A DNA stretch of 64,000 nucleotides, taken from the NCBI GenBank assembly GCA_015179125.1, contig WHVA01000443.1, positions 1 through 64,000 of the forward strand, given 5' to 3'. The translations under genes and the position numbers were made by a program. Every line of letters starts with the position of its first letter. Positions within the stretch are counted from its first letter, which is position 1. Source of the stretch: Gautieria morchelliformis (lineage: Eukaryota; Basidiomycota; Agaricomycetes; Gomphales; Gomphaceae). Shown here in pieces: positions 1-64,000 of the stretch. The notes under the pieces are model-generated. The model ran no database searches and was not told the origin of the DNA. It saw only the letters and a program-made list of their open reading frames with translations.

Positions 1-102
1 ACCCTGACATTACCTGTCACTACGTAGCATTCAGAATACCACTCATTGGTCAAGTTCTGCAGTGCCCTTGTGATACAAGGTCCTAAGATCGACATCTTTA
101 CA
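1..102 (+). repeat. Gy-A 5' LTR, 3' part only
   Basis: This stretch matches 14547-14648, the end of the Gy-A 3' LTR, with only a few differences, and ends CTTTACA. The start is off the left edge. The internal region begins at 103. No self-primer complementary to the following bases was found, unlike in the other three elements. Confidence 0.85.
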
Positions 103-240
103 CCTTTTTGAACTATCCTGCGGTTGATCGCCACGCGACCAACCGATAGTGGATTCGAAGCAATCTTGAAAAATATCGCTGCATCGACGACTAAACATCG
201 TTGAGACCCTCCAGTAGACCCTCTACTGTCGGCTGCGAGC

Positions 241-1484
241 ATGATGATTCCACGCAGTCGAAGACGGACACGAGCGACGAGCTCGAGATCCACACCCCAG
301 GCGCAGCCCAGTGACATGATGGCTGACGCTATCCTGGACCAAGAGACCAGGACGATAGAAGACGGAGAGATCGTAGATCTCACCGCCCTCGTCCCCTCAG
401 TAGGGAACGAGGAAAACCCCGACCACGTCTCGTCGAGCGTGGCCGAAGAAGAGACGACGCCAAGCGACGAGCCGGCACCGCCCCCCACATCCCTCTGCCT
501 GAGGACAAAGGAAAGGGCAGAGAAGTCTCGCCGTCATCAGACGGTAGAGCAACAACGTTGAGACGGGCACAAAGCCATGACTCAAACCGACGCTCTCGAA
601 GTAGAGCGGCGACGATCGTCCCTGAAGGAGGACGATGGGAAGAGAGACGAGCCCCAGACAATAGTCAGGACTCGGAATACTCAAGCTCTAGTCGCAAGAG
701 CTCGAGGGCTCACGCCATCGACCACGAGATGGCAGAGGCCCTGACCAAACAGGTGCAGGCTGCGCTGCACCGAAGCATGCTGACGTGCCACAAGCACGAT
801 CAGCTGGCATCGCAGCTCGACAACGCCACTGCCGCCCTAATGGCAATCGGCAAGGAACTCCACCAGGCGGAGGAGATCAGGCTGCAAGATGCAGCCACGC
901 TGGAGGACGTCCAGAAAGCACTCCGCCCACGCGGGGAACGCGACGCAACTCGTCCGAGCTCGCGACAGTCCACAGCTAATGAACGCAGTCGCGATGCACG
1001 CCGAAATGAGCGAGACAAGCAGCAAATGCCACCGCCAGCCGTCCTGGTCTAACAGGACATAAGGTTCGGGAACGAACCTCAGGAGCAACCGGCTGCCCCA
1101 ACGGACAGCCGTAAAACGATCCAACAGATCGTTAGGGATCAGGTCGCCTCAGAGCCTGACTCTGAAATGATGACCGAGAGCTTAGAGCTCGAAGTCGCAC
1201 ACTGGCAGCGTAAGGAAGCCGCAGCCGCGCGCCGCCACACACGGGCACTCGAGCTACTAGCCAAGAATGCCGAAGAGACGGTGGCCCACAGCCACACCGC
1301 TCAGCTGCCCGACGAGCAGCTCACGCAAGCCGTACAGGACGCACAGCAAGCGCACGCTGCCTACAACAGCAGGCTACGGATCCGCAACACGGGACTGACC
1401 GGGGACACCAGGCACAAAACGCCCCCGGAACCGAGAGCACAAAATGCTCCCGATCCCGAGCCCGGGGCCCGTCAGGGCATATAA
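241..1484 (+). pseudogene. Gy-A ORF1, Gag-N-like protein, broken
   Basis: An acidic, Pro/Ser-rich N-terminal part (from the ATG at 241) is followed, after a frame change near 480-560 in a C-rich run, by an Arg-rich and helical part with coiled-coil character (about 700-960), a TAA at 1050-1052 and further helical sequence to 1484. A homologous reading frame is present in the old reverse copy (32390-33088, minus strand), where the same region reads in one frame past the point of the Gy-A frameshift. The family resemblance between two copies shows it is a genuine element protein. Function unknown; by position it could be an N-terminal Gag region or a separate structural protein. It overlaps the Gag ORF by about 40 nt in another frame. 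Confidence 0.6.
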
Positions 1485-3357
1485 CAGCCTACCCCACACG
1501 GCGTCACAACCGCGCGAGCGATCCATGGCCCCAACGGAAGGCCAGGGAATCCCTGACCAGGCCGACGTCGTACCATTGGAGCCGTACGACGGGATCACAC
1601 GGATGATCTGCGTGGCGTTGGCAGACGCCGCGGACACAGACCCGGAGAAGTCTGTGCTAGCGAAGGCCGGCGTAAAATTGGCCCACCCCGAGCCATATGC
1701 AGGGGGATCAGACCTCGAAGAGTTTGAAATCTTCGTGGCAGCCATCCTACGATGGCTGAAAATGAATTGCCTCCTAGGACCAACCAGCATCGACATGCAG
1801 GTCGGCTATGTGGGCACTCGCCTCACCGGCGAAGCCCAAGAATGGTTCCTTCGAAACGTTGAACGCTTCGATCGCCAGGTCCGCATCTGGACGCTGGAAT
1901 CAGTGATGCAAGGCCTTCAAAAGAGGTTCCTGCACACACTGACATACCATCACCCCTCGAATAAGTTCGACACGGTCATGCAAGGCATGAAAACCGTTCA
2001 GGAGATGCTGAACGAGCTCACGAAATACGCGGCACGTATGATACAGCCGCCAGACGAGTACATGTTCCGGAGACGGTTCGTATCTGCGCTACGCGAAACG
2101 CTGCGCAACGAGGTCCTCAAAAAGGGCTATAATGCCGAGAGCAGCTCAATAGAGCAACTCTTCGAGACGGCCCGGATGATCGAGGAGGCATCCCGATATA
2201 ACATGGGGATGCGCTGCGCAGAAAGCGCAGCAGCAACGGCTAGCGCCGCCCGGCTCACAGGGAGCAAGCCGTTGACACAAACAGGCCTGACCAGGCCCAG
2301 CCTGTTCGCAAGAAGCGGAACAGGTCAACGGCTACCGCCCTCACGCCCAGCACAAGCTGGACGCCCGCCTGAAGCTAAACAGCCTCAAGCGTCAGGATTG
2401 TCCCCGCGACCTGCCCCACCGACGAAAACGTCGGGCCGGCCCAATGACAGGCCCAGCGGCAGCCAAAACAACACCGCATGCTTTGAATGCGGCCAACCTG
2501 GCCACAAGAAGGCAGAATGCCCCCGGCTTAGGTCCGGTATAAGGACAGCGGCCGTGAGGCACGACGGTGAAGCCGAGGATCCGGAGACAGATCCCGATCA
2601 AAGCTCTCTTCAACAGATTGATGAAGAGGGGGAGGGTGATCCCCAACCCAACGACACTCTGGATAACGGAGACACGCCCACTGAAGAGTGGGACCCTGAG
2701 CCGTCCCAATACTATGAATGGGACGAAGAGGTGGAGGACACCACCTACAGGTCCAGCGCGATCAGATTCGCGCTGGAAGACGAAACCACCACGAAAGTCA
2801 TGGTGGCACGCACATCGGTCACGCCAGATAAGGCGGCCGAGCCGGTGTATCACCACCGAAGCAAACACAGAACGCGGCCAACGCGTCCACGTAGTGAGAA
2901 CCGTACCCTATCGGGGTACTGGGAAATAAACGGCGTAAAAGCCCACTGCCTGCTAGATAGCGGCAGCGAAGGGGTACTGCTGTCCCCCGAATTCACGCGA
3001 GCTACAGGGATGAAGACATTCTCCCTGGAGCAACCAATTGCACTGCAGCTAGCCTGCATAGGCAGCCGTTCCACGATCAACTATGGAACAAACACGACCA
3101 TCAAGTTTGGTCGCGGGACATACGACGAATACTTCGACGTAGCAAACGTCGAATATTACGATGCGATCTTAGGGACACCGTTCCTAAGGAGATTTGGCAT
3201 AACCCTGGACTTCTCGAGCCCAGGGACGATCCGCAAGGGAAACGAGGTGATCCCCACGGGCAAGGTCTCATTCGACGACGACGAATCGAAGAACGAGGAC
3301 AAGGGGCCACGGGTGAGCAGAATCACCCAAGCGCCGACGCCGAACCTGGCTCATTGA
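1444..3357 (+). CDS. gag-pro: Gy-A Gag (capsid, zinc knuckle) fused to aspartic protease
   Basis: This is a 637-codon frame starting at ATG 1444. A capsid-like helical region spans roughly residues 75-270 and is followed by a Pro/Gln-rich linker. A CCHC zinc knuckle (C-x2-C-x4-H-x4-C, first Cys at residue 346) gives nucleic-acid binding. After an acidic linker comes a retroviral-type aspartic protease with the active-site triad D-S-G at about residue 505. Gag packages the element RNA and the protease would cleave the polyprotein. The frame ends in TGA at 3355-3357, but the same frame stays open afterwards into reverse transcriptase, so this is either a suppressed stop or, more likely, a C-to-T mutation of an Arg codon. 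The homologous Gag piece lies at 14847-15731 on the minus strand. Confidence 0.85.
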   Translation: MLPIPSPGPVRAYNSLPHTASQPRERSMAPTEGQGIPDQADVVPLEPYDGITRMICVALADAADTDPEKSVLAKAGVKLAHPEPYAGGSDLEEFEIFVAAILRWLKMNCLLGPTSIDMQVGYVGTRLTGEAQEWFLRNVERFDRQVRIWTLESVMQGLQKRFLHTLTYHHPSNKFDTVMQGMKTVQEMLNELTKYAARMIQPPDEYMFRRRFVSALRETLRNEVLKKGYNAESSSIEQLFETARMIEEASRYNMGMRCAESAAATASAARLTGSKPLTQTGLTRPSLFARSGTGQRLPPSRPAQAGRPPEAKQPQASGLSPRPAPPTKTSGRPNDRPSGSQNNTACFECGQPGHKKAECPRLRSGIRTAAVRHDGEAEDPETDPDQSSLQQIDEEGEGDPQPNDTLDNGDTPTEEWDPEPSQYYEWDEEVEDTTYRSSAIRFALEDETTTKVMVARTSVTPDKAAEPVYHHRSKHRTRPTRPRSENRTLSGYWEINGVKAHCLLDSGSEGVLLSPEFTRATGMKTFSLEQPIALQLACIGSRSTINYGTNTTIKFGRGTYDEYFDVANVEYYDAILGTPFLRRFGITLDFSSPGTIRKGNEVIPTGKVSFDDDESKNEDKGPRVSRITQAPTPNLAH

Positions 3358-4607
3358 AGCCAGGAAGACGAGTCGCGAGACGACTCGTCCTCGAACTCAC
3401 CCTACGGTCGTAGGGAGAGATGCTCTCACCTAACGGTGAAAGCGATGGGAAAGAGGAAAGCGGGCCCGTGCGCCGCGGGACCTAATAGATGCCAACAGCA
3501 CCTAATGGCTTCTAAGCCAACCACTACCATCATCCTCACGGATGATGACCTTCCTCGCCTCCGCGAGGAATGGATGGAAAGAATCGCTGACCTAGTCAGT
3601 GGAATTCCATTAGAACTCCCGCCGCTGCGGGAGATCAACCATGAGATCAACCTCATCGATCCCAACAAGCACATGCAGTATCGACTACCGAAATGCCCCG
3701 AACACTTCCGAGAGGAACTGTCGGCAAAAATAGAACGATACACCACTGCAAAGTGGTGGATTCCGGCAGTAGCGCAGCAGGCAGTGCCCATGCTGTGTGT
3801 GCCGAAGAAGAACGGTACGTTGAGAACCGTCTTCGATCTGCGCCAGCAGAACGAAAACACGGTGAAGGACGTCACACCCTTCCCGGATCAGGATATCATA
3901 TGCAGCGACATGGCTCGCTGCCAATATCGAACTAAACTCGATATGTCAGAAGCATACGAGCAGATCCGGATCCATCCAGATCACGTAGCAAAGACAGCCT
4001 TTGCCACGATCCTCGGCACCTTCAGGAGCCAGGTGATACAGATGGGGGACTGTAACGCCCCATCAACATTCCAACGGCTGATGACAGCCATTTTCCGCGA
4101 CTGCATAGGTCGCTTCGTCCATGTATACATGGATGACATCTTCATATTCTCGCTCTCAATACAAGAGCATGAAGAGCACCTCTACATCGTCTTTGACAGA
4201 CTGAGGAAGAACCACCTCTTTCTGAGCAAGAAAAAGGTGGACCTCTACTCCATCCGAATGGAGTGCCTCGGCCATATGATCGATGGCCGAGGGGTACATG
4301 CCGACGAGGATAAGATGCAACGCATCCGCGAGTGGCGCAGGCCATGGACGTTCAACGACGTCCAGCGTTTCCTCGGGCTCGTACAGTATCTGGCACACTA
4401 CATGCCGGATGTTAGCGCATATACCACCCCGCTATCGGGCTGTGCGCGTAATAACCGTCCATTCGAATGGACGCCACTGCTCGACAAATGCTGGCAAAGC
4501 ATTAAGGCGTTGGCCTGTAAGGCCCCGATCCTGTGTCCAGTAGACGCAAGGTGCCCAGAGCCGATCTGGGTGATCACCGACAGATCAAAAGCCGGCGTCG
4601 GGGAATC
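3358..4607 (+). pseudogene. Gy-A reverse transcriptase with truncated RNase H
   Basis: The frame continues from the protease after one TGA and contains the palm and finger motifs of a Ty3/Gypsy reverse transcriptase. The catalytic Y-M-D-D is intact at 4126-4137. It stops being RT-like around 4560-4600, where the first RNase H motif (I-T-D-R-S-K-A-G) is joined directly to the integrase core in another frame. The rest of RNase H and the N-terminal HHCC zinc domain of integrase are missing, a deletion of roughly 1 kb compared with Gy-B. The element could not complete reverse transcription or integration by itself. Confidence 0.85.
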
Positions 4608-5687
4608 GACTTCATGGGGCCCCTGCCCAAGTCCAACGACTGTGACTACCTGATGGTAGTCATCGACCGACTAACGTCGCTCGTACACCTTGTGCCAACC
4701 ACGACGAGCGTGTCAGCCAAGGGAGTAGCCTGGCTGTTTCTGAAAGAGGTCATCCGACTACACGGAGTTACCGACTCCATCGTCTCGGACAGAGACTCAA
4801 AGTTCACGTCGATCTTCTGGCGTGAACTCCAGTGACTCATGGGGACTAAGCTCCTCATGTCAACTGCCTTCCATCCACAAACGGATGGAGCAACCGAGCG
4901 GGCAAACCGCTCGATCGGCCAGATATTGCGCGCGGTCGTCAGAGACGATCAGAAGGATTGGGCAGTGAAATGCCCAATGGTTGAGGTCGCCCTCAACAGC
5001 AACGTCAGTGTGACCACAGGGTTCGCACCTTTCGAGCTGATCCACGGCTATATGCCGCGGATAGACCTCCCCATAGCCGCGGACACCCCGTTCAAGGGGG
5101 TGGCCCAGTTCGCACATCAGGCAAAATGGAACCTGATGGCGGCACACGATGCAATCATAGAGCATCGAGTGACGCAAACGTTTCACGCAAATAAGAAACG
5201 TATGGCGAGCGACAGGTATGCGGCCAACGACCGTGTCTACCTTTCGACACAAAACCTAACTCTCCCGAAAGGAAGAGCCAGAAAACTAGTCCCGCGGTAC
5301 GTCGGACCGTACCGCATTGTTGAGGCTCACAACGACGACTCGACGGTGACCCTTGATCTTCCCGACGAACTGAAAAGCCGTCGCATTTCACCGGTCTTCC
5401 ATTCCAGCCTCGTACGGCGATACGAGGCTAACAACGACGAATTGTTCCCTCGTCGTGAGGCCAAGTCATTTTATGACTTCGGAGCAAATGACGACGAGGA
5501 GTGGCTCGTCGACGAGATTATCGCACATCGATGGATAAACTCGACGGACCTGGAATTCCAGGTCCGTTGGACCCTAGGCGACGTGACATGGGAACCTATG
5601 TCGTCCTGCAAGGACCTTGAAGCCCTGGATAGCTACCTAGAGCTTCGGGGGGTGGGCAAGCCACGTGACCTCCCCAGACACCGCTAG
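4600..5687 (+). pseudogene. Gy-A integrase core and chromodomain
   Basis: The integrase catalytic core has all three acidic residues at codons 4608 (D), 4788 (D) and 4896 (E), giving D-x59-D-x35-E, the classic spacing. A TGA at 4833-4835 interrupts the frame where relatives have Arg (CGA), consistent with one C-to-T change. The C-terminal part (about 5250-5420) resembles the GPF/GPY module with its G-P-Y-R-I-V sequence, and 5500-5660 is a chromodomain (E-W-L-V-D-E-I-I ... V-R-W ... T-W-E-P). In related chromoviruses this domain directs insertion to heterochromatin by reading methylated histone H3. The N-terminal zinc domain has been deleted. Confidence 0.85.
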
Positions 5688-5808
5688 ACGTGTCTGTCAC
5701 GTGCAGGCCACGTGACGCGCCGGCCACGGCGCTTAAATTTTCACCTCGGATCTTTCCGAGGGCGCATCGCTTCTTGGAAGCAACCACCACCATCATCTAC
5801 CCACGAAG

Positions 5809-7800
5809 ATGATGCCCCCCAAAGATGGGATGGACGTTGACCCATCAACGTCCACAACGCGAACAACGGCCCCGAGACAAGGGGCCGCAGACATTCTCCG
5901 TGCTCCGATAGACCAGGAGCACTGGACGATCGTGGGATGGGAGGACGCCCTCGCCATCGTCCACCCGGACGATTGTGCAACATGCGCGGACTACGCTGTG
6001 CACCTTAGGGCCGCGACCAGCACCCGCAAGGTCAAGTTGCGGGATGAAGACATCGGCGACGCCGTCGATGCAGCTTGGGGATGGCTCCCAAGGGGCATCG
6101 TGCGTGACGCGCAAGAAGAGCCCCTCCGGGACGTCCACGACCTCAAGAAAGAGGTCAAGGAGCTAGAACACGCGGTCAAGGACTGCGACGATGCGCTCGT
6201 AACCGAGCGCGCCAGGATCAAGGAACTGGAGCAGCAGCTGAGTGCAGCCCAGCTCCAGGTTACCCTGGTCCACGCTTCCTCAAAAAGGCCGCGACATGAC
6301 CCGGCCACAGACCCAGTGGCCGGGCCATCTTCACCTCGCGCGACGGCGCCATTGCCGGCACGCGCAACATCGGGGCTCGCGTCCCGATTGTCGGCGCCGA
6401 CTCTGACCACGACAACAACGGAAGGGCAGAGCGCACCTTCCGACTCTGCATACGGCGTCCCAGATGGATGGGAGTCAGACTCGTCCGTCTGGAAGACGTA
6501 TGACCCCGAACGGGCACAGCGGCTGGCAGAGCAGCCAAAGAAAAAGCGCAAGAAATTGTGCGGCTCCCTCCACACCGTCAATGGGCTAGCCATTGCGAAG
6601 GAAAGCGCAATCAGCGCTTACCTAGCGGCATCATCGTCGCACACCATCAACGACCCCGCCCTTCAGTGGCGGGTAGCACAGGTCGAGGCCCAGTACATTG
6701 GGCCTGGCGTGGCCCTACATCCGCCGGCGGGGACAGTTGAGTCGGTTCATCCTCCATACCCGGGGGAGGGAAGGCTCATCCCACTCGGAGATCCACCGAT
6801 CTCCGAGACGGGCCTCCTACCACGACCGGTAGGAAAGGCCCAACAACGTCGTACCCAATGGTACGACGTCTGCCCGCTCGACGAACCCTGCTTCGTCGAA
6901 CTCATAGCGTGGGCAAAAGAAACGCCGCAGATCGCGTGTACACGCGAGATGATCGGCGTGTTCAAACGCATCAAGCGTGAACAACGCGCTCGCAATCCCA
7001 AAAGGGATTGTCTCGTGATAGCGGGCGGTACCCCGCACGACATCGCGGCCATTCTAAAGGGTTGGATACACAACCCTGAAGGAATCCCCTCCGCCATCCA
7101 TGACAATGCGGATGGCACCTTCAACCTAGACGACATGGACGTCTGGATGTGGTTGAAGGCCCTTGCACCCCGGGTCAAAGGGGTCGCATCACCGCTCAGG
7201 GCGAGGCTACTCGACCTCTTCAGCTCGACGGACCAATGGTCGAGCCTCGTCGACGCCAGGGAAGTGCTGACGCCTCAGAGCACCACCCTGCGGCTCTCAA
7301 TCACGGGCCCATTCCCTGTGGAGGGCCGGGCCGGCCCCGACATCCCACTCGCAGAGATCGCGAGATGGTTGGCCCGCTACGCGGGAGTCACTCGTGAGCG
7401 AGCGGCGCGCATTGAACATTACGTTCAGCGCAGCATCACCGGCGCGGCATTCAGCGCCGCCGCCCGTGAGGGCCAACAAAAGGTCATCGAGACCAGCCAC
7501 GTGAGGGCCGCAGTGCCGTGACCCCTCACTCACGCTCAGCTCGACCAAGAGCTGGCGCACTTCCAGCCCCCTCCTCAAACGGAGGACCCGGCTGTTGAGG
7601 CCATGCTCCGCGAGGACGTGGGCCCCAGTGCCCAAGCGGAGACCGCCGCTAATGGTGAGGCCGACCAGCCTCACCCGATCGCCACCGATGACGCGGAGGT
7701 GCCCCCGGAGGAGTCACGTGCTCCTCCGGCCCCGTACGACGACGACGTCATCGTATCGGCCACTCTAGAGGACTCCCTCATGGACGACCTCTATGAGTAG
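5809..7800 (+). pseudogene. Gy-A accessory ORF in the env position: coiled-coil, NLS-bearing protein, one stop
   Basis: Frame 5809-7521 (570 codons) and frame 7603-7800 are the same frame, separated only by TGA 7519-7521. The intact form would be about 663 codons. Residues 105-153 form a clear heptad-like coiled coil. A basic K-K-K-R-K-K cluster at residues 244-249 and K-R-P-R at 159-162 look like nuclear localisation signals. The C-terminal half (from about residue 350) is compact and hydrophobic, probably a folded domain, and the tail is acidic. I do not recognise the family. It sits between integrase and the 3' LTR where retroviruses carry env, but no signal peptide or membrane segment is visible. 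A TTAAATTTT sequence at 5733-5741 could serve as its own promoter. The stop fits a C-to-T change. Confidence 0.6.
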
Positions 7801-7936
7801 GCGTTAACCCCTATAGTTGTCTATAGAGGGGGAGTGTGTAAATAACCCATGTATCTACATGTACATTAGTTATTACATAATCCCAGTGGGCCCCTTAGGG
7901 ACCCACTGTATAGTTTATGCGTGGGAACCGGCTAGC

Positions 7937-8310
7937 TGTCAGGGTTCACGCGTTTCCTTCCACAAGTTTCTATTTCCTTCCATGAGTTTCCGTCATCTTC
8001 CGTCAGTTTCCATAACCTTCCGTCACCTTCTGTCACATGTCACTTTCCGTCACTTTCCGTAACCTTCTACAAGTTTCCATCTCCCCTATTATGTAAGCCT
8101 TGCCAGCGCTATAAGACTGTAGCCCGTGTGGTGGCGTTTCCTCAGCTTGATCTCTGAGGATACCCACTACACAGGCAAGTCCCCATGTATCTATCGTTGG
8201 TAGAGTTATAAACTGAGGATACCCACTACACAGTTGGTCATTGTCTAGTATCGGCTCTTATCTCCTTGAGTATCTTTGGTTGTGGCTTCGTCATTAGTGT
8301 TGCCCTCACA
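7937..8310 (+). repeat. Gy-B 5' LTR
   Basis: This 374-bp LTR begins TGTCAGGG and ends CCCTCACA. Its first 150 bp are made of degenerate TTTCC/TTCCGTCA repeats. It contains TATAAG at 8110-8115, the predicted transcript start at 8144, and two copies of a 19-bp unit, GAGGATACCCACTACACAG. Confidence 0.95.
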
Positions 8311-8322
8311 GAAGATCAAGCT
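8110..8322 (+). promoter_or_regulatory. Gy-B core promoter and self-priming site
   Basis: TATAAG at 8110-8115 lies 34 bp upstream of AGCTTGATCT (8144-8153). That decamer is exactly complementary to AGATCAAGCT at 8313-8322, which starts 2 nt after the LTR end at 8310. The decamer is also the loop side of a hairpin (CCTCAG 8140-8145 with CTGAGG 8154-8159). In Tf1 of fission yeast, the first 11 nt of the RNA fold back and prime reverse transcription; the same layout is inferred here. No tRNA-like primer site was recognised. Confidence 0.75.
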
Positions 8323-8370
8323 CATAGGACGACCCCACACACTTTTCTTAACCAGCCTTCATCTCAGCCT

Positions 8371-9477
8371 ATGGCAGACCAACTCCCAGACGCATACTGG
8401 GACGCCCTGGGTGACCATGGGCCATTTCTTCGAGGCCTCCTTTCCAGCCAAGCACAGCAGTTGCAGCAACTTCAACTACAGAATCAGGAACTGCACAATC
8501 AGATTGCTAACGTTCACGACCACTTAGCCAATGCTGCCACCAACGCTGCTGTTGCTGCTGCTCAAGCCCTTGCGCCCTCAGTACCTCACAGTGTCCCTCC
8601 ATCTACTCGCTCTATCAAAGCAGCAGAACCGGAGAAGTTCAATGGAGACCGTGCAGAGACTGAAGGGTTTATCAGGTCTATCAAGTTGTCCATCGCTGTC
8701 CAGCCAGCATCCTTCCCAGATGAACGCACAAAGATCCTATATGCTCTTTCCTTCATGACGGGAGGCTCTGCGGAGATATGGGCACACAACGAGACACAGG
8801 CTGTCATTGATGGCACCTCCTCTATATCCACCTTGGAGGGGTTTATTAAACGTGTGGAGGAGGCCTTTGGTGACCCAGATCGTGCCAGAACGGCTCGCAC
8901 TAAGCTGCATGGCCTTAGGATGGCATCAGGAATGTCGGCAGATGAATACACAGCTCAATTTGAGATCCTGGCAGGCAGGACAGGCTTTAATGATGAGGCA
9001 CTCGAGGATGCCTATGCTCGTGGCCTTCCAGCAGGTATCCTTGACAAGATCCACGCCCAGCCCTTTCTTCCATCCAACCTCAAAGCCTGGAAGGAAGCAG
9101 CCTGTCAGATTGACCGCAATCATCGCCGTCTGTTAGAGGTCAGGAAGGCACAGACACCTCATGTCCCTAATCACCCTCCTCCTGCCCGACCACTCCACAC
9201 TCCTGCTATGGCTCCTGTTGCCACAGCATCACCCAGTAACGCGATACCTATGGACATTGACTCATCCCGCCGCCGCACCGAAACACGAACCTACTACAAC
9301 TGTAAGAGACCTGGTCACATTTCACCAGACTGTCCTGAACCTCGCAAGCCTCGAATCCGTGCAAACCTCACAGAGGCAGACATTGCAGCAATTGTCTCTA
9401 AATCTGTAGCAGCGGCGATAGAGGAACGCAAAGAGAAGGTGGAAGCCCCTGTCCAAGAGGAAGGAAAGGGTTTTTAG
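8371..9477 (+). CDS. gag: Gy-B Gag
   Basis: The ATG at 8371 is the first in a frame that is open from within the LTR; it gives about 368 residues. A coiled-coil Gln-rich N-terminus (Q-A-Q-Q-L-Q-Q-L) is followed by a Ty3-type capsid domain (about residues 75-270) and a Pro-rich linker. The zinc knuckle reads Y-Y-N-C-K-R-P-G-H-I-S-P-D-C, so the first Cys of the CCHC motif is Tyr; relatives have C there. This could weaken RNA packaging. The ORF ends TAG 9475-9477, directly preceded by the slippery heptamer GGGTTTT, and pol continues in the -1 frame. Confidence 0.9.
   Translation: MADQLPDAYWDALGDHGPFLRGLLSSQAQQLQQLQLQNQELHNQIANVHDHLANAATNAAVAAAQALAPSVPHSVPPSTRSIKAAEPEKFNGDRAETEGFIRSIKLSIAVQPASFPDERTKILYALSFMTGGSAEIWAHNETQAVIDGTSSISTLEGFIKRVEEAFGDPDRARTARTKLHGLRMASGMSADEYTAQFEILAGRTGFNDEALEDAYARGLPAGILDKIHAQPFLPSNLKAWKEAACQIDRNHRRLLEVRKAQTPHVPNHPPPARPLHTPAMAPVATASPSNAIPMDIDSSRRRTETRTYYNCKRPGHISPDCPEPRKPRIRANLTEADIAAIVSKSVAAAIEERKEKVEAPVQEEGKGF
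9468..9474 (+). promoter_or_regulatory. -1 ribosomal frameshift site between gag and pol of Gy-B
   Basis: G GGT TTT fits the X XXY YYZ rule in the gag frame and sits right before the TAG stop. Reading in the -1 frame continues without a stop through 9477-9489 into the protease. Known viral -1 sites of this type use exactly such heptamers. A downstream stimulatory RNA structure has not been checked. Confidence 0.7.
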
Positions 9478-9488
9478 GCCAGTCAGCG

Positions 9489-12400
9489 GTGAAAGACATG
9501 CCCCGCTCGACGAATCGGTTTTCAGTTCTCGAAACATGTACAATAGGGATCACAGGCGATATGATGCATCCTTCTCCTATCCCTGATCGAACTGAAACCA
9601 AACCAGCCATGCCGAAAACCCAACCCATCGCTCCAATTGCTAATGCAAACCTTCCAGTCCCTCTATATGTCCGTACTGCTGACCTCCGCCGATGCACCAA
9701 AGTACCTCTCAAGGTCCACTCCGTTGACACAGGGCACCCACTTGCAATTGACTCCCTCCTTGACAGTGGTGCTACAGGGATGTTCATCGATGTGGAGTTT
9801 GTAAGGGAACACAGACTTCGGACCCATCCCCTACCCCGTGCCATCCCCGTCTACAATATTGATGGTACCCCAAATGAGGCTGGCTCAATCAAGGAAGAGG
9901 TCGACCTCATTTGCACCTTTGGGGATCATACGGAACGTGCCACATTCTCTGTCACGAGCCTTGGACGACTTGCCATCATTCTTGGTCACACATGGCTTGT
10001 TGAACACAACCCAGAAGTTGACTGGCGTACAGGAGATGTGAAGATGACACGCTGTCCCAAGTCATGTGGGGGCAGACCTGTTGTCAGAGGGCCCACAGTC
10101 GAAACTGTTACAGAAGAGAGTGTAGATCAAAAGGAGGTTCCCATACAGCACACCCGCTCCCTACTTGAGGAAGGAGACAGGACCTTTGTCATCTTTGTGA
10201 ATGAGAGTCCTGAAATGATTGGCGCAGGCTGGACTGTCTCCCAACAGCTTGCTGAACGGGCCAGCAAGTTTGCACCAGTCAGATCCTTCGAGGACCTTGT
10301 CCCTGAACCATACCAGGAGTTCAAGGATGTGTTTTCTAAGGAGTCATTTGACCAACTGCCTCCTCGAAAGCCCTGGGACCATGCAATTGAGCTCACTCCA
10401 GGTGCACAACCCTTCAGCACAAAGGTTTACCCAATGTCACCGGTTGAGCAAAGGGAACTGGATAACTTCCTTGAGGAGAACCTGAAGAGCCATCATATCC
10501 GTCCCTCCAAGTCACCTATGGCATCTCCAGTCTTCTTTGTGAAGAAAAAGGATGGCAGCCTTAGATTTGTGCAAGACTACCGGAAGCTCAATGATATAAC
10601 AATCAAGAATGCCTATCCTTTGCCCCTTGTTCCAGACATCATGAATAAGATTGCTGCTGGAAGGGCTAAATACTTCACAAAGCTTGACATTCGCTGGGGA
10701 TATAATAATGTACGCATAAAAGAGGGAGATGAGTGGAAGGCAGCCTTTCGGACAAATAGGGGCCTGTATGAACCTCTAGTCATGTTCTTTGGACTCACGA
10801 ACAGCCCAGCAACCTTCCAGACGATGATGAATGACATCTTCAAGAGTCTCATCGATGAAGGGGTTGTGGTGGTGTTCATGGACGACATTCTCATCTTCAC
10901 AGAGTCGCTTGAAGAACATTGTAGGATTGTACGACGTGTCCTTGAAATCCTCCGGGCCAACAACCTGTACCTCAAACCTGAAAAATGCCTATTTGAGCAA
11001 CTAGAGGTGGAGTATCTCGGCCTCATCCTCTCTCAAGGACAGGTTGCCATGGACCCAGTCAAGGTTGCAGGGGTGCGGGACTGGCCAATACCACGTAACG
11101 TCACTGAAGTCAAATCATTCCTTGGTTTCATCAACTTCTACCGTAGATTTGTGGAAGACTTCTCACACATTGCAAAGCCCCTCAACCAGTTGACAAAACA
11201 GGATGCCCAATGGTCTTGGGATCCAAATGGCCCAGAGCAAGCGTCCTTTGACAAGCTCAAACTCCTCATCACCTCAACACCGATCCTTGTCCTCCCTGAT
11301 CAAGACAAACATTTCCGTCTTGAAACAGATGCCTCAGCCTATGCCACAGGAGCAGTACTGTCCCAGCTATGTGATGATGGCAAATGGCGGCCTGTGGGGT
11401 TTGTCTCCAAAAGCCTCAATGATGCTGAACGCAACTATGCCATCCATGACAAGGAGCTTCTTTCTGTGATTCGGGGATTAGAGGAATGGCGCCACATCTT
11501 AGAGGGAACAAAGCACAAGATTGAGATTCTCAATGACCATCAGAATCTCACCTACTTCCGCACTGCACAAAACCTGAACCGTCGTCAAGCACGCTGGTCA
11601 CTCTACCTCTCTCGCTTTGATTTTGAGCTGATCCATCGTCCTGGTCGTCATTCAGCCAAGCCTGATGCACTCTCACGACGCGTGGATCATAAGCGGGGGG
11701 AGGAAGACAACCAAAATCAAGTCTTACTTACCCCTGACTTGTTCCACATCAAGGCGAGTCCCCCAGAGGCTGGCGCGCAGTTAGTCCCAGGTGAAGGTGA
11801 TGCTTTCCTCAATCGAGTAAGGAACTGTGTGGACCGGGATGAAAAGGTTGTCAAGGCTCTCAAAGAACTGGGCTCCTCTGGCAATTTACGAGGAGAAGAG
11901 TGGTCTGAACAGGATGGGCTTGTCCTCTATCACAACAAAGTGTATGTGCCGCTTGATGCAAAACTACGACATGACATAGTGAAAGCACACCATGACATGC
12001 CTCTCACCGGTCACCCTGGTCGTTGGAGAACCACTGAACTAGTTGCTCGGAGTTACTGGTGGCCTGGGATGGGACGTTACATTGCAAAATATGTGAAGGC
12101 CTGTTACCTGTGCAACCGGACAAAAACCTTCCCTGCTTCTCCCATTGGCAAGCTTCTACCAAACCGTATCCCAGACCGTAGATGGCAGGTTATGTCTGTT
12201 GACTTGATTGTAGAACTGCCTACCAGTCATGGCTATGATGCTCTCCTTGTTGTTGTCGATCGCCTCTCAAAGCGTGCACATGTCATTCCCACCACTTCAG
12301 ATGTAACTTCAGTGGGAGTTGCCCGACTCTTCCGTGATCATGTTTGGAAACTTCATGGGCTCCCTGAAGCAATCATCAGTGATCGAGGCACACAGTTCAT

Positions 12401-13082
12401 CTCCCAGTTCATGCGTGAACTGAACAAACTTCTTGGTGTCAAAGTCGCTGCCTCTACTGCTTATCACCCCCAAACTGATGGACAGACTGAAAGGGTTAAT
12501 CAGGAGATTGAGCAATACCTTCGACTATTCATCAACCAGCGTCAGGATGATTGGTTCGAATGGATATCCTTGGCCGAGTTTGCCTATAACAACCGAATCC
12601 ATGCCTCAACCCAGACTACACCCTTCATGTTGGACGGTGGCCAACATCCAAGGCTGGGACTGGAACCAGTCCGGGAAACTCGACTCGAGGCCCTGGATGA
12701 GTTCACAACGCGGATGGAAGCGGCCACAAGAGAAGCTCGTTCAGCCCTGTCCAAGGCAGCAGAGGACATGGCACGCTTCTATGACGTGCACCATAAAGCA
12801 GCCCCAGTTTATAAGCTTGGTGACAAGGTCTGGCTCAATGCACAAAACATCACAACCACTCGCCCAATGAAGAAGCTAGACCACAAGTGGCTAGGTCCCT
12901 ACACGGTTAATAAGGTGGTCTCACGAAATGCCTATGGTCTAAATCTTCCTGCATCCTTTGGTCGCACACATCCAGTGTTCTCTGTCGTCCTGCTTCGGCC
13001 ATATGAAGATGACCCAATTCTTGAACGTCATGCCCCTCCACGACCCCCCCCCTGTCATACGGGATGGAGCCGAAGAATATGA
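9489..13082 (+). CDS. pol: Gy-B Pol: protease, reverse transcriptase, RNase H, integrase
   Basis: This is a 1197-codon open frame, in the -1 frame to gag. Protease D-S-G at residue 92; reverse transcriptase F-M-D-D at residues 463-466; RNase H starts near D614 (E-T-D-A-S) with D-K-E-L-L following. The integrase zinc domain begins near H834 with C-x2-C downstream, and the core carries D905, D965 and E1001 (D-x59-D-x35-E). All catalytic residues look intact. The frame ends early because of one extra C in the C9 run near 13043-13051; removing that shift would continue directly into the chromodomain at 13052-13389. Expression presumably depends on frameshifting at 9468. Confidence 0.95.
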   Translation: MKDMPRSTNRFSVLETCTIGITGDMMHPSPIPDRTETKPAMPKTQPIAPIANANLPVPLYVRTADLRRCTKVPLKVHSVDTGHPLAIDSLLDSGATGMFIDVEFVREHRLRTHPLPRAIPVYNIDGTPNEAGSIKEEVDLICTFGDHTERATFSVTSLGRLAIILGHTWLVEHNPEVDWRTGDVKMTRCPKSCGGRPVVRGPTVETVTEESVDQKEVPIQHTRSLLEEGDRTFVIFVNESPEMIGAGWTVSQQLAERASKFAPVRSFEDLVPEPYQEFKDVFSKESFDQLPPRKPWDHAIELTPGAQPFSTKVYPMSPVEQRELDNFLEENLKSHHIRPSKSPMASPVFFVKKKDGSLRFVQDYRKLNDITIKNAYPLPLVPDIMNKIAAGRAKYFTKLDIRWGYNNVRIKEGDEWKAAFRTNRGLYEPLVMFFGLTNSPATFQTMMNDIFKSLIDEGVVVVFMDDILIFTESLEEHCRIVRRVLEILRANNLYLKPEKCLFEQLEVEYLGLILSQGQVAMDPVKVAGVRDWPIPRNVTEVKSFLGFINFYRRFVEDFSHIAKPLNQLTKQDAQWSWDPNGPEQASFDKLKLLITSTPILVLPDQDKHFRLETDASAYATGAVLSQLCDDGKWRPVGFVSKSLNDAERNYAIHDKELLSVIRGLEEWRHILEGTKHKIEILNDHQNLTYFRTAQNLNRRQARWSLYLSRFDFELIHRPGRHSAKPDALSRRVDHKRGEEDNQNQVLLTPDLFHIKASPPEAGAQLVPGEGDAFLNRVRNCVDRDEKVVKALKELGSSGNLRGEEWSEQDGLVLYHNKVYVPLDAKLRHDIVKAHHDMPLTGHPGRWRTTELVARSYWWPGMGRYIAKYVKACYLCNRTKTFPASPIGKLLPNRIPDRRWQVMSVDLIVELPTSHGYDALLVVVDRLSKRAHVIPTTSDVTSVGVARLFRDHVWKLHGLPEAIISDRGTQFISQFMRELNKLLGVKVAASTAYHPQTDGQTERVNQEIEQYLRLFINQRQDDWFEWISLAEFAYNNRIHASTQTTPFMLDGGQHPRLGLEPVRETRLEALDEFTTRMEAATREARSALSKAAEDMARFYDVHHKAAPVYKLGDKVWLNAQNITTTRPMKKLDHKWLGPYTVNKVVSRNAYGLNLPASFGRTHPVFSVVLLRPYEDDPILERHAPPRPPPCHTGWSRRI

Positions 13083-13389
13083 AGTTGAAAGGATTCTAGA
13101 CAGCAGGATGTTCCGTGGAAGGTTGGAGTATCTCGTGCGCTGGAAGGGCTATGGAGCTGCCGACGATCTCTGGCTACCAGCAAAAGATGTCTCTGGGGCA
13201 AAGCGACTCGTGAAGGAATTTCACCGGCAGAACCCAGAGGCACCTCAGTGTATCTCAGCAGCCACATACATGTCCCTCCCCTTCCAGAGATTTCAGAACT
13301 TCACAGAACCTTCCAGGCAAACTCTCTTCGACTGGACAGCAGGCAGAGCGTCTACTCATAATACCAAGGGTCCAGAACCCCAAAGATAA
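13052..13389 (+). CDS. Gy-B chromodomain and C-terminal tail of Pol, +1 frame
   Basis: The sequence reads V-I-R-D-G ... E-Y-E-V-E-R-I-L-D-S-R ... Y-L-V-R-W-K-G-Y, a textbook chromodomain, ending in TAA at 13387-13389. It lies in the +1 frame relative to the rest of Pol because of the C9 homopolymer. It belongs to the integrase C-terminus in all related elements here. Whether C9 is a real mutation, a sequencing error or a slippery run cannot be told from one read. Confidence 0.85.
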
Positions 13390-13409
13390 GCGATATCGGC
13401 CTCCGCCTA

Positions 13410-13437
13410 ACCAATTCATTCCGATAAGCTATATATC
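13410..13437 (+). promoter_or_regulatory. CCAAT and TATA boxes of the Gy-B accessory ORF
   Basis: CCAAT at 13411-13415 and TATATAT at about 13430-13436 lie 59-85 bp upstream of ATG 13496. A CT-rich stretch follows, as is common at fungal transcription starts. This suggests that the accessory ORF has its own transcript. Confidence 0.5.
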
Positions 13438-13495
13438 CCCTCTCCACCTGTGACCGCTCGCTTCCACTGCATCGACCCCACCACATCCATCAACC

Positions 13496-14092
13496 ATGTC
13501 CTCACCCGCCATTGAGCTTGTTGCCCTCCCCAGCTTCACCCAAAACCTCTCTGACCTGCCAAACATGTCACGTGTCGATCCCACCCTCCTGCACTTCTCC
13601 GGCTTCTCGTCATCCAGAGCAGCCAGTGAAGCCAAGCTACAAAGGATGCTTGACTGCCGTGATCTCGACGTCGCATGGTCTTCAAAGTGGTCCGTCAGCT
13701 CTGAGGACCTCACACCAGCGAAGAGTCAGGCGCCCACTCGCCCTGCACTCGCATTCCTCAGACCCCGACACAGACGAGAGAACACGTACTACATCGGCGA
13801 CCCTGTCTTCCTCAACGATGGAACCCCCCCGTGTGGAACCCCCTACACTTTCGAAGGCTGGGTGGGGCGACGTTTCCGTAACATGGCAGGAGAGCGAATA
13901 CGTCAAGCAAGGTTCCGAGGGCCGCACTTGCCCATGGACCCCAATCCCCCTGAGCTCATTATTGACCTGCGTTACCAGGAAGGGAAGGGTCAGGAGAGAT
14001 GGTGGTCCCGCCTGTGGCATACTTGGAAACAATGTCTCGGTGGACGTTGGGGGCTAGGTGGCAGCTGTGCTTGTCGGGACGACAAGCATTGA
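13496..14092 (+). CDS. Gy-B accessory ORF, 198 aa, unknown
   Basis: The ORF lies between the chromodomain and the polypurine tract, starts with ATG in a favourable context (CAACCATGT) and ends TGA/TAG-free until 14092, just before the polypurine tract. The protein is moderately basic, with a Ser/Leu-rich first half and a Trp- and Arg-rich second half. There is no clear signal peptide or transmembrane segment, so it does not look like an envelope protein. I do not recognise a family. Its preceding promoter-like motifs and its intact frame in a young element support a real gene; an alternative is a chance ORF in the 3' untranslated part. Confidence 0.5.
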   Translation: MSSPAIELVALPSFTQNLSDLPNMSRVDPTLLHFSGFSSSRAASEAKLQRMLDCRDLDVAWSSKWSVSSEDLTPAKSQAPTRPALAFLRPRHRRENTYYIGDPVFLNDGTPPCGTPYTFEGWVGRRFRNMAGERIRQARFRGPHLPMDPNPPELIIDLRYQEGKGQERWWSRLWHTWKQCLGGRWGLGGSCACRDDKH

Positions 14093-14103
14093 GAGGGGGG
14101 TGA

Positions 14104-14529
14104 TGTCAGGGTTCACGCGTTTCCTTCCACAAGTTTCTATTTCCTTCCATGAGTTTCCGTCATCTTCCGTCAGTTTCCATAACCTTCCGTCACCTTCTGT
14201 CACATGTCACTTTCTGTCACATGTCACTTTCCGTCACATGTCACTTTCTGTCATATGTCACTTTCCGTCACTTCCCGTAACCTTCTACAAGTTTCCATCT
14301 CCCCTATTATGTAAGCCTTGCCAGCGCTATAAGACTGTAGCCCGTGTGGTGGCGTTTCCTCAGCTTGATCTCTGAGGATACCCACTACACAGGCAAGTCC
14401 CCATGTATCTATCGTTGGTAGAGTTATAAACTGAGGATACCCACTACACAGTTGGTCATTGTCCTAGTATCGGCTCTTATCTCCTTGAGTATCTTTGGTT
14501 GTGGCTTCGTCATTAGTGTTGCCCTCACA
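14104..14529 (+). repeat. Gy-B 3' LTR
   Basis: This LTR matches 7937-8310 almost exactly but holds four copies instead of one of a 17-bp unit (CACATGTCACTTTCYGT) and one extra C. It begins TGTCAGGG after a purine run, ends CCCTCACA and is followed by the duplicated CTAGC. Confidence 0.95.
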
Positions 14530-14648
14530 CTAGCGGTCCCCATCGCATCTTACTCTTACCTGTCACTACGTTGCATTCAGAATACCACTCATTGGTCAAG
14601 TTCTGCAGTGCCCTTGTGATACAAGGTCCTAAGATGGACACCTTTACA

Positions 14649-14846
14649 TGTTGTCCCTGGCTGCGCAGCGTAGTATAATACGGGCTCGCTGACATTGGGG
14701 GTCCTTAGACATTTCTCTTTGGATTTCCCCTTGTCAGGTGAGAATCCCCTCTCTTGTATACTCTGTTCATTTATACATACTTTGGATTTCCCCTTGTCAG
14801 TTGTGTGGTAGTGTGATCTCCACAACCAGCCAGGGTTGCCCTTACA
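14649..14846 (+). repeat. Second part of a family C LTR, host of the Gy-A insertion
   Basis: These 198 bp match 17403-17600, the last part of the Gy-C 5' LTR, including TATAATA and the doubled TTTGGATTTCCCCTTGTCAG unit. The break falls exactly at the end of the Gy-A 3' LTR, so Gy-A inserted into this LTR; the other half must lie left of the window. The right flank is Gag of the old Gy-A' copy. Confidence 0.85.
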
Positions 14847-14960
14847 GCATCCCCATGTTATAGCGGGATGCTTCCTCAATCATGCGGGCTGCTTTGAAGA
14901 GCTGCTCTCTGCGTTGTAGCCCTTTTTGAGGACTTCATTGCACAGCATTTCGCGCAATGC

Positions 14961-15731
14961 TCACACGAACCATCTCCAGAACGTGTATTCGTTGGGCGGC
15001 TGTATCATACAAGCCACATATTTTGTTAGATCGTTCAGCATCTCCTGAACAGTCTTCGTGCTCAGCATGACTGCATCGAAATGGTGGTATGTTAGGGTGT
15101 GCAGGAACCGCTTCTGAAGGCCCTGCATCACTGTCTCCAAGGTCCACTCATGGACCTGGCGGTCGAAATGTTCCACATTTTGAAGAAACCATTCCTGGGC
15201 CTCACTGGCAAGGCGAGTGCCCATGTATCTGACCTGCATATCCACGCTAGTCGGTCCCAGGAGGCAATACATCTTGAGCCATCTCAAGATGGCTGTGACG
15301 AAGACCTCAAACTCTTTGAGGTCGGACCCCCCTGCCTATGGCTTGGGATGGGCCAGCTTCACACCAGCCTTTGCCAGCGTGGACTTCTCAGGGTCCATGT
15401 CACGTCGGCCATCGCGACACGTATCATTCGTGTGATACCGTCATATGGCTCTTGTGTGCCATCTGGCTGGTCCGGCATGCCCTGACCTTCAGTCAGGGCC
15501 ATGGTCCGGTCACGCGGCAGTGAAGCTGCGTGGACCATGTCAGCATATGCTCTGACTGGGCCGGGGCCGGGTCGGGCTCAGGGCAGGGCACCTCCAACAC
15601 GTGGGCATCTGGCGAGGGCATGTGACGAGTGTTGCTTGTCAGACCTGTGTTGCGGAGACACAGCCTACTATTGTAAGCTGCGCGCATTTGCCGTGCATCC
15701 TGTACGGCATGCATGAGCAGCTCGTCGGGCT
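14961..15731 (-). pseudogene. Gy-A' Gag fragment
   Basis: On the minus strand this encodes a capsid-like stretch matching Gy-A residues of about 85-230 (for example R-W-L-K-M, C-L-L-G-P-T, S-E-A-Q-E-W-F-L) with several stops upstream. It is cut at 15731 by solo LTR X1 and at 14846 by the family C LTR. It cannot make a working protein. Confidence 0.8.
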
Positions 15732-16157
15732 TGTTGAGATTGGTTTTTAGGCATTAATAACATGTATTAGTGAACACAGCAATGCCCGAATAGCTTGTGC
15801 AAAGAAGTGTGCCATTCGGTGAATAGGATGAACCAATAAATGTTCAAAGGATAAGAGGGCTGCCCGAACGGAGCTTGCCCTATCTACAGTCGTAGCGAAG
15901 TAGCCTGTGACACTTGACGATGTAATGCACAAGGTGTCATGGAAAGGTTGTTCAGCAGCAACAATCCTTTCGCCAGCGAAGGTGCTCCTTCGGAGCCCTT
16001 CGCCAACAGCGCAGATAATAATACAAAGGCTAAGGTAATGAAGGTGAAGTACGAAAACTCACCAGTGGTGCTTAAGTCCTCCTCTGGTCGAAGATAGGAA
16101 TTTACAGGAGAGGGCTCAAGACAATGGTCACAGTGAGGTCAAGTTTTGCACAAGATA

Positions 16158-16770
16158 AGGTAGAAGACACCAGGAACCAGCACCCCTGATGTAAGTGAGC
16201 GCTTAAATCACTTGATGCGCCAAATCGAAGGACTTGGTTATTAATTTGTCAAAAAATGTGCCAGACCATCAGTTTTGATATATAGAAGTGGGGTAAATTT
16301 TGTCTATAGTTACTCTACTTTTGATTTGACTTGCTAATATGTTATTGGGCAAGGCACTTGGCCCATGTTTGACCAATGCTCTGTGTCATGTGTCACGGGA
16401 CCTTCCGGAATGGTCATGCATCATCGGAACTGACATCCAAGCGCTGAGAAAGCTGACAAATCATGTCACGTGATGCGCCAAATGTCAAGTTTGCAAAATA
16501 CTAAAAGTGTCCAAACGGTTCCAAAGGATGAAATAAAGCATTTGGTAAAAAAAAAAAAACCTTTTTCTTAACATGTACTTCAAGGGAGTATAACTCAGCT
16601 ATGCTGCATTATTTGGCTAAATCTGTTCCTACAAGTTCAAGCTAGATATATTTAGAAAACCTCTTAGGACTTAGATATGGCAAAATATGATGTGGGTGGG
16701 TGGAATTGAGAATGTCAAGAGGCGGCTGGTAGCTTATGTAAGGGGTGCTGGTTCCTGGTGTCTTCTACCT
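16158..16770. mobile_element. 613-bp MITE with perfect 30-bp terminal inverted repeats
   Basis: The first and last 30 bases are exact reverse complements, beginning AGGTAGAAGACACCAGGAAC and continuing for ten more bases; partial similarity extends further inward. The flanks are TA at 16156-16157 and 16771-16772. The same X sequence without the insertion is present in X2 near 24310-24325, which confirms the boundaries. The inside is A/T-rich with no ORF, so a transposase must come from elsewhere. TA duplication fits the Tc1/mariner superfamily; TAA/TTA flanks leave PIF/Harbinger as a weaker alternative. Confidence 0.85.
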
Positions 16771-17116
16771 TAGACGTATGATAATTGAACTGGGGAATAT
16801 ACATGCAAATGTAAACTACTTATATTGAATGGTCATATGATATTAGCGAATAGGAAAGAGGCCGTCATGAGGCAGGGTTGGATAGGGGTGCACAGTCAGG
16901 ATACAAATAGATGAAACGTATATGCAATAGAGGAAGGGAGGAGTGCGAACATGATACAATGGAGGGAGAGAGGATGAAGGCACCTATGTAGGAAAACACA
17001 CCTTGAGACCTGCATACATGCCACCCTGCATGGACTCTTCGTCTGCTGGGTTGATCCCACATGATTTACAGGTAGAACATCCCGCAAATGCATTCCGATC
17101 ATAGGAACACCCAAAG

Positions 17117-17600
17117 TGTCAGGGGACACCCTGTTTTCCATTTCCAGTTCCAACACCACACCTAGTTCCGACTCCATTTCCGACTCCGCTTCCAATTCCA
17201 ATTCCATCTCCGCCTCCGCTAATGATTCCGCTTCTGGGAGAGCTTCCACCAGTTCTGTTTGCCTTTCCAGTTCCACTCCAATTTCCGACTTCCACTCTCG
17301 GAACAGTGTCGGAAATCAAGCGACTCGCGTAATAGGTGGCGTCAAGGGTCGATCAAGGGTCAGGGAGGCCAGGAGGATGCAGGGTTGATGGCGGGTGCCA
17401 AGTGTTGTCCCTGGCTGCGCAGCATAGTATAATACAGGCTCGCTGACATTGGGGGTCCTTAGACATTTCTCTTTGGATTTCCCCTTGTCAGGTGAGAATC
17501 CCCTCTCTTGTATACTCTGTTCATTTATACAGACTTTGGATTTCCCCTTGTCAGTTGTGTGGTAGTGTGATCTCCACAACCAGCCAGGGTTGCCCTTACA
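17117..17600 (+). repeat. Gy-C 5' LTR
   Basis: This 484-bp LTR contains degenerate TTCCNA hexamer repeats in its first 170 bp, TATAATA at 17428-17434, and two copies of TTTGGATTTCCCCTTGTCAG. An open frame runs through its first 270 bp, the same frame that extends Pol in the 3' LTR. Confidence 0.95.
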
Positions 17601-17612
17601 GCAGAAAAGTCT
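17428..17612 (+). promoter_or_regulatory. Gy-C core promoter and self-priming site
   Basis: TATAATA at 17428-17434 lies 33 bp upstream of AGACATTTCT (17461-17470). The 3' LTR has AGACTTTTCT here (23175-23184), and that form is exactly complementary to AGAAAAGTCT at 17603-17612, starting 2 nt after the LTR end. The 5' LTR copy has acquired a T-to-A change. Self-priming is inferred from the same layout as in Gy-B and Gy-D. Confidence 0.65.
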
Positions 17613-17787
17613 CTCCCCTAGAGGACCGGCGGTCATACTGCGCATTGCATTCGCCATAGGTGCGTTCAGAATCGGAGACAGCGACTCGGAGATCGCAACC
17701 TCTTCCGCACACACAGCGTACGACAGCCCCTCTTCTTACGTCGAGCTCCCAACCCCGGAAATCCCGTCCCATATTTCTCCTTCCGAC

Positions 17788-18963
17788 ATGGATCCGGATG
17801 ATCGTCTTTGGAATATGGAGGAGGAATTGACGCGGAACCGGATGAAGACCGACGCGATTGAAACAGCCTTACAAGCGATTTTGGCTAAGTTAGATATTCC
17901 ACAAAGTGGTGGAAATGAAATGCTGGATGATCCGGATTTCGGAAAAGCAGAAGCAGCGGAAGAGAGGATGTCCGCGAAGTTAGCAAAGGTCAAACCCACA
18001 ACTCCAGCGGACTTTGACGGAGATCGGGAGAAGGGACGCGCATTCTTCAACACATGCAGCATCTACTTTGCAATTGTCGGAGACCTCTTTCCAAACGACC
18101 AGGCTCGGATCCACTGGGCATTGTCCTTTTTCAAGTTGGACCGCGCAGCCCATTTTGCAAACAAGGTGATCCGACATGAAGCGAAGGGCAAGGGGAACTA
18201 CTTCCAGGACTGGGACGCCTTTGAGAAAACATTTTCCGACCAGTTCTGCCCGAAAAACGAGCAGCTCACAGCCCTTACGAAGCTCGAGGGGACAAGCTGG
18301 TACCAGGCCAAGGATCCGGTCAATGAATACATCGATCGGTTCCAGGAGCTCATTGACCTTGCGGAGTATGATGACGACAAGACGATCGTCATCAAATTCC
18401 GACGAGGACTTGATCCGACACTCCAGAACCAAGTCGTGCTGCTTGGGGATGGAGCTCCGGATTTTGATGACCCAGAAGGGTGGTACCAAGCTGCGCAGAG
18501 GGTGTCCCGGAACAGGGAAGCAAATGAGGCCTTTGTGGAGACAAGCCGGAGCATGACACGCAGTTCCACTTGTCCTACTCCACCTATGCCAAAACTCGGA
18601 AGTGCATTCACTCCCACACGGAAAATATTTCCGACAGTTGCTCCGCCGGCTCCTATTAGGAACCATAGCCCTCCTCCTTCGAAGAGTGGCCCTGCCCCGA
18701 TGGATGTTGACCGCATGCGCGGAACAGGCCACGGAACTATCACCTGCTTCCGATGCCGACAACCAGGTCACTATGCTCACGAGTGCCCCCAAGCCTTTGA
18801 CATGCGGCTTATGACCACGGAGGAGAAACTCGAGCTCCTTCCAGAGTTCCTCGCACTCGCTGACATAAGCGGAGTGCCCACTGTGGAAGTAATTTCCAAA
18901 AATGCGGAACATGGTGCATCGGGAGCGGAAGATGCGTCGGATTTTGTGACACGCAGCGGGTGA
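17788..18963 (+). CDS. gag: Gy-C Gag
   Basis: The first ATG of a frame open from the LTR end is at 17788, giving about 391 residues. A short coiled coil (M-E-E-E-L-T-R-N) precedes a capsid domain of the Ty3 type, and a CCHC zinc knuckle (C-F-R-C-R-Q-P-G-H-Y-A-H-E-C) begins at residue 320. The frame is intact and ends TGA 18961-18963. Pol is in the -1 frame and overlaps the end, but unlike Gy-B no standard slippery heptamer is seen at the junction. Gag assembles particles and binds element RNA. Confidence 0.9.
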   Translation: MDPDDRLWNMEEELTRNRMKTDAIETALQAILAKLDIPQSGGNEMLDDPDFGKAEAAEERMSAKLAKVKPTTPADFDGDREKGRAFFNTCSIYFAIVGDLFPNDQARIHWALSFFKLDRAAHFANKVIRHEAKGKGNYFQDWDAFEKTFSDQFCPKNEQLTALTKLEGTSWYQAKDPVNEYIDRFQELIDLAEYDDDKTIVIKFRRGLDPTLQNQVVLLGDGAPDFDDPEGWYQAAQRVSRNREANEAFVETSRSMTRSSTCPTPPMPKLGSAFTPTRKIFPTVAPPAPIRNHSPPPSKSGPAPMDVDRMRGTGHGTITCFRCRQPGHYAHECPQAFDMRLMTTEEKLELLPEFLALADISGVPTVEVISKNAEHGASGAEDASDFVTRSG

Positions 18964-19724
18964 GATGTGTGCCCCTGCTGCCTGTACATAACTGGTTTGC
19001 CTGTCTTGAAGTAGAGAATGAAAAGCCCCCGCTCCCCTCACTTCGTACAGACCCACCGGATAAAGTCACACAAAAACTGAATCCGACACCCCATCCATCC
19101 CACGTCCGCCCTTGGGAGAGACGCCTCCCGAAGCGCTATGTTGTTGCTTCCACCCCTGGCCCCAAGTCACTAGTCATTAAGGTGGAGATCCAGACAACAG
19201 ATACTGCGGAAGTCAAATCCGGACCAGCCCTTGTCGATTGCGGGGCCACTGGTCAGTTTATAGACCGGGACTATGTGGAACGGAACCGACTGACCACGCG
19301 GAAGTTGCAACGCACAATCCCAGTGTTCAATGTGGATGGAAGCCCCAATGAGGCAGGGTCCATCACGGAGATAGTAGACACAATTCTCCGCTATGATGGG
19401 CACACAGAACGCACTTCCTTCGCAGTCACCAGCCTGGGGAAGCAAGACATCATCCTCGGATTTACCTGGCTCCAGGAGCACAACCCGGAGATCAATTGGC
19501 AGACTCGGAAGGTGCTGATGAGTCGGTGCCCAGCCAAGTGTCACATGTGCCGGTCGGAAATGCGGAAGGAGCACCAGGAGCAGCGGAAGACCGAACGGCT
19601 CATACAGACATGTCGTTCTGGCCCCCATCCACTGCTTGCAGAAGAAGACTCGGAAGCGGAATTTGAACCGGATCCCACTTCCAATTCCGATTCCGATTCC
19701 GATTCTGACTCAGATGTCATCTGA
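18960..19724 (+). CDS. Gy-C protease part of Pol
   Basis: The frame contains a pepsin-like retroviral protease with the active-site variant D-C-G-A-T-G followed by the flap and the I-I-L-G-F-T-W motif; relatives have D-S-G. A Ser/Asp-repeat tail (S-N-S-D-S-D-S-D) is encoded by TTCCGA-like hexamers similar to those in the LTR. It ends at TGA 19722-19724; the frame stays open beyond into reverse transcriptase, and CGA (Arg) would be expected, so the stop is probably a CpG deamination. Confidence 0.8.
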   Translation: MRCVPLLPVHNWFACLEVENEKPPLPSLRTDPPDKVTQKLNPTPHPSHVRPWERRLPKRYVVASTPGPKSLVIKVEIQTTDTAEVKSGPALVDCGATGQFIDRDYVERNRLTTRKLQRTIPVFNVDGSPNEAGSITEIVDTILRYDGHTERTSFAVTSLGKQDIILGFTWLQEHNPEINWQTRKVLMSRCPAKCHMCRSEMRKEHQEQRKTERLIQTCRSGPHPLLAEEDSEAEFEPDPTSNSDSDSDSDSDVI

Positions 19725-21200
19725 CTCAGCCCGGAAGAGACTCTGGCGGAGGGGGAGCGCTTGCTGTACGTAAACCTTCCACCGGAAGCGGAACACATCC
19801 GCGCCACCGGAAATATTTCGCAACGCCTTGCTGAAGCCTCCAAGAGGCATGATAGAGTGGAGGTGGAAATTCCGGAGTACCTGCAGGAGTTCGAGGATGT
19901 CTTTGCCAAGGAGTCGTTTGATGCCCTGCCTCCACGAAAGCTGTGGGACCATGCCATCGAGTTGGAGCCCAGGTCAAAGCCCACCAACTGCAAGGTCTAC
20001 CTGCTGTCACCCAAGGAGCAGGTAGAGCTCGATGCATTCCTTGCGGAGAACCTCCGTACAGGGAGGATCCGCCCCTCCAAGTCACCCATGGCATCTCCAG
20101 TGTTCTTCATCAAGAAGAAGGACGGCTCGCTCAGGCTTGTGCAGGACTACTGGGCCTTGAATGTGATCACGATCAAGAACCGATACCCCATTCCACTCAT
20201 TTGCGAACTAATCACACAACTCCGCAGGGCGAGGTACTTCACTAAGCTGGATGTCCGCTGGGGCTTCAATAATGTTCGGATCTGGGAGGGAGACGAGTGG
20301 AAGGCCGCATTCCGCACCAACCGAGGACTCTTTGAGCCACAGGTCATGTTCTTTGGCCTCACCAACAGTCCCGCCACATTCCAGACAATGATGAATGACA
20401 TTTTCCGTGACATGATAGCAGAAGGGGTTGTCTGCGTCTACCTCAATGACATCCTCATCTTCACAAAAACAATGTCGGAACATCGGGAAGTTGTGCGGAG
20501 AGTGCTGGAACGGCTCTGGGAATACAACCTGTGTCTCAAGCCGGAAAAGTGCGAATTTGAGCGGACGTGGATAGAGTATCTTGGGGTGATTGTGTTGGAG
20601 GGAAAGGTGGAAATGGACCCAGTCAAAGTTTCCGGTGTATCGGATTGGCCTGTGCCGCGGACCAAGAAGGAGGTCCAGTCCTTCATTGGGTTTGTCAATT
20701 TCTACCAGCGGTTCATCAAGGACTTCTCCTGCCATGCCCGTGCGCTCTTCGACCTCACCAAGAAGGAGGTTGGGTGGTGGTGGGGAGAGCCAGAACAGGC
20801 CTCCTTTGACAAACTCAAGGAGCTGATCACTTCTGCCCCGGTCCTTTCCCGACGACTCTCGCCCTTATCGAGTCGAGGCGGATTCTTCCGACACAGCTAC
20901 CGGAGCGGTCTTGTCGCAACAGTCATCGCTTTTCTTTTTTTTGGTGGGGGGTGGCATCCGATTGCCTTTTTCTCTAAAAGCCTTAGCCCGGTCGAGCGGA
21001 ACTATGAGATCCACGACAAGGAGATGCTGGCAATCATCCAAGCGCTGGAGGAGTGGCGACACTTCCTCAAGGGTGCTCTATGCCCGTTTGAGATCTGGAC
21101 AGACCACAAGAACCTCGAGTATTTCCACACATCTAAGAAGTTGAACCGACGACAAGCACGGTGGTCCCTACACCTGTCCCAGTTCGACTTCATGCTCCAG
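19725..21200 (+). pseudogene. Gy-C reverse transcriptase and RNase H, inactivated
   Basis: Reverse transcriptase motifs are well preserved, but the catalytic box reads Y-L-N-D (codons around 20448-20459) in place of Y-L-D-D. The first metal-binding Asp is lost by a G-to-A change in a CpG. Around 20850-20960 the RNase H start is read out of frame and passes through T8 and G6 runs before returning to frame at W-H-P-I-A-F-F-S-K. RNase H continues to about 21195, where sequence linking it to integrase is deleted. The enzyme is dead. Confidence 0.85.
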
Positions 21201-21915
21201 AAGTGGAGACAACGTGGATATGACACTGCTCCGCCCAAGTCTCTTTGCAATCCGTGCCCTAGAGGGAGTGACTGCAGTTGGGGCGGAAGCGGAAATGCTC
21301 CGGGACATCCGGAGGCAGTACCGGAATGGAGAGAAGGAGGAGTCGGTGGTGAAGGTGGTGGAGGAACTTTGGAGAGGGCACTCACGGTCTGTACGAGCAG
21401 CGGAATGGTCGGAACGTGATGGACTGCTCCACTTCAGAGGCAAGGTCTATGTTCCAGGTGGGGCGGACCTCCGCCGCCGCATCATGTCCCAGCACCATGA
21501 CACACGGGTCGCTGGGCATGCTGGCAGGTGGAAGATGCTGGAGTTAGTGGCTCGGAATTACTGGTGGCCTCAGATGTCCCGCTACATTGTATAGCACGTG
21601 AAGACATGTGACCTTTGTCTCCGAACCAAAGCGCAACGACATCCGCCTGTCAGAGAACTTGTTCCGCTCCCGATTCCCGAATCCCGCTGGGACACCATCA
21701 GTGTTGACTTCATCGTTGAGCTCCCAGAGTCTCATGGCTACGACGCAATCATGAACGTCGTGGATTCGGTGAGCAAGGTGTCCCACTTCATTCCGACGCA
21801 CACTACGATCACAGCCCTCGGAGCGGCCCACCTGTTCCTTGCACATGTCTGGAAGTTGCATGGGCTCCCGAACAAGTTGTTTCCGACCGAGGTCCGCAGT
21901 TCGTCGCGGAACTGA
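21201..21915 (+). pseudogene. Gy-C integrase, N-terminal zinc domain and first core Asp
   Basis: Frame 21214-21594 carries the H-H-D-T-R-V-A-G-H part of the zinc domain and ends at TAG 21592-21594 (CAG expected). The same frame continues with C-D-L-C, the zinc cysteines, and S-V-D-F-I-V-E-L-P, the first catalytic Asp. A frameshift near 21880 removes the second Asp from this frame; it reads S-D-R-G in the next frame. Confidence 0.8.
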
Positions 21916-23102
21916 CTCGGGAGCTCTACTGCCTGCTCGGCATAAAGCTGGCTACCACCACAGCGTACCATCCGCAGGGTGACGGACAGACGGAACGGGT
22001 CAATCAGGAGTTGGAGCAGTATCTCCGCCTCTTTGTCAATGAGAGGCAGGATGACTGGGATGAGTTCCTTCCACTGGGGGAATTCCAATACAACAACCAT
22101 GTCCATTCCGCCACACAACAGACTCCCTTCATGCTTGACTCCGGACGACACCCGTGGATGGGCTTCGAACCATGCCAGGCTGAGTCCCGACTCGAGACTG
22201 TCAATGAGTTCCGAGACCGCATGGACTCCACCCTTTCGGAAGCCAAGTCGGCCCTTGCGAAGGCCAAGGACGACATGGCAAGGTACTACAACCAACGCCG
22301 GGTTCCTGCCCTGGAGTACCAAGTTGGAGACAAGGTGAATCTAGATGCAAGTGACATCCGCACCACACGCCCTTCGCAGAAGCTTGCCCACCGCTACCTT
22401 GGGCCCTTCACAGTGATGCAGAGGGTTGGACAGAATGCATACCGCCTCCGACTTCCAATGTCCATGTCCCGCCTCCACCCCGTCTTCGAGGTGGTGAAGT
22501 TACTCCCTACACTTGAGGACCCAATTCCAGGTCGGAAGGCTCGTCCGCCACCTCCACCGGAAATTGTAGATGGGGAAGAGCACTACGTGGTGGAACAGAT
22601 CCTGGACAGCCGGTTTGTGCGAGGGCGACTCCAATTCCTTGTAAAATGGGAAGGGTATGGGTATGAGGAGAATTCGTGGGTCTCGGAGCAAGATGTTTCC
22701 GCTCCAGACAAACTCCATGAGTTCTATAGGACACACCCCGGTGCCCCTCGCCGAATCCGCTCGGTGCCATTTCAATCCCTCGTGTCCCGTGCTTCGAGGA
22801 TGCAGCATGCTAGAGGGGGGGTGATGTCAGGGGACACCCTGTTTTCCATTTCCAGTTCCGACACCACACCCAGTTCCGACTCCATTTCCGACTCCACTTC
22901 CAATTCCGATTCCATCTCCGCCTCCGCTTTCGGAAATGATTCCGCTTCTGGGAGAGCTTCCACCAGTTCTGTTCGCCTTTCCAGTTCCACTCCAATTTCC
23001 GACTTCCACTCTCGGAACAGTGTCGGAAATCAAGCGACTCGCGTAATAGGTGGCATCAAGGGTCGAGCAAGGGTCAGGGAGGTGAGGAGGATGCAGGGTT
23101 GA
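21890..23102 (+). CDS. Gy-C integrase C-terminal half, chromodomain and Ser-rich LTR-coded tail
   Basis: After the frameshift the sequence reads the rest of the core (A-Y-H-P-Q-G-D-G-Q-T-E-R-V-N-Q-E with the catalytic Glu), the G-P-F-T-V module near 22400 and a chromodomain at 22570-22730 (Y-V-V-E-Q-I-L-D-S-R ... L-V-K-W-E-G-Y). There is no stop before the LTR: the frame crosses the polypurine tract and runs 93 codons into the 3' LTR, ending TGA at 23102 with a Ser/Asp-rich tail. The equivalent frame is open in the 5' LTR as well. Confidence 0.75.
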
Positions 23103-23251
23103 TGGCGGGTGCCAAGTGTTGTCCCTGGCTGCGCAGCATAGTATAATACGGGCTCGCTGACATTGGGGGTCCTTAGACTTTTCTCTTTGGATTTCCCCTT
23201 GTCAGTTGTGTGGTAGTGTGATCTCCACAACCAGCCAGGGTTTCCCTTACA
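22825..23251 (+). repeat. Gy-C 3' LTR
   Basis: This 427-bp LTR matches 17117-17600 but lacks about 57-60 bp between the two TTTGGATTTCCCCTTGTCAG units, leaving a single unit. That is the expected product of slippage or recombination between them. A 6-bp in-frame difference also exists near 22927. Confidence 0.95.
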
Positions 23252-24586
23252 CAAAGGGGGGTGAGTCAAGAAGATGATGGGGTCAGTGATGAACCATCAT
23301 GCTGGGTAAAGGGTGTCAATCGTGTTTTGATGGCATGCCTGCTGGTGAATAACATGAGTAGTGAACAAGCCTTTGGTGAGTTCGGCGAAGAGCAAATGAA
23401 GCGAACATAGAGGAGGAGTGGTCGAAGGGAAGGTCAAACTCAGGTGAACATGCAGGAGGTGCGGTGAAGGGGAAAGTGGGGATAGTGGGGCAAGGGAAAT
23501 AGATGGGTCATGACAGGGCTGCCGGTTGGTGTTGCCTTGGGCCACAGTGGCTGTGGAATTCCGTGCTAGCAGCTTGAGAGCCCATGTGTGGCGGCCCACT
23601 GCACTGGCCTCTTTTTGTTGCCAGTGTGCAGCCTTGAGCTCTAGGCTCTCTGTTGTGGCCTCAGAGTCGGGCTCCGAGATGACTTGTTATCTGATGACCT
23701 GTTGGACCATCTGTCATGACCTGTCTATTTATCTTACCCCACTGTCTCTATGTTCCCTCTCGTCACTCCCTAGCATCTTTTCCAGAGTTCGCCGCACCCA
23801 CCGACAACTCCCCCTCTACGTCCACTCTACCCGCTGTTCGCCCCATTCTCCGAACCGCTATTCGCTGCTCGCACATTTCGCCAGCAGGCACGCCATCAAA
23901 TATGATCGATACCATTCACCCGGCATGATGGTTCATCATTAACCCCATCATCTTCTTAATCCAACCCCATTGGGTGTTCATATGACCAAAGTGTGTTCGC
24001 AGGACATCCCTTCCATAGGTCGTGCGGGATCAACCCAGTAAACGAGGAGTCCATGCAGGGTAGCATGTATGCGGGTCCCAAGACATGGTTTTGTCCATAA
24101 GTGCCTTCGCCACCTTTATTCTCCGTCGTTTCATGTTTGCATTCTTCCCTCACTCTATTGTATGTTTATTCCATCTAGTTAGTATCATGACTGCGCACCC
24201 CTATCCGACCCTGACTCACGACGGCCTCTTTCCTATTCGCTAATACCTTGCAAGTATTCGATATAAGTAGTTTACATTCGCATGTATATTCTCCAGTTCA
24301 ATTATCATATGTCATCCATCTTGTGCAAACTTGACCTCGCTGTGATCATCGTCTTGAGCCTTCTCTTGGAGATTTCTATCTTCGACCAGTAGAGGACTTA
24401 GGCATCACTGGTGAGTTCTCATACTTCATCTTCGTTACCTTAGCCTTCAAACTATTTTCTGTGCTGTTGGCGAAGGGATTGTCGAGACTTAGACAGCCCT
24501 TCCGTGAGACCTTGCATGTTACATCGTCAAGTGCCACGGGCTATTTCGCTACAACTGTAGATAAGGTGAGCCACATTCGGGCATCC

Positions 24587-25147
24587 TGTAAGGACCCGGC
24601 CTTTGGCCGGCTACTTACCGGTAGAACCTTCTTCCGAGCCCGAGCCTTGTGATATTCATGCCCGAGTACATATGATACTTATCCGTGCCCGAGCCCGATC
24701 CCGAGCTTGAACTCATATCCGACCTTGATCCCATGCCCGTATCCCCTTAGTTACTGATTCCGCTCCATCACGCATCATTCGTATATTACCTCGCCCTGAC
24801 CTCGGTCTCCTGACCTCGCCCTGACCTCCACTAATCCGTTCGCCCCTGACTTGCACCTCGTCCGTATATAACCCCCTTGTATGCATTCCTACTCCTCAGT
24901 CTGAAAATCAACTATCGTGTCCCTTCGATCCCTAGCTAGTTTCTACGCCTCGCCTCTTAAGCCAGAACCTCGCCTCTTATTCGTTTACCTCCGAAATTGG
25001 GACTCGTGCGTAGGGTCGGCGCAGCACATAAGCTGAAGCCAAGTCCCTCTCCGACTTCCCCATCCAAAACTCGCCCCGTAACCTCGGACCTTGCCTCGGG
25101 TTTCGTTCCCGACCTCGGTCAACCTTACGACGGATCGTATCGTAACA
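24587..25147 (+). repeat. Gy-D 5' LTR
   Basis: 561 bp, TGTAAGGACC...CGTAACA. It contains a short CGGCC hairpin near the start, TATATAA at 24865-24871 and the presumed transcript start at 24897. Confidence 0.97.
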
Positions 25148-25161
25148 GTATTTTCAGACTG
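24865..25161 (+). promoter_or_regulatory. Gy-D core promoter and self-priming site
   Basis: TATATAA (24865-24871) lies 32 bp upstream of CAGTCTGAAAAT (24897-24908). These 12 bases are exactly complementary to ATTTTCAGACTG at 25150-25161, which starts 2 nt after the 5' LTR end. This is the longest of the three self-primer matches in the window. Confidence 0.8.
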
Positions 25162-25190
25162 CTTACACCCTACGTAGCCTTTTTTTCACG

Positions 25191-26423
25191 ATGTCCATGA
25201 TAACTCGTTCTCGCACCCTTCGGGGTATCTCAGAACAGCGACGTTTCTCGGAAGCCCCCGATGATTCACCCCCGTCCCCGGGGATACCCCTCGCAGACCC
25301 CGCCGAGCCTAGTAACAAAGGCAAAGGTAGGGCTAACCTCGGTGACCCTCCAGGTGATCCAGGTGATGGCTCTAGAAGTTCTGACAACGATCGGGACCTC
25401 CCCAACCTTCCGCCCGAGGACCTCGGTGACCTCGAGGACAACGAGCTTATGCGTCGAGTGTTCATCAAACTCGCGAAACCTCGCGAATCCGAAGCACGAG
25501 CCAAGGTCAAGGAACCGGATAGTTATGACGGTACTGACCAAGCCAAGCTTCGCACTTTCTTCCTTCAATGTGTACTCAACTTCAGAGATCGCCCCACCGC
25601 GTTCAAGACTGGGGCCTCAAAGGTGCAGTATGCTATTTCTTACCTGTCCGGCTCGGCTCTGCAATATTTCGAGCCGGCGATCCTCGGCGAAGTCCAACCC
25701 GAGCCAGATTGGCTCGAGGACTGGGACAGCTTCAAGGCCGAGCTCGAGCTTAACTTCGGCCCATACGACAACGCGGCCCAAGCCGAGATTGACCTCGAGA
25801 AGATCGTTATGAAAGAGCACCACAAGGCCGCGCGATTCTTTATCGATTTCGCCCGAGCTTCGACTCGGACTCAGTGGAACGACGCGGCCCTCCGACACTT
25901 TGCCTACAAGGGCTTGGCCAAACGGATCAAGGACGACTTACTTCACTTCCCTCGATTCCGCAGCCTCGCCGAGCTTAGGAACTTCGCGCTGGAATGCGAT
26001 AGCCGTTACTGGGAGCGAAAGGAATACGACGCCATGATCAATGGTCGTAGCTCCCAGCCTGCACGCACCACTAATCAGTCCAGTAGCAATGCCACTAACA
26101 ACCACCAGTCTTCCAGTGGTTCCAATAACAATAAGAACCGCAACAAGACTAACAACAGCGGCAAGGGTTCCAACGACAACAACTCTTCGAACAACAAGAG
26201 CCAGCCCAACATTTCGAGCAAACTCGGAAAGGATGGCAAACTGCTTCCCGAGGAGCGCCAACGCCGGGTCGACCAAGGACTTTGTCTGCTTTGCGGCACC
26301 AAAGGTCACGTCGTCAAGGACTGCCCGAAGAACAAGTCTACCAATAGTAGCGGTTCTAAAGGTCGGGCAACGAAGACCCCTAACGAGGGGACTTCAGCCT
26401 CCATTACGGAGGTGAAAAAATAG
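25191..26423 (+). CDS. gag: Gy-D Gag
   Basis: The 410-codon ORF starts at ATG 25191, 44 nt after the LTR. A Pro/Gly/Asp-rich N-terminus is followed by a capsid domain (about residues 100-275), an Asn/Ser-rich low-complexity linker and a CCHC zinc knuckle (C-L-L-C-G-T-K-G-H-V-V-K-D-C, from residue 365). It ends TAG 26421-26423 directly after two Lys AAA codons. The -1 frame is open from there into the protease, so slippage on A6 is a plausible way to make Gag-Pol, though the heptamer is not canonical. Confidence 0.9.
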   Translation: MSMITRSRTLRGISEQRRFSEAPDDSPPSPGIPLADPAEPSNKGKGRANLGDPPGDPGDGSRSSDNDRDLPNLPPEDLGDLEDNELMRRVFIKLAKPRESEARAKVKEPDSYDGTDQAKLRTFFLQCVLNFRDRPTAFKTGASKVQYAISYLSGSALQYFEPAILGEVQPEPDWLEDWDSFKAELELNFGPYDNAAQAEIDLEKIVMKEHHKAARFFIDFARASTRTQWNDAALRHFAYKGLAKRIKDDLLHFPRFRSLAELRNFALECDSRYWERKEYDAMINGRSSQPARTTNQSSSNATNNHQSSSGSNNNKNRNKTNNSGKGSNDNNSSNNKSQPNISSKLGKDGKLLPEERQRRVDQGLCLLCGTKGHVVKDCPKNKSTNSSGSKGRATKTPNEGTSASITEVKK

Positions 26424-27331
26424 GTAGCAACCTCGGAACCACACGATCCGAGGATTGCGGTAACCTCACCCGTGTGCTCAGACTCAGCGCCGCTTCTCAT
26501 TCATTGTCCAAAGATTCCCTTAATGTAGATCTAACCTCGCCTTCGCTGCCCAACGTCGCTTTTGTTGCATTAGTTGACTGCGGGTCCTCAGACTGTTTTA
26601 TTGAATCCAGATTTGTCCAGAAGTACTCCATGCCTGCTTATCCTGTCTCTCCTATACCCTTGAAACTATTTGACGGTAGTACTAACACTACCATTACCCA
26701 AGCTCTAGACCTCTGCATTTGCTTTCCGACCGGCGAACAACAATGGGTTACCTTCTACGTAACCTCGCTCGACTCAAGTTGCTCGATGGTACTTGGCCAC
26801 AACTGGCTCACCCGCTACAATCCGTCGATTGACTGGGTATTGGGCAGTATTACTTTCAAGACCATCGACCTAACAACGACTCCAGCGACCCCGGCGACGT
26901 CAGCCCGCTCAGCTTCGGCTACGACTTCGACCTCGCCTACGGCATCTTCGCCCCCGCCTCCGACCTCGCTTCCGAAGTTGCAAGCACCCCTCGTTTCCCT
27001 AATCAATGCACCCGCTTTCATGCGCGCATCTAGATTGGAAGGGTCCGAAGTGTTTCAGCTCAATTTGGCTTCGCCTGAGCTCCTCGCCAGAGGGGCAACA
27101 TCGGGAGGAAGCTCTTCCGAGCTTCCTGAGAACGTTAAGAAACATGTTCCTGAAGTATATCACGAATTTGCAGATGTGTTCAGCAAAGCACGCGCTGACA
27201 CTCTAGCTCCCCACCGACCTCACGATATCAAAATCAACCTCGAAGAAGGGACCTCGCCACCTATCGGTCCCATCTACTCTCTCTCAGTTCCGAACTCAAA
27301 GCACTACGCGAGTTCATCGACGAGCATTTAA
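26417..27331 (+). CDS. Gy-D protease and start of reverse transcriptase
   Basis: In the -1 frame to gag. The protease site reads D-C-G-S-S-D-C-F, a variant of D-S/T-G, followed by the M-V-L-G-H-N-W-L motif. A Thr/Ala/Pro-rich linker leads to the reverse transcriptase N-terminus (H-E-F-A-D-V-F). Frame is lost near 27285-27295, where one C appears to be missing in a CC(C) run before the conserved E-L-K-A-L-R-E-F segment; the 27331 end is therefore an artefact of the shift. Confidence 0.85.
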
Positions 27332-28089
27332 ACATCGGTTTCATCCGACCTTCACGCTCGCCTCATGGTGCACCGGTATTGTTCGTTCGCAAAAAAGATG
27401 GCTCACTTCGGTTGTGTGTCGACTTCCGAGGTTTGAACAAAATCTCAAAAAAAGATCGGTATCCATTGCCATTGATTGCTGACTTACTTGATGCTCCAAA
27501 GAATGCTCGCATCTATACGAAAATTGACCTTCGTCACGCTTACCACCTCGTACGGGTGGCCGAGGGTGACGAATGGAAGACCGCCTTCAGGACTCGCTAT
27601 GGGTCGTTCGAATGGTTGGTCATGCCATTTGGTCTCACTAATGGCCCTGCTGCCTTCCAGAGATTCATGAACGAGGTGTTCGCCGACCTTTTGGACGTTT
27701 GTGTGGTGGTATACTTGGATGACATTCTAATCTACTCCAGTGACCCCTCCAAACATGTTGAACATGTCAAGGAAGTCTTGCGACGACTACGACTCAACAA
27801 CCTCTTCGCCAAAGAAGACAAATGCGAGTTCCATCGCGACTCGGTTGAATTCCTCGGCTACATACTCTCTCCCGAGGGCCTCACTATGGCAGATGACAAA
27901 GTAAAGGTCATTCAAGACTGGCCTGAACCTCGCAAAGTTCGCGACATCCAATCCTTCCTCGGCTTCGCCAACTTCTACCGACGTTTCATTCACAACTACT
28001 CCGACATCACCATTCCTCTCACCCGACTTACCCGCAAGGGTACCCCTTGGAATTTTTCCGAGGATTGTCGAGGGCTTTCAACCTGTTGA
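27290..28089 (+). pseudogene. Gy-D reverse transcriptase
   Basis: Contains [24 protein letters not shown] and the catalytic Y-L-D-D at 27712-27723, all intact. A second single-base loss near 28060-28070 moves the frame before A-F-N-L-L-K. Apart from the shifts, the protein looks functional. Confidence 0.85.
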
Positions 28090-30119
28090 AGAGGGCGTTC
28101 ACTACCGCCCCTATCCTTACTCACTGGATTCCTGACCTTCCACTGATCGTAGAGACTGATGCATCAGATTATGCCTTAGCGGCAATCTTATCACTACGAA
28201 CCTCGGAAGGCGAACTTCATCCCGTCGCTTTCCACTCCCGCACATTCACCTCTACCGAGCTCAACTACGATGTTCACGACAAGGAGCTCCTCGCCATTTT
28301 TGAAGCTTTTCAACGCTGGCGACACTACCTAGAGGGCTCAGGCGAACCAGTTGACGTTATCACCGATCACAAGAACCTCGAATACTTTTCAACTACGAAG
28401 CTCTTGACCCGTCGTCAAGCTCGGTGGTCGGAATACCTTTCCCAGTTCAACCTCGCCATACGCTTCCGACCTGGTCGCCTCGGAACGAAGCCTGACTCTC
28501 TCACCAGACGATGGGACGTCTACCTTAAAGAGGGGAATAGCGACTATGCCACCATAAACCCGCAGAACCTACGGCCAGTGTTTACTCAGCACCAGCTGGC
28601 ATCGTCCCTTAGAGCTACTAACCTCGCTCCCATCGTACTCCGAGCCGCTTCACTGCTTGATACCGAGCAGATCCGAGCTGACATACTAGCAAACCTCCCC
28701 TCGGACCCCATAGCCAAGTCGCACCTCGGCTTGGTTAATGACCCGAGGTGGACCACAGACCCCGAGGGATTTCTCAAACTTGACAACCGAACCTATGTTC
28801 CAGCGGCCCAAGACCTTCGACTTCGCATCCTGCAATACAAGCACGATCACATTCTCTCGGGACACTTCGGGGTCAACAAGACCTTGGAGCTGATCCGACG
28901 AGACTATACTTGGCCAGGGATTAGATCCTTTGTCAAGGAGTATTGCAAGACGTGTACCACTTGTATGCGAAGCAAGCCGCAACGTCACAAACCCTATGGT
29001 CTCCTCAAGCAACTTCCTGTTCCCGAGAAACCTTGGAATTCCATCTCTATGGATTTCATTGAGCAACTCCCCCCTTCATCCGAGTTCACCTCCATCCTAG
29101 TGATTGTTGACCGCTTCACTAAGCAGGTTATCTTCATTCCAACCACAGACAAGATAACCTCGCAGGAGCTCGCTCACCTCTTCGTTCTTCATGTCTTTTC
29201 AAAGCATGGAGTCCCCTCGCACGTCACCTCGGACAGGGGTTCCGAGTTTGTTTCGCACTTCTGGCGTTCCCTAGGGAAAGCTTTGGACATGCGGTTGCAT
29301 TTCACCTCGGGATATCATCCCGAGGGTGACGGTCAGACCGAGCGTGCTAACCAAACTTTGGAACAGTACCTCAGGATCTATTGCAACTATCAGCAGTCCA
29401 ATTGGGCTTCGCTCCTTCCCCTAGCCGAGTTCGCCTACAACAACGCGCCTAGCGCAACCACCGGCGTCTCCCCATTCTTTGCCAATAAAGGCTACCATCC
29501 GAACCTCGCAGTTCACCCCGAGCGCGACCTCGCCTCGGCACGAGCCCGAGACTTCGTGGTTGACCTGGACGAGCTTCACCAAGAACTTCGCCGCGCCATC
29601 CTCGAGGCTCAGAAAACTTACCAAGCCTCGGCCGATGTTCGTCGCAAGCCCGCTCCTGATTTCCAAGTAGGATCCCTCGCTTTTGTAAAGGCACAGTACT
29701 TTCGAACAACTCGGCCTACCAAGAAGTCGCCGAGAAGTTCTTGGGTCCTTTTGAAATCATTTCCCGAGCGGGTACTCACTCCTTCACCCTTCGACTTCCA
29801 GAACACATGCATTCAGTCCATCCGGTCTTCCACGTATCTATGCTCGAACCAGCCTCGCCCAACACCATACCAAACCGAGTTCAGCCGCCTCCGCCCCCAG
29901 TCGTTATCGACGGCGAACCCGAGTTCGAGGTTTCCGAAATCCTCGACTCGAAGATCGATAATAGATGCAAGAGCTGCAAATTACTCTACCTTGTTAGGTG
30001 GACTGGTTACGAAGGTACCGACGAAGAAACCTCGTGGATCCTCGCTTCCGAGCTTGATCATGCCTCGGAGCTGGTCACGGATTTCCATGACTCTTACCCG
30101 GGCAAGCCCGGCCCCTTGA
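28047..30119 (+). pseudogene. Gy-D RNase H and integrase
   Basis: RNase H begins at E-T-D-A-S-D (about 28155) with D-K-E-L-L-A-I. The integrase zinc domain is H-D-H-I-L-S-G-H ... C-x2-C near 28840-28970. The core has S-M-D-F-I-E, T-S-D-R-G-S-E and T-E-R-A-N-Q-T, so the D,D,E triad is present. A third single-base loss near 29725 (GG to G) leads out of frame before the G-P-F-E-I-I module. Confidence 0.85.
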
Positions 30120-30130
30120 CTGCTCTATGA
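29741..30130 (+). CDS. Gy-D integrase tail and chromodomain
   Basis: Starts with the G-P-F-E-I-I-S-R-A-G-T-H-S-F module and continues with a chromodomain (F-E-V-S-E-I-L-D-S-K ... Y-L-V-R-W-T-G-Y ... S-W-I). It ends at TGA 30128-30130. It is the natural C-terminus of Pol, now displaced by the frameshift. Confidence 0.85.
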   Translation: MGPFEIISRAGTHSFTLRLPEHMHSVHPVFHVSMLEPASPNTIPNRVQPPPPPVVIDGEPEFEVSEILDSKIDNRCKSCKLLYLVRWTGYEGTDEETSWILASELDHASELVTDFHDSYPGKPGPLTAL

Positions 30131-30233
30131 TCGTTTTCCCTGTTAATCCCCATGACCCCGGTAGTTAGATGACAAAAACCCTTCAAAACAAAATCGATAA
30201 AATCCAAGAAAAGTCTATTATTCCATTTACTAG

Positions 30234-31374
30234 TTATTCCACCATCCTCATATCCTCTCCCTCGCTCTCCTCGCTCCCCTCGCCTGACTCCTCCTCATTA
30301 CTGCTACTACTTCGCTCCACCAGACCCCCATGTCCCCCATAATCCGCCAAGTCTCTCGCCCCCTGCATCCGCTTCAAATAATTCCGCCTCCTCCTTATCC
30401 TCATGAACTCCACGTCCGCCCTGCTCATCCTGTCATTCGCAGCCCTAAACTCCCCTAGCAACTCGCACACCCTCTCCCCAACCTCGCCAACCTTCTGTCC
30501 CACATCCCTCACCGCCGCTATCAACTCCCTCATCTCCGCACTTCGCTCCGATCTTTTCGTCTTCTTGTCCTTTTTCGCCCTCCGACCTCCAACCTCGGTT
30601 TCCTCCCCCTCAGTCTGCCTCGCTTCCCCGACCACTGTCTCCTCACGCTGCCTCACTTCCCCAGTCTCCTTACCCTTCTCCTCGCTCAACCTCGCTTCCA
30701 TCCGCTCTACCCTCATCTCGAGGTTCCTCTCGACCCAATCACTCGAGTCGTCGTCCTCTGCAACTTCGTCCTGAACCTTGGCCTCTTTCCTCGGCCTAGG
30801 TCCATCCTCGGCCTCCTCGCTCCTCGCTCGCTTCTTGCTCGCGGTACCCGCCTGACCCTTGCCTGGGGTTGCCTTGCTGCGGCGACCTTGGGCGATACTA
30901 CAACCCAAGGAACGGGTCCTGCACCACACGCAAGCACCCTGGTCGGCGAGGCCGAAGTCGAGACTAACGGCCCGAAGGCACGTATAGTCGCGCTCTTCGC
31001 AGCGCGCGCACCTCGCCTCGGCCTTGGTCGCGAGCTGCCACTCGCGAGGTCCCCCGTCGGCGAGCTTGTACCCGTATAGGGACAAGTCGGTCGGGTGGTA
31101 GGAGAATAACATGCGTTTATACTAGACAAATCAGCAGCGCCCATGATTAGACAACTACGGTACTCACCTTCTTTCCACTCGGTCCTTCCTGCCACGGCTG
31201 CCGCATGTCGATGGCCCCCGTCTCATCAATTGGCAATGTGCCAACCTCGGGTCGATCCTCGGGCGTAACCTCGCCTGAGGCTCCGTTCTCCTCAGACAAC
31301 AAAGTCTGGTCGAACGCGTTGTTCACGCTGTTCTCGTCGACGGCTGAGCTGAAGAGGGCTTGAGGGCGCACCAT
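30234..31374 (-). CDS. Gy-D antisense accessory gene, two exons, Cys-rich and coiled-coil protein
   Basis: Exon 1 is 31168-31374 (ATG at 31372-31374), the intron is 31122-31167 (46 bp, GTGAGT...GTCTAG) and exon 2 is 30234-31121. The join is in phase and gives 364 residues. After a variable N-terminus come P-W-Q-E-G-P-S-G-K-K-Y-K-R and then a Cys cluster (C-x2-C-x6-C ... C-x2-C-x6-C) that resembles zinc-binding fungal domains. A Lys/Arg-rich stretch with possible nuclear signals follows, then a long acidic coiled coil and a Ser/Glu-rich tail. It reads opposite to the element, between pol and the 3' LTR, and ATAAAAG at 31413-31419 (minus strand) could be its TATA box. Function unknown; a regulatory DNA-binding role is only a guess. 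Antisense genes near the 3' LTR are known in other retroelements such as HTLV-1 (HBZ). Confidence 0.75.
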
Positions 31375-31412
31375 ATTAGTTGGCAATGGGGTTCGCTGCC
31401 TTCCTACCCACC

Positions 31413-31419
31413 CTTTTAT
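31413..31419 (-). promoter_or_regulatory. TATA-like box of the antisense gene
   Basis: ATAAAAG on the minus strand, about 40 bp upstream of the ATG at 31374, in a G-rich context. It lies inside Gy-D, before the 3' LTR. Confidence 0.4.
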
Positions 31420-31547
31420 CCAACCTCGGCTACGATTTAAGCTTCGCCTTTCCGGCTACTTAACATCGGACCGAGATCTAGATTCAAGGATAGGCGAACC
31501 TTGTTCACATTACGGCCTCGAGGGTCTCGGCCATGAGGGGGGAATAC

Positions 31548-32108
31548 TGTAAGGACCCGGCCTTTGGCCGGCTACTTACCGGTAGAACCTTCTTCCGAGC
31601 CCGAGCCTTGTGATATTCATGCCCGAGTACATATGATACTTATCCGTGCCCGAGCCCGATCCCGAGCTTGAACTCATATCCGACCTTGATCCCATGCCCG
31701 TATCCCCTTAGTTACTGATTCCGCTCCATCACGCATCATTCGTATATTACCTCGCCCTGACCTCGGTCTCCTGACCTCGCCCTGACCTCCACTAATCCGT
31801 TCGCCCCTGACTTGCACCTCGTCCGTATATAACCCCCTTGTATGCATTCCTACTCCTCAGTCTGAAAATCAACTATCGTGTCCCTTCGATCCCTAGCTAG
31901 TTTCTACGCCTCGCCTCTTAAGCCAGAACCTCGCCTCTTATTCGTTTACCTCCGAAATTGGGACTCGTGCGTAGGGTCGGCGCAGCACATAAGCTGAAGC
32001 CAAGTCCCTCTCCGACTTCCCCATCCAAAACTCGCCCCGTAACCTCGGACCTTGCCTCGGGTTTCGTTCCCGACCTCGGTCAACCTTACGACGGATCGTA
32101 TCGTAACA
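31548..32108 (+). repeat. Gy-D 3' LTR
   Basis: 561 bp, no difference from 24587-25147 seen on reading. It follows a GAGGGGGGAATAC polypurine stretch and is followed by the duplicated CATCC. Confidence 0.97.
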
Positions 32109-32389
32109 CATCCCTCTTACCTTGTGAACATTCATTGGTTCACCTATTCACCGAACGGCATATAAGTTATTTGGGCAATCGCTGTGTTCACTAATACACG
32201 ATATTAACGCCTAAAAACCAATCTTGACACCATCTTGCGACTGCTTGTGGGAGCAGCCAGTGCCGTGTGCGATTCATTTTGGAATCGTACGTCTTGTTCA
32301 ACTGGGGCACCTGACAGCAGCATGCATCATCTGTCCTGCTCCTGTCGCTGTTGATCATTGGGGGTGTGGTCTTGTTCGCTTGCCGCCGA

Positions 32390-33130
32390 TCAAGGTGCAT
32401 CCCTGAGGGACGCTGTGGGTTCTTTGCGTGAGTGAAGTTCCTTTTCCACGTCCTCTAATGAGGCCATGTCCCATTGCTGGATCTCCTCTATTTGGTGGAG
32501 TTCCTTGCTGAACTGCATGAGGGCTGTCACGATATTGTCAAGCCGCAATGTGATATGCTCATGCTTATGGCCTGTGAGCATGTTCCTGTGCAATGCGCCT
32601 TGCACTTGCTTGGCCATCACTTCCACCATCTGGTTGTCAATGGTGTGTTTCCTTGAGCTTTTGCAGCTCGAGCTCGAGTATTCTGAGCCTTGCCTGTCAT
32701 CAGGTGCTCATCTTTTGTTTTGTTGTGCCCCATCAGGGACGACAGTCATTGCTCGACTTTGTGAGTGGTGGACTGAATTTTGACTTCAAGATCATCTGGA
32801 AGTATGCCCTGATCCTGAGGCTCTGCCGTCGGATGACAGTGAGACGTCTCTGCCCTTGCCCTTGCTTAAGGGCCAGGGGGATTGGGGTGGGGATGCCAGC
32901 TTGTTGGCCAGCGGCATCCCATCTTCGACCATGCTGGGTGATACGTGGTCGGGTCCTTGCTCATCCTCGATTGGTGGGAGGAGTGTGGTGAGGTCTATGA
33001 CCTCTCTGTCTTCTGGTGTCCTGGACTCTTGGTCCAGGGTTGCATCAGCTGCTGTGTCGCTAGGCTGTGCCTGGGGTGTTGACCACAAGCTAGAAGCTTG
33101 TGTCCTTCTTCAACTGCATGGAATCATCAT
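32390..33130 (-). pseudogene. Gy-A' ORF1 remnant
   Basis: Frames on the minus strand at 32792-33088 and 32390-32629 match Gy-A ORF1 (P-Q-A-Q-P-S-D, D-L-T-x-L, K-Q-V-Q-x-A-L-H-R). They lie in different frames with stops between them. The sequence also has strong short hairpins, for example at 33083-33101. Confidence 0.7.
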
Positions 33131-33270
33131 GCTCGCAGTCGACAGTAGAGGGTCTACTGGATGGTGTTCAACAGTAAACAGCCATCGACGCAGCCATCTT
33201 TTTCAAGATTGTGCGGATTTCCACAAATCAGTTGTTCACTTGATGAACAACTGCAGGAAGTTCAAAAAGG

Positions 33271-33608
33271 TGTAAGTGAGTGGATCTTAGGTCCTTGTAT
33301 CACAAGGGCAAACAGAACTCAACCAATGTGTGGTTATTCCATGTGCTATGTAGTGACAGTGTAAGGTAAGGTTATCTGGGGAACTGCCGCACGGTTCCCA
33401 TGCAAGACACAAGGTAGTAGAACTCAACCAAACTATGGTGATTCTAATACGACGTAGTGATGGTTACAGGTAAAGTTAAGCTGGGGAATACCGGAGGATT
33501 CCCACGCAAGAACTATACAGTGGGTCTGTGAGGACCCACTGGTGCTATGTAAGCTACCAGTTATTATGTATTGCCTTGTGGCAATACAGGTAAATATATG
33601 TATTTACA
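33271..33608 (-). repeat. Gy-A' 5' LTR with an internal tandem duplication
   Basis: Read on the minus strand it starts TGTAAATAC and ends CACTTACA. About 95 bp are present twice in diverged form (units around 33288-33385 and 33386-33490), each with GTGGGAA, TTCCCCAG and GGTTGAGTTCT. Gy-A has only one unit, which explains 338 bp against 214 bp. Confidence 0.8.
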
Positions 33609-33884
33609 TAACCCCATCAATTCCAACCTGCACCAAGGCTGCACTTGACACTGTCCGAATGCATCCTAAGCATGTGGGTGTTTCATGGAGTGGGAGTTTA
33701 ACAGATGATGGGTTCTATGATGGATGATGGCTCCATGGACCAGGGTCCTGATGGGAATGATGGGATCAGTGAATACAACAGGTGTATTGCAAAAAACCCT
33801 TCGGCGAAAGGTTTGAAGGTATGACAGCGGGGATGTTCATTCGCTGAATGTTGATGTCTGGTTCGTAGAATAAACAAATCATGA
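33609..33884. other. Flank of Gy-A', no gene recognised
   Basis: ATGG-rich imperfect repeats at 33700-33760 and stop-rich frames. It may hold the eroded 5' part of the following LINE. Confidence 0.4.
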
Positions 33885-34775
33885 CACCACTACGCCGACA
33901 AAGAAAAATGCACCCAATCAATGATTTTAGTAAACAAGAGGATAGCCACAGGCGACTGGACGGCAATAGATGTGGGCTCACCAGACATCACGGTGGTCAA
34001 GACCAAAACAAACATGGGTAATGTGATCATATACAATCTATATTACGACTGTACACACTCTGACAGTATCCACGACATCCGGAGACATTTACAGGAGCAG
34101 TCAAGGGCAAGCGGAACAGGCGGGGGCGACGTTGAAGGCATGGTCTGGCTCGGTGACTTTAACAGGCACCACCCACACTGGGACGAGAGTCGCAACTCAC
34201 ACCTCTTCACGCGGAGCAACCTGGACGCAGCGCAGACGCTAATCGATGCGACCACGGAATGAGACCTCCAAATGTTGCTGCCGAAGGGGATGCCGACGCT
34301 GAAAGCTATGTCAACCGGAAACCACACCCGTACTGACAATGTATCCATGTCTTCAGACATACTAGAGTGCCTGATTAGCTGCGCGCCGGTACCAGAGGAC
34401 CAGCCAGCAAGAAGCGATCATTTCCCGGTGGACACGGTGATCGACGCCACGACCACAACTGCAGCCTGCGCCCAAAAGCTCAACTACAGACAAGTTGACT
34501 GGAAGCCTTTCAACGAAGAGCTGACAGAGAAACTGCAGGCAAACATCGAGCAGCCCAACCCAGCCAGCAAAAGGAGTTCCTCTACAACTTAGATGCGCTA
34601 GTGACAGCGATCTTGGAGACAGCAGAGGCGCAAGTGCCAAAGACTAAGCCGTCCCCTTTCATGGAAAGATGGTGGTCGGTAGAGCTGACGAAGCTTCGAA
34701 CAGAGACCAGGAGGTGCGGTAGAAGGACCTATGCGCGCAGGGCCGACTGCATTGTAGTTAGAGAACATGGCCCTT
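33885..34775 (+). pseudogene. LINE (non-LTR retrotransposon) endonuclease fragment
   Basis: The frame reads I-L-V-N-K-R-I-A-T-G-D-W, then W-L-G-D-F-N-R-H-H-P-H-W-D (the catalytic GDFN-x-H region of APE-type endonucleases) and S-D-H-F-P-V near the end. It has a TGA at 34260 where Trp is expected and a single-base shift near 34570-34590. The following part, R-W-W-S-x-E-L-T-K-L-R, is the linker before reverse transcriptase in fungal LINEs. Reverse transcriptase itself is absent. The fragment is truncated on both sides and cannot be active. Confidence 0.75.
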
Positions 34776-37470
34776 TTTGCTGATGCAACTTTTCTTGGGC
34801 AATTTCAGTGGTGCGGCTGCGGATGCTTCGTAACCACCACTCCATTACGCGTAACCTCGGTGCGCAACACGTACGGCACTGACGCCGTGACCGACGGCTT
34901 CGATTGCGATCGTTCATTGCTTAATTCTAGACCGGCAACACATCTAGATCCGCACTCCCAGTCAGTTACAGTAACGACAACTCACGTCGGCCCGATCTGA
35001 GTCGATCATGATAGGTGGATTGCCAATTCGCAGGTTCGCTGATCATGTTATCTCCGTACTCATAACCATTCCCATCTCGAGTTAGCACCTCGGCACCATA
35101 GGGGCCTAGATGCCTTCGAATTCCGGCGTCTCCGCGGACGAAGTATTTCAGCTTAGCATGACGCTACTAGCTCCCTATTGTTTTTCCTCGCTTTTTCAGT
35201 TCATGTTGTCCATGTGCATGGCACGAGACATGACCTATCATGGTCCCCCGATCTCCCCGCAGAGTCGTCGATTCAGATGTGGCGTGCAAATCAGGGTAGT
35301 AAGCATGCGTAAGCGGATGCTGCATCACGGCAACAATTACTGTAACAGCTTCCCGCAACCAACTAACGGGCAGCATCACAGACGACAGTTCCCCACGCTG
35401 CGGTCGTTTTCCAAAAATAAGCGAGTTTGATTTCTGACTGCTGGCGGATTCCTGGGCTCCGGACTGTTGGATCAGGTACGTATTAGCCATGTGCTCACCC
35501 GATCTTTCCATGTATACCCATTTTCAATGGGCATTGTCAATATGTGGTACGTCGTGCGCGCTCAGGTTGTGGCGATCACCGGTTGCGTTGGTGGGCGCGG
35601 GGCCCGGCGAGGACTTGTTGCTGCGCATATCACTCGGTACGCACTCTGTACATAGAGTAGGGCCCTTGGGGCATCCAATACTCAGCCGGTGTGTCGATGT
35701 TACTTGGGCTTTGAAGGGACCAAGGTTTGAGGCGTGGTTGAGGTCTGGCCTGGACTGGGCGTAAATCGCCCCATGTGCCAATCAGCTGGAGGTGGCATTC
35801 CGTCATGAATTGGGATTCCGTCTGGCGTGTGAACCGGGGTGAGGTAAAGGTGCTCTTGTATTTCATGGTATCTGACTCCTGAGTTACGTCAGTGAAGGGG
35901 CCATCAGTGCTGGCGAGTATGAAGTGTGAAATATTAGCCTAAATGTTAAGTTGTTCAGCAACTGATTAACTGAAGGGCGAGGTGTACCGCGTGCGGTGGC
36001 GGTGCTCGCTAGCTCTGGCGCCGGGCGTGCGGGCCTGGTCCGGTGCGAGTTGGAGGAAGGGGTAACTAGTGGTGCGTTGACATGAATTGGGACCAAGGTG
36101 CGCTAGGGTATAAGTTGTGACCTGACTTTCGAACTCAAAGGTTGGACAGCGGGTTCGTTACTCCCCTCTTTCCATTTCTTTCCCTCTTCTCCGGCGTCTT
36201 GCTTCTCCATCTTATCTCTCTCACTTCTCCATCTCCCTCCCCCGCCTCCACCCTTCCCGTTCCCCCACCTCTCGCTTCACCCCTCCCTCCTACCGCCCTC
36301 CTTCCTCCCCCCATCCGGTCTCCCATCCCACGGAGAAGGATTGGGCGGGATAGAGGAGGTCGTGCGGAACCGGCGGGCGTATGAAACGAGGGCGGGTGCC
36401 CGCGTGGATCGCCATGCCTCGGTAGCCGAGGAACGGTATCGTGTTCTATTGTCTTCGACCTTCCCTCATTCCTTCTTCCCACACTTATGCCCACCTTCGC
36501 TCAGCCCCATCCGCTGCCGCCCCACCGTTCCTCTGCACAATTTCCTCCACCGTTGACACCTTCCCTCTCGCCGTCCCCGCGCTCCTCCACGCCGGCAGGA
36601 CGCACCCTTGTCACGCCTGCGTGCCTTGTAAAGGAAGAAGTGTGCCGTGGTGTGGAAGCGTGGGTTGTGTAGGAGCGTTGGGCCGTGGAGGTGTATGCAC
36701 CATCCTATCTGTGGGCTGGAGATTCCGGGATTGGTGCCCACGTCCGCTAGACATGCTTCGTTTCTCTAGTTTCCCACGCACGTGCATGTGTGGTGCCCCC
36801 CTTGCCCACATGTCTCTCACATGCCACTTTTCTTTTCTTCCTCCACGTTCGACTGTCGCTAAGTTACTTTACGCCACAATATCAGTTTACGCCTGCGGTT
36901 CCAAATGCCCAACACCGAATACCGTGACTCTCACGCTTGCATTCAGTTGAGATGCGGTGCACAAGGTGTGGCGTGTACTTGTTATGTGTGTTCGGTGAGT
37001 GGGTGTTCCTGCTGTGCAGGACTCTGTGAATTGTAAGGGGCCTGTGGGGGTGTACAAAGGGGCCCGTGGAGTGGCACAGTTCAGAACTCGGAAAAATAAA
37101 ACAAAAATCGAAAGCGGTGCAGAACGTTTTCCTTCTCTCACGCGGCACATGGACGATTCAAAACATTCCGCTTACGCCACAAAAGACTTGGCTCCTCGAT
37201 GTGATGCCAACTACTGAGCTAGGACCTCGGACGAATACCTGCATCCCTGGTTTCCATGAGCCCTGATTTCCGTCCTCCAACGGCGAACGCACGAACACGC
37301 GTGGTAAATGTTGCCCGCCTGGATTCGTGTCCTGCATCCGGATTCTAGACGCTTGTCACTCCTCAAGCTCAAGAACAAGACTATGATACTGTCGGCGGAC
37401 CGTGGACTGTGGTTGCCAACGTTGCGGGTGTGGTGATGTGGCTGATGTGGTTATGTGGTTATAATCAAGG
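34776..37470. other. No recognisable gene; includes a polypyrimidine tract
   Basis: Only short, overlapping frames on both strands without family resemblance. About 36155-36330 is nearly pure C/T on the plus strand, as found upstream of fungal transcription starts, but no convincing gene follows. Confidence 0.4.
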
Positions 37471-37682
37471 GTTCTCCTGCGGTGATATCTTCATGCCAAA
37501 AACATTCCGAAGCGATAGTAAGATCCCCGTGAGGAGGTCACGAGCCCCTCGATGGTTGAATGCCTGACGCGCGATACGCACGTGGAGTCCAACTTAAAGC
37601 TTAAACACTCATCCTCCAATGCCCCATAAGCCAGCAGGCTTGTCAACGCTGGATGGGCCCCGGCCCTCCTCGACGTCCGCTC

Positions 37683-38450
37683 GATGCTTGAAAACGATCT
37701 GTCAGTCTGATACATTTGACTATGCGCTTTAGCGTGATGAGTAGATATTGAATCGCGGCCACAATGGCCCTAGTACGCAGATTCTGGCTTATTGTTGATA
37801 GTTTATTGTATCTGGTTGCCGCCGCCTGATGCAACGCTTCTGCGCTCAGGGTCTCAAGAATTCTTCCCATCCCTGACGCCGATCGATCCCGTGTATCCAC
37901 ATCCGGTACATGAGACGGAATGGGGGACGTAGCTAGGGTCCTCGGCGAAACCGCTTCTGCCGCGCATGATGGCGTCGAAAATAAGCCACGACGCCTCCGA
38001 GTGGCGAGTGCGGGTGCGGGTGCGGGTGCTCGTAATGAAGGCGTAGCCTGCGTACGCCGCGCGATGCTTGAAACCGACTGTCAGATTTTACGCCGTGCCA
38101 CGACGTGCGCCGTGCGCTCGAGAACTGGACTATGCGCTTCGGGGTGTGATGAGTAGATTTGAATATGCCTGGGGGTGGTTATTGTTTCTGACTTCTGTCA
38201 TTGCTGGCAGTTTATTATTTCTATTACCGGTTGCGTTATGAAACGCCTCTGTGTTCCCGCTCAGGGTCTGCACACGCTCTCTTCTAATCCTGATCCCGTT
38301 TATCCCGTTTCCACGTCCAGTACATGAGGCGGAACGGGGACCTAGGACCTAGATAGGGTCCTCGGTTAAAACGCTTCTGCGGCGCATGATGGAGTAGCAA
38401 ATACCCATGACGCCTCCGAGTGCGGGTGTGGGTGATGAAGGCCTAGCCTG
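37683..38450. repeat. Diverged direct duplication, period about 390 bp
   Basis: Unit 1 (about 37683-38060) and unit 2 (about 38062-38450) share, in order, GATGCTTGAAA, TATGCGCTTYRG, GATGAGTAGAT, GCTCAGGGTCT, GTACATGAG, AGGGTCCTCGG, GCGCATGATGG, GACGCCTCCGAG and AGCCTGCG. No coding frame is shared. Confidence 0.75.
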
Positions 38451-38524
38451 CGCCCCGGGAGCGGGACCGGGGCAGGGGCAGAAGTAGGGGGCCAGGGGAA
38501 CCCGCGGTGCGGCGACGTCGCCCG

Positions 38525-38740
38525 TCAAGCGGGGGTAATCGCAGACTCGACGTACCCGCCCACCTCCAAACTGACCCCGCGGATCGACGCGGTGCTGGTG
38601 GCGGGACGCAGACGCAGAATAGGGTCCGCGATGCGGCCGCGCCGCTCTTCAAGCGGGGGTAATCGCAGACTCGACGTGCCCACCCACCTCCAAACTAACC
38701 ACGCGCACATCCAAATTGAGCACGCGGATCGACGCGGGGA
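38525..38740. repeat. Short direct duplication, period about 120 bp
   Basis: TCAAGCGGGGGTAATCGCAG and the following GACTCGACGTRCCC...CACCTCCAAACT occur at 38526 and 38651, each followed by GCGGATCGACGCG. GC-rich; no gene. Confidence 0.75.
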
Positions 38741-39570
38741 CGCAGACGCAGACCAGAGCCGCCATGCGGTTGGACCGCCCTCCACGCGGGGCTGGCGCTC
38801 CTCTGGCACAGACACGACGTGGCCACCTCCCACACCCCGTTCCAGCACGGAAGGCGTTGCGTGCCGCGTGGTGGTGGGGCCGCAGCCGATGCGGTGGCGA
38901 GGTGCAGGGCGGGGTGGAGGGGGTCGCAATGTGCGCGCCCGGGGGCTGTCGAGCTCGATCCGCGATGGCGGCGGCAGGTCCGCACCCGTAGCCGTGAGTG
39001 TGAGGCGTGAGTGGCGTGTCTCCGCGACGCGCGGACGGGTGCAGAGCGTAGGCCCGGAGCAGTGGTCGCATCACAGGAGGCGATCCCCACCTACCCCGAG
39101 CTCCCGAGCTCGCGCCTCGCCGAGCCCGATCGTCACGACGGCACGACGCACGCCACACACGCGCCGGCAATCCAGCACTCCCCATCCAGCACTCCCCACC
39201 CACCCACAAACCATCTTCTCGATCCGTGCCGTGATGCATGGAGTTAGCGGTGATGCATAGAATTAGCCATGATGCGTGGCATTATCACGCCGCAATCCAT
39301 CCTGATTCCCGCAGGCCACGTCCGAGCCTACCCGGCCGGGGATCCGCCAGCCAACCACACACACATCCCTCTCTCAGTCTCTCCCTGAGGCCCTGAGGCC
39401 TGAGTCCTGAGGCGTGGTCACGTGGATCACGATCTGCGCCGTGATGGAAAGCCATCAGCCATAGACAGATCAACGCATATCTCTTCCTGACGCCACGATC
39501 GTGTGCCGTGATGCATGGACCTAAATTATCCCGCTCCGACTTGATCCAATGGGTAAGCTTCTCTGACGAC
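38741..39570. other. GC-rich stretch, no supported gene
   Basis: Long frames exist on both strands (for example 38592-39260 plus and 38649-39239 minus), but they are products of high GC, are rich in Arg/Pro/His, and overlap each other. GTGATGCATGGARTTA-like units recur near 39230-39290. Confidence 0.4.
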
Positions 39571-39574
39571 GCGG

Positions 39575-40640
39575 CCGCATCGTAGCGGCGGCACCCGCAC
39601 CCACCATCCAGAATCCTGATCCCATTGGCCCACCCCGGTCAAGTCTCACCTCGCGCCTCCGAGTGGCGCGCGTCGATCCTCACGACCCACCAGCACGGCA
39701 GACGACAGAAGCCTTCCCGGAACAACCTCGTCCCTATCTTTAGCACGCTCGCTTCCATTGATGGTAACCTGCAAGCTCATCCCACAACCCGTCTCTTGAG
39801 GCTTCCTGGACCAACGACTCAGTATCGATTATCCGTGGAAGGTCACGGTGCCGTGATGGACATCATCACGCTCCACGCTCCACGCTCCAAACTCCCTGCT
39901 CCAAGCCCCAAGCCCCAAACCCAACCTCGCACCACCTCCAAGCTTCCCTACCAAGCCACACGATGTGACGCGCCCCCGCGGCGTGCTTGTAGTAGTAGTA
40001 GTACCGTGAGGTCACGCTGTGCCCCCTGCCTCAAGTGCGTCGGTCTACTACTAGGTATGCAGGCCCCAAGCTCCTCCTCCGCGGCCGCATCATCATAGCA
40101 GGGGCGGCACCCGCACCCGCACCCACCTTCACGGCATAATCCAGAATCCAGAATCCCTAATCCAGCCCACTCGCCCCCTTCAAGCTACACGCTTCAAGTC
40201 TCACCTCGCGCCTCCGAATGGTCACCGAGTGGCGCGCGTCGATCCCCGAGCACGACCCACGACTCAGGCTCACGCCACACCCTCCCAGGAGATCCACGGC
40301 ACCAGCACAGCACTGAGCAGACGACAGAAGCCCGGCCTCCACGGAATAACTTCGTACACAGCAAGCGCGGCGCGGTTCTACTGATCGCCAAGCCCAGCCC
40401 CACCCCACCCCACAGGCTAGACCCGTCTCCGTAGCCTTCCCGAACCAACGACTCAAGTACTCATCATGCATCATCCGCGGCACGTGCCGTGATGTCCCGG
40501 GCCATCAAGGCTCCACGCTCCACGCCCCAAGCTCCCAATTCCCAATTCCCAATTCCCAAACTGCCAACCAAGCGTACAGTAGCACCGTAACCTTCCGAGC
40601 CATGAAGGCGTGTGCCGCCTCAAGTGCGTCGGTCGGCCGC
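39575..40640. repeat. Diverged direct duplication, period about 540-580 bp
   Basis: Shared landmarks in the same order: GGCGGCACCCGCACCCAC, AATCCAGAATCC-like, AAGTCTCACCTCGCGCCTCC, GAGTGGCGCGCGTCGATC, CAGACGACAGAAGCC, ACCAACGACTCA, GTGCCGTGATG, GCTCCACGCTCCACGC and CCTCAAGTGCGTCGGTC. Unit 1 spans about 39575-40060 and unit 2 about 40095-40640. Confidence 0.75.
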
Positions 40641-41710
40641 CTCCGCGTGCCACGGCACTGACAGTCTGACGGTGACGATCAAGCGTATCACGGGGCACGT
40701 GATATATGTCACGTCACGGCGACGTCACTGGTCAGACGTGTCGGACGTTACGTCAAACGTCCGCGGCCTCGGGCTCGGCCTCGGCAACGTGGACGTGGAA
40801 CGTGGAGCTGGGTGGACATGGCACCGCTGGCTGGCTGGCCGCGGGGTGCATGGAGTGCCAGGCAGTGGTGATTCGAAAACTTCCTGAGTCTTGACGATTG
40901 CGCACACGGGCCACGCACGGTGCGGACTAAGATCTGGCTGAAAGGCTAAAACGTCTAAAACGGACACGGTAGCGGCGACGTGTGCCCGAGGATGATCCAC
41001 GATTCACGATTCCACGGACCGGCCGCGGGGCGCGTGCTGGGACCGTGATGGACACGGCGTCCGATGATTCTGTTCTGCGGGTCGTGGCGGCGTGGCGTGT
41101 CGTGTCGTGTCGTGTCGATCGTGTCGTGTCGTGAGGCGTGACTGGGGAGGTGCGCGTCGGACGCAGGCAGGCAGCCCTCGTGTCGTGTGCATACATTAAC
41201 GATTAACATTAATTGCATCCGTATCCGCATCCGCATTCGCAACGCGTGCCATCAACATCAACACACAAAACGCACTATTCCTGGCGCAACGAGGCAGCAG
41301 CCATTGCAACATCATGAAAAAAAATTTTTTTTGGCGATCGTACGCATACTTTACAGAAAAAACAATGCGGGGTAAAATATTTCTATCGAGACAAGGTGGG
41401 CATGTGGGGAATTTCGTAGCGTATATACTAGCTGTTGGTAGTAGCGAGACATCCGGATCCGAGCAGAGCAGGAACAGAGGCAGAAAGAGTATAGAGAGTA
41501 GAGAGCATGCAGATAGAATAAGACGAAACCCCAATCCAAATCCAAATCGAAATCCATCCAAATCCGACGCGAAAGACACGAGCAAGCTACGACTGAAAGG
41601 CGATCTATGAGCTATTACACCCCGTGCGCGTGCCCTCTGAGAGTTGATACAGTTTATTACACCCGCGCCACACTCCGCTGTGCGCGCATTACCCCTCCCC
41701 TTTTCCGCGC
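40641..41710. other. Region downstream of the zinc-finger gene
   Basis: Contains TGTCG pentamer repeats (41096-41135), RTCCGCAT repeats (about 41215-41245) and an A8T8 palindrome at about 41318-41333. The 3' untranslated region and polyadenylation site of the minus-strand gene should lie in the right part. Confidence 0.4.
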
Positions 41711-43200
41711 CTATCCCGAGTAATGATATCGCGCGCCGACTCCAACGCCGACGCCGACGCCGACACCAAGCCCGCCGCCCATGCTGCCCAAGCCACTCCC
41801 CAGGCCATTCCCCATCCCGCCGCCCATCCCGCCGATGCCCTGGTTGTGTGTGTGTGTGTGCGCCGGGGCGTGCGCGAGCCCAGACGACATGCCGCCCATG
41901 GACGCGAGCCCGCCGGACGACATGCTGCTGCTGCTGCTCCCCATCGCGGCCATCCCGCCGCCCGTGGAGGACAAGCCCATCCCGCTGGGAGAAGACCCCG
42001 CCGCGAGCCCATGCAGCCCGCTCCACCAGGCGGACGAGCTGGTGTTGGCGGTGACGGCGGTGGGGTGCTGCGTCGCGGGGCCTGCGGAGGCGGAGGTGGC
42101 GTAGGGCGCGGGCTCGTACGAGGGGTAGGGGCCGGGGTGCTGCTGCTGTTGCTGGTGCTGCTGCTGGTGGGCGTGGCTCTGCTGGTGCGGCTGGTGGTGC
42201 GCGAGCTGGGCACTATGCTGCTGCACGCGCATGCCCCCGAGGCCCTGGTGCTGCTGTTGCGCCTGGAGCGCGTGTATCGGGGGGAGCGTCGGGAGGTGCG
42301 TCTGCTGCGTCTGCGTCTGATGTTGCGTCTGCTGTTGCGTCTGCTGCTGCTGCTGCGCGAACGACGCGGCGTACTCGCGCTGCTGCTGCGCGGCGGGGGC
42401 GTACGCGTACGCGGACTCCTGCGGCGAGTGCGTGCGCTCATGGCTCTGGCTCTGGCTGAGCCCGAGCACGTTCATGAACGGGCTCGCGGAGGCGCTGCCG
42501 TGCGGCACGCTGCGGAGCGTCCCCGCGGCGAGCTCGGGGCTGCCGTGGGCAGAGGCGCTGGCGCTCGCGGAGGCCGAGGCGTACGACGAGTGGGGCGAGC
42601 CGGAGGAGTGGGAGGATGAGGCGCGGGAGTCAGAGCGGTGGTGCTGGTGGTAGGTGGGGTAGGGCGGCGGGTGGGGGCGGCGCGGGGCGAGGGGCGGTGG
42701 GAGGAGGGGCGCGCGCGCGAGGGGAGGGGGGCTATCGGGGGCGTCGTCCGCAGGGTGCTTGCGGGACGACGCAGAGTCCGCGTGGTGGTGCATGGGGACG
42801 TGTGCGGGCGTGTGGCGGGGGTGTGGCACGGTGGGGAGCTGGTCATCCGGGGCGAGGGACATGGAGAGGGCAGATTTCTTTTTCTCGGTGCGGGAGCGGG
42901 TGGACGATGTGCGGCGGGAGCCGGGGGAGAGGTGGATGCGGTAGCTGCGCAGGGTCAGTGAGGGAACACAGGGACAGCACGGCACACTCACTGCTGCTGG
43001 AGGTTGTCCTGGCGTGAGCAGCGGGTCTCACAGCCTGGGAAGGGACACTTGTGGTTGCGCTCGCCGGTGTGGACGCGGATATGGCGGGCGAGGTGGCCGG
43101 AGGTGGTGAACGCGCGGGCGCAGGTGGGGCATGCGTGGCGTTTCTTGGGGTCGCCTTGGGACGACGAGGCAGGCTGCGGGAGGACGCTGAAATGGGACAT
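41711..43200 (-). CDS. NRG1-like C2H2 zinc-finger transcription factor
   Basis: Two exons: 42992-43200 (ATG 43198-43200) and 41711-42944, with a 47-bp intron (GTGAGT...GCGCAG) at 42945-42991. The join is in phase and gives 480 residues. Two adjacent C2H2 fingers (C24, C27, H40, H44 and C52, C57, H70, H74) with F-T-T-S-G-H-L-A-R-H and S-R-Q-D-N-L-Q-Q-H-Y-R-I-H match the Nrg1/Nrg2-type repressors of yeasts. The intron splits the codon of H70, a zinc ligand. The rest is low complexity: Ser/Pro/His stretches, long Gln runs (about residues 210-310) and a Gly/Met/Ser/Val-rich C-terminus. It should act in the nucleus as a sequence-specific regulator, possibly of glucose response or morphology by analogy. 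Further C-terminal introns are possible. Confidence 0.85.
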
Positions 43201-43287
43201 GGCGATGGTGTGTGGCGAACGTCGCTCTTGCGTTAAGTATCTGCACGCGGCGATACTCGACCGACCGGGATATGCGATCCCCCGTCC

Positions 43288-43293
43288 TTTATA
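43288..43293 (-). promoter_or_regulatory. TATA box of the zinc-finger gene
   Basis: TATAAA on the minus strand, 88 bp upstream of the start codon, in the context GTTTATAAAGGACGG. The 10.5 kb beyond it up to TMA22 contain no recognisable gene and could include regulatory DNA. Confidence 0.55.
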
Positions 43294-46200
43294 AACACCG
43301 GCGCTGCAGACCCCGGAGACACTCGCCCCACGTGCGCGCGCCACGGCCCCGGGACAGACACCGCGTGGCACGATCAAATCGTCAATCCTCGGGCATCACG
43401 TAAGCCTTGTCATCACATCGTGTCAACAGGCACCCCGCTAGCGACCGTGCCCGCTTAGCCGCCCGATCACCCCGTAGGCGCCCCGCAGTCGTGGACCGCC
43501 ATGCGCGGCTAGTCGCGCGCAACGTCCTCGCCCGGACGTCCGCATATGGCGCGTCCGCCGTGGTGTTGCACCCCCAGTCATCCCCAGTCATCCCCATCCG
43601 CGAGACCCCCAGCTCGCATCTTAGTCGTGGACGTCCTCACATCACCCCATCGTCTGCTGCACGCGGCCGAGCCCCGATTTCAATTAAAATAATGCCTCCC
43701 CGGGGCATCTCGATGCGCTGCAGGGCTGCCCCCGGACGACGTCGGGTCCATCTCCGTCTTTGGCTCTGATGCCAGCCACCCGCACATATATCGCTGCAGC
43801 CACCGCGCACGTGCCGCCAATTGCCGTCACATACGTTGCCTTAATTAAGTCACCCTCTCCAGCAGCCTCTACGCCCCCGCCGCAGTCTGGACGTCGAACG
43901 CACGCACCACGTGCCGCTCCCCGAACGGGAACGCGAGGCTTCCCCTCCATACGTTGCTCGCCATCCCCCGTGCTGCGTGCGAACCGGCACTCCGGCCGCA
44001 CGTACCGCGTCCTCCAGACATCCCCGCGCGCGCGACGCCGCGGCGACACCGCACGTCGCGCACCCACCTCCCGGCACCCTCCCATCCATCACGCAGATCA
44101 GGCTCCCGGAACAGTATCCTTATGTAACCGTCCGATGTCCGGCCAAACAACCAACTCCGCGTCCATCACCAGCCTCCACGGCCACACCGACCCGGCGCGC
44201 TTTATAGCATCAGCGGTCAATATATTATATTATCTGCCCAGCATTCGCGTACGGGAATCCCCCGTGCGCCATCGCGACCGTCACCAGCGGCTGCGACCTC
44301 AAGTTACACGTACTTACGTAATATACTCCTCTATATCGTGGAATGAGCACCTTCCATATATGCACGGGCGTGCCTCGGTACAGTAACGTCCAGCGTAACC
44401 CCTACGTCGGACGTGCGAGTCCCGCGTGCGGGGGGTGCAGGGCCAGCCGCGCCGGCCACCGAGCCCCCACCGCCCGAAGCGCACGACGCACTCCCGTGTC
44501 CCGCACGCCTCGCCTCCCCCGCGCGGAGTGCCCCGCTGCCCCCGCCACGCACCCCGCGCCCCGGCGCAGGCGAGGCTCCCGCGTATCTTATCGCTGCTGC
44601 CCGCGGTGCCGCCCTGCACCCCCTCGCCCTGCACCACGCACGGCCCGGCACGCCGCTCCCCCTGGTGCCCGCGCGGGGTGTGGATACGCAGCGCTCAGCG
44701 CGGGCGTCCTGGCGGCGGCGGCGCACGCACGCACCGTCATGCTTGGCACCCGCCTCGGACGCGGCACGTGCCACCCCGCGAGCCCGCCGCGCGCACGGGC
44801 GTGTCCGTCGATCTCGCCCACGCCGGCCAACCCGGGTTACAGTAGTAACTCCCCGGCATTCGCGCCCCGCACTCGACTATACAAAAAAAAAGGCGCAAAT
44901 TGCGCACGTCACGTACCGTGGCCGTGGCCCAGACCCATGGCTGACTCATTACTGCCATGGGCATCTATTACTAGCACTCGGGGAGATTTTCTGGTGCCGC
45001 AGCGAAGATCTTGCCTTGAAGTTTTTTTTGGGGGGGTAGTAGGAGCCCGGGAAGTCCGTGGCGACTTGAAGGTGAGCTCGGTACCGTCCTACTAGTACCC
45101 GCGAGCACCAGGCTGCGGCGTTGTACTCCGAGTCCACCATCGACCGGACTAGGAGCGGGAAGCGACAGAACGCATTCTTTCTGCTCCTACACGGCGGTCG
45201 CGGCGGAAGTAGCGGAGCAGGATCCCGCCCAAGCAGGCTGGCTGATCGCGGCATAAGCCATAATCAGCCCGCGTCGAGCTTCGAGTCTAATTAATTATGG
45301 AGCCCACTTCACGGACAAAGGCCTCACGCAGCGCCACCGGCCGTGCCCCTGTTTTTTCTGCCAGGGCCGTCCGTCCTCTGCGCTGACTCACCCGCCCCGA
45401 ACCCCGAATCCCGCATCCCGCATCCTGAGCCCGATCACGCGACCCCCTCACCGCGCCGCACTTAATTATAATTAATTGCATCTCCCATCTGAATCCGACG
45501 CCATCCATCTCCGGCGTGGCCGTCCGTGCGTGGAACACGCACGCACCCGCACATGCGCCGCGACGTCGGGATCGAGCCTGCCAGCGAGCCCTGCAGCTCG
45601 CCCCCCGCACCTGCACCCGCACCCGCACCCGCGCCCGCGGCGGCTTATCAGCGGATCTGCGCCACCGACTGCGAGCGCATGAAGCAGAAAGCATGCGACG
45701 CTGCGATCGAGCGATACCGTACTTAAATAGGAACACCGCGATCGATTATCGCTGATAAGCCAATACCCGCCTGCACCGCCGAGCACCCAGCGTGCGCCGA
45801 ACGGGCTGTCTAGTCCTTGAATCTTAGATCCTGAATCCTGAAGCATTCATGGATCTCGGCGCGTGGGGCCAGGAGCTGTGGAATGTGGCCCAGGCCGCCT
45901 CCGCTCAGCGCAGCCACGCACTGCGCGTCGCGGGTCCAATTAGAATCACGCATTGGATCGATCGAATCACTCGTCACCTGCTCTAACCTATTAAATACTT
46001 GCAGCAAATCACCACCTCGGCCGAGTCCGAGTCAGATCTCAGAGCCGGAAACGAAAACGAACAGTATACTAGGCACCAGCGGCCGCCAAGCCCGCACGTC
46101 GGAACGTCCAACGTCCGTCCAACCTCGCACGTGCTGTTAGCCACTTGTCCCGCGTCGCCCAAGAGGCTAACTAGCACTACTACTAGTCGCACCCACGCCG

Positions 46201-49200
46201 AGCACCACCCAACCTAGCCTACCCTCCCAATTATGCAAAACTCTAAACTCCCCACCGAGGCCCGATTCCCGCGACGGTGTGCGTCCGTGGGCGTGTGCGT
46301 CATTATGTTACATCGATTATCCATACGCCGAATCCCAATGTCGGAATTCGAATCTCGTTGCTCTCTTCCGATGACAACGCGGACGCTAAAAGTAATATAT
46401 ATATACTCGCCCGTGAAAAAAAAAGAAGAAAGGAAGCTCGGGCGGGTGCCATAACGATAATATCGTGTGTGGTGGATCTGTGACAAAAATTTTTTGGCGG
46501 TAAATTGGACAATGGAGTCACAGGCACGGCGCTAGCGAGAAGTTTTTTGCTTATACTAGTATCTTTTTTAAAAATAAACACAAAAAAAAATTACCACTCG
46601 GCGACTGCATCCCATCCCACTGAGAGACCCCATCGGGCCATCGTCGATTCGCAACACCCTCGCATGAGGCGCGCTGCCAAACTCACGCCAGAGACCGCCT
46701 GACGGACGGCAGCCTTCTCCTCGGCACTCTAACCTCAGATCGGCACCCGCGATTCGAATCCAGAAGCGCGCGCGCGTAGGGAGCTAGCTTCTCTTCCGTG
46801 CAAAAACGAAGTTCGTGCGTAGATCAAGGTCGGTGCACGTTCAAAGGGTCCTCTATCAATTTTCTCTGCAACGGGGCCCCCGTTTAATTTTCGTTCAATT
46901 AATGCTTGATCGACACTAGATGTGCGGCAGATCGGGAGGCGAGTTGGGGGGGGCGTAGGCGCGTGTGGGTGCGTGTGGTGTGCGCGCGCAGCCGCGTCGC
47001 GGAGCGTGCTGGGATAATAGGCAGCCTGCGCTCTCGCGCTTTTAGTGACCGCGCCCATGGGCGAAAGTGTCCTACCGCATCTGCCCCCGGCTTTGGGTGT
47101 GTTGCCCGTCGGGGACCACACCGCCGGATCCTCAGGCTGTCCAGGCGTTACTTAGTAAGTGTGCCAGATGATGCGCCCCGGCCCCGCACTTTAGTCTATT
47201 TATATAATTACTTGTGGTTCAGCAGGTCTTCCGACCTCGGGCCCCGGCGTCGTGCTCATTATGTGCACCCACGTCCTAAATCCAAATACCGAGGCAGTGA
47301 CTACCGCGCGCTCGCTCGCAGCCGCCTGAGACTCTGAGACACCGGGTAGCGGCGCCCCGCAGTATGGTACGCCTCGTGCTGGGCCGTACGCATGCGAACG
47401 GAAGCTCCATTGTGATTACTCTGCGCTTCTGCCAACGAATCACGGCTGGGCGTCAGAGGGTTCCGTAAGCCATGTGTCACGGGAGACTGGTAAGCCATGG
47501 CACGCGACATGACATTGACGCTTCTGCAACTGCAACACTTGACACTTGAGGCTTCTGATCAGACGCACCCGCCCAGCACTTCTGCAGTGTTGCGCTCGCT
47601 TCCGGGACGCTGTCGCCTCGCGCCGGCAAGCGACCACCGCGGACGGCGCCCGCCCCGAATGCTGCTTCTCTTCCTTCCCCCATCTACTCCATGGACATAC
47701 GTACGCCCGTGCCTACGGCGTGCCGCACACTACCATGAAACGCTCAGCGAGCATCGGACACACGTACACGCACGCAGCATTATGTCACGCAGCACCCGCA
47801 TCGGGCCTCCTTTGTCCTCGGCTGCCAGCCCACCCACGCGTGGGGAATAGAGCTCCCGTCGCCCGCCGGAAAAGGGTGGTGCCACGCGCGGGCCTGGGTG
47901 CGGCACCACCCTTGGCACGACCCCCGCACGCGAGGACGAGGACTGCACGCGAGGACGAAGACCGCACGCGAGAAGGTTACAAGTATAAGGCATCATTGAC
48001 GTTTCTTCCGCCCGTGATCGGCTACGCGACGCGACGCCTGGACCCCGTTCCACGCGTATGCACAAACAATACCCCAGAGACGCTGTGGCCCGGGGTGCCT
48101 GGGGAGCGCACTATGATGCCGATCCATGATCCCGCGTCTAATGCGTGATGCACGCTTGCGCGCAACGTCTATTCAATGAACACGGCTGAATGGGTGGTGA
48201 CGAGTGATTTCCAGTATCTGCAATATATAGGCACTGCATTCGGGCGCTCGACAGGGCCGCGTTTTACATGAAGTTGCCGGATTGCGATTGCGTCGCACCT
48301 TCGGAGAGAGGATCAACGTAGCGCTACAACCGTGACCAGTGAACTCAAGTATCTGCGCAATACCATGTTCAAATGCGTGACGCGTTGGCACCCGCCGTAT
48401 ACGAACGTGACGCCCATGAACCCCATGACTGCGTGCCAAATCAACGAGACTCCAGCGTAAGAGAGCTGGTAGCGTGTGTGCAATTATGTCGTGGCTGAGG
48501 CTGCCATGCCACCGTGACGTAGCTAGGGAACGATCGAGGCACGCTCAGGGTTAGCGTGCACGGCGGCAGTGCCGCCAGTGCGCCTCCTGCAGGGCCCGGG
48601 TTCTCGATCGGCCGGTGACGCCCCGGAGCTCCCAGGACCGTGCGACCCTCGTCGATGCAATCAGCCCATCCCGCACGACACACACACGCGCGTGGCGCAC
48701 CCTGATCACGATTCAGGACGGAGCGCCAGGCCAGGCATTCATTGCTGCTTGCTGTACGCGATGTGATGGTGCTGACACCCGATCTCCGCGTCTGTCGCTG
48801 CTCCGGCGCGTGCTCTGCCGGGGACGCTTCTTTGATTGCTAAGGCGCACCGCTGCCGATCACGGGGTGCTTACGGGGGTGGGATGAGGAGTGGCTGTGGG
48901 GTTGGATCGCGGGGTGGTGTGGGGAACAGCGCACCTGTTTGCAGGGCCACTTCAAGTTGGGCAGGAATCGATCAAGCACTCTGCCTGCATATCGCCTCCG
49001 CGCATCGCCCACGTCTACCGCTCGACTTGCAATGTCCACTCATAACGTCTACTAGCTTGGCTTTCAAATTCAGGCTGTTTCATATTACCGCTCCGCAGGC
49101 CGCAGCCAGCTCATGTCAGCCCCGCCGACACACTTAGTAAGTCGCCCGGGCAGAGGCCCAGTGCGAACACGGGCGGACGGCTTACCAAGATCTAACCCCA

Positions 49201-49418
49201 GATTCCCGAGTATCATGTTTCATGCTTACTTGTTCTGCAGATCGATCGATACCCCCGCACGAAAGGTGCACGGCCATTCCCAAACTCCTGCGCCCGGGCC
49301 GAGCCATCTCGCGCGCAAATTCTGGCTGACGTCGGACGTAGTAGCTAATGCGGGACGTATTCCAACTTACCTAATGCGGATTTTATGTTTAGACGGTTGG
49401 TCCGATTTTGTATGGAAT
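43294..49418. other. 6 kb without a recognisable gene
   Basis: GC-rich segments alternate with A/T runs (A9 near 44884, T8G7 near 45020, A9 near 46418, A9 near 46583). Frames are numerous but mutually overlapping and of low complexity. A three-copy repeat of about 19 bp (GCACGCGAGGACGARGA) sits at 47929-47975. Transcription-factor genes in mushrooms often have long upstream regions, which may explain this. Confidence 0.4.
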
Positions 49419-50040
49419 GCTGCGCAGTCGAGATCCGCCATTATCCGATCAACACACTTGCGCAGGGAGCGAGTCAGCGGTATGATGAAACAGTCTGCGG
49501 CGAAATACCGCTTGCGCTGACCACTTCCTATAGAGCGAGACAATTGCTATCGAACTGTAGCCGACCACCTCTTATAGCGGGACTGCGCAGTCCAGATCTA
49601 ATATTATTTGATCAACACACTTACGCGGGGAGCAAAGTATACGAGTCCCAGTCAGCGAGCGGTATGATGACACAGTCGTCGGATGTGAAATATGTCACAA
49701 ACCAAGAACCCCCCTCGCTGTTTCATCCTACCGCCGACTCCTAGCTTTGCTCCTCGCGTAGGCGTGTAAATTCAATGGCATGAATTCGGACTGCGGAGCA
49801 TTCTGTACAACATGGAACGTGTTTAGCGGGAGGAGCTGGGCCGGGGGTACCGTTGCAGACGATAAGACAGTTTGAAGGAATATCATGAATTGCATATCCC
49901 CTAGCAAATGTCTCGCGCTGTAGGAGGTGGTCGGCTACCGATGCGAGCGCATTGAACACGGCACAGCTGAGCGTGTCGCCTCGCAAGAGACAATTGCTAG
50001 GGGATATGCAACTCATAGTATTCCTTCAAATCGTCTTATA
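49419..50040. repeat. Repeat cluster with direct copies and a 53-bp inverted repeat
   Basis: A unit with CTGCGCAGTCNAGATC, GATCAACACACTT and GCGGTATGATGA is present at 49419-49494 and 49582-49677; an inverted, poorer copy lies at about 49745-49800. The arms 49862-49914 and 49987-50039 are reverse complements at 47 of 53 positions around a 72-nt centre. No ORF. It may be the remnant of foldback or MITE-type DNA. Confidence 0.65.
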
Positions 50041-50180
50041 AGCTCGGCACAGGCTGATACGAATCTTCATTCATGCGAAACGTTTACTCGGATTAACGGT
50101 TTTCAGTCGTGGAACCCTCATTATCGTCTTGTTAGTCACGGTCTGCATTACAGTCCTAACCCCCCTCCTCCTACCACGTT

Positions 50181-51260
50181 CTATATATAGGGGATCCTGC
50201 ATCATGATCCTACCCACCGCTTTCAAGTTGTTCCACCCCGCCTTTGGTCGCTGCTCTTCCGGGTGCGCGTGGTGAGCACTTGTCATGTTGACTGCTGACA
50301 AGCGGTAAGCAAAATAAATATCCAGCACCGGGCCTATTTTTTGGCTTTCACCCGGCCTTGGATCGACACCATGCCCACCGGCTAACTGTCTCAAGCTACT
50401 TGTGGCAAATCAACGAGCATTGACCGGGACCGCCGGTAAGTATGTGCCAGTGGATCAAGTATAGGGGGTTTCCACCTCCCTAGACGTTTCACCACATTAT
50501 GGATTCGAGTTCATTTCCCCTGCACACTCCTGTACGGGATCGTTGAACATGTTGCCGAATCAATCCACCCGCTCATCAATGCATCATCATTGGCCTCTTC
50601 GTGCATAGCGGTACGTGCGCTCTCTGGCCCGCTTGTCTCAGCCGTACTTGTAAAAATATTTATGCGTTCTATAGGGGATCCTACATCAGGATCATGATCC
50701 TACCCGCCGCTTTCAAGTTGTTCCCCTCCCACCTTTGGTCTGCTTTGCCGGGTGCGCGTGCTGAGTACTTACCATGTTGACTGCTGATAAGCGGCAAACA
50801 AAATACACATCCCGCACCGGGGCACACCAAATCCGCTGGCGACCCCACTGCTATTTTTGGCTTTCGCCCTCGGAGACCATGCCAGTGAGTGCCACCGGCT
50901 AACTGTCTCAAGCTACTTGCAATCTGTGGCAAACCAGCGAGCATTGACCGCCTATTAGTGCTAGTGGACGAAGCATAGGGGAAGTCCACCTCCCTAGACG
51001 TTTCACCACATTATGCATTCGAGTTCATTTCCCCTGCACAGCAAAGTGGCCACAAGGCCTTAGACTACCGCCCACCAAATACACCTGGAAATTTTGAGAT
51101 CGCCGGAACGATAAGGCGCCTGTCCGAGCATGTTGCCGAATCCATCCACCCGCTCATCAATGCATCATCATTGGCCTCTTCGTGCACAGCCGTACGTGCG
51201 CACTTGGCACTTGCCCGCTTGTCTCAGCCCGTACTTCTTGTAAAAAATATTTATGGCCTT
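50181..51260. repeat. Direct duplication, two units of about 0.5 kb
   Basis: Unit 1 (about 50181-50668) and unit 2 (about 50669-51260) share long segments: CTATAGGGGATCCT/CTATATATAGGGGATCCT, CTTTCAAGTTGTTCC, CATGTTGACTGCTGA, CACCGGCTAACTGTCTCAAG, ACCTCCCTAGACGTTTCACC, CATGTTGCCGAATC and ATCAATGCATCATCATTGGC. The units differ by insertions in unit 2 (for example near 51040-51110). No coding frame found. Confidence 0.8.
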
Positions 51261-53767
51261 CCCTCTGCCTGTCCCTTCAAAAAGGCTCAAACTTGCTGTC
51301 GCGTGGAATCCGTCTCCCGGATCATGGCGCCGAGCGTCGCAGTAAAAAAAAAAACAAGGCGCCCCAATATGGTACAAGCTTAATTTCCGACCGGTTTTGG
51401 CGCGACTTGTTCTGCATATGCAAAAAAGAAGTCGAAGTCCCCGCAATTGCACACGTCACGGCGTGCCCCGGAGTCCGTCTGCACCGTCTTCTGGAAGTGC
51501 CTAGTCGTGCTAGCAGTCCGTGTAGCGGGCCAGCGACGTCGCGGTGTCAGATGTGTGATGAAAACACATAGCTTACCGGCCCCGTGGCATGCGCTTCGGG
51601 CGTACTATTCTGGCAGTACAGCTGCCACGATCGCGCCCCCGGCGAACATGCACGAGGCTACATATATAAGTAGTAGTCGCAGTCCGAAATCTTTCGTCGG
51701 AAGCACTTCGAATCGCGTGAGACATTGAATATAATAGAGGTTCTTAATCTCGGAAAACACGCCGAAAGATTTTCTCGCTCCATTGTGTTTTCGGCTTTCC
51801 GATTGCGGCGCGGCGGTTGAAGCTGTGCTATATATGATGGACGAGAATGCGAAGTATACGCGTGTCTGATCACGTCGACAAGTTCTTTTCAGTCTGCGCT
51901 CTGTCCGACCGAATCATGCCAATGTCCGTTTCTCGAATGTTTCTCCTGCCTCGCTTCCGCCGATTCCTCGCGGCTTGAAATTTGAGGCTAAGATGGTGCG
52001 AGTCAGACCTTCGCTGCGGACCCAGGCACTGGCAGCCAGTGGTTTACAATTAATACAAAATCTAAGAGTTGTCAACGGCTGACAGAAGCGTAGGCATGCA
52101 AGAAGGCTGCCTGTGAGGCACCGCGGGAAATCTCCGGTACAATGCCAGTGGCAGTGCTGACAAGAAGGGGAGTGCAAAAGTGATGGAGAAGACAGACGCT
52201 GACAGCTAATACGGACGGCTGATTCTGGGCCGGCGAAACCAATTTACCACACGGTTGCAAGAAAAAAAAACACAAATAGCACCGGAACAACATATATGGC
52301 AGAACCGGTCAGCGAGGGAAAGGCTGATTTTATAGTGACAGGAAACAGAAATGCTTTATATAAATGGCTACCGAGGTCGCCCCGTCGAATGGAGGGTGTG
52401 ATACATGCCATTGATGCGAAATGTGATCGAACAAAACCAGTAGGAGGAGCGTTGCTCAAAAAATAGAAATGTGATGTACAGAAGTAAGTATGCAGAACGG
52501 CGGCTGCAGACTGATCTTAGTAAGAGGTGAATCATGTACATGGCCTGACGATCAACTGCCAATCGGACAGAATAATGCAAGCGATGGGAGTGGTGTGACA
52601 GAACCGGAATATTCGAAGTAGGCCTGCCATGGTACATGTGCTGAACAATATGCTGCAGAAGTGGGGCGACAACGCTGCAATGGTGCTGTGCTGCAAGACA
52701 TGCAAAGCATGCTGCGATAGCCACGATTGCAAGCAAGGCTGTCAAAACTTGAAGTGAAGTAGCTGCAGACGGATATTAAGGTCCGGCCGCGGCATACAAG
52801 TACCGCAGCAGGCTGACATAGATACCACTTGGATATGTAGAGAATTGCTGTTTCATCGAAGCAGAAGAAAGGAGGGGTTTGTAAAACCACGGCTTGGAGC
52901 CAATATGGGGAGGCTGTGGACAATTTAATGAACGGAGGCATAGATCGGAGCTAAAGGCCACGATGAGCGGATCGAGGCACAGAAGAACATATCGCACGAA
53001 CGGCAGAGAAAGATGAAAAGGCTCGCAGGCACATACGTTGAAGAAGAGTGAAATGGAACAGAGGTGCCTGAAAAGTAGCGAAGTACAGTTAATTATGATA
53101 GAATAGATGCGAATCGAGGCAAAGGGGCGAGAAACAGGAGAAAGGCGAGAAACGGGAGAAGGGATGAATAAGAAGGAGAAAGAAGAAACGAGAGATGAAC
53201 AGATATACAAACCCCAGAAAAAACATGCAGAACTCACAAGCAAAGCCCATATAAGAGAAAGCAGAGTTGCATAGAAGCTCTAGAGTCCCAGAAGTACACC
53301 TGTCCCCTTCAGAAAGAAGCAAGAAAGAGAAGTCCATGATCGTACCAAACTTGAACCTAATCCGAATTACGCTGTCTCCACGGAGTCGCTGCCCCGCGGA
53401 AAACAGGCACCGACATCACCGGCTAGTCACGGACGCCCAGGTCGGGGAAATGGGATCAGTGGGATTTGAGGTGTAAAGGCTCGCATTGTGTGATGCACAT
53501 CGCATCACCTACCAGAGTGCCACTCGCGTCGAGTCACAAGATGAGTAAGTATGTGCATTATATTGAGTCGAGCTCGCACTGATACATTAAAGGGCGAATA
53601 GGCGAGGCGTGGCGGGGGTCGTCAGCGTATGCATACGGAAGTCATGCGTGAATGGGGTCATCACCGAGTACCTGAGTAGAGGAATGGTGGGACTAAGTGT
53701 TAGGGGCCTACGTGGGATTTTACACAGTACCTCTGGATTAATCTCTATACTCCCTCACTCCAGCCTG
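51261..53767. other. No recognisable gene
   Basis: Only short frames on both strands. The minus-strand frames 52776-53337 are Leu/Phe/Ser-rich by composition of the A/G-rich plus strand and show no family features. The right part will contain the 3' untranslated region of TMA22. Confidence 0.4.
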
Positions 53768-55116
53768 CTACTCCCCCTTCTTCCCCTTCACCTCCACGCG
53801 CACCACCTCGCCCTCGCCCGTCTTCCCGCCAATTCCGCTACCCAGCGCTCCGCCCCCGCGCTCGAGCATCTCCTCCACTTCCATGCTCACATCTCCCTGG
53901 ACCACGATCTCGTCCTACACAGTCCAAAATCAAGTTCCCATCACACATCACACATGTGCATCATGATTAACCAAGCAAACGATAAAAATAAAATCAAAAA
54001 TTTAAGGGAACGAATTTATGGATAATAAGTATATTAAAATAAAGACGATCAGTGTTTGCATCGACACAAGGCCGTGTACGCACCTGTCCCGCCGCATTCT
54101 TGGTGACACTCGCGCCGGTGGCAAACTCCTTCGCGAGCTGCTTGGCGGCCTTCTTGAGATCCACGCCGAACGCTTCGAGTCCGTTGACGGCGGTGATATG
54201 TTTACGTTTATTGCGCTCGATGCGCTTTATTATCACCTAGGAAAGGTGGGGATTCCGGGAGCGAGCAATAGTTGTGTGTGGCATGATTGCAGATTTGGAG
54301 AGTGGGGAAATGGCCATTTAGCATTTAGATAGGGCGGGGTTATGGGACGCATGGTGCTCACCTTCGCGGCAGCGCGCTTCTTTGCCTCGCTCTCCGCTTT
54401 TGCCTCTGCCTTCGCTTCTTTTTTGCGGGTGTCCTGCTCCAGCTTCTGGGCTGCGACGAGGGAGAGGGCGCCGGCCTTCGATGAGAGTGCATCTGGTAGA
54501 AACGAGCAATGGTGAGGAGTGTAAATCGAGGAGGTAGGGTCGAGGAAAGCAGGGACGCGGGGGAGCAATAAACCAAACGAAAGGGGTGTAAGTATGTTCT
54601 TCAGAACGAAGCAAGAAGAGAAATATAACAGTACGAAATACCACGAATAATAGACCAACGAAAAAAAAACCCACCCTCACTATAATACCGCTCAAACAGG
54701 GCCGGGTGGTGCTCGTCTAACCAGGCCTTGCACCGAGTTAGGTGCGAGCCGAACTCGCAATACTCTGGAGGAAAGGAGCAGACTTTGAGATTTCGTTGAA
54801 ATTTTGTTATGGATTGGATATCGGGTGCCGTCAGCGTCTTGTTTTTGTTTGCACAACCTGGCCGCGCACCTTCACAGTACAGAACCTCGAGTGCGGGCCT
54901 TGCCCGTGTTTCCTCTAAGCTTGCACTCTCTGCGTGCCCTTGCGCCTCCACCGTAGTCGGAGCCGTGTGTGACTCCGGCTCTGGTTCGTTCAGTTTAGAG
55001 GGCCCAGGATCGAGGGGAGACACATCATCGACCGTGACCGCTTTTTCCTCCTCGGGGATGTTGGTTGGCTCTGGAGACGGCGAGCGCTGTTGACGCAGAT
55101 TGCGGCGGCGTGGCAT
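53768..55116 (-). CDS. TMA22: Translation machinery-associated protein 22 (DENR family)
   Basis: Five exons on the minus strand: 54870-55116, 54681-54782, 54362-54492, 54084-54236 and 53768-53914. Introns are 87, 188, 125 and 169 bp and all joins are in phase, giving 259 residues. After the first join the protein reads V-L-Y-C-E-V-C-S-F-P-P-E-Y-C-E-F-G, the Cys-rich DENR start. Then follow the Lys/Ala/Glu-rich linker (K-K-E-A-K-A-E-A-K-A-E) and the SUI1-like domain (I-K-R-I-E-R-N-K-R-K-H-I-T-A-V-N-G-L-E-A-F-G-V-D-L-K-K-A-A-K and D-E-I-V-V-Q-G-D-V). Tma22 with Tma20 recycles 40S subunits and acts in reinitiation in the cytosol. About 75 N-terminal Pro/Glu-rich residues precede the usual start, so the true start could be further in. 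The 87-bp intron has no stop and an AAG acceptor. Confidence 0.9.
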
Positions 55117-57380
55117 AACTGGGTGTAGTACTTCCAAGTCAGTCAGCGCCTACGCTCGGAAACTCGTGACGTTTACATAATAACAGTAGTCCCGGCCATC
55201 TCACACACTAGCCAATACGTGCCACTTCGCACCGGGTTACACATATCTCACAAATATCTCATCTTCGCGATTCTCCACAAGCCGTGCGAGGTAAGACATG
55301 AGACTAATGTGTAGATAAATCATAGTTAGACAGCCATATGCCGCATGCGTGTCTGGGTTAGCAGTATAGCCTGCACCGCTGTTTGAAATCACCCCAAGCT
55401 GCCATCCACTGTCTTGTCCCTCACACTTAACCTTGCCTAGTAAGCCGTGCTCTTCCCGGAACCTCATACCCGACCACGGGCATCCGGACAGCCGCTGAAG
55501 CAGACAAGAATATTTTATGCGCTCATGGTCGGCCGCGGGACGCGCGTACAGTACATATTTGGTACGAGAGTGCTGATTCTGACGGCGATTTGAGCTCACC
55601 CACTGTATATCTGTGGTAGTAGTCTGATTCTACATCACGGACTGGCGCAGTTTCCATATCGAGTGTCGAGGCAGGATCTCAAGGGCGCTGTTCCCACTGG
55701 GCGCTCGAAGCTTTAACTGCGGCTGGAATTCAGCATCGATGAAATACTGGTGGTTGGCTGCCGCCAATCACGATTTCCGGCGACTGAGCTGAGTTGGGCG
55801 CTGTCTGGGCAGCTAACTTCAACCTCGTGACACTTAGGTACGGTACGCTCCCGGTATATCAGCGGGTACCATCCCCTATCGAGCTATTGAGACATGGTCT
55901 CACCATCTGGTGCGTGCTTGTAGCTGGCGCCTCGTACATGTTGCGTGCCCCCGCGGCATTCACGCTAGTCATGATCACGAGAACGCGAAGCCTTGAGTAT
56001 ACTTCAGCACTGGCCCGATTAACGAATGTGGTCCATCCATCGGTGACACCGTACACATACCGTCGTGATTGGGTGCATGACAGTGTCAAAGAATAATGCG
56101 GGACACATCGAAAACCCACACCACAACCTTGCACAAGCGTCGAGTTGGCCCATGCCTAATCAGTCGTAACGCGCGTCTGAAGATCTAGCGTTCGAATAGG
56201 GGTCACCTTGGCTAAAGTGTTTGAGTCTGGAAGGCCTTCCCGGGCATAGCCTTACATCGGCGTGCCTGAATTTGGCGTATTAGCGGTGATCAGGCAGCGT
56301 TTCTCTGAGCGTCCTTGATGCACGGGTACAGTTCCCGGTGTGCGTAAGAATGGAATGCCCTCAGAGCGCTCAAACTCAAGTACATGAGACAGTTCCTGCC
56401 ACATTCGTCAAGTGAGTGGGAAATTTGAATCTGAGTTATTAGCGAAATGCCGTGCTGACGTGGTTAGCCAGACGTACCATGTCACATGTGTTGATACCAA
56501 GTAGTATGTTGCTGTGTTGAATGACTAAACTCATGCAAAAGTAGGCGTACCTGTAATGCTAAATGATCATGGCGGGGCGAGTTATGACTGCGGCCTGTCG
56601 CGAGCCATGCTCGTTGCGTGTAAGGCACCGGCCACGTCAGCATGGACTCACTCACGATATTTTATAATTGATCTGACGAGACGAGACGTCTATGATTGAG
56701 ATGTGTTTGTAATGAAGGCAAAGGGCCCTTACAATGGTAATAATATATTAATCAACGGACGTTTCAAATTCAAATGACATCATGGTCTTGCGACACCGGC
56801 ACCTCGATTCGAACTGTATCTTTTTCACAGAGTATAAGTGCCGCATCAAGCGTGAGTGACAGGCAGGTGGTATTGCCGCTATTGCTGCTGCGAAGCGCGG
56901 ATTGCAGTCGAGGGGTCTCACAGTGGGACTCACCGTCGATCACAGTTTCTATATTCGACGATGAACTCGTTGCTACGGTGACAAGTTTCAATGGTCTCAC
57001 ATACCATCATGGACCCTGTATGGAAGCATTTCCTGCAACTGGCCCTGCTCGAAGGGACCAATAAGAATGGAAGGACCCTGCCGATCATCTTCCGCACCTT
57101 AGTTGCCGGCTGCGGTGTAAATGTAAATGACTGCCCCAACCATACTACTATACAATGTCTACGGGGTCATGCCAGCGACAACATGAGGCAGAGGTATAAC
57201 GACTGACAGCATGTTTATCGTACACCGATCCGGCGGAATGCTCGTGTTCGAGAGGCAAAGTTCGGGAGAACTCCCGATGAGTTGAAATGATGGGTTGAAA
57301 TGAGCCGGCGGGCGCTTGACTTCTGATGCGACTGGCCCGGCTGCCAGGAAGGCAGATACTATCCACATGCGCACTTCTCG
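55117..57380. other. Region upstream of TMA22, no gene recognised
   Basis: No frame shows family features. TMA22's promoter should lie in the first few hundred bases, but no clear TATA box was seen. Confidence 0.4.
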
Positions 57381-58025
57381 TTTCCCACTGCGACCTTGCT
57401 TTCGTGGATTTCCAGCGCATGAGTCTTAATGGCATACCCAGAAAAATGTATTTATCATGCGAGGAACCACGCCTTTCTCGTAATGTGCTACGGCAAGTGG
57501 CACTGTGAGTCCTCGGAAAATCTGATGGGCGAAGAACACATGATCCGTGAGAAGCACGGCCTTGCTGAGATCGCTTGCTCTGAGCTGTGAGCTATATTTG
57601 TGCGTACTGGCTATAACTCCAACGTCTACTGAGATTTTGGTTGGAACTCCAGTATCGATCATGAAGTTTACCAGCTCATCGGTACTACAGCTCTGCATCT
57701 GGGCAGAAATGGAGACAGCGGACGGCCACCTGAAAAAAGCCACGGTTCCAGCTGCGCCGTCAGACCACCGATCCGGGACCAACGCATCAAAGTCGTCACA
57801 GAACCCTATCCTTCCGAAGTCAAGTAGACCCATATCTGAAGCAAGAGCTCGATCCGACGCGACGAATTGTCGGCCACTCAGAGATTCTCGAGGAGTTTCG
57901 GCTAGGCTTTCGTCACTGGCCTTGACGAAATGATTAGAACCTCTGTACTTACTGCTCACGGGCTTCAATTGATCCGTCAGGCGATGCCCTCGGATCGGGC
58001 AGGAGGATGTAGTGGAAGGTTCCAC
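57381..58025 (-). CDS. Unassigned reading frame, possibly an eroded gene
   Basis: The minus-strand frame 57426-58025 (199 codons) has balanced, non-repetitive amino acid composition with hydrophobic segments, unlike the surrounding frames. It ends at V-C-H and a stop, but shifting by one base at that point continues as A-I-K-T-H-A-L-E-I-H-E-S-K-V-A-V-G-N-E-K-C-A-C-G. This suggests an intron or a one-base insertion. A possible splice site also lies near the start (GCAG/TAAGTA). I could not assign a family. It may be a host gene, a pseudogene or chance. Confidence 0.3.
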
Positions 58026-61000
58026 GAGTCATTCTCGCGGTCACATTTACAAGTGGCACCATTGACATGCGTTAAGTTTTTGGGTTACATATATATATAT
58101 ACAAGCGCACTGGGATGATCTCAGATTCTTTATAAAGCTTCAATGGAGCCATATTCGCGAAAGCAGGGGAAATTTTCGGCAGATGGGCTGAACTTCCGCA
58201 GCTGGAAGAGAGTATCAATCAATGGCAACATAAATGGTCAACATCCAGATAGCAAGCAAATGATGTCAGCTGTGGCGTTGGCAAGTATAGGATTAGGAAA
58301 AACAAATAATGTCTCACCGAACTGCATTTTTGTCTACGACAACCAGCCTGATATCACGACGCGTCAGTGGCCATTAGGGTCGATCACAGTAGAAGGATTT
58401 GGAGGAGATTTGATGAGGATTTGAAGGAAGATTTGACTTTTTTACGAAAGCCCGATAATGCTTCGAAAGTCGGTTTTAACTGTGATTTACCTGTTTCGAA
58501 AATGGTTTTGAGATGATTTGAGAACGCTGGTGCCGTAAACGGCAGGGTGGCTCTCTCGCCGGTCTGTCAGCCGACGGTGGTTCTGCACTATAATGTATCC
58601 CTAAAAATACAAAGTAAGATCTTGAACCGGGGAACCATCATGATAGAATTCCCCAGGAACTGAGTCAAAGTGCCTGTCAGCATCCAGATCTCTATTGGTG
58701 TTACTAGGGCTTCCAGCATCCGACGAGTCGCTTGCATGCCCTGGTGCAGCCTGCACCGCTTCCGGTGACCTCGACGTTGAACTCGACAGAGTTCCTTTTG
58801 CAAAAGGGTACGCAGAGGCATGGTTCCTTGTGCGGATGGATGATAGTGTGGGACTAGAATGCACTCATCTTTTACAGATTTTATTTCGAGCTCCGGACTA
58901 ACCCTACCTGTTGTCCTGTGCAGGACTAGACAAAGAGCTAATGTCATTTCAACTTCCACAGAGTTATATAAGCTTGTTCTTTCCCTGCAGTCACATCTTC
59001 ATCACCCAAACCACAGCGTCGAGGCGTTGCTGCTACGCGCAGAAAGAAGTTTGTGGGAAGACAGGACAAACCACATGAGATTCGGTAGAATGAGTTGGCA
59101 ACTGGGCGAATACCACGAGATAGATAACACCCTTGCGTATGGAAACGTGAAGCGTTCGAGTTGACGCTAGCCATTAGGTATCGACACAACAGGGGTGCAA
59201 ACACCCTAGCTTCGTCGTAGTCTTAATGCGTCAAGTTCCAAGATCAGGTGGGTCGACCAAAGCACCAGTATCTCACGGGCTCTCATAGCGGTGTCCGGAT
59301 CAGGAGCATGCGCCGGAGCTGGTGAAGTCGACGGTCCGGAGACGTCGGATGCTTACATCCACAAGCAATAAACATATCACCCACAGTATCCTTGAACGAT
59401 TATACTGTACCGTTTCGACCATACGCTCAGGATCTTCAAGGTAAGCTCGCCAATCGCCGGGACCTGGCACAAGGGCTTCTGGTCACGATCTCGTCGGGTT
59501 CACCACGAAATGGCGTGGGGGGCACTTTGGAGATTTAGAGTATGATTTGGGATCAGCCGCCTAGAGGGTAACGTGAATCTACAGACGTCGGTTAGTATGC
59601 GCAGAGTCAGGAGGCGGCGAAGTGTAGCGCACGGTCTGCAGCAGCGAATTCGCTTTCAAGGGCACATGTATTTAGAAATCCAGGGGTGAATTTCTCCATA
59701 TGAGGATGGTATACCTGTAATAAGAAAAGCCGGGGATATTTCAAACGCGGATTAGTTTGGAAAGCATGCAGACGACTAGGTGCCTTGGCGGGGGGGATGT
59801 CACTTGCTGTTGCGTAACTCAATTGTGAGTTGGACTGAAGTTATTAATCACCCACCGACCGGAGATTTAAGGCTATCGTGCTCAAGAAACCTGTCATTCA
59901 TGGCAACGGGGCATTCGAGACACTATTCCCGTACTTACAACATTGTCGGAGGGATACGACGAGCAGCCTACCCAGACATGATTGTAGACACCAGAAGTGA
60001 ATATGCTGTACATGTCGGCACGGCACCGTCTTAAGCGCGTCATTTGTCTGGCCCTGTCGAAGTGCTTATTTTCAACCTCAACGAGCCGACGCCAATGACT
60101 GTCCGCTGTGCAAGGCTGTGGAAATCAGAGGGTACGAGAAGACGCGTGTAATTCGACCACAAATATAACGCAGTGCTGGTTGGGGGCAGTAGGCGGCGAG
60201 GGGTAGAGGTGAATGGGGTGTGGTAGCACAAGCTGGTTGGAGAGGATGGCGAGCGGCAGCGGCCAGAGCGGGCGCTGGCAAGGGGGGGAAAGGGTGTGGG
60301 AGGGAGAGCAACGGTAAGATACACCGGATATCCCCGGGAAGGAGCGGCGCGTGCTGGCACGCGACAGGCAATACTAGCACTAGAGGTGAGCGGAGGATGG
60401 TGGGAGAGGACGAGGATGGGCAGCGCAATGCGGGTCAGTTGGAGACCGCCAGACACGGCGCAAGGGACGTCCGATTGCCAAAGATTTGATTTGATTTGAG
60501 AAGTAGCACACGGATTGCGGGATAGCGGGAGGCGGCGCGAGATAGTGGCCAGCGCACGAGTTGACGCGGTGCTAACAAGGGTGGACAGTGGGATGCAGCG
60601 CGGAACGCGAGTGGACAGCGCAGGAGCCCGCGGGAGCTAGACAGCATTGGGCGGTGCATCGGGGGAACGACAGAGTGATGGGCGATACGGTGGGTTGCTA
60701 AGAGACTACATAGGGAATGCGCTGAATACGAGCCTTGCGAGGGCGTGTGACTCTCAGTCACCCGTCACACAGTCCTGCAACTCACGACATGGGTATGTAG
60801 CCGGTTGCCTCTGAGACACGGACCAGCTGTACTTACAAGACGTACTTACGGAGACGGAGCCACACCGACCGGCGCTTCACGGACGCCGGGAACACGTGGG
60901 AGCTGCAGGCTTCGGTGTGAGTGCCATATTATGTCTTCGATGACAGGTCCGCAGTGCCGAGTGCCATGCGGCGCCTCTGGTCGTCGTTTTCTGCCTACCA

Positions 61001-61140
61001 CCCACCTTGAACACTGCGAACAATGAACAACGTTAAGGGCAATGATAAGGGCACAGTAGCGTGAGTCCACGATCACTTTTCTAGTGAGCCAACCGCTCAC
61101 TCTCCAGCCCGAAGTATTCCTGCAGCAATCAAAGTTGCAG
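58026..61140. other. 3 kb without a supported gene
   Basis: Short frames only. The minus-strand frame 58601-58864 ends in an acidic Ser/Asp-rich stretch that could be the end of a gene, but nothing upstream supports it. A purine-rich stretch lies at about 60180-60420. Confidence 0.4.
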
Positions 61141-61204
61141 GGATGTCTCTTTCGTCTGCGCTGTCCATCGTATGCTGATCCTTGACGGTCGACCACAGAC
61201 TTGA

Positions 61205-64000
61205 AATGCAATCACAATCCCAATATCGGACTGTTCGGCAAACGTCCTGGCAAATATTACGTGAAACTCTTTGTCCATGAGGATGTCAGGGAGACTGCCG
61301 TAGCTGCGAGAGGCAATACTGCCTCATGGGATGAGTCATTCTATTTGTGCGTTTAATTCCAGTGTTATCTTCACGTAGATGTTAAGTCCATGCCCAGCAA
61401 CGACTTGAATGGGGGTTCCGTATTAGGCATCGAAGTCTATAGCCATCGTACATTTGGTAGTGATGAGTACATCGGCGGTGCGAAGGAACGGATTTTGTTG
61501 CTGCTTGAGGAAGCAGCAACTGGAGGTCAGTCCCTTTCGCCCATCGACGGAATGCACGTAATGTCATACAGGGGGTGCTAGTTTCTAAACATCGAACCCA
61601 GCAGCCGTTGCTCCGAAACTGCGAAAACCGGATAAGGGAGGGAACATGCATGATGTTCAGACTGTCCTAGAGTTCACCCTCACGTCTTTCGGGACGTCCG
61701 ACGAGGCGCAGGAAGGCCAGTTGAACGAAGCAGCCAGCAACGCGAAAGTGGTCGATAGTATGAACCCAGCGCCGTCCAGAATTATTGAAGCAGGGAATGT
61801 GGTCGACGGCATCTTTTCCGCCACCAATAATACTGTCATCCCGACAATGGCGGCTTGGGACCCACTCCTGGACAAGATCAAGCTGTTTACCGAGATCGTG
61901 GACGGGATCTCCGAGGTATGGTTCAAACGTCGGCGGTCTCCCGGGTCATCTCATGTACATGGTTTGCTTGATTCTAGGTCCATCCTTACGCGAAAATGGC
62001 ATGGTCTATCCTGTCTAGTGTGCCAAAGGTAGATCTATCCCATGCACCAGCTGAATTGGCATATCTGATGTCGGGCCCAGACGATCATTGCTCAGAGGGA
62101 CCGGGATAATAGCATCAATGAGCTGGCGAAACTCATTGGAGACACCTATGCGTTCGTCCACTTGGCAGAGCCGTTGAAGGAAATTGAATCGCAAAAGCCA
62201 CTTATCATATCCTTGACGAGTCAAACGCTTGAGTGTAGTTACTTTATTCGCGGCTATGCCAAAGACACGAACTTCTGTATGTTGGACCCAGTGTATCAGG
62301 TGGCCGTACTGATGTTCTTTGTTCAGGGAAAAGAACCGCGAAAAAAACTATGGTCGGATGTCGACACCACAGTCACACAATACCGGCAAACCTTCAACAC
62401 GCTCAGGGTGGCGTTACAGGAACACGCCGTCATTCATACCGAAATCAAAGTACTACGTGTTCTGGAGGCTGTCGGGGACATCTGTGAGTTTTCTGGTTTG
62501 AGGCCTTTCCCGAGCCTAATACACCTTGCAACCAGCTGAAGCAGTTCTGCTGCTTGACATGCCCTATGCAGCGGGAGCTGGATGCGATCCTAAAAAAGGC
62601 TGTTTGCCGGGTACTCGCGAGAAAGTTATTGGGGAGATCTGCGATTGGGCCAACCAGGATAGCGACGATGCTCCTCGGATATTTTTCTTGAATGATGTTG
62701 CGGGTTCCGGCAAGTCTGCGATTGCTCACGAGGTCGCTCGACGATTTGATAAACTCAAACGTCTCGGATCGTCATACTGTTTTGATCGCAATCATCCGGC
62801 ATATCGATCCCCCGACAATAACTTTAGCACCATTGCTCGTGATCTGGCTGATCTGGACCCACAACGCAAAGCATCTTTGGTGAAAGTGGTCGGAGAGCAG
62901 ACAGCCCTTCGGACTACACGTGTACCTCATCAGCAGTTCCAGAAGTTCATTCTAGACGTCGCGCATGGGCTAACGACGGTCGGACCAACGGTGATCGTTA
63001 TTGATGCATTGGATGAGAGCGGAGACATGAAATCTCGCCAGGGTCTCTTGTCTGTCCTTGGCAACGAAGCTGCAGAACTTCCGTGTTCTTATCACCTCCC
63101 GTGCCGAACAAGACATCCAGGCCGCCCTTCTTGGGAAGCAGCACGTGCTTTCCAGGTCCCTAAAGGATATTGACCCGAACCCTGCCGATGCCGTCGCCCG
63201 CTTTGTGAAAGATGAACTTGGTAACATTCCGGCCCTCGAGCGCAAATGGCCCAACAATGGCTGGTGTCGATTATTAGTGGAGAAATATGAAGGTCACTTT
63301 CAATGGGCGTCCACGGCTTGTCGATTTGTCAAAGGCGATGGGAAGGGTCAACTGGAGGAACTTGTAGTCAAGAACCTCCGTGGGATGGATAACCTGTATC
63401 TCGGTATTCTCAAGCAGATATTCGGGGATGGCGGTCAAGCATCGCTTTCACTTGGTGATGGGCTGCATCATGACTGCCAGAGAACCGCTCTCGATGTCTA
63501 CCCTGCGGAAGCTGTGCCATGGAGTCGGGTCGGGTACCGAGGTTCATGCTATTGTTGGCCCCATGGGCGCGCTGTTGAGCCTTCCTATTCGAGAATCTGA
63601 CCCAATCAGCCTGCTGCACACCTCTTTTCGTCACTTCTTGACAGATCGCAACTGGAGTGAAGCATACTACATCGATACACCTTCACACCATGACGGCCTT
63701 GCACTCTCATGCTTGCGCGTGATGATGGAAGAACTTTGTTTTAACATTTGTCAGCTTGAAAATTCACATCTGCTCAACGATGATGTCGTCGACCTGGAGA
63801 CACGGACCAAGAGGTATATATCCCCACAACTTTCCTACTCTTGCCGTTTTTGGGCGGACCATGTTCGCGCCACCACCTTTACGCCGGGTATAGGTGCAAA
63901 GGTTAAGGAGTTCTTCGAGACTAAGGTACTCTACTGGCTGGAAGTTTTGAGTTTGATCAAGAAGGTACCCGATGCTTCAGCCGCGCTCTCGTCGATAATG
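61205..64000 (+). pseudogene. NLR-like gene: C2 domain, fungal STAND helical domain and NACHT, disrupted, right end missing
   Basis: C2-like beta strands lie at 61215-61345 (K-Y-Y-V-K-L-F-V ... S-W-D-E-S-F) and 61379-61525 (L-G-I-E-V-Y-S-H ... D-E-Y-I-G). Further exons at 61605-61915, 61978-62028, 62081-62276, 62327-62483 and from 62536 join in phase by GT-AG introns. They encode the helical region found before NACHT in Agaricomycete NLRs (V-H-P-Y-A-K-M-A-W-S, I-I-A-Q-R-D-R-D). The Walker A motif is G-S-G-K-S at about 62706, with V-I-D-A-L-D-E-S as Walker B near 62998 and L-I-T-S-R. Later parts read L-S-Y-S-C-R-F-W-A-D-H up to the edge. Frame is lost near 62350, 63080 and 63435. Such proteins are thought to sense non-self; here the gene is probably dead. 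The exact 5' start is not resolved. Confidence 0.7.

Follow-up and report, generated by a model that had tools for sequence, protein, structure and literature searches.

The window, a stretch of 64,000 nucleotides of Gautieria morchelliformis DNA (contig WHVA01000443.1), starts inside a retroelement, Gy-A, and further along contains two fragments of the same family:

241..7800, forward strand: body of the element Gy-A, with stems (arm of at least 7 bp, loop of at most 10 nt) about 16 times over chance
327..1049, forward strand: upstream reading frame of no Pfam family, recognised by its stop positions and codon-position divergence pattern
1444..3357, forward strand: gag with a zinc knuckle and an aspartyl-protease-like stretch (Pfam)
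3436..4653, forward strand: reverse transcriptase ORF (RVT_1, 6e-24)
4839..5687, forward strand: C-terminal part of the integrase (SH3_Tf2-1, 2e-12)
5809..7521, forward strand: third ORF, 570 aa, coding for a protein of no assigned family (Pfam, relatives)
14847..15730, reverse strand: divergent fragment of the Gy-A family, 73% to 1307-2212
32426..33371, reverse strand: divergent fragment of the Gy-A family, 71% to 3-932

The domain order (Retrotrans_gag, zf-CCHC, a protease-like stretch, RVT_1 and SH3_Tf2-1) marks this basidiomycete element, Gy-A, as an LTR retrotransposon of the Ty3/Gypsy type. In the gag ORF the zf-CCHC match (2.9e-4) was above the curated Pfam cut-off, and those to gag-asp_proteas (3.6e-5), Asp_protease_2 (8.3e-5) and Retrotrans_gag (1.3e-4) each fell just under it; no separate Pfam matches to RNase H or the integrase core were obtained in the window's broken Gy-A copy. 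The best Pfam match of the upstream frame was a weak one to bZIP_C (E 0.084), and codon-position checks with five related loci (L061, L063, L066, L073 and L074) revealed codon-like divergence there. The third ORF had no Pfam family at 0.001, and for its product a single distant relative was found, with 38% identity over 92%. In the search for terminal repeats, only the short stretches 10-102 and 7873-7927 matched elsewhere. The Gy-A family is abundant, with a very large copy number.

Gy-A had been described in the initial annotation as paved with short perfect hairpins, and every stem named there was present. With an arm of at least 7 bp and a loop of at most 10 nt, 68 perfect stems were counted in 241-7800, against 4.3±1.7 in 40 dinucleotide shuffles; the same shuffles gave an excess at the other arm cut-offs (at least 5 bp, 211 vs 66.6; at least 6 bp, 112 vs 16.4; at least 8 bp, 25 vs 0.8). 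Codon-preserving shuffles (100 per ORF) did not reach the observed density of stems of at least 7 bp in gag (10 vs 1.6), the reverse transcriptase ORF (12 vs 1.4), the integrase ORF (12 vs 1.3) or the third ORF (19 vs 1.9), the four together holding 53 stems vs 6.2; the hairpins are independent of composition and codon usage. Larger sub-regions carried 4.2-12.6 stems of at least 7 bp per kb, with consecutive stem-loops along the whole element. The hairpins include:

1062..1079, forward strand: hairpin, 7 bp, loop GGAA; a 7-bp stem in the relative L066 with four bases changed in each arm
4266..4292, forward strand: hairpin, 10 bp, loop of 7; one paired change in L071, L073 and L074
4643..4662, forward strand: hairpin, 8 bp, loop of 4; paired change conserved in L073 and L074
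5544..5567, forward strand: perfect palindrome of 24 bases (10 bp with loop AATT)
6784..6869, forward strand: three hairpins in a row, at 6784-6807 (10 bp), 6815-6834 (7 bp) and 6846-6869 (10 bp)

Further stems were confirmed at 1041-1058 (6 bp), 1115-1133 (7), 4456-4473 (9), 5294-5315 (8) and 5831-5854 (10) and, within 6655-7116, at 6655 (6 bp), 6686 (7), 6878 (8), 6932 (8, no loop), 6993 (7), 7058 (7) and 7093 (7). Most coordinates stood as first given; a stem placed at about 1092-1109 proved to be 1090-1111 (6 bp, loop of 10), the one at 6816 (6 bp) became 6815-6834 (7 bp), 5545-5566 (11 bp) became 5544-5567 (12 bp, no loop), and about eight stems of at least 7 bp in 6655-7116 were in fact nine. 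A spacing of one hairpin every 20-40 nt was an overstatement, as the 102 non-overlapping hairpins lay irregularly, with a mean spacing of 73 nt, a median of 54 and 42% of spacings of at most 40 nt; the gaps look random (CV 1.04). Loops were mostly of 4-8 nt and A-rich; their size range was dropped as a discriminator, phages looking alike. Stem GC had no trend with arm length in Gy-A, where a stability threshold would predict GC falling with length. Stem sets vary slightly between analyses (loop 0-10 or 3-10).

The same hairpin density was not found in the other elements of the window, whose six ORFs held 0, 6, 1, 0, 1 and 1 stems of at least 7 bp, against 0.7, 2.5, 1.0, 1.3, 1.1 and 0.4 in codon-preserving shuffles. 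Neither outcome named in the initial annotation as refuting, a similar density in shuffles or in the other elements, came about. The statement that the neighbours do not look like Gy-A was borne out for two of them and nearly so for the third, Gy-D (taken as the element at 25.2-30.1 kb), which had a mild excess of folding energy (MFED +10.5%). Around the two reverse-strand family fragments the sequence was hairpin-rich, with 14 stems of at least 6 bp vs 5.1 in shuffles at 14.6-16.8 kb, and 22 vs 5.2 at 32-34.2 kb. The excess was common to 60 family loci, several of which may come from one element, and to 14 loci of related elements, hand-picked among the matches listed and coming from nine elements (L061-L068, n = 8; L069-L074, n = 6); L069-L072 align poorly beyond 1.5-2.5 kb. 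Family alignments were made as two sets, each of 29 other loci plus the window, leaving out L001 and L031 (the window's own element) and masking poorly aligned stretches. An RT-alignment search of viral contigs returned 132 pattern matches and no relative, and a search of genome contigs, in collections where fungi were represented by the element's own genome, only one contig, L075, filed under a lichen cyanobacterium MAG (Rhizonema), where it is probably fungal contamination.

Predicted folding was in excess across all ORFs and depended on base order. The 350-nt MFED of Gy-A was +25.3% on the sense strand and 18.9% on the antisense, the mean z of 150-nt windows was -3.18 and -2.74 against shuffles, and the excess per 200 nt was 16.0 kcal sense vs 13.7 on the minus strand. 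At 200 nt, Gy-A (25.9%) stood near the phages folded as controls, MS2 (28.6%) and Qbeta (32.0%), and three related loci (L063, L068 and L074) kept a 350-nt sense MFED of 13.9-22.3%. A lean to the sense strand was seen in five of the six retroelement sets with clear folding excess, sense and antisense being equal in L074; Gy-D (10.5% sense, 6.3% antisense) and L075 (7.5 and 3.2%) had a weaker, sense-leaning excess. The predicted openness of 16-nt windows was threefold lower in Gy-A than in shuffles (0.0021 vs 0.0069).

Loop ends in Gy-A were strand-asymmetric, since the 3' base was A in 51 of 102 hairpins, vs 29% in shuffles (p 5e-6), and the 5' base was G in 35% vs 25% (p 0.02). Against codon shuffles the A bias gave only p 0.056, and it was not common to the RNA controls (7/32 and 1/10); a coupling of first and last loop base (G..A) was rejected, with 19 cases seen vs 22.9 expected from the margins. 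Once G-U pairs were allowed, Gy-A had a slightly lower excess (+0.80, s.e. 0.43 kcal per 200 nt); in four RNA controls (MS2, Qbeta, 16S and 23S) the excess grew by 1.8-2.0. In alignment counts over the first 2.2 kb, no other single change was tolerated as poorly as G.T (13 vs 78 controls); further along this did not hold (59 vs 76). A direct count of single mismatches over shuffles gave G.T 2.4x in Gy-A vs 3.2x in MS2+Qbeta; this count hardly separates them, which leaves the G-U evidence equivocal. G-U avoidance was given up as a proof that selection does not act on RNA, the phage control having shown the single-mismatch test to be weak. Gy-A is also poor in U.

Inserted Gy-A copies lose stems by CpG decay, without repair. 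Among resident copies, at least two Watson-Crick types were present in 1/93 and 3/56 variable stem pairs, no more than in slid controls; no making or repair of palindromes was seen there. Stem sites looked like mutation hotspots (polymorphic 0.12 vs 0.063), which was explained by more CpG in stems; within the family, non-CpG stem sites were as polymorphic as others, with no constraint visible. Because much of the compensation among decayed copies is CpG decay (65 column pairs, 11 of them outside CpG), only counts outside CpG were used. Compensated double changes numbered 31/665 vs 5/650 in controls between the window element and eight relatives, and 27/5354 vs 3/5241 among the relatives (11 distinct column pairs); compensation was clear in the first 2.2 kb and weak beyond (23/1374 vs 14/1348). 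Synonymous sites were constrained, as non-CpG third codon positions changed less in stems in all eight comparisons made with four loci (L074, L073, L063 and L066), six of them with p<0.05; divergence was 0.25-0.31 in stems vs 0.39-0.45 outside (e.g. 42/157, 0.27, vs 267/604, 0.44). Stems found only in L074 had no such reduction (0.451). L074 kept 17 of the 39 alignable window-element stems (14 more were not alignable), and the window element kept 22 of 33 L074 stems (8 not alignable). From one element to another, turnover thus affects roughly half of the stems, with bulk folding kept.

We hold it probable, with considerable reserve, that the sense RNA of Gy-A is under selection for genome-scale ordered structure (GORS), in an extreme form and in an LTR retrotransposon. 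GORS, the first of two origins put forward in the initial annotation, found support in the base-order dependence through all ORFs, the sense lean in five of six sets, the phage-level folding, the third-position constraint and the positional turnover. Long-lasting selection would keep the sense RNA locally folded throughout, in about 100 short hairpins encoded for the most part by the choice among synonymous codons. The selected molecule would be RNA, not DNA, and because stems turn over and their spacing is random, bulk folding rather than single sites would be what counts. The benefit may lie in protecting the RNA against nucleases and against base pairing with small or antisense RNAs, or in compacting it for packaging; the lowered predicted openness of 16-nt windows is the one result that bears on this. 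After insertion, a copy's stems are lost by CpG decay. Several observations run against this reading: G-U pairs do not raise the excess and the first 2.2 kb tolerate G.T least; the strands are equal in L074, the loop-end A is absent from the RNA controls and compensation is weak beyond 2.2 kb; stem GC is flat with arm length, polymorphism reveals no constraint, and the stems found only in L074 are unconstrained.

The second origin proposed, a mutational process writing quasi-palindromes, fared less well. During reverse transcription a strand could fold back, copy its own arm and return to the template, stems being perfected without selection; for the active lineage we give such writing a low, though not negligible, probability, well below that of selection for GORS. 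It would suit stems that are strictly Watson-Crick, with nothing added to the excess by G-U pairs, and in window-element stems absent from L073 the 5' arm differed more than the 3' arm (27 vs 8; 37 vs 27 against L074), the direction expected for rewriting in minus-strand synthesis; several stems differ between elements in one arm only. The remaining arm comparisons (ten in all) were without bias (e.g. 12:14, 12:11, 9:9, 8:10 and 11:16), however, so that one-arm rewriting was not consistent. Transitions on both sides made up 188/198 compensated pairs vs 834/1083 single changes, a count to which CpG decay contributes, and this greater skew is what independent steps predict. Base-specific loop ends also speak against fold-back writing, as do resident copies, in which stems only decay and no palindrome repair was seen. 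A stronger form, in which the family's reverse transcription cycle is itself a palindrome-writing engine, protein selection only filters and RNA structure arises unselected, appears unlikely. Stems written by reverse transcription would give genome-wide RNA structure an origin in mutation.

A packaging and compaction code in which Gag binds many small stem-loops along the Gy-A RNA, a model put forward for certain ssRNA phages and viruses, is a rather unlikely alternative to GORS selection. Hairpin density and folding strength like those of MS2 and Qbeta, the short A-rich loops and the spread of hairpins over the whole element are consistent with it; but beyond the loop-end bias no loop or stem sequence was shared in the hairpin listing, spacing is random, and turnover affects about half of the stems. 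Selection on single-stranded DNA (minus-strand cDNA) instead of RNA is very doubtful, as the folding excess is greater on the sense strand and the G-U effect was worse on the minus strand (+2.77), even though 26/30 mismatches in long stems contain a sense-strand A (G.T, T.T or C.T on the minus strand) and the first 2.2 kb avoid G.T on the sense strand. An artefact of composition, codon use or annotation can practically be dismissed: Gy-A is T-poor (0.156) and its strands differ in base use, but neither type of shuffle reproduces the stem density, and a scarcity of T makes chance pairing less frequent, not more.

GORS is known in RNA viruses and, for those of vertebrates, has been linked in discussion to persistence and to innate immunity. 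Gy-A differs from these viruses in being an LTR retrotransposon, without spread between cells, and we know of no infectious stage of the element. With as much or more folding in a fungal LTR retrotransposon, vertebrate immunity drops out of the explanation and a cause common to both is suggested, whether packaging, nucleases, antisense RNA or small RNAs. The pairings of positive-strand RNA viruses are poorly conserved in position between relatives, and the MFED is about 15% in SARS-CoV-2, 7.5-10.7% in HCV and 23.4% in the vertebrate-virus record (PMC7642675). Gy-A resembles them in a base-order-dependent excess through coding regions, consecutive stem-loops and poorly conserved positions; its 25.3% exceeds the record, by methods that are similar, not identical, and its stems are shorter and more perfect, with fewer G-U pairs. 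With the Leviviricetes MS2 and Qbeta it shares a similar MFED and a surplus of local small-loop hairpins, whereas perfect stems of at least 7 bp are denser (9.0 per kb vs 2.0 in MS2 and 4.3 in Qbeta) and G-U pairs add to the folding excess only in the phages. In yeast Ty1/Ty3 genomic RNA, well-folded regions cover up to 30% of the RNA by SHAPE (PMC11381356); Gy-A is likewise an LTR-retrotransposon RNA with stable, here predicted, regions through coding sequence, its own excess being one computed against shuffles. Perfect inverted repeats with small loops are also a likeness to quasipalindrome template-switch mutation, a mutational hotspot process (PMC7202029) for which no rewriting of a whole element was found described in the literature searched. 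Among the titles and abstract openings listed from open-access PMC papers, none described such structure in a Gypsy element. One genome holds side by side Gy-A with the folding property, Gy-D with little of it and Gy-B without it, which makes the readings testable.

Perfect inverted repeats were counted along Gy-A, the hairpin-rich Gypsy element with its body at 241-7800, and 68 stems (arm of at least 7 bp, loop of at most 10 nt) were found, against 4.3±1.7 in 40 dinucleotide shuffles. All the hairpins named in the initial annotation were present, some of them with small shifts in position; instead of the spacing of 20-40 nt that it had described, the gaps were irregular, averaging 73 nt with a CV of 1.04. 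The enrichment also held in the codon-preserving comparison that it had proposed, with 10, 12, 12 and 19 stems in the four ORFs against 1.3-1.9 per ORF. Since these shuffles, which kept protein and codon usage, lost most of the stems, the stems are encoded largely by which synonymous codons are used and in what order. Stems with an arm of at least 6 bp numbered 9.6-18.6 per kb in sixty family loci, of which two are the window's own element and some may come from one same element; elsewhere in the window most kilobases held 2-4. Related elements were also enriched, with 10-41 stems of at least 7 bp versus 1.1-3.5; these were eight loci with 71-73% identity to the copy in the window, plus six stretches taken from the same elements or similar ones. 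The hairpin paving is a real and strong feature that, within the window, is specific to one clade of elements.

The window opens contig C497, which is at least 95,069 bases long, in a genome of 122 Mb in 1,113 contigs, and carries the following features:

First 7.9 kb: LTR-retrotransposon copy of the Gypsy type, with gag, RT and integrase C-terminal matches
5809-7521, + strand: 570-aa ORF after pol, with protein matches

The gene order was gag with a zinc knuckle, a protease-like stretch, RT, the C-terminal part of integrase and then the 570-aa ORF, for which no Pfam family was found at E 0.001. This ORF matched four proteins of G. morchelliformis and a metagenomic one with 38% identity over 92%, so the element probably does encode a third protein here. 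The species-named RT relatives belonged to other Agaricomycetes (Meripilus, Trametes, Lyophyllum and Pleurotus). Of the 5,247 first-look candidates from the RT search, which were scored only in part, at least 103 reached a protein identity of 89% or more, indicating that the family is abundant. Before the annotated gag ORF, codon-like divergence was observed in 327-1443 (+) (third position 0.40-0.48 vs 0.19-0.32), so the coding part begins before 1444 and is interrupted in the window copy.

In 350-nt fragments, the excess folding energy over shuffles (MFED) of Gy-A was 25.3% (s.e. 1.3) in sense and 18.9% in antisense. Sense/antisense percentages were 21.9/15.7, 13.9/12.2 and 22.3/22.0 in three related loci, 10.5/6.3 in the element at 25.2-30.1 kb (Gy-D), 5.0/3.6 in that at 17.6-22.2 kb, -0.2/0.2 in that at 8.3-13.1 kb and -0.2/-1.1 in a control stretch. 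In 200-nt windows, Gy-A reached 25.9%, MS2 28.6% and Qbeta 32.0%, and the 16S and 23S rRNA controls 5.3% and 5.6%. Values given in PMC7642675, by a method that as described there is similar and differs in shuffling scheme and step, are about 15% for SARS-CoV-2, 7.5-10.7% for HCV and 12.5% for HPgV, the highest for the vertebrate RNA viruses reported there being 23.4%. The folding is of the same kind as the genome-scale ordered RNA structure already known from RNA viruses; new, as far as the literature searched shows, are how strong it is, how short and perfect the hairpins are, and that it occurs in an LTR retrotransposon.

Evidence on the folding molecule was mixed. Counting for RNA, the folding excess was 16.0 kcal per 200 nt in sense versus 13.7 in antisense, and the loop ends were asymmetric between strands: the base preceding the 3' arm was A in 51 of 102 loops versus 29% in shuffles (p 5e-6; codon shuffles p 0.056), and the base following the 5' arm was G in 35% versus 25%. 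Counting against RNA, or leaving the question open, G-U pairs added nothing in Gy-A and 1.8-2.0 kcal per 200 nt in MS2, Qbeta, 16S and 23S, loops of MS2, Qbeta and rRNA did not show the loop-end A, and the strands of the related locus L074 were equal in folding excess. Gy-A is poor in T (0.156), which limits its G-U pairs, and a direct mismatch count of G.T over shuffles (2.4 times in Gy-A, 3.2 times in MS2 plus Qbeta) was too close to decide. Unpaired sites of structured RNAs are usually A-rich, and 26 of 30 mismatches inside long stems contained A; on the minus strand these are pyrimidine-pyrimidine or G.T. A strong bias of A over T was observed in 1-7930 (AT skew about 0.3 in 1-4000), where T at third codon positions was avoided outside stems (0.10-0.14) and commoner within them (0.11-0.20).

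Among related elements, non-CpG changes of both partners to another Watson-Crick pair were found in 31 of 665 stem cells versus 5 of 650 controls, and the same count among relatives gave 27/5,354 versus 3/5,241, both resting on 11 distinct column pairs. Under stricter masking, compensated changes numbered 48/1,351 versus 10/1,338 controls within the first 2.2 kb; beyond it the difference shrank to 23/1,374 versus 14/1,348. A clear example was stem 1062-1079, at which the related locus L066 retained seven pairs with four changed bases per arm. Third codon positions outside CpG differed between the window and L074 at 42 of 157 in stems versus 267 of 604 outside, and in each of the eight comparisons third-position divergence was smaller inside stems than outside (p<0.05 in six); stems found only in L074 showed no such constraint (0.451). 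Stem turnover was large, L074 retaining 17 of the 39 window stems that could be aligned and the window 22 of 33 L074 stems.

Within the family, 29 other copies were aligned with the window in each of two regions. CpG columns were polymorphic in 29-45% and others in 1.5-2.7%, equally inside and outside stems, and CpG columns were commoner in stems (0.32 vs 0.18 and 0.22 vs 0.11). Recurrent C to T and G to A changes at CpG sites made up most of the differences between the copies, a pattern that points to methylated, silenced copies. Stem repair was not found in the resident copies, two or more Watson-Crick types occurring in 1/93 and 3/56 variable stem pairs, as in slid controls. The stems break unmended; thus no process adds hairpins to resident copies, and a copy loses them after insertion. 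The hairpins are a property of the lineage that continues to transpose.

Predicted openness of 16-nt windows was 0.0021 in Gy-A, lower than in its shuffles (0.0069) and in the unfolded neighbour Gy-B (0.0135). The folded transcript would be compact and poorly accessible to antisense or small RNAs, and this shielding or compactness may be the benefit of the folding; packaging is an equally open candidate. Perfect stems could also arise from rewriting during reverse transcription; the arms showed no consistent bias, with one comparison (27 vs 8) as an exception that favoured this process.

Gy-D (25191-30119, +) showed a mild sense-leaning folding excess without perfect hairpins. On its sense strand G-U pairs added to this excess (-1.14, s.e. 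0.75), as they do in ordinary RNA structure. A contig (L075) encoding a Gypsy RT 35% identical to that of Gy-A, in a GTDB genome listed as the lichen cyanobacterium MAG Rhizonema, is probably contamination from the lichen fungus; its sense/antisense MFED was 7.5/3.2. Two direct repeats of 80 bp, 88% identical and 124 bases apart start to start, were observed at 38502-38705.
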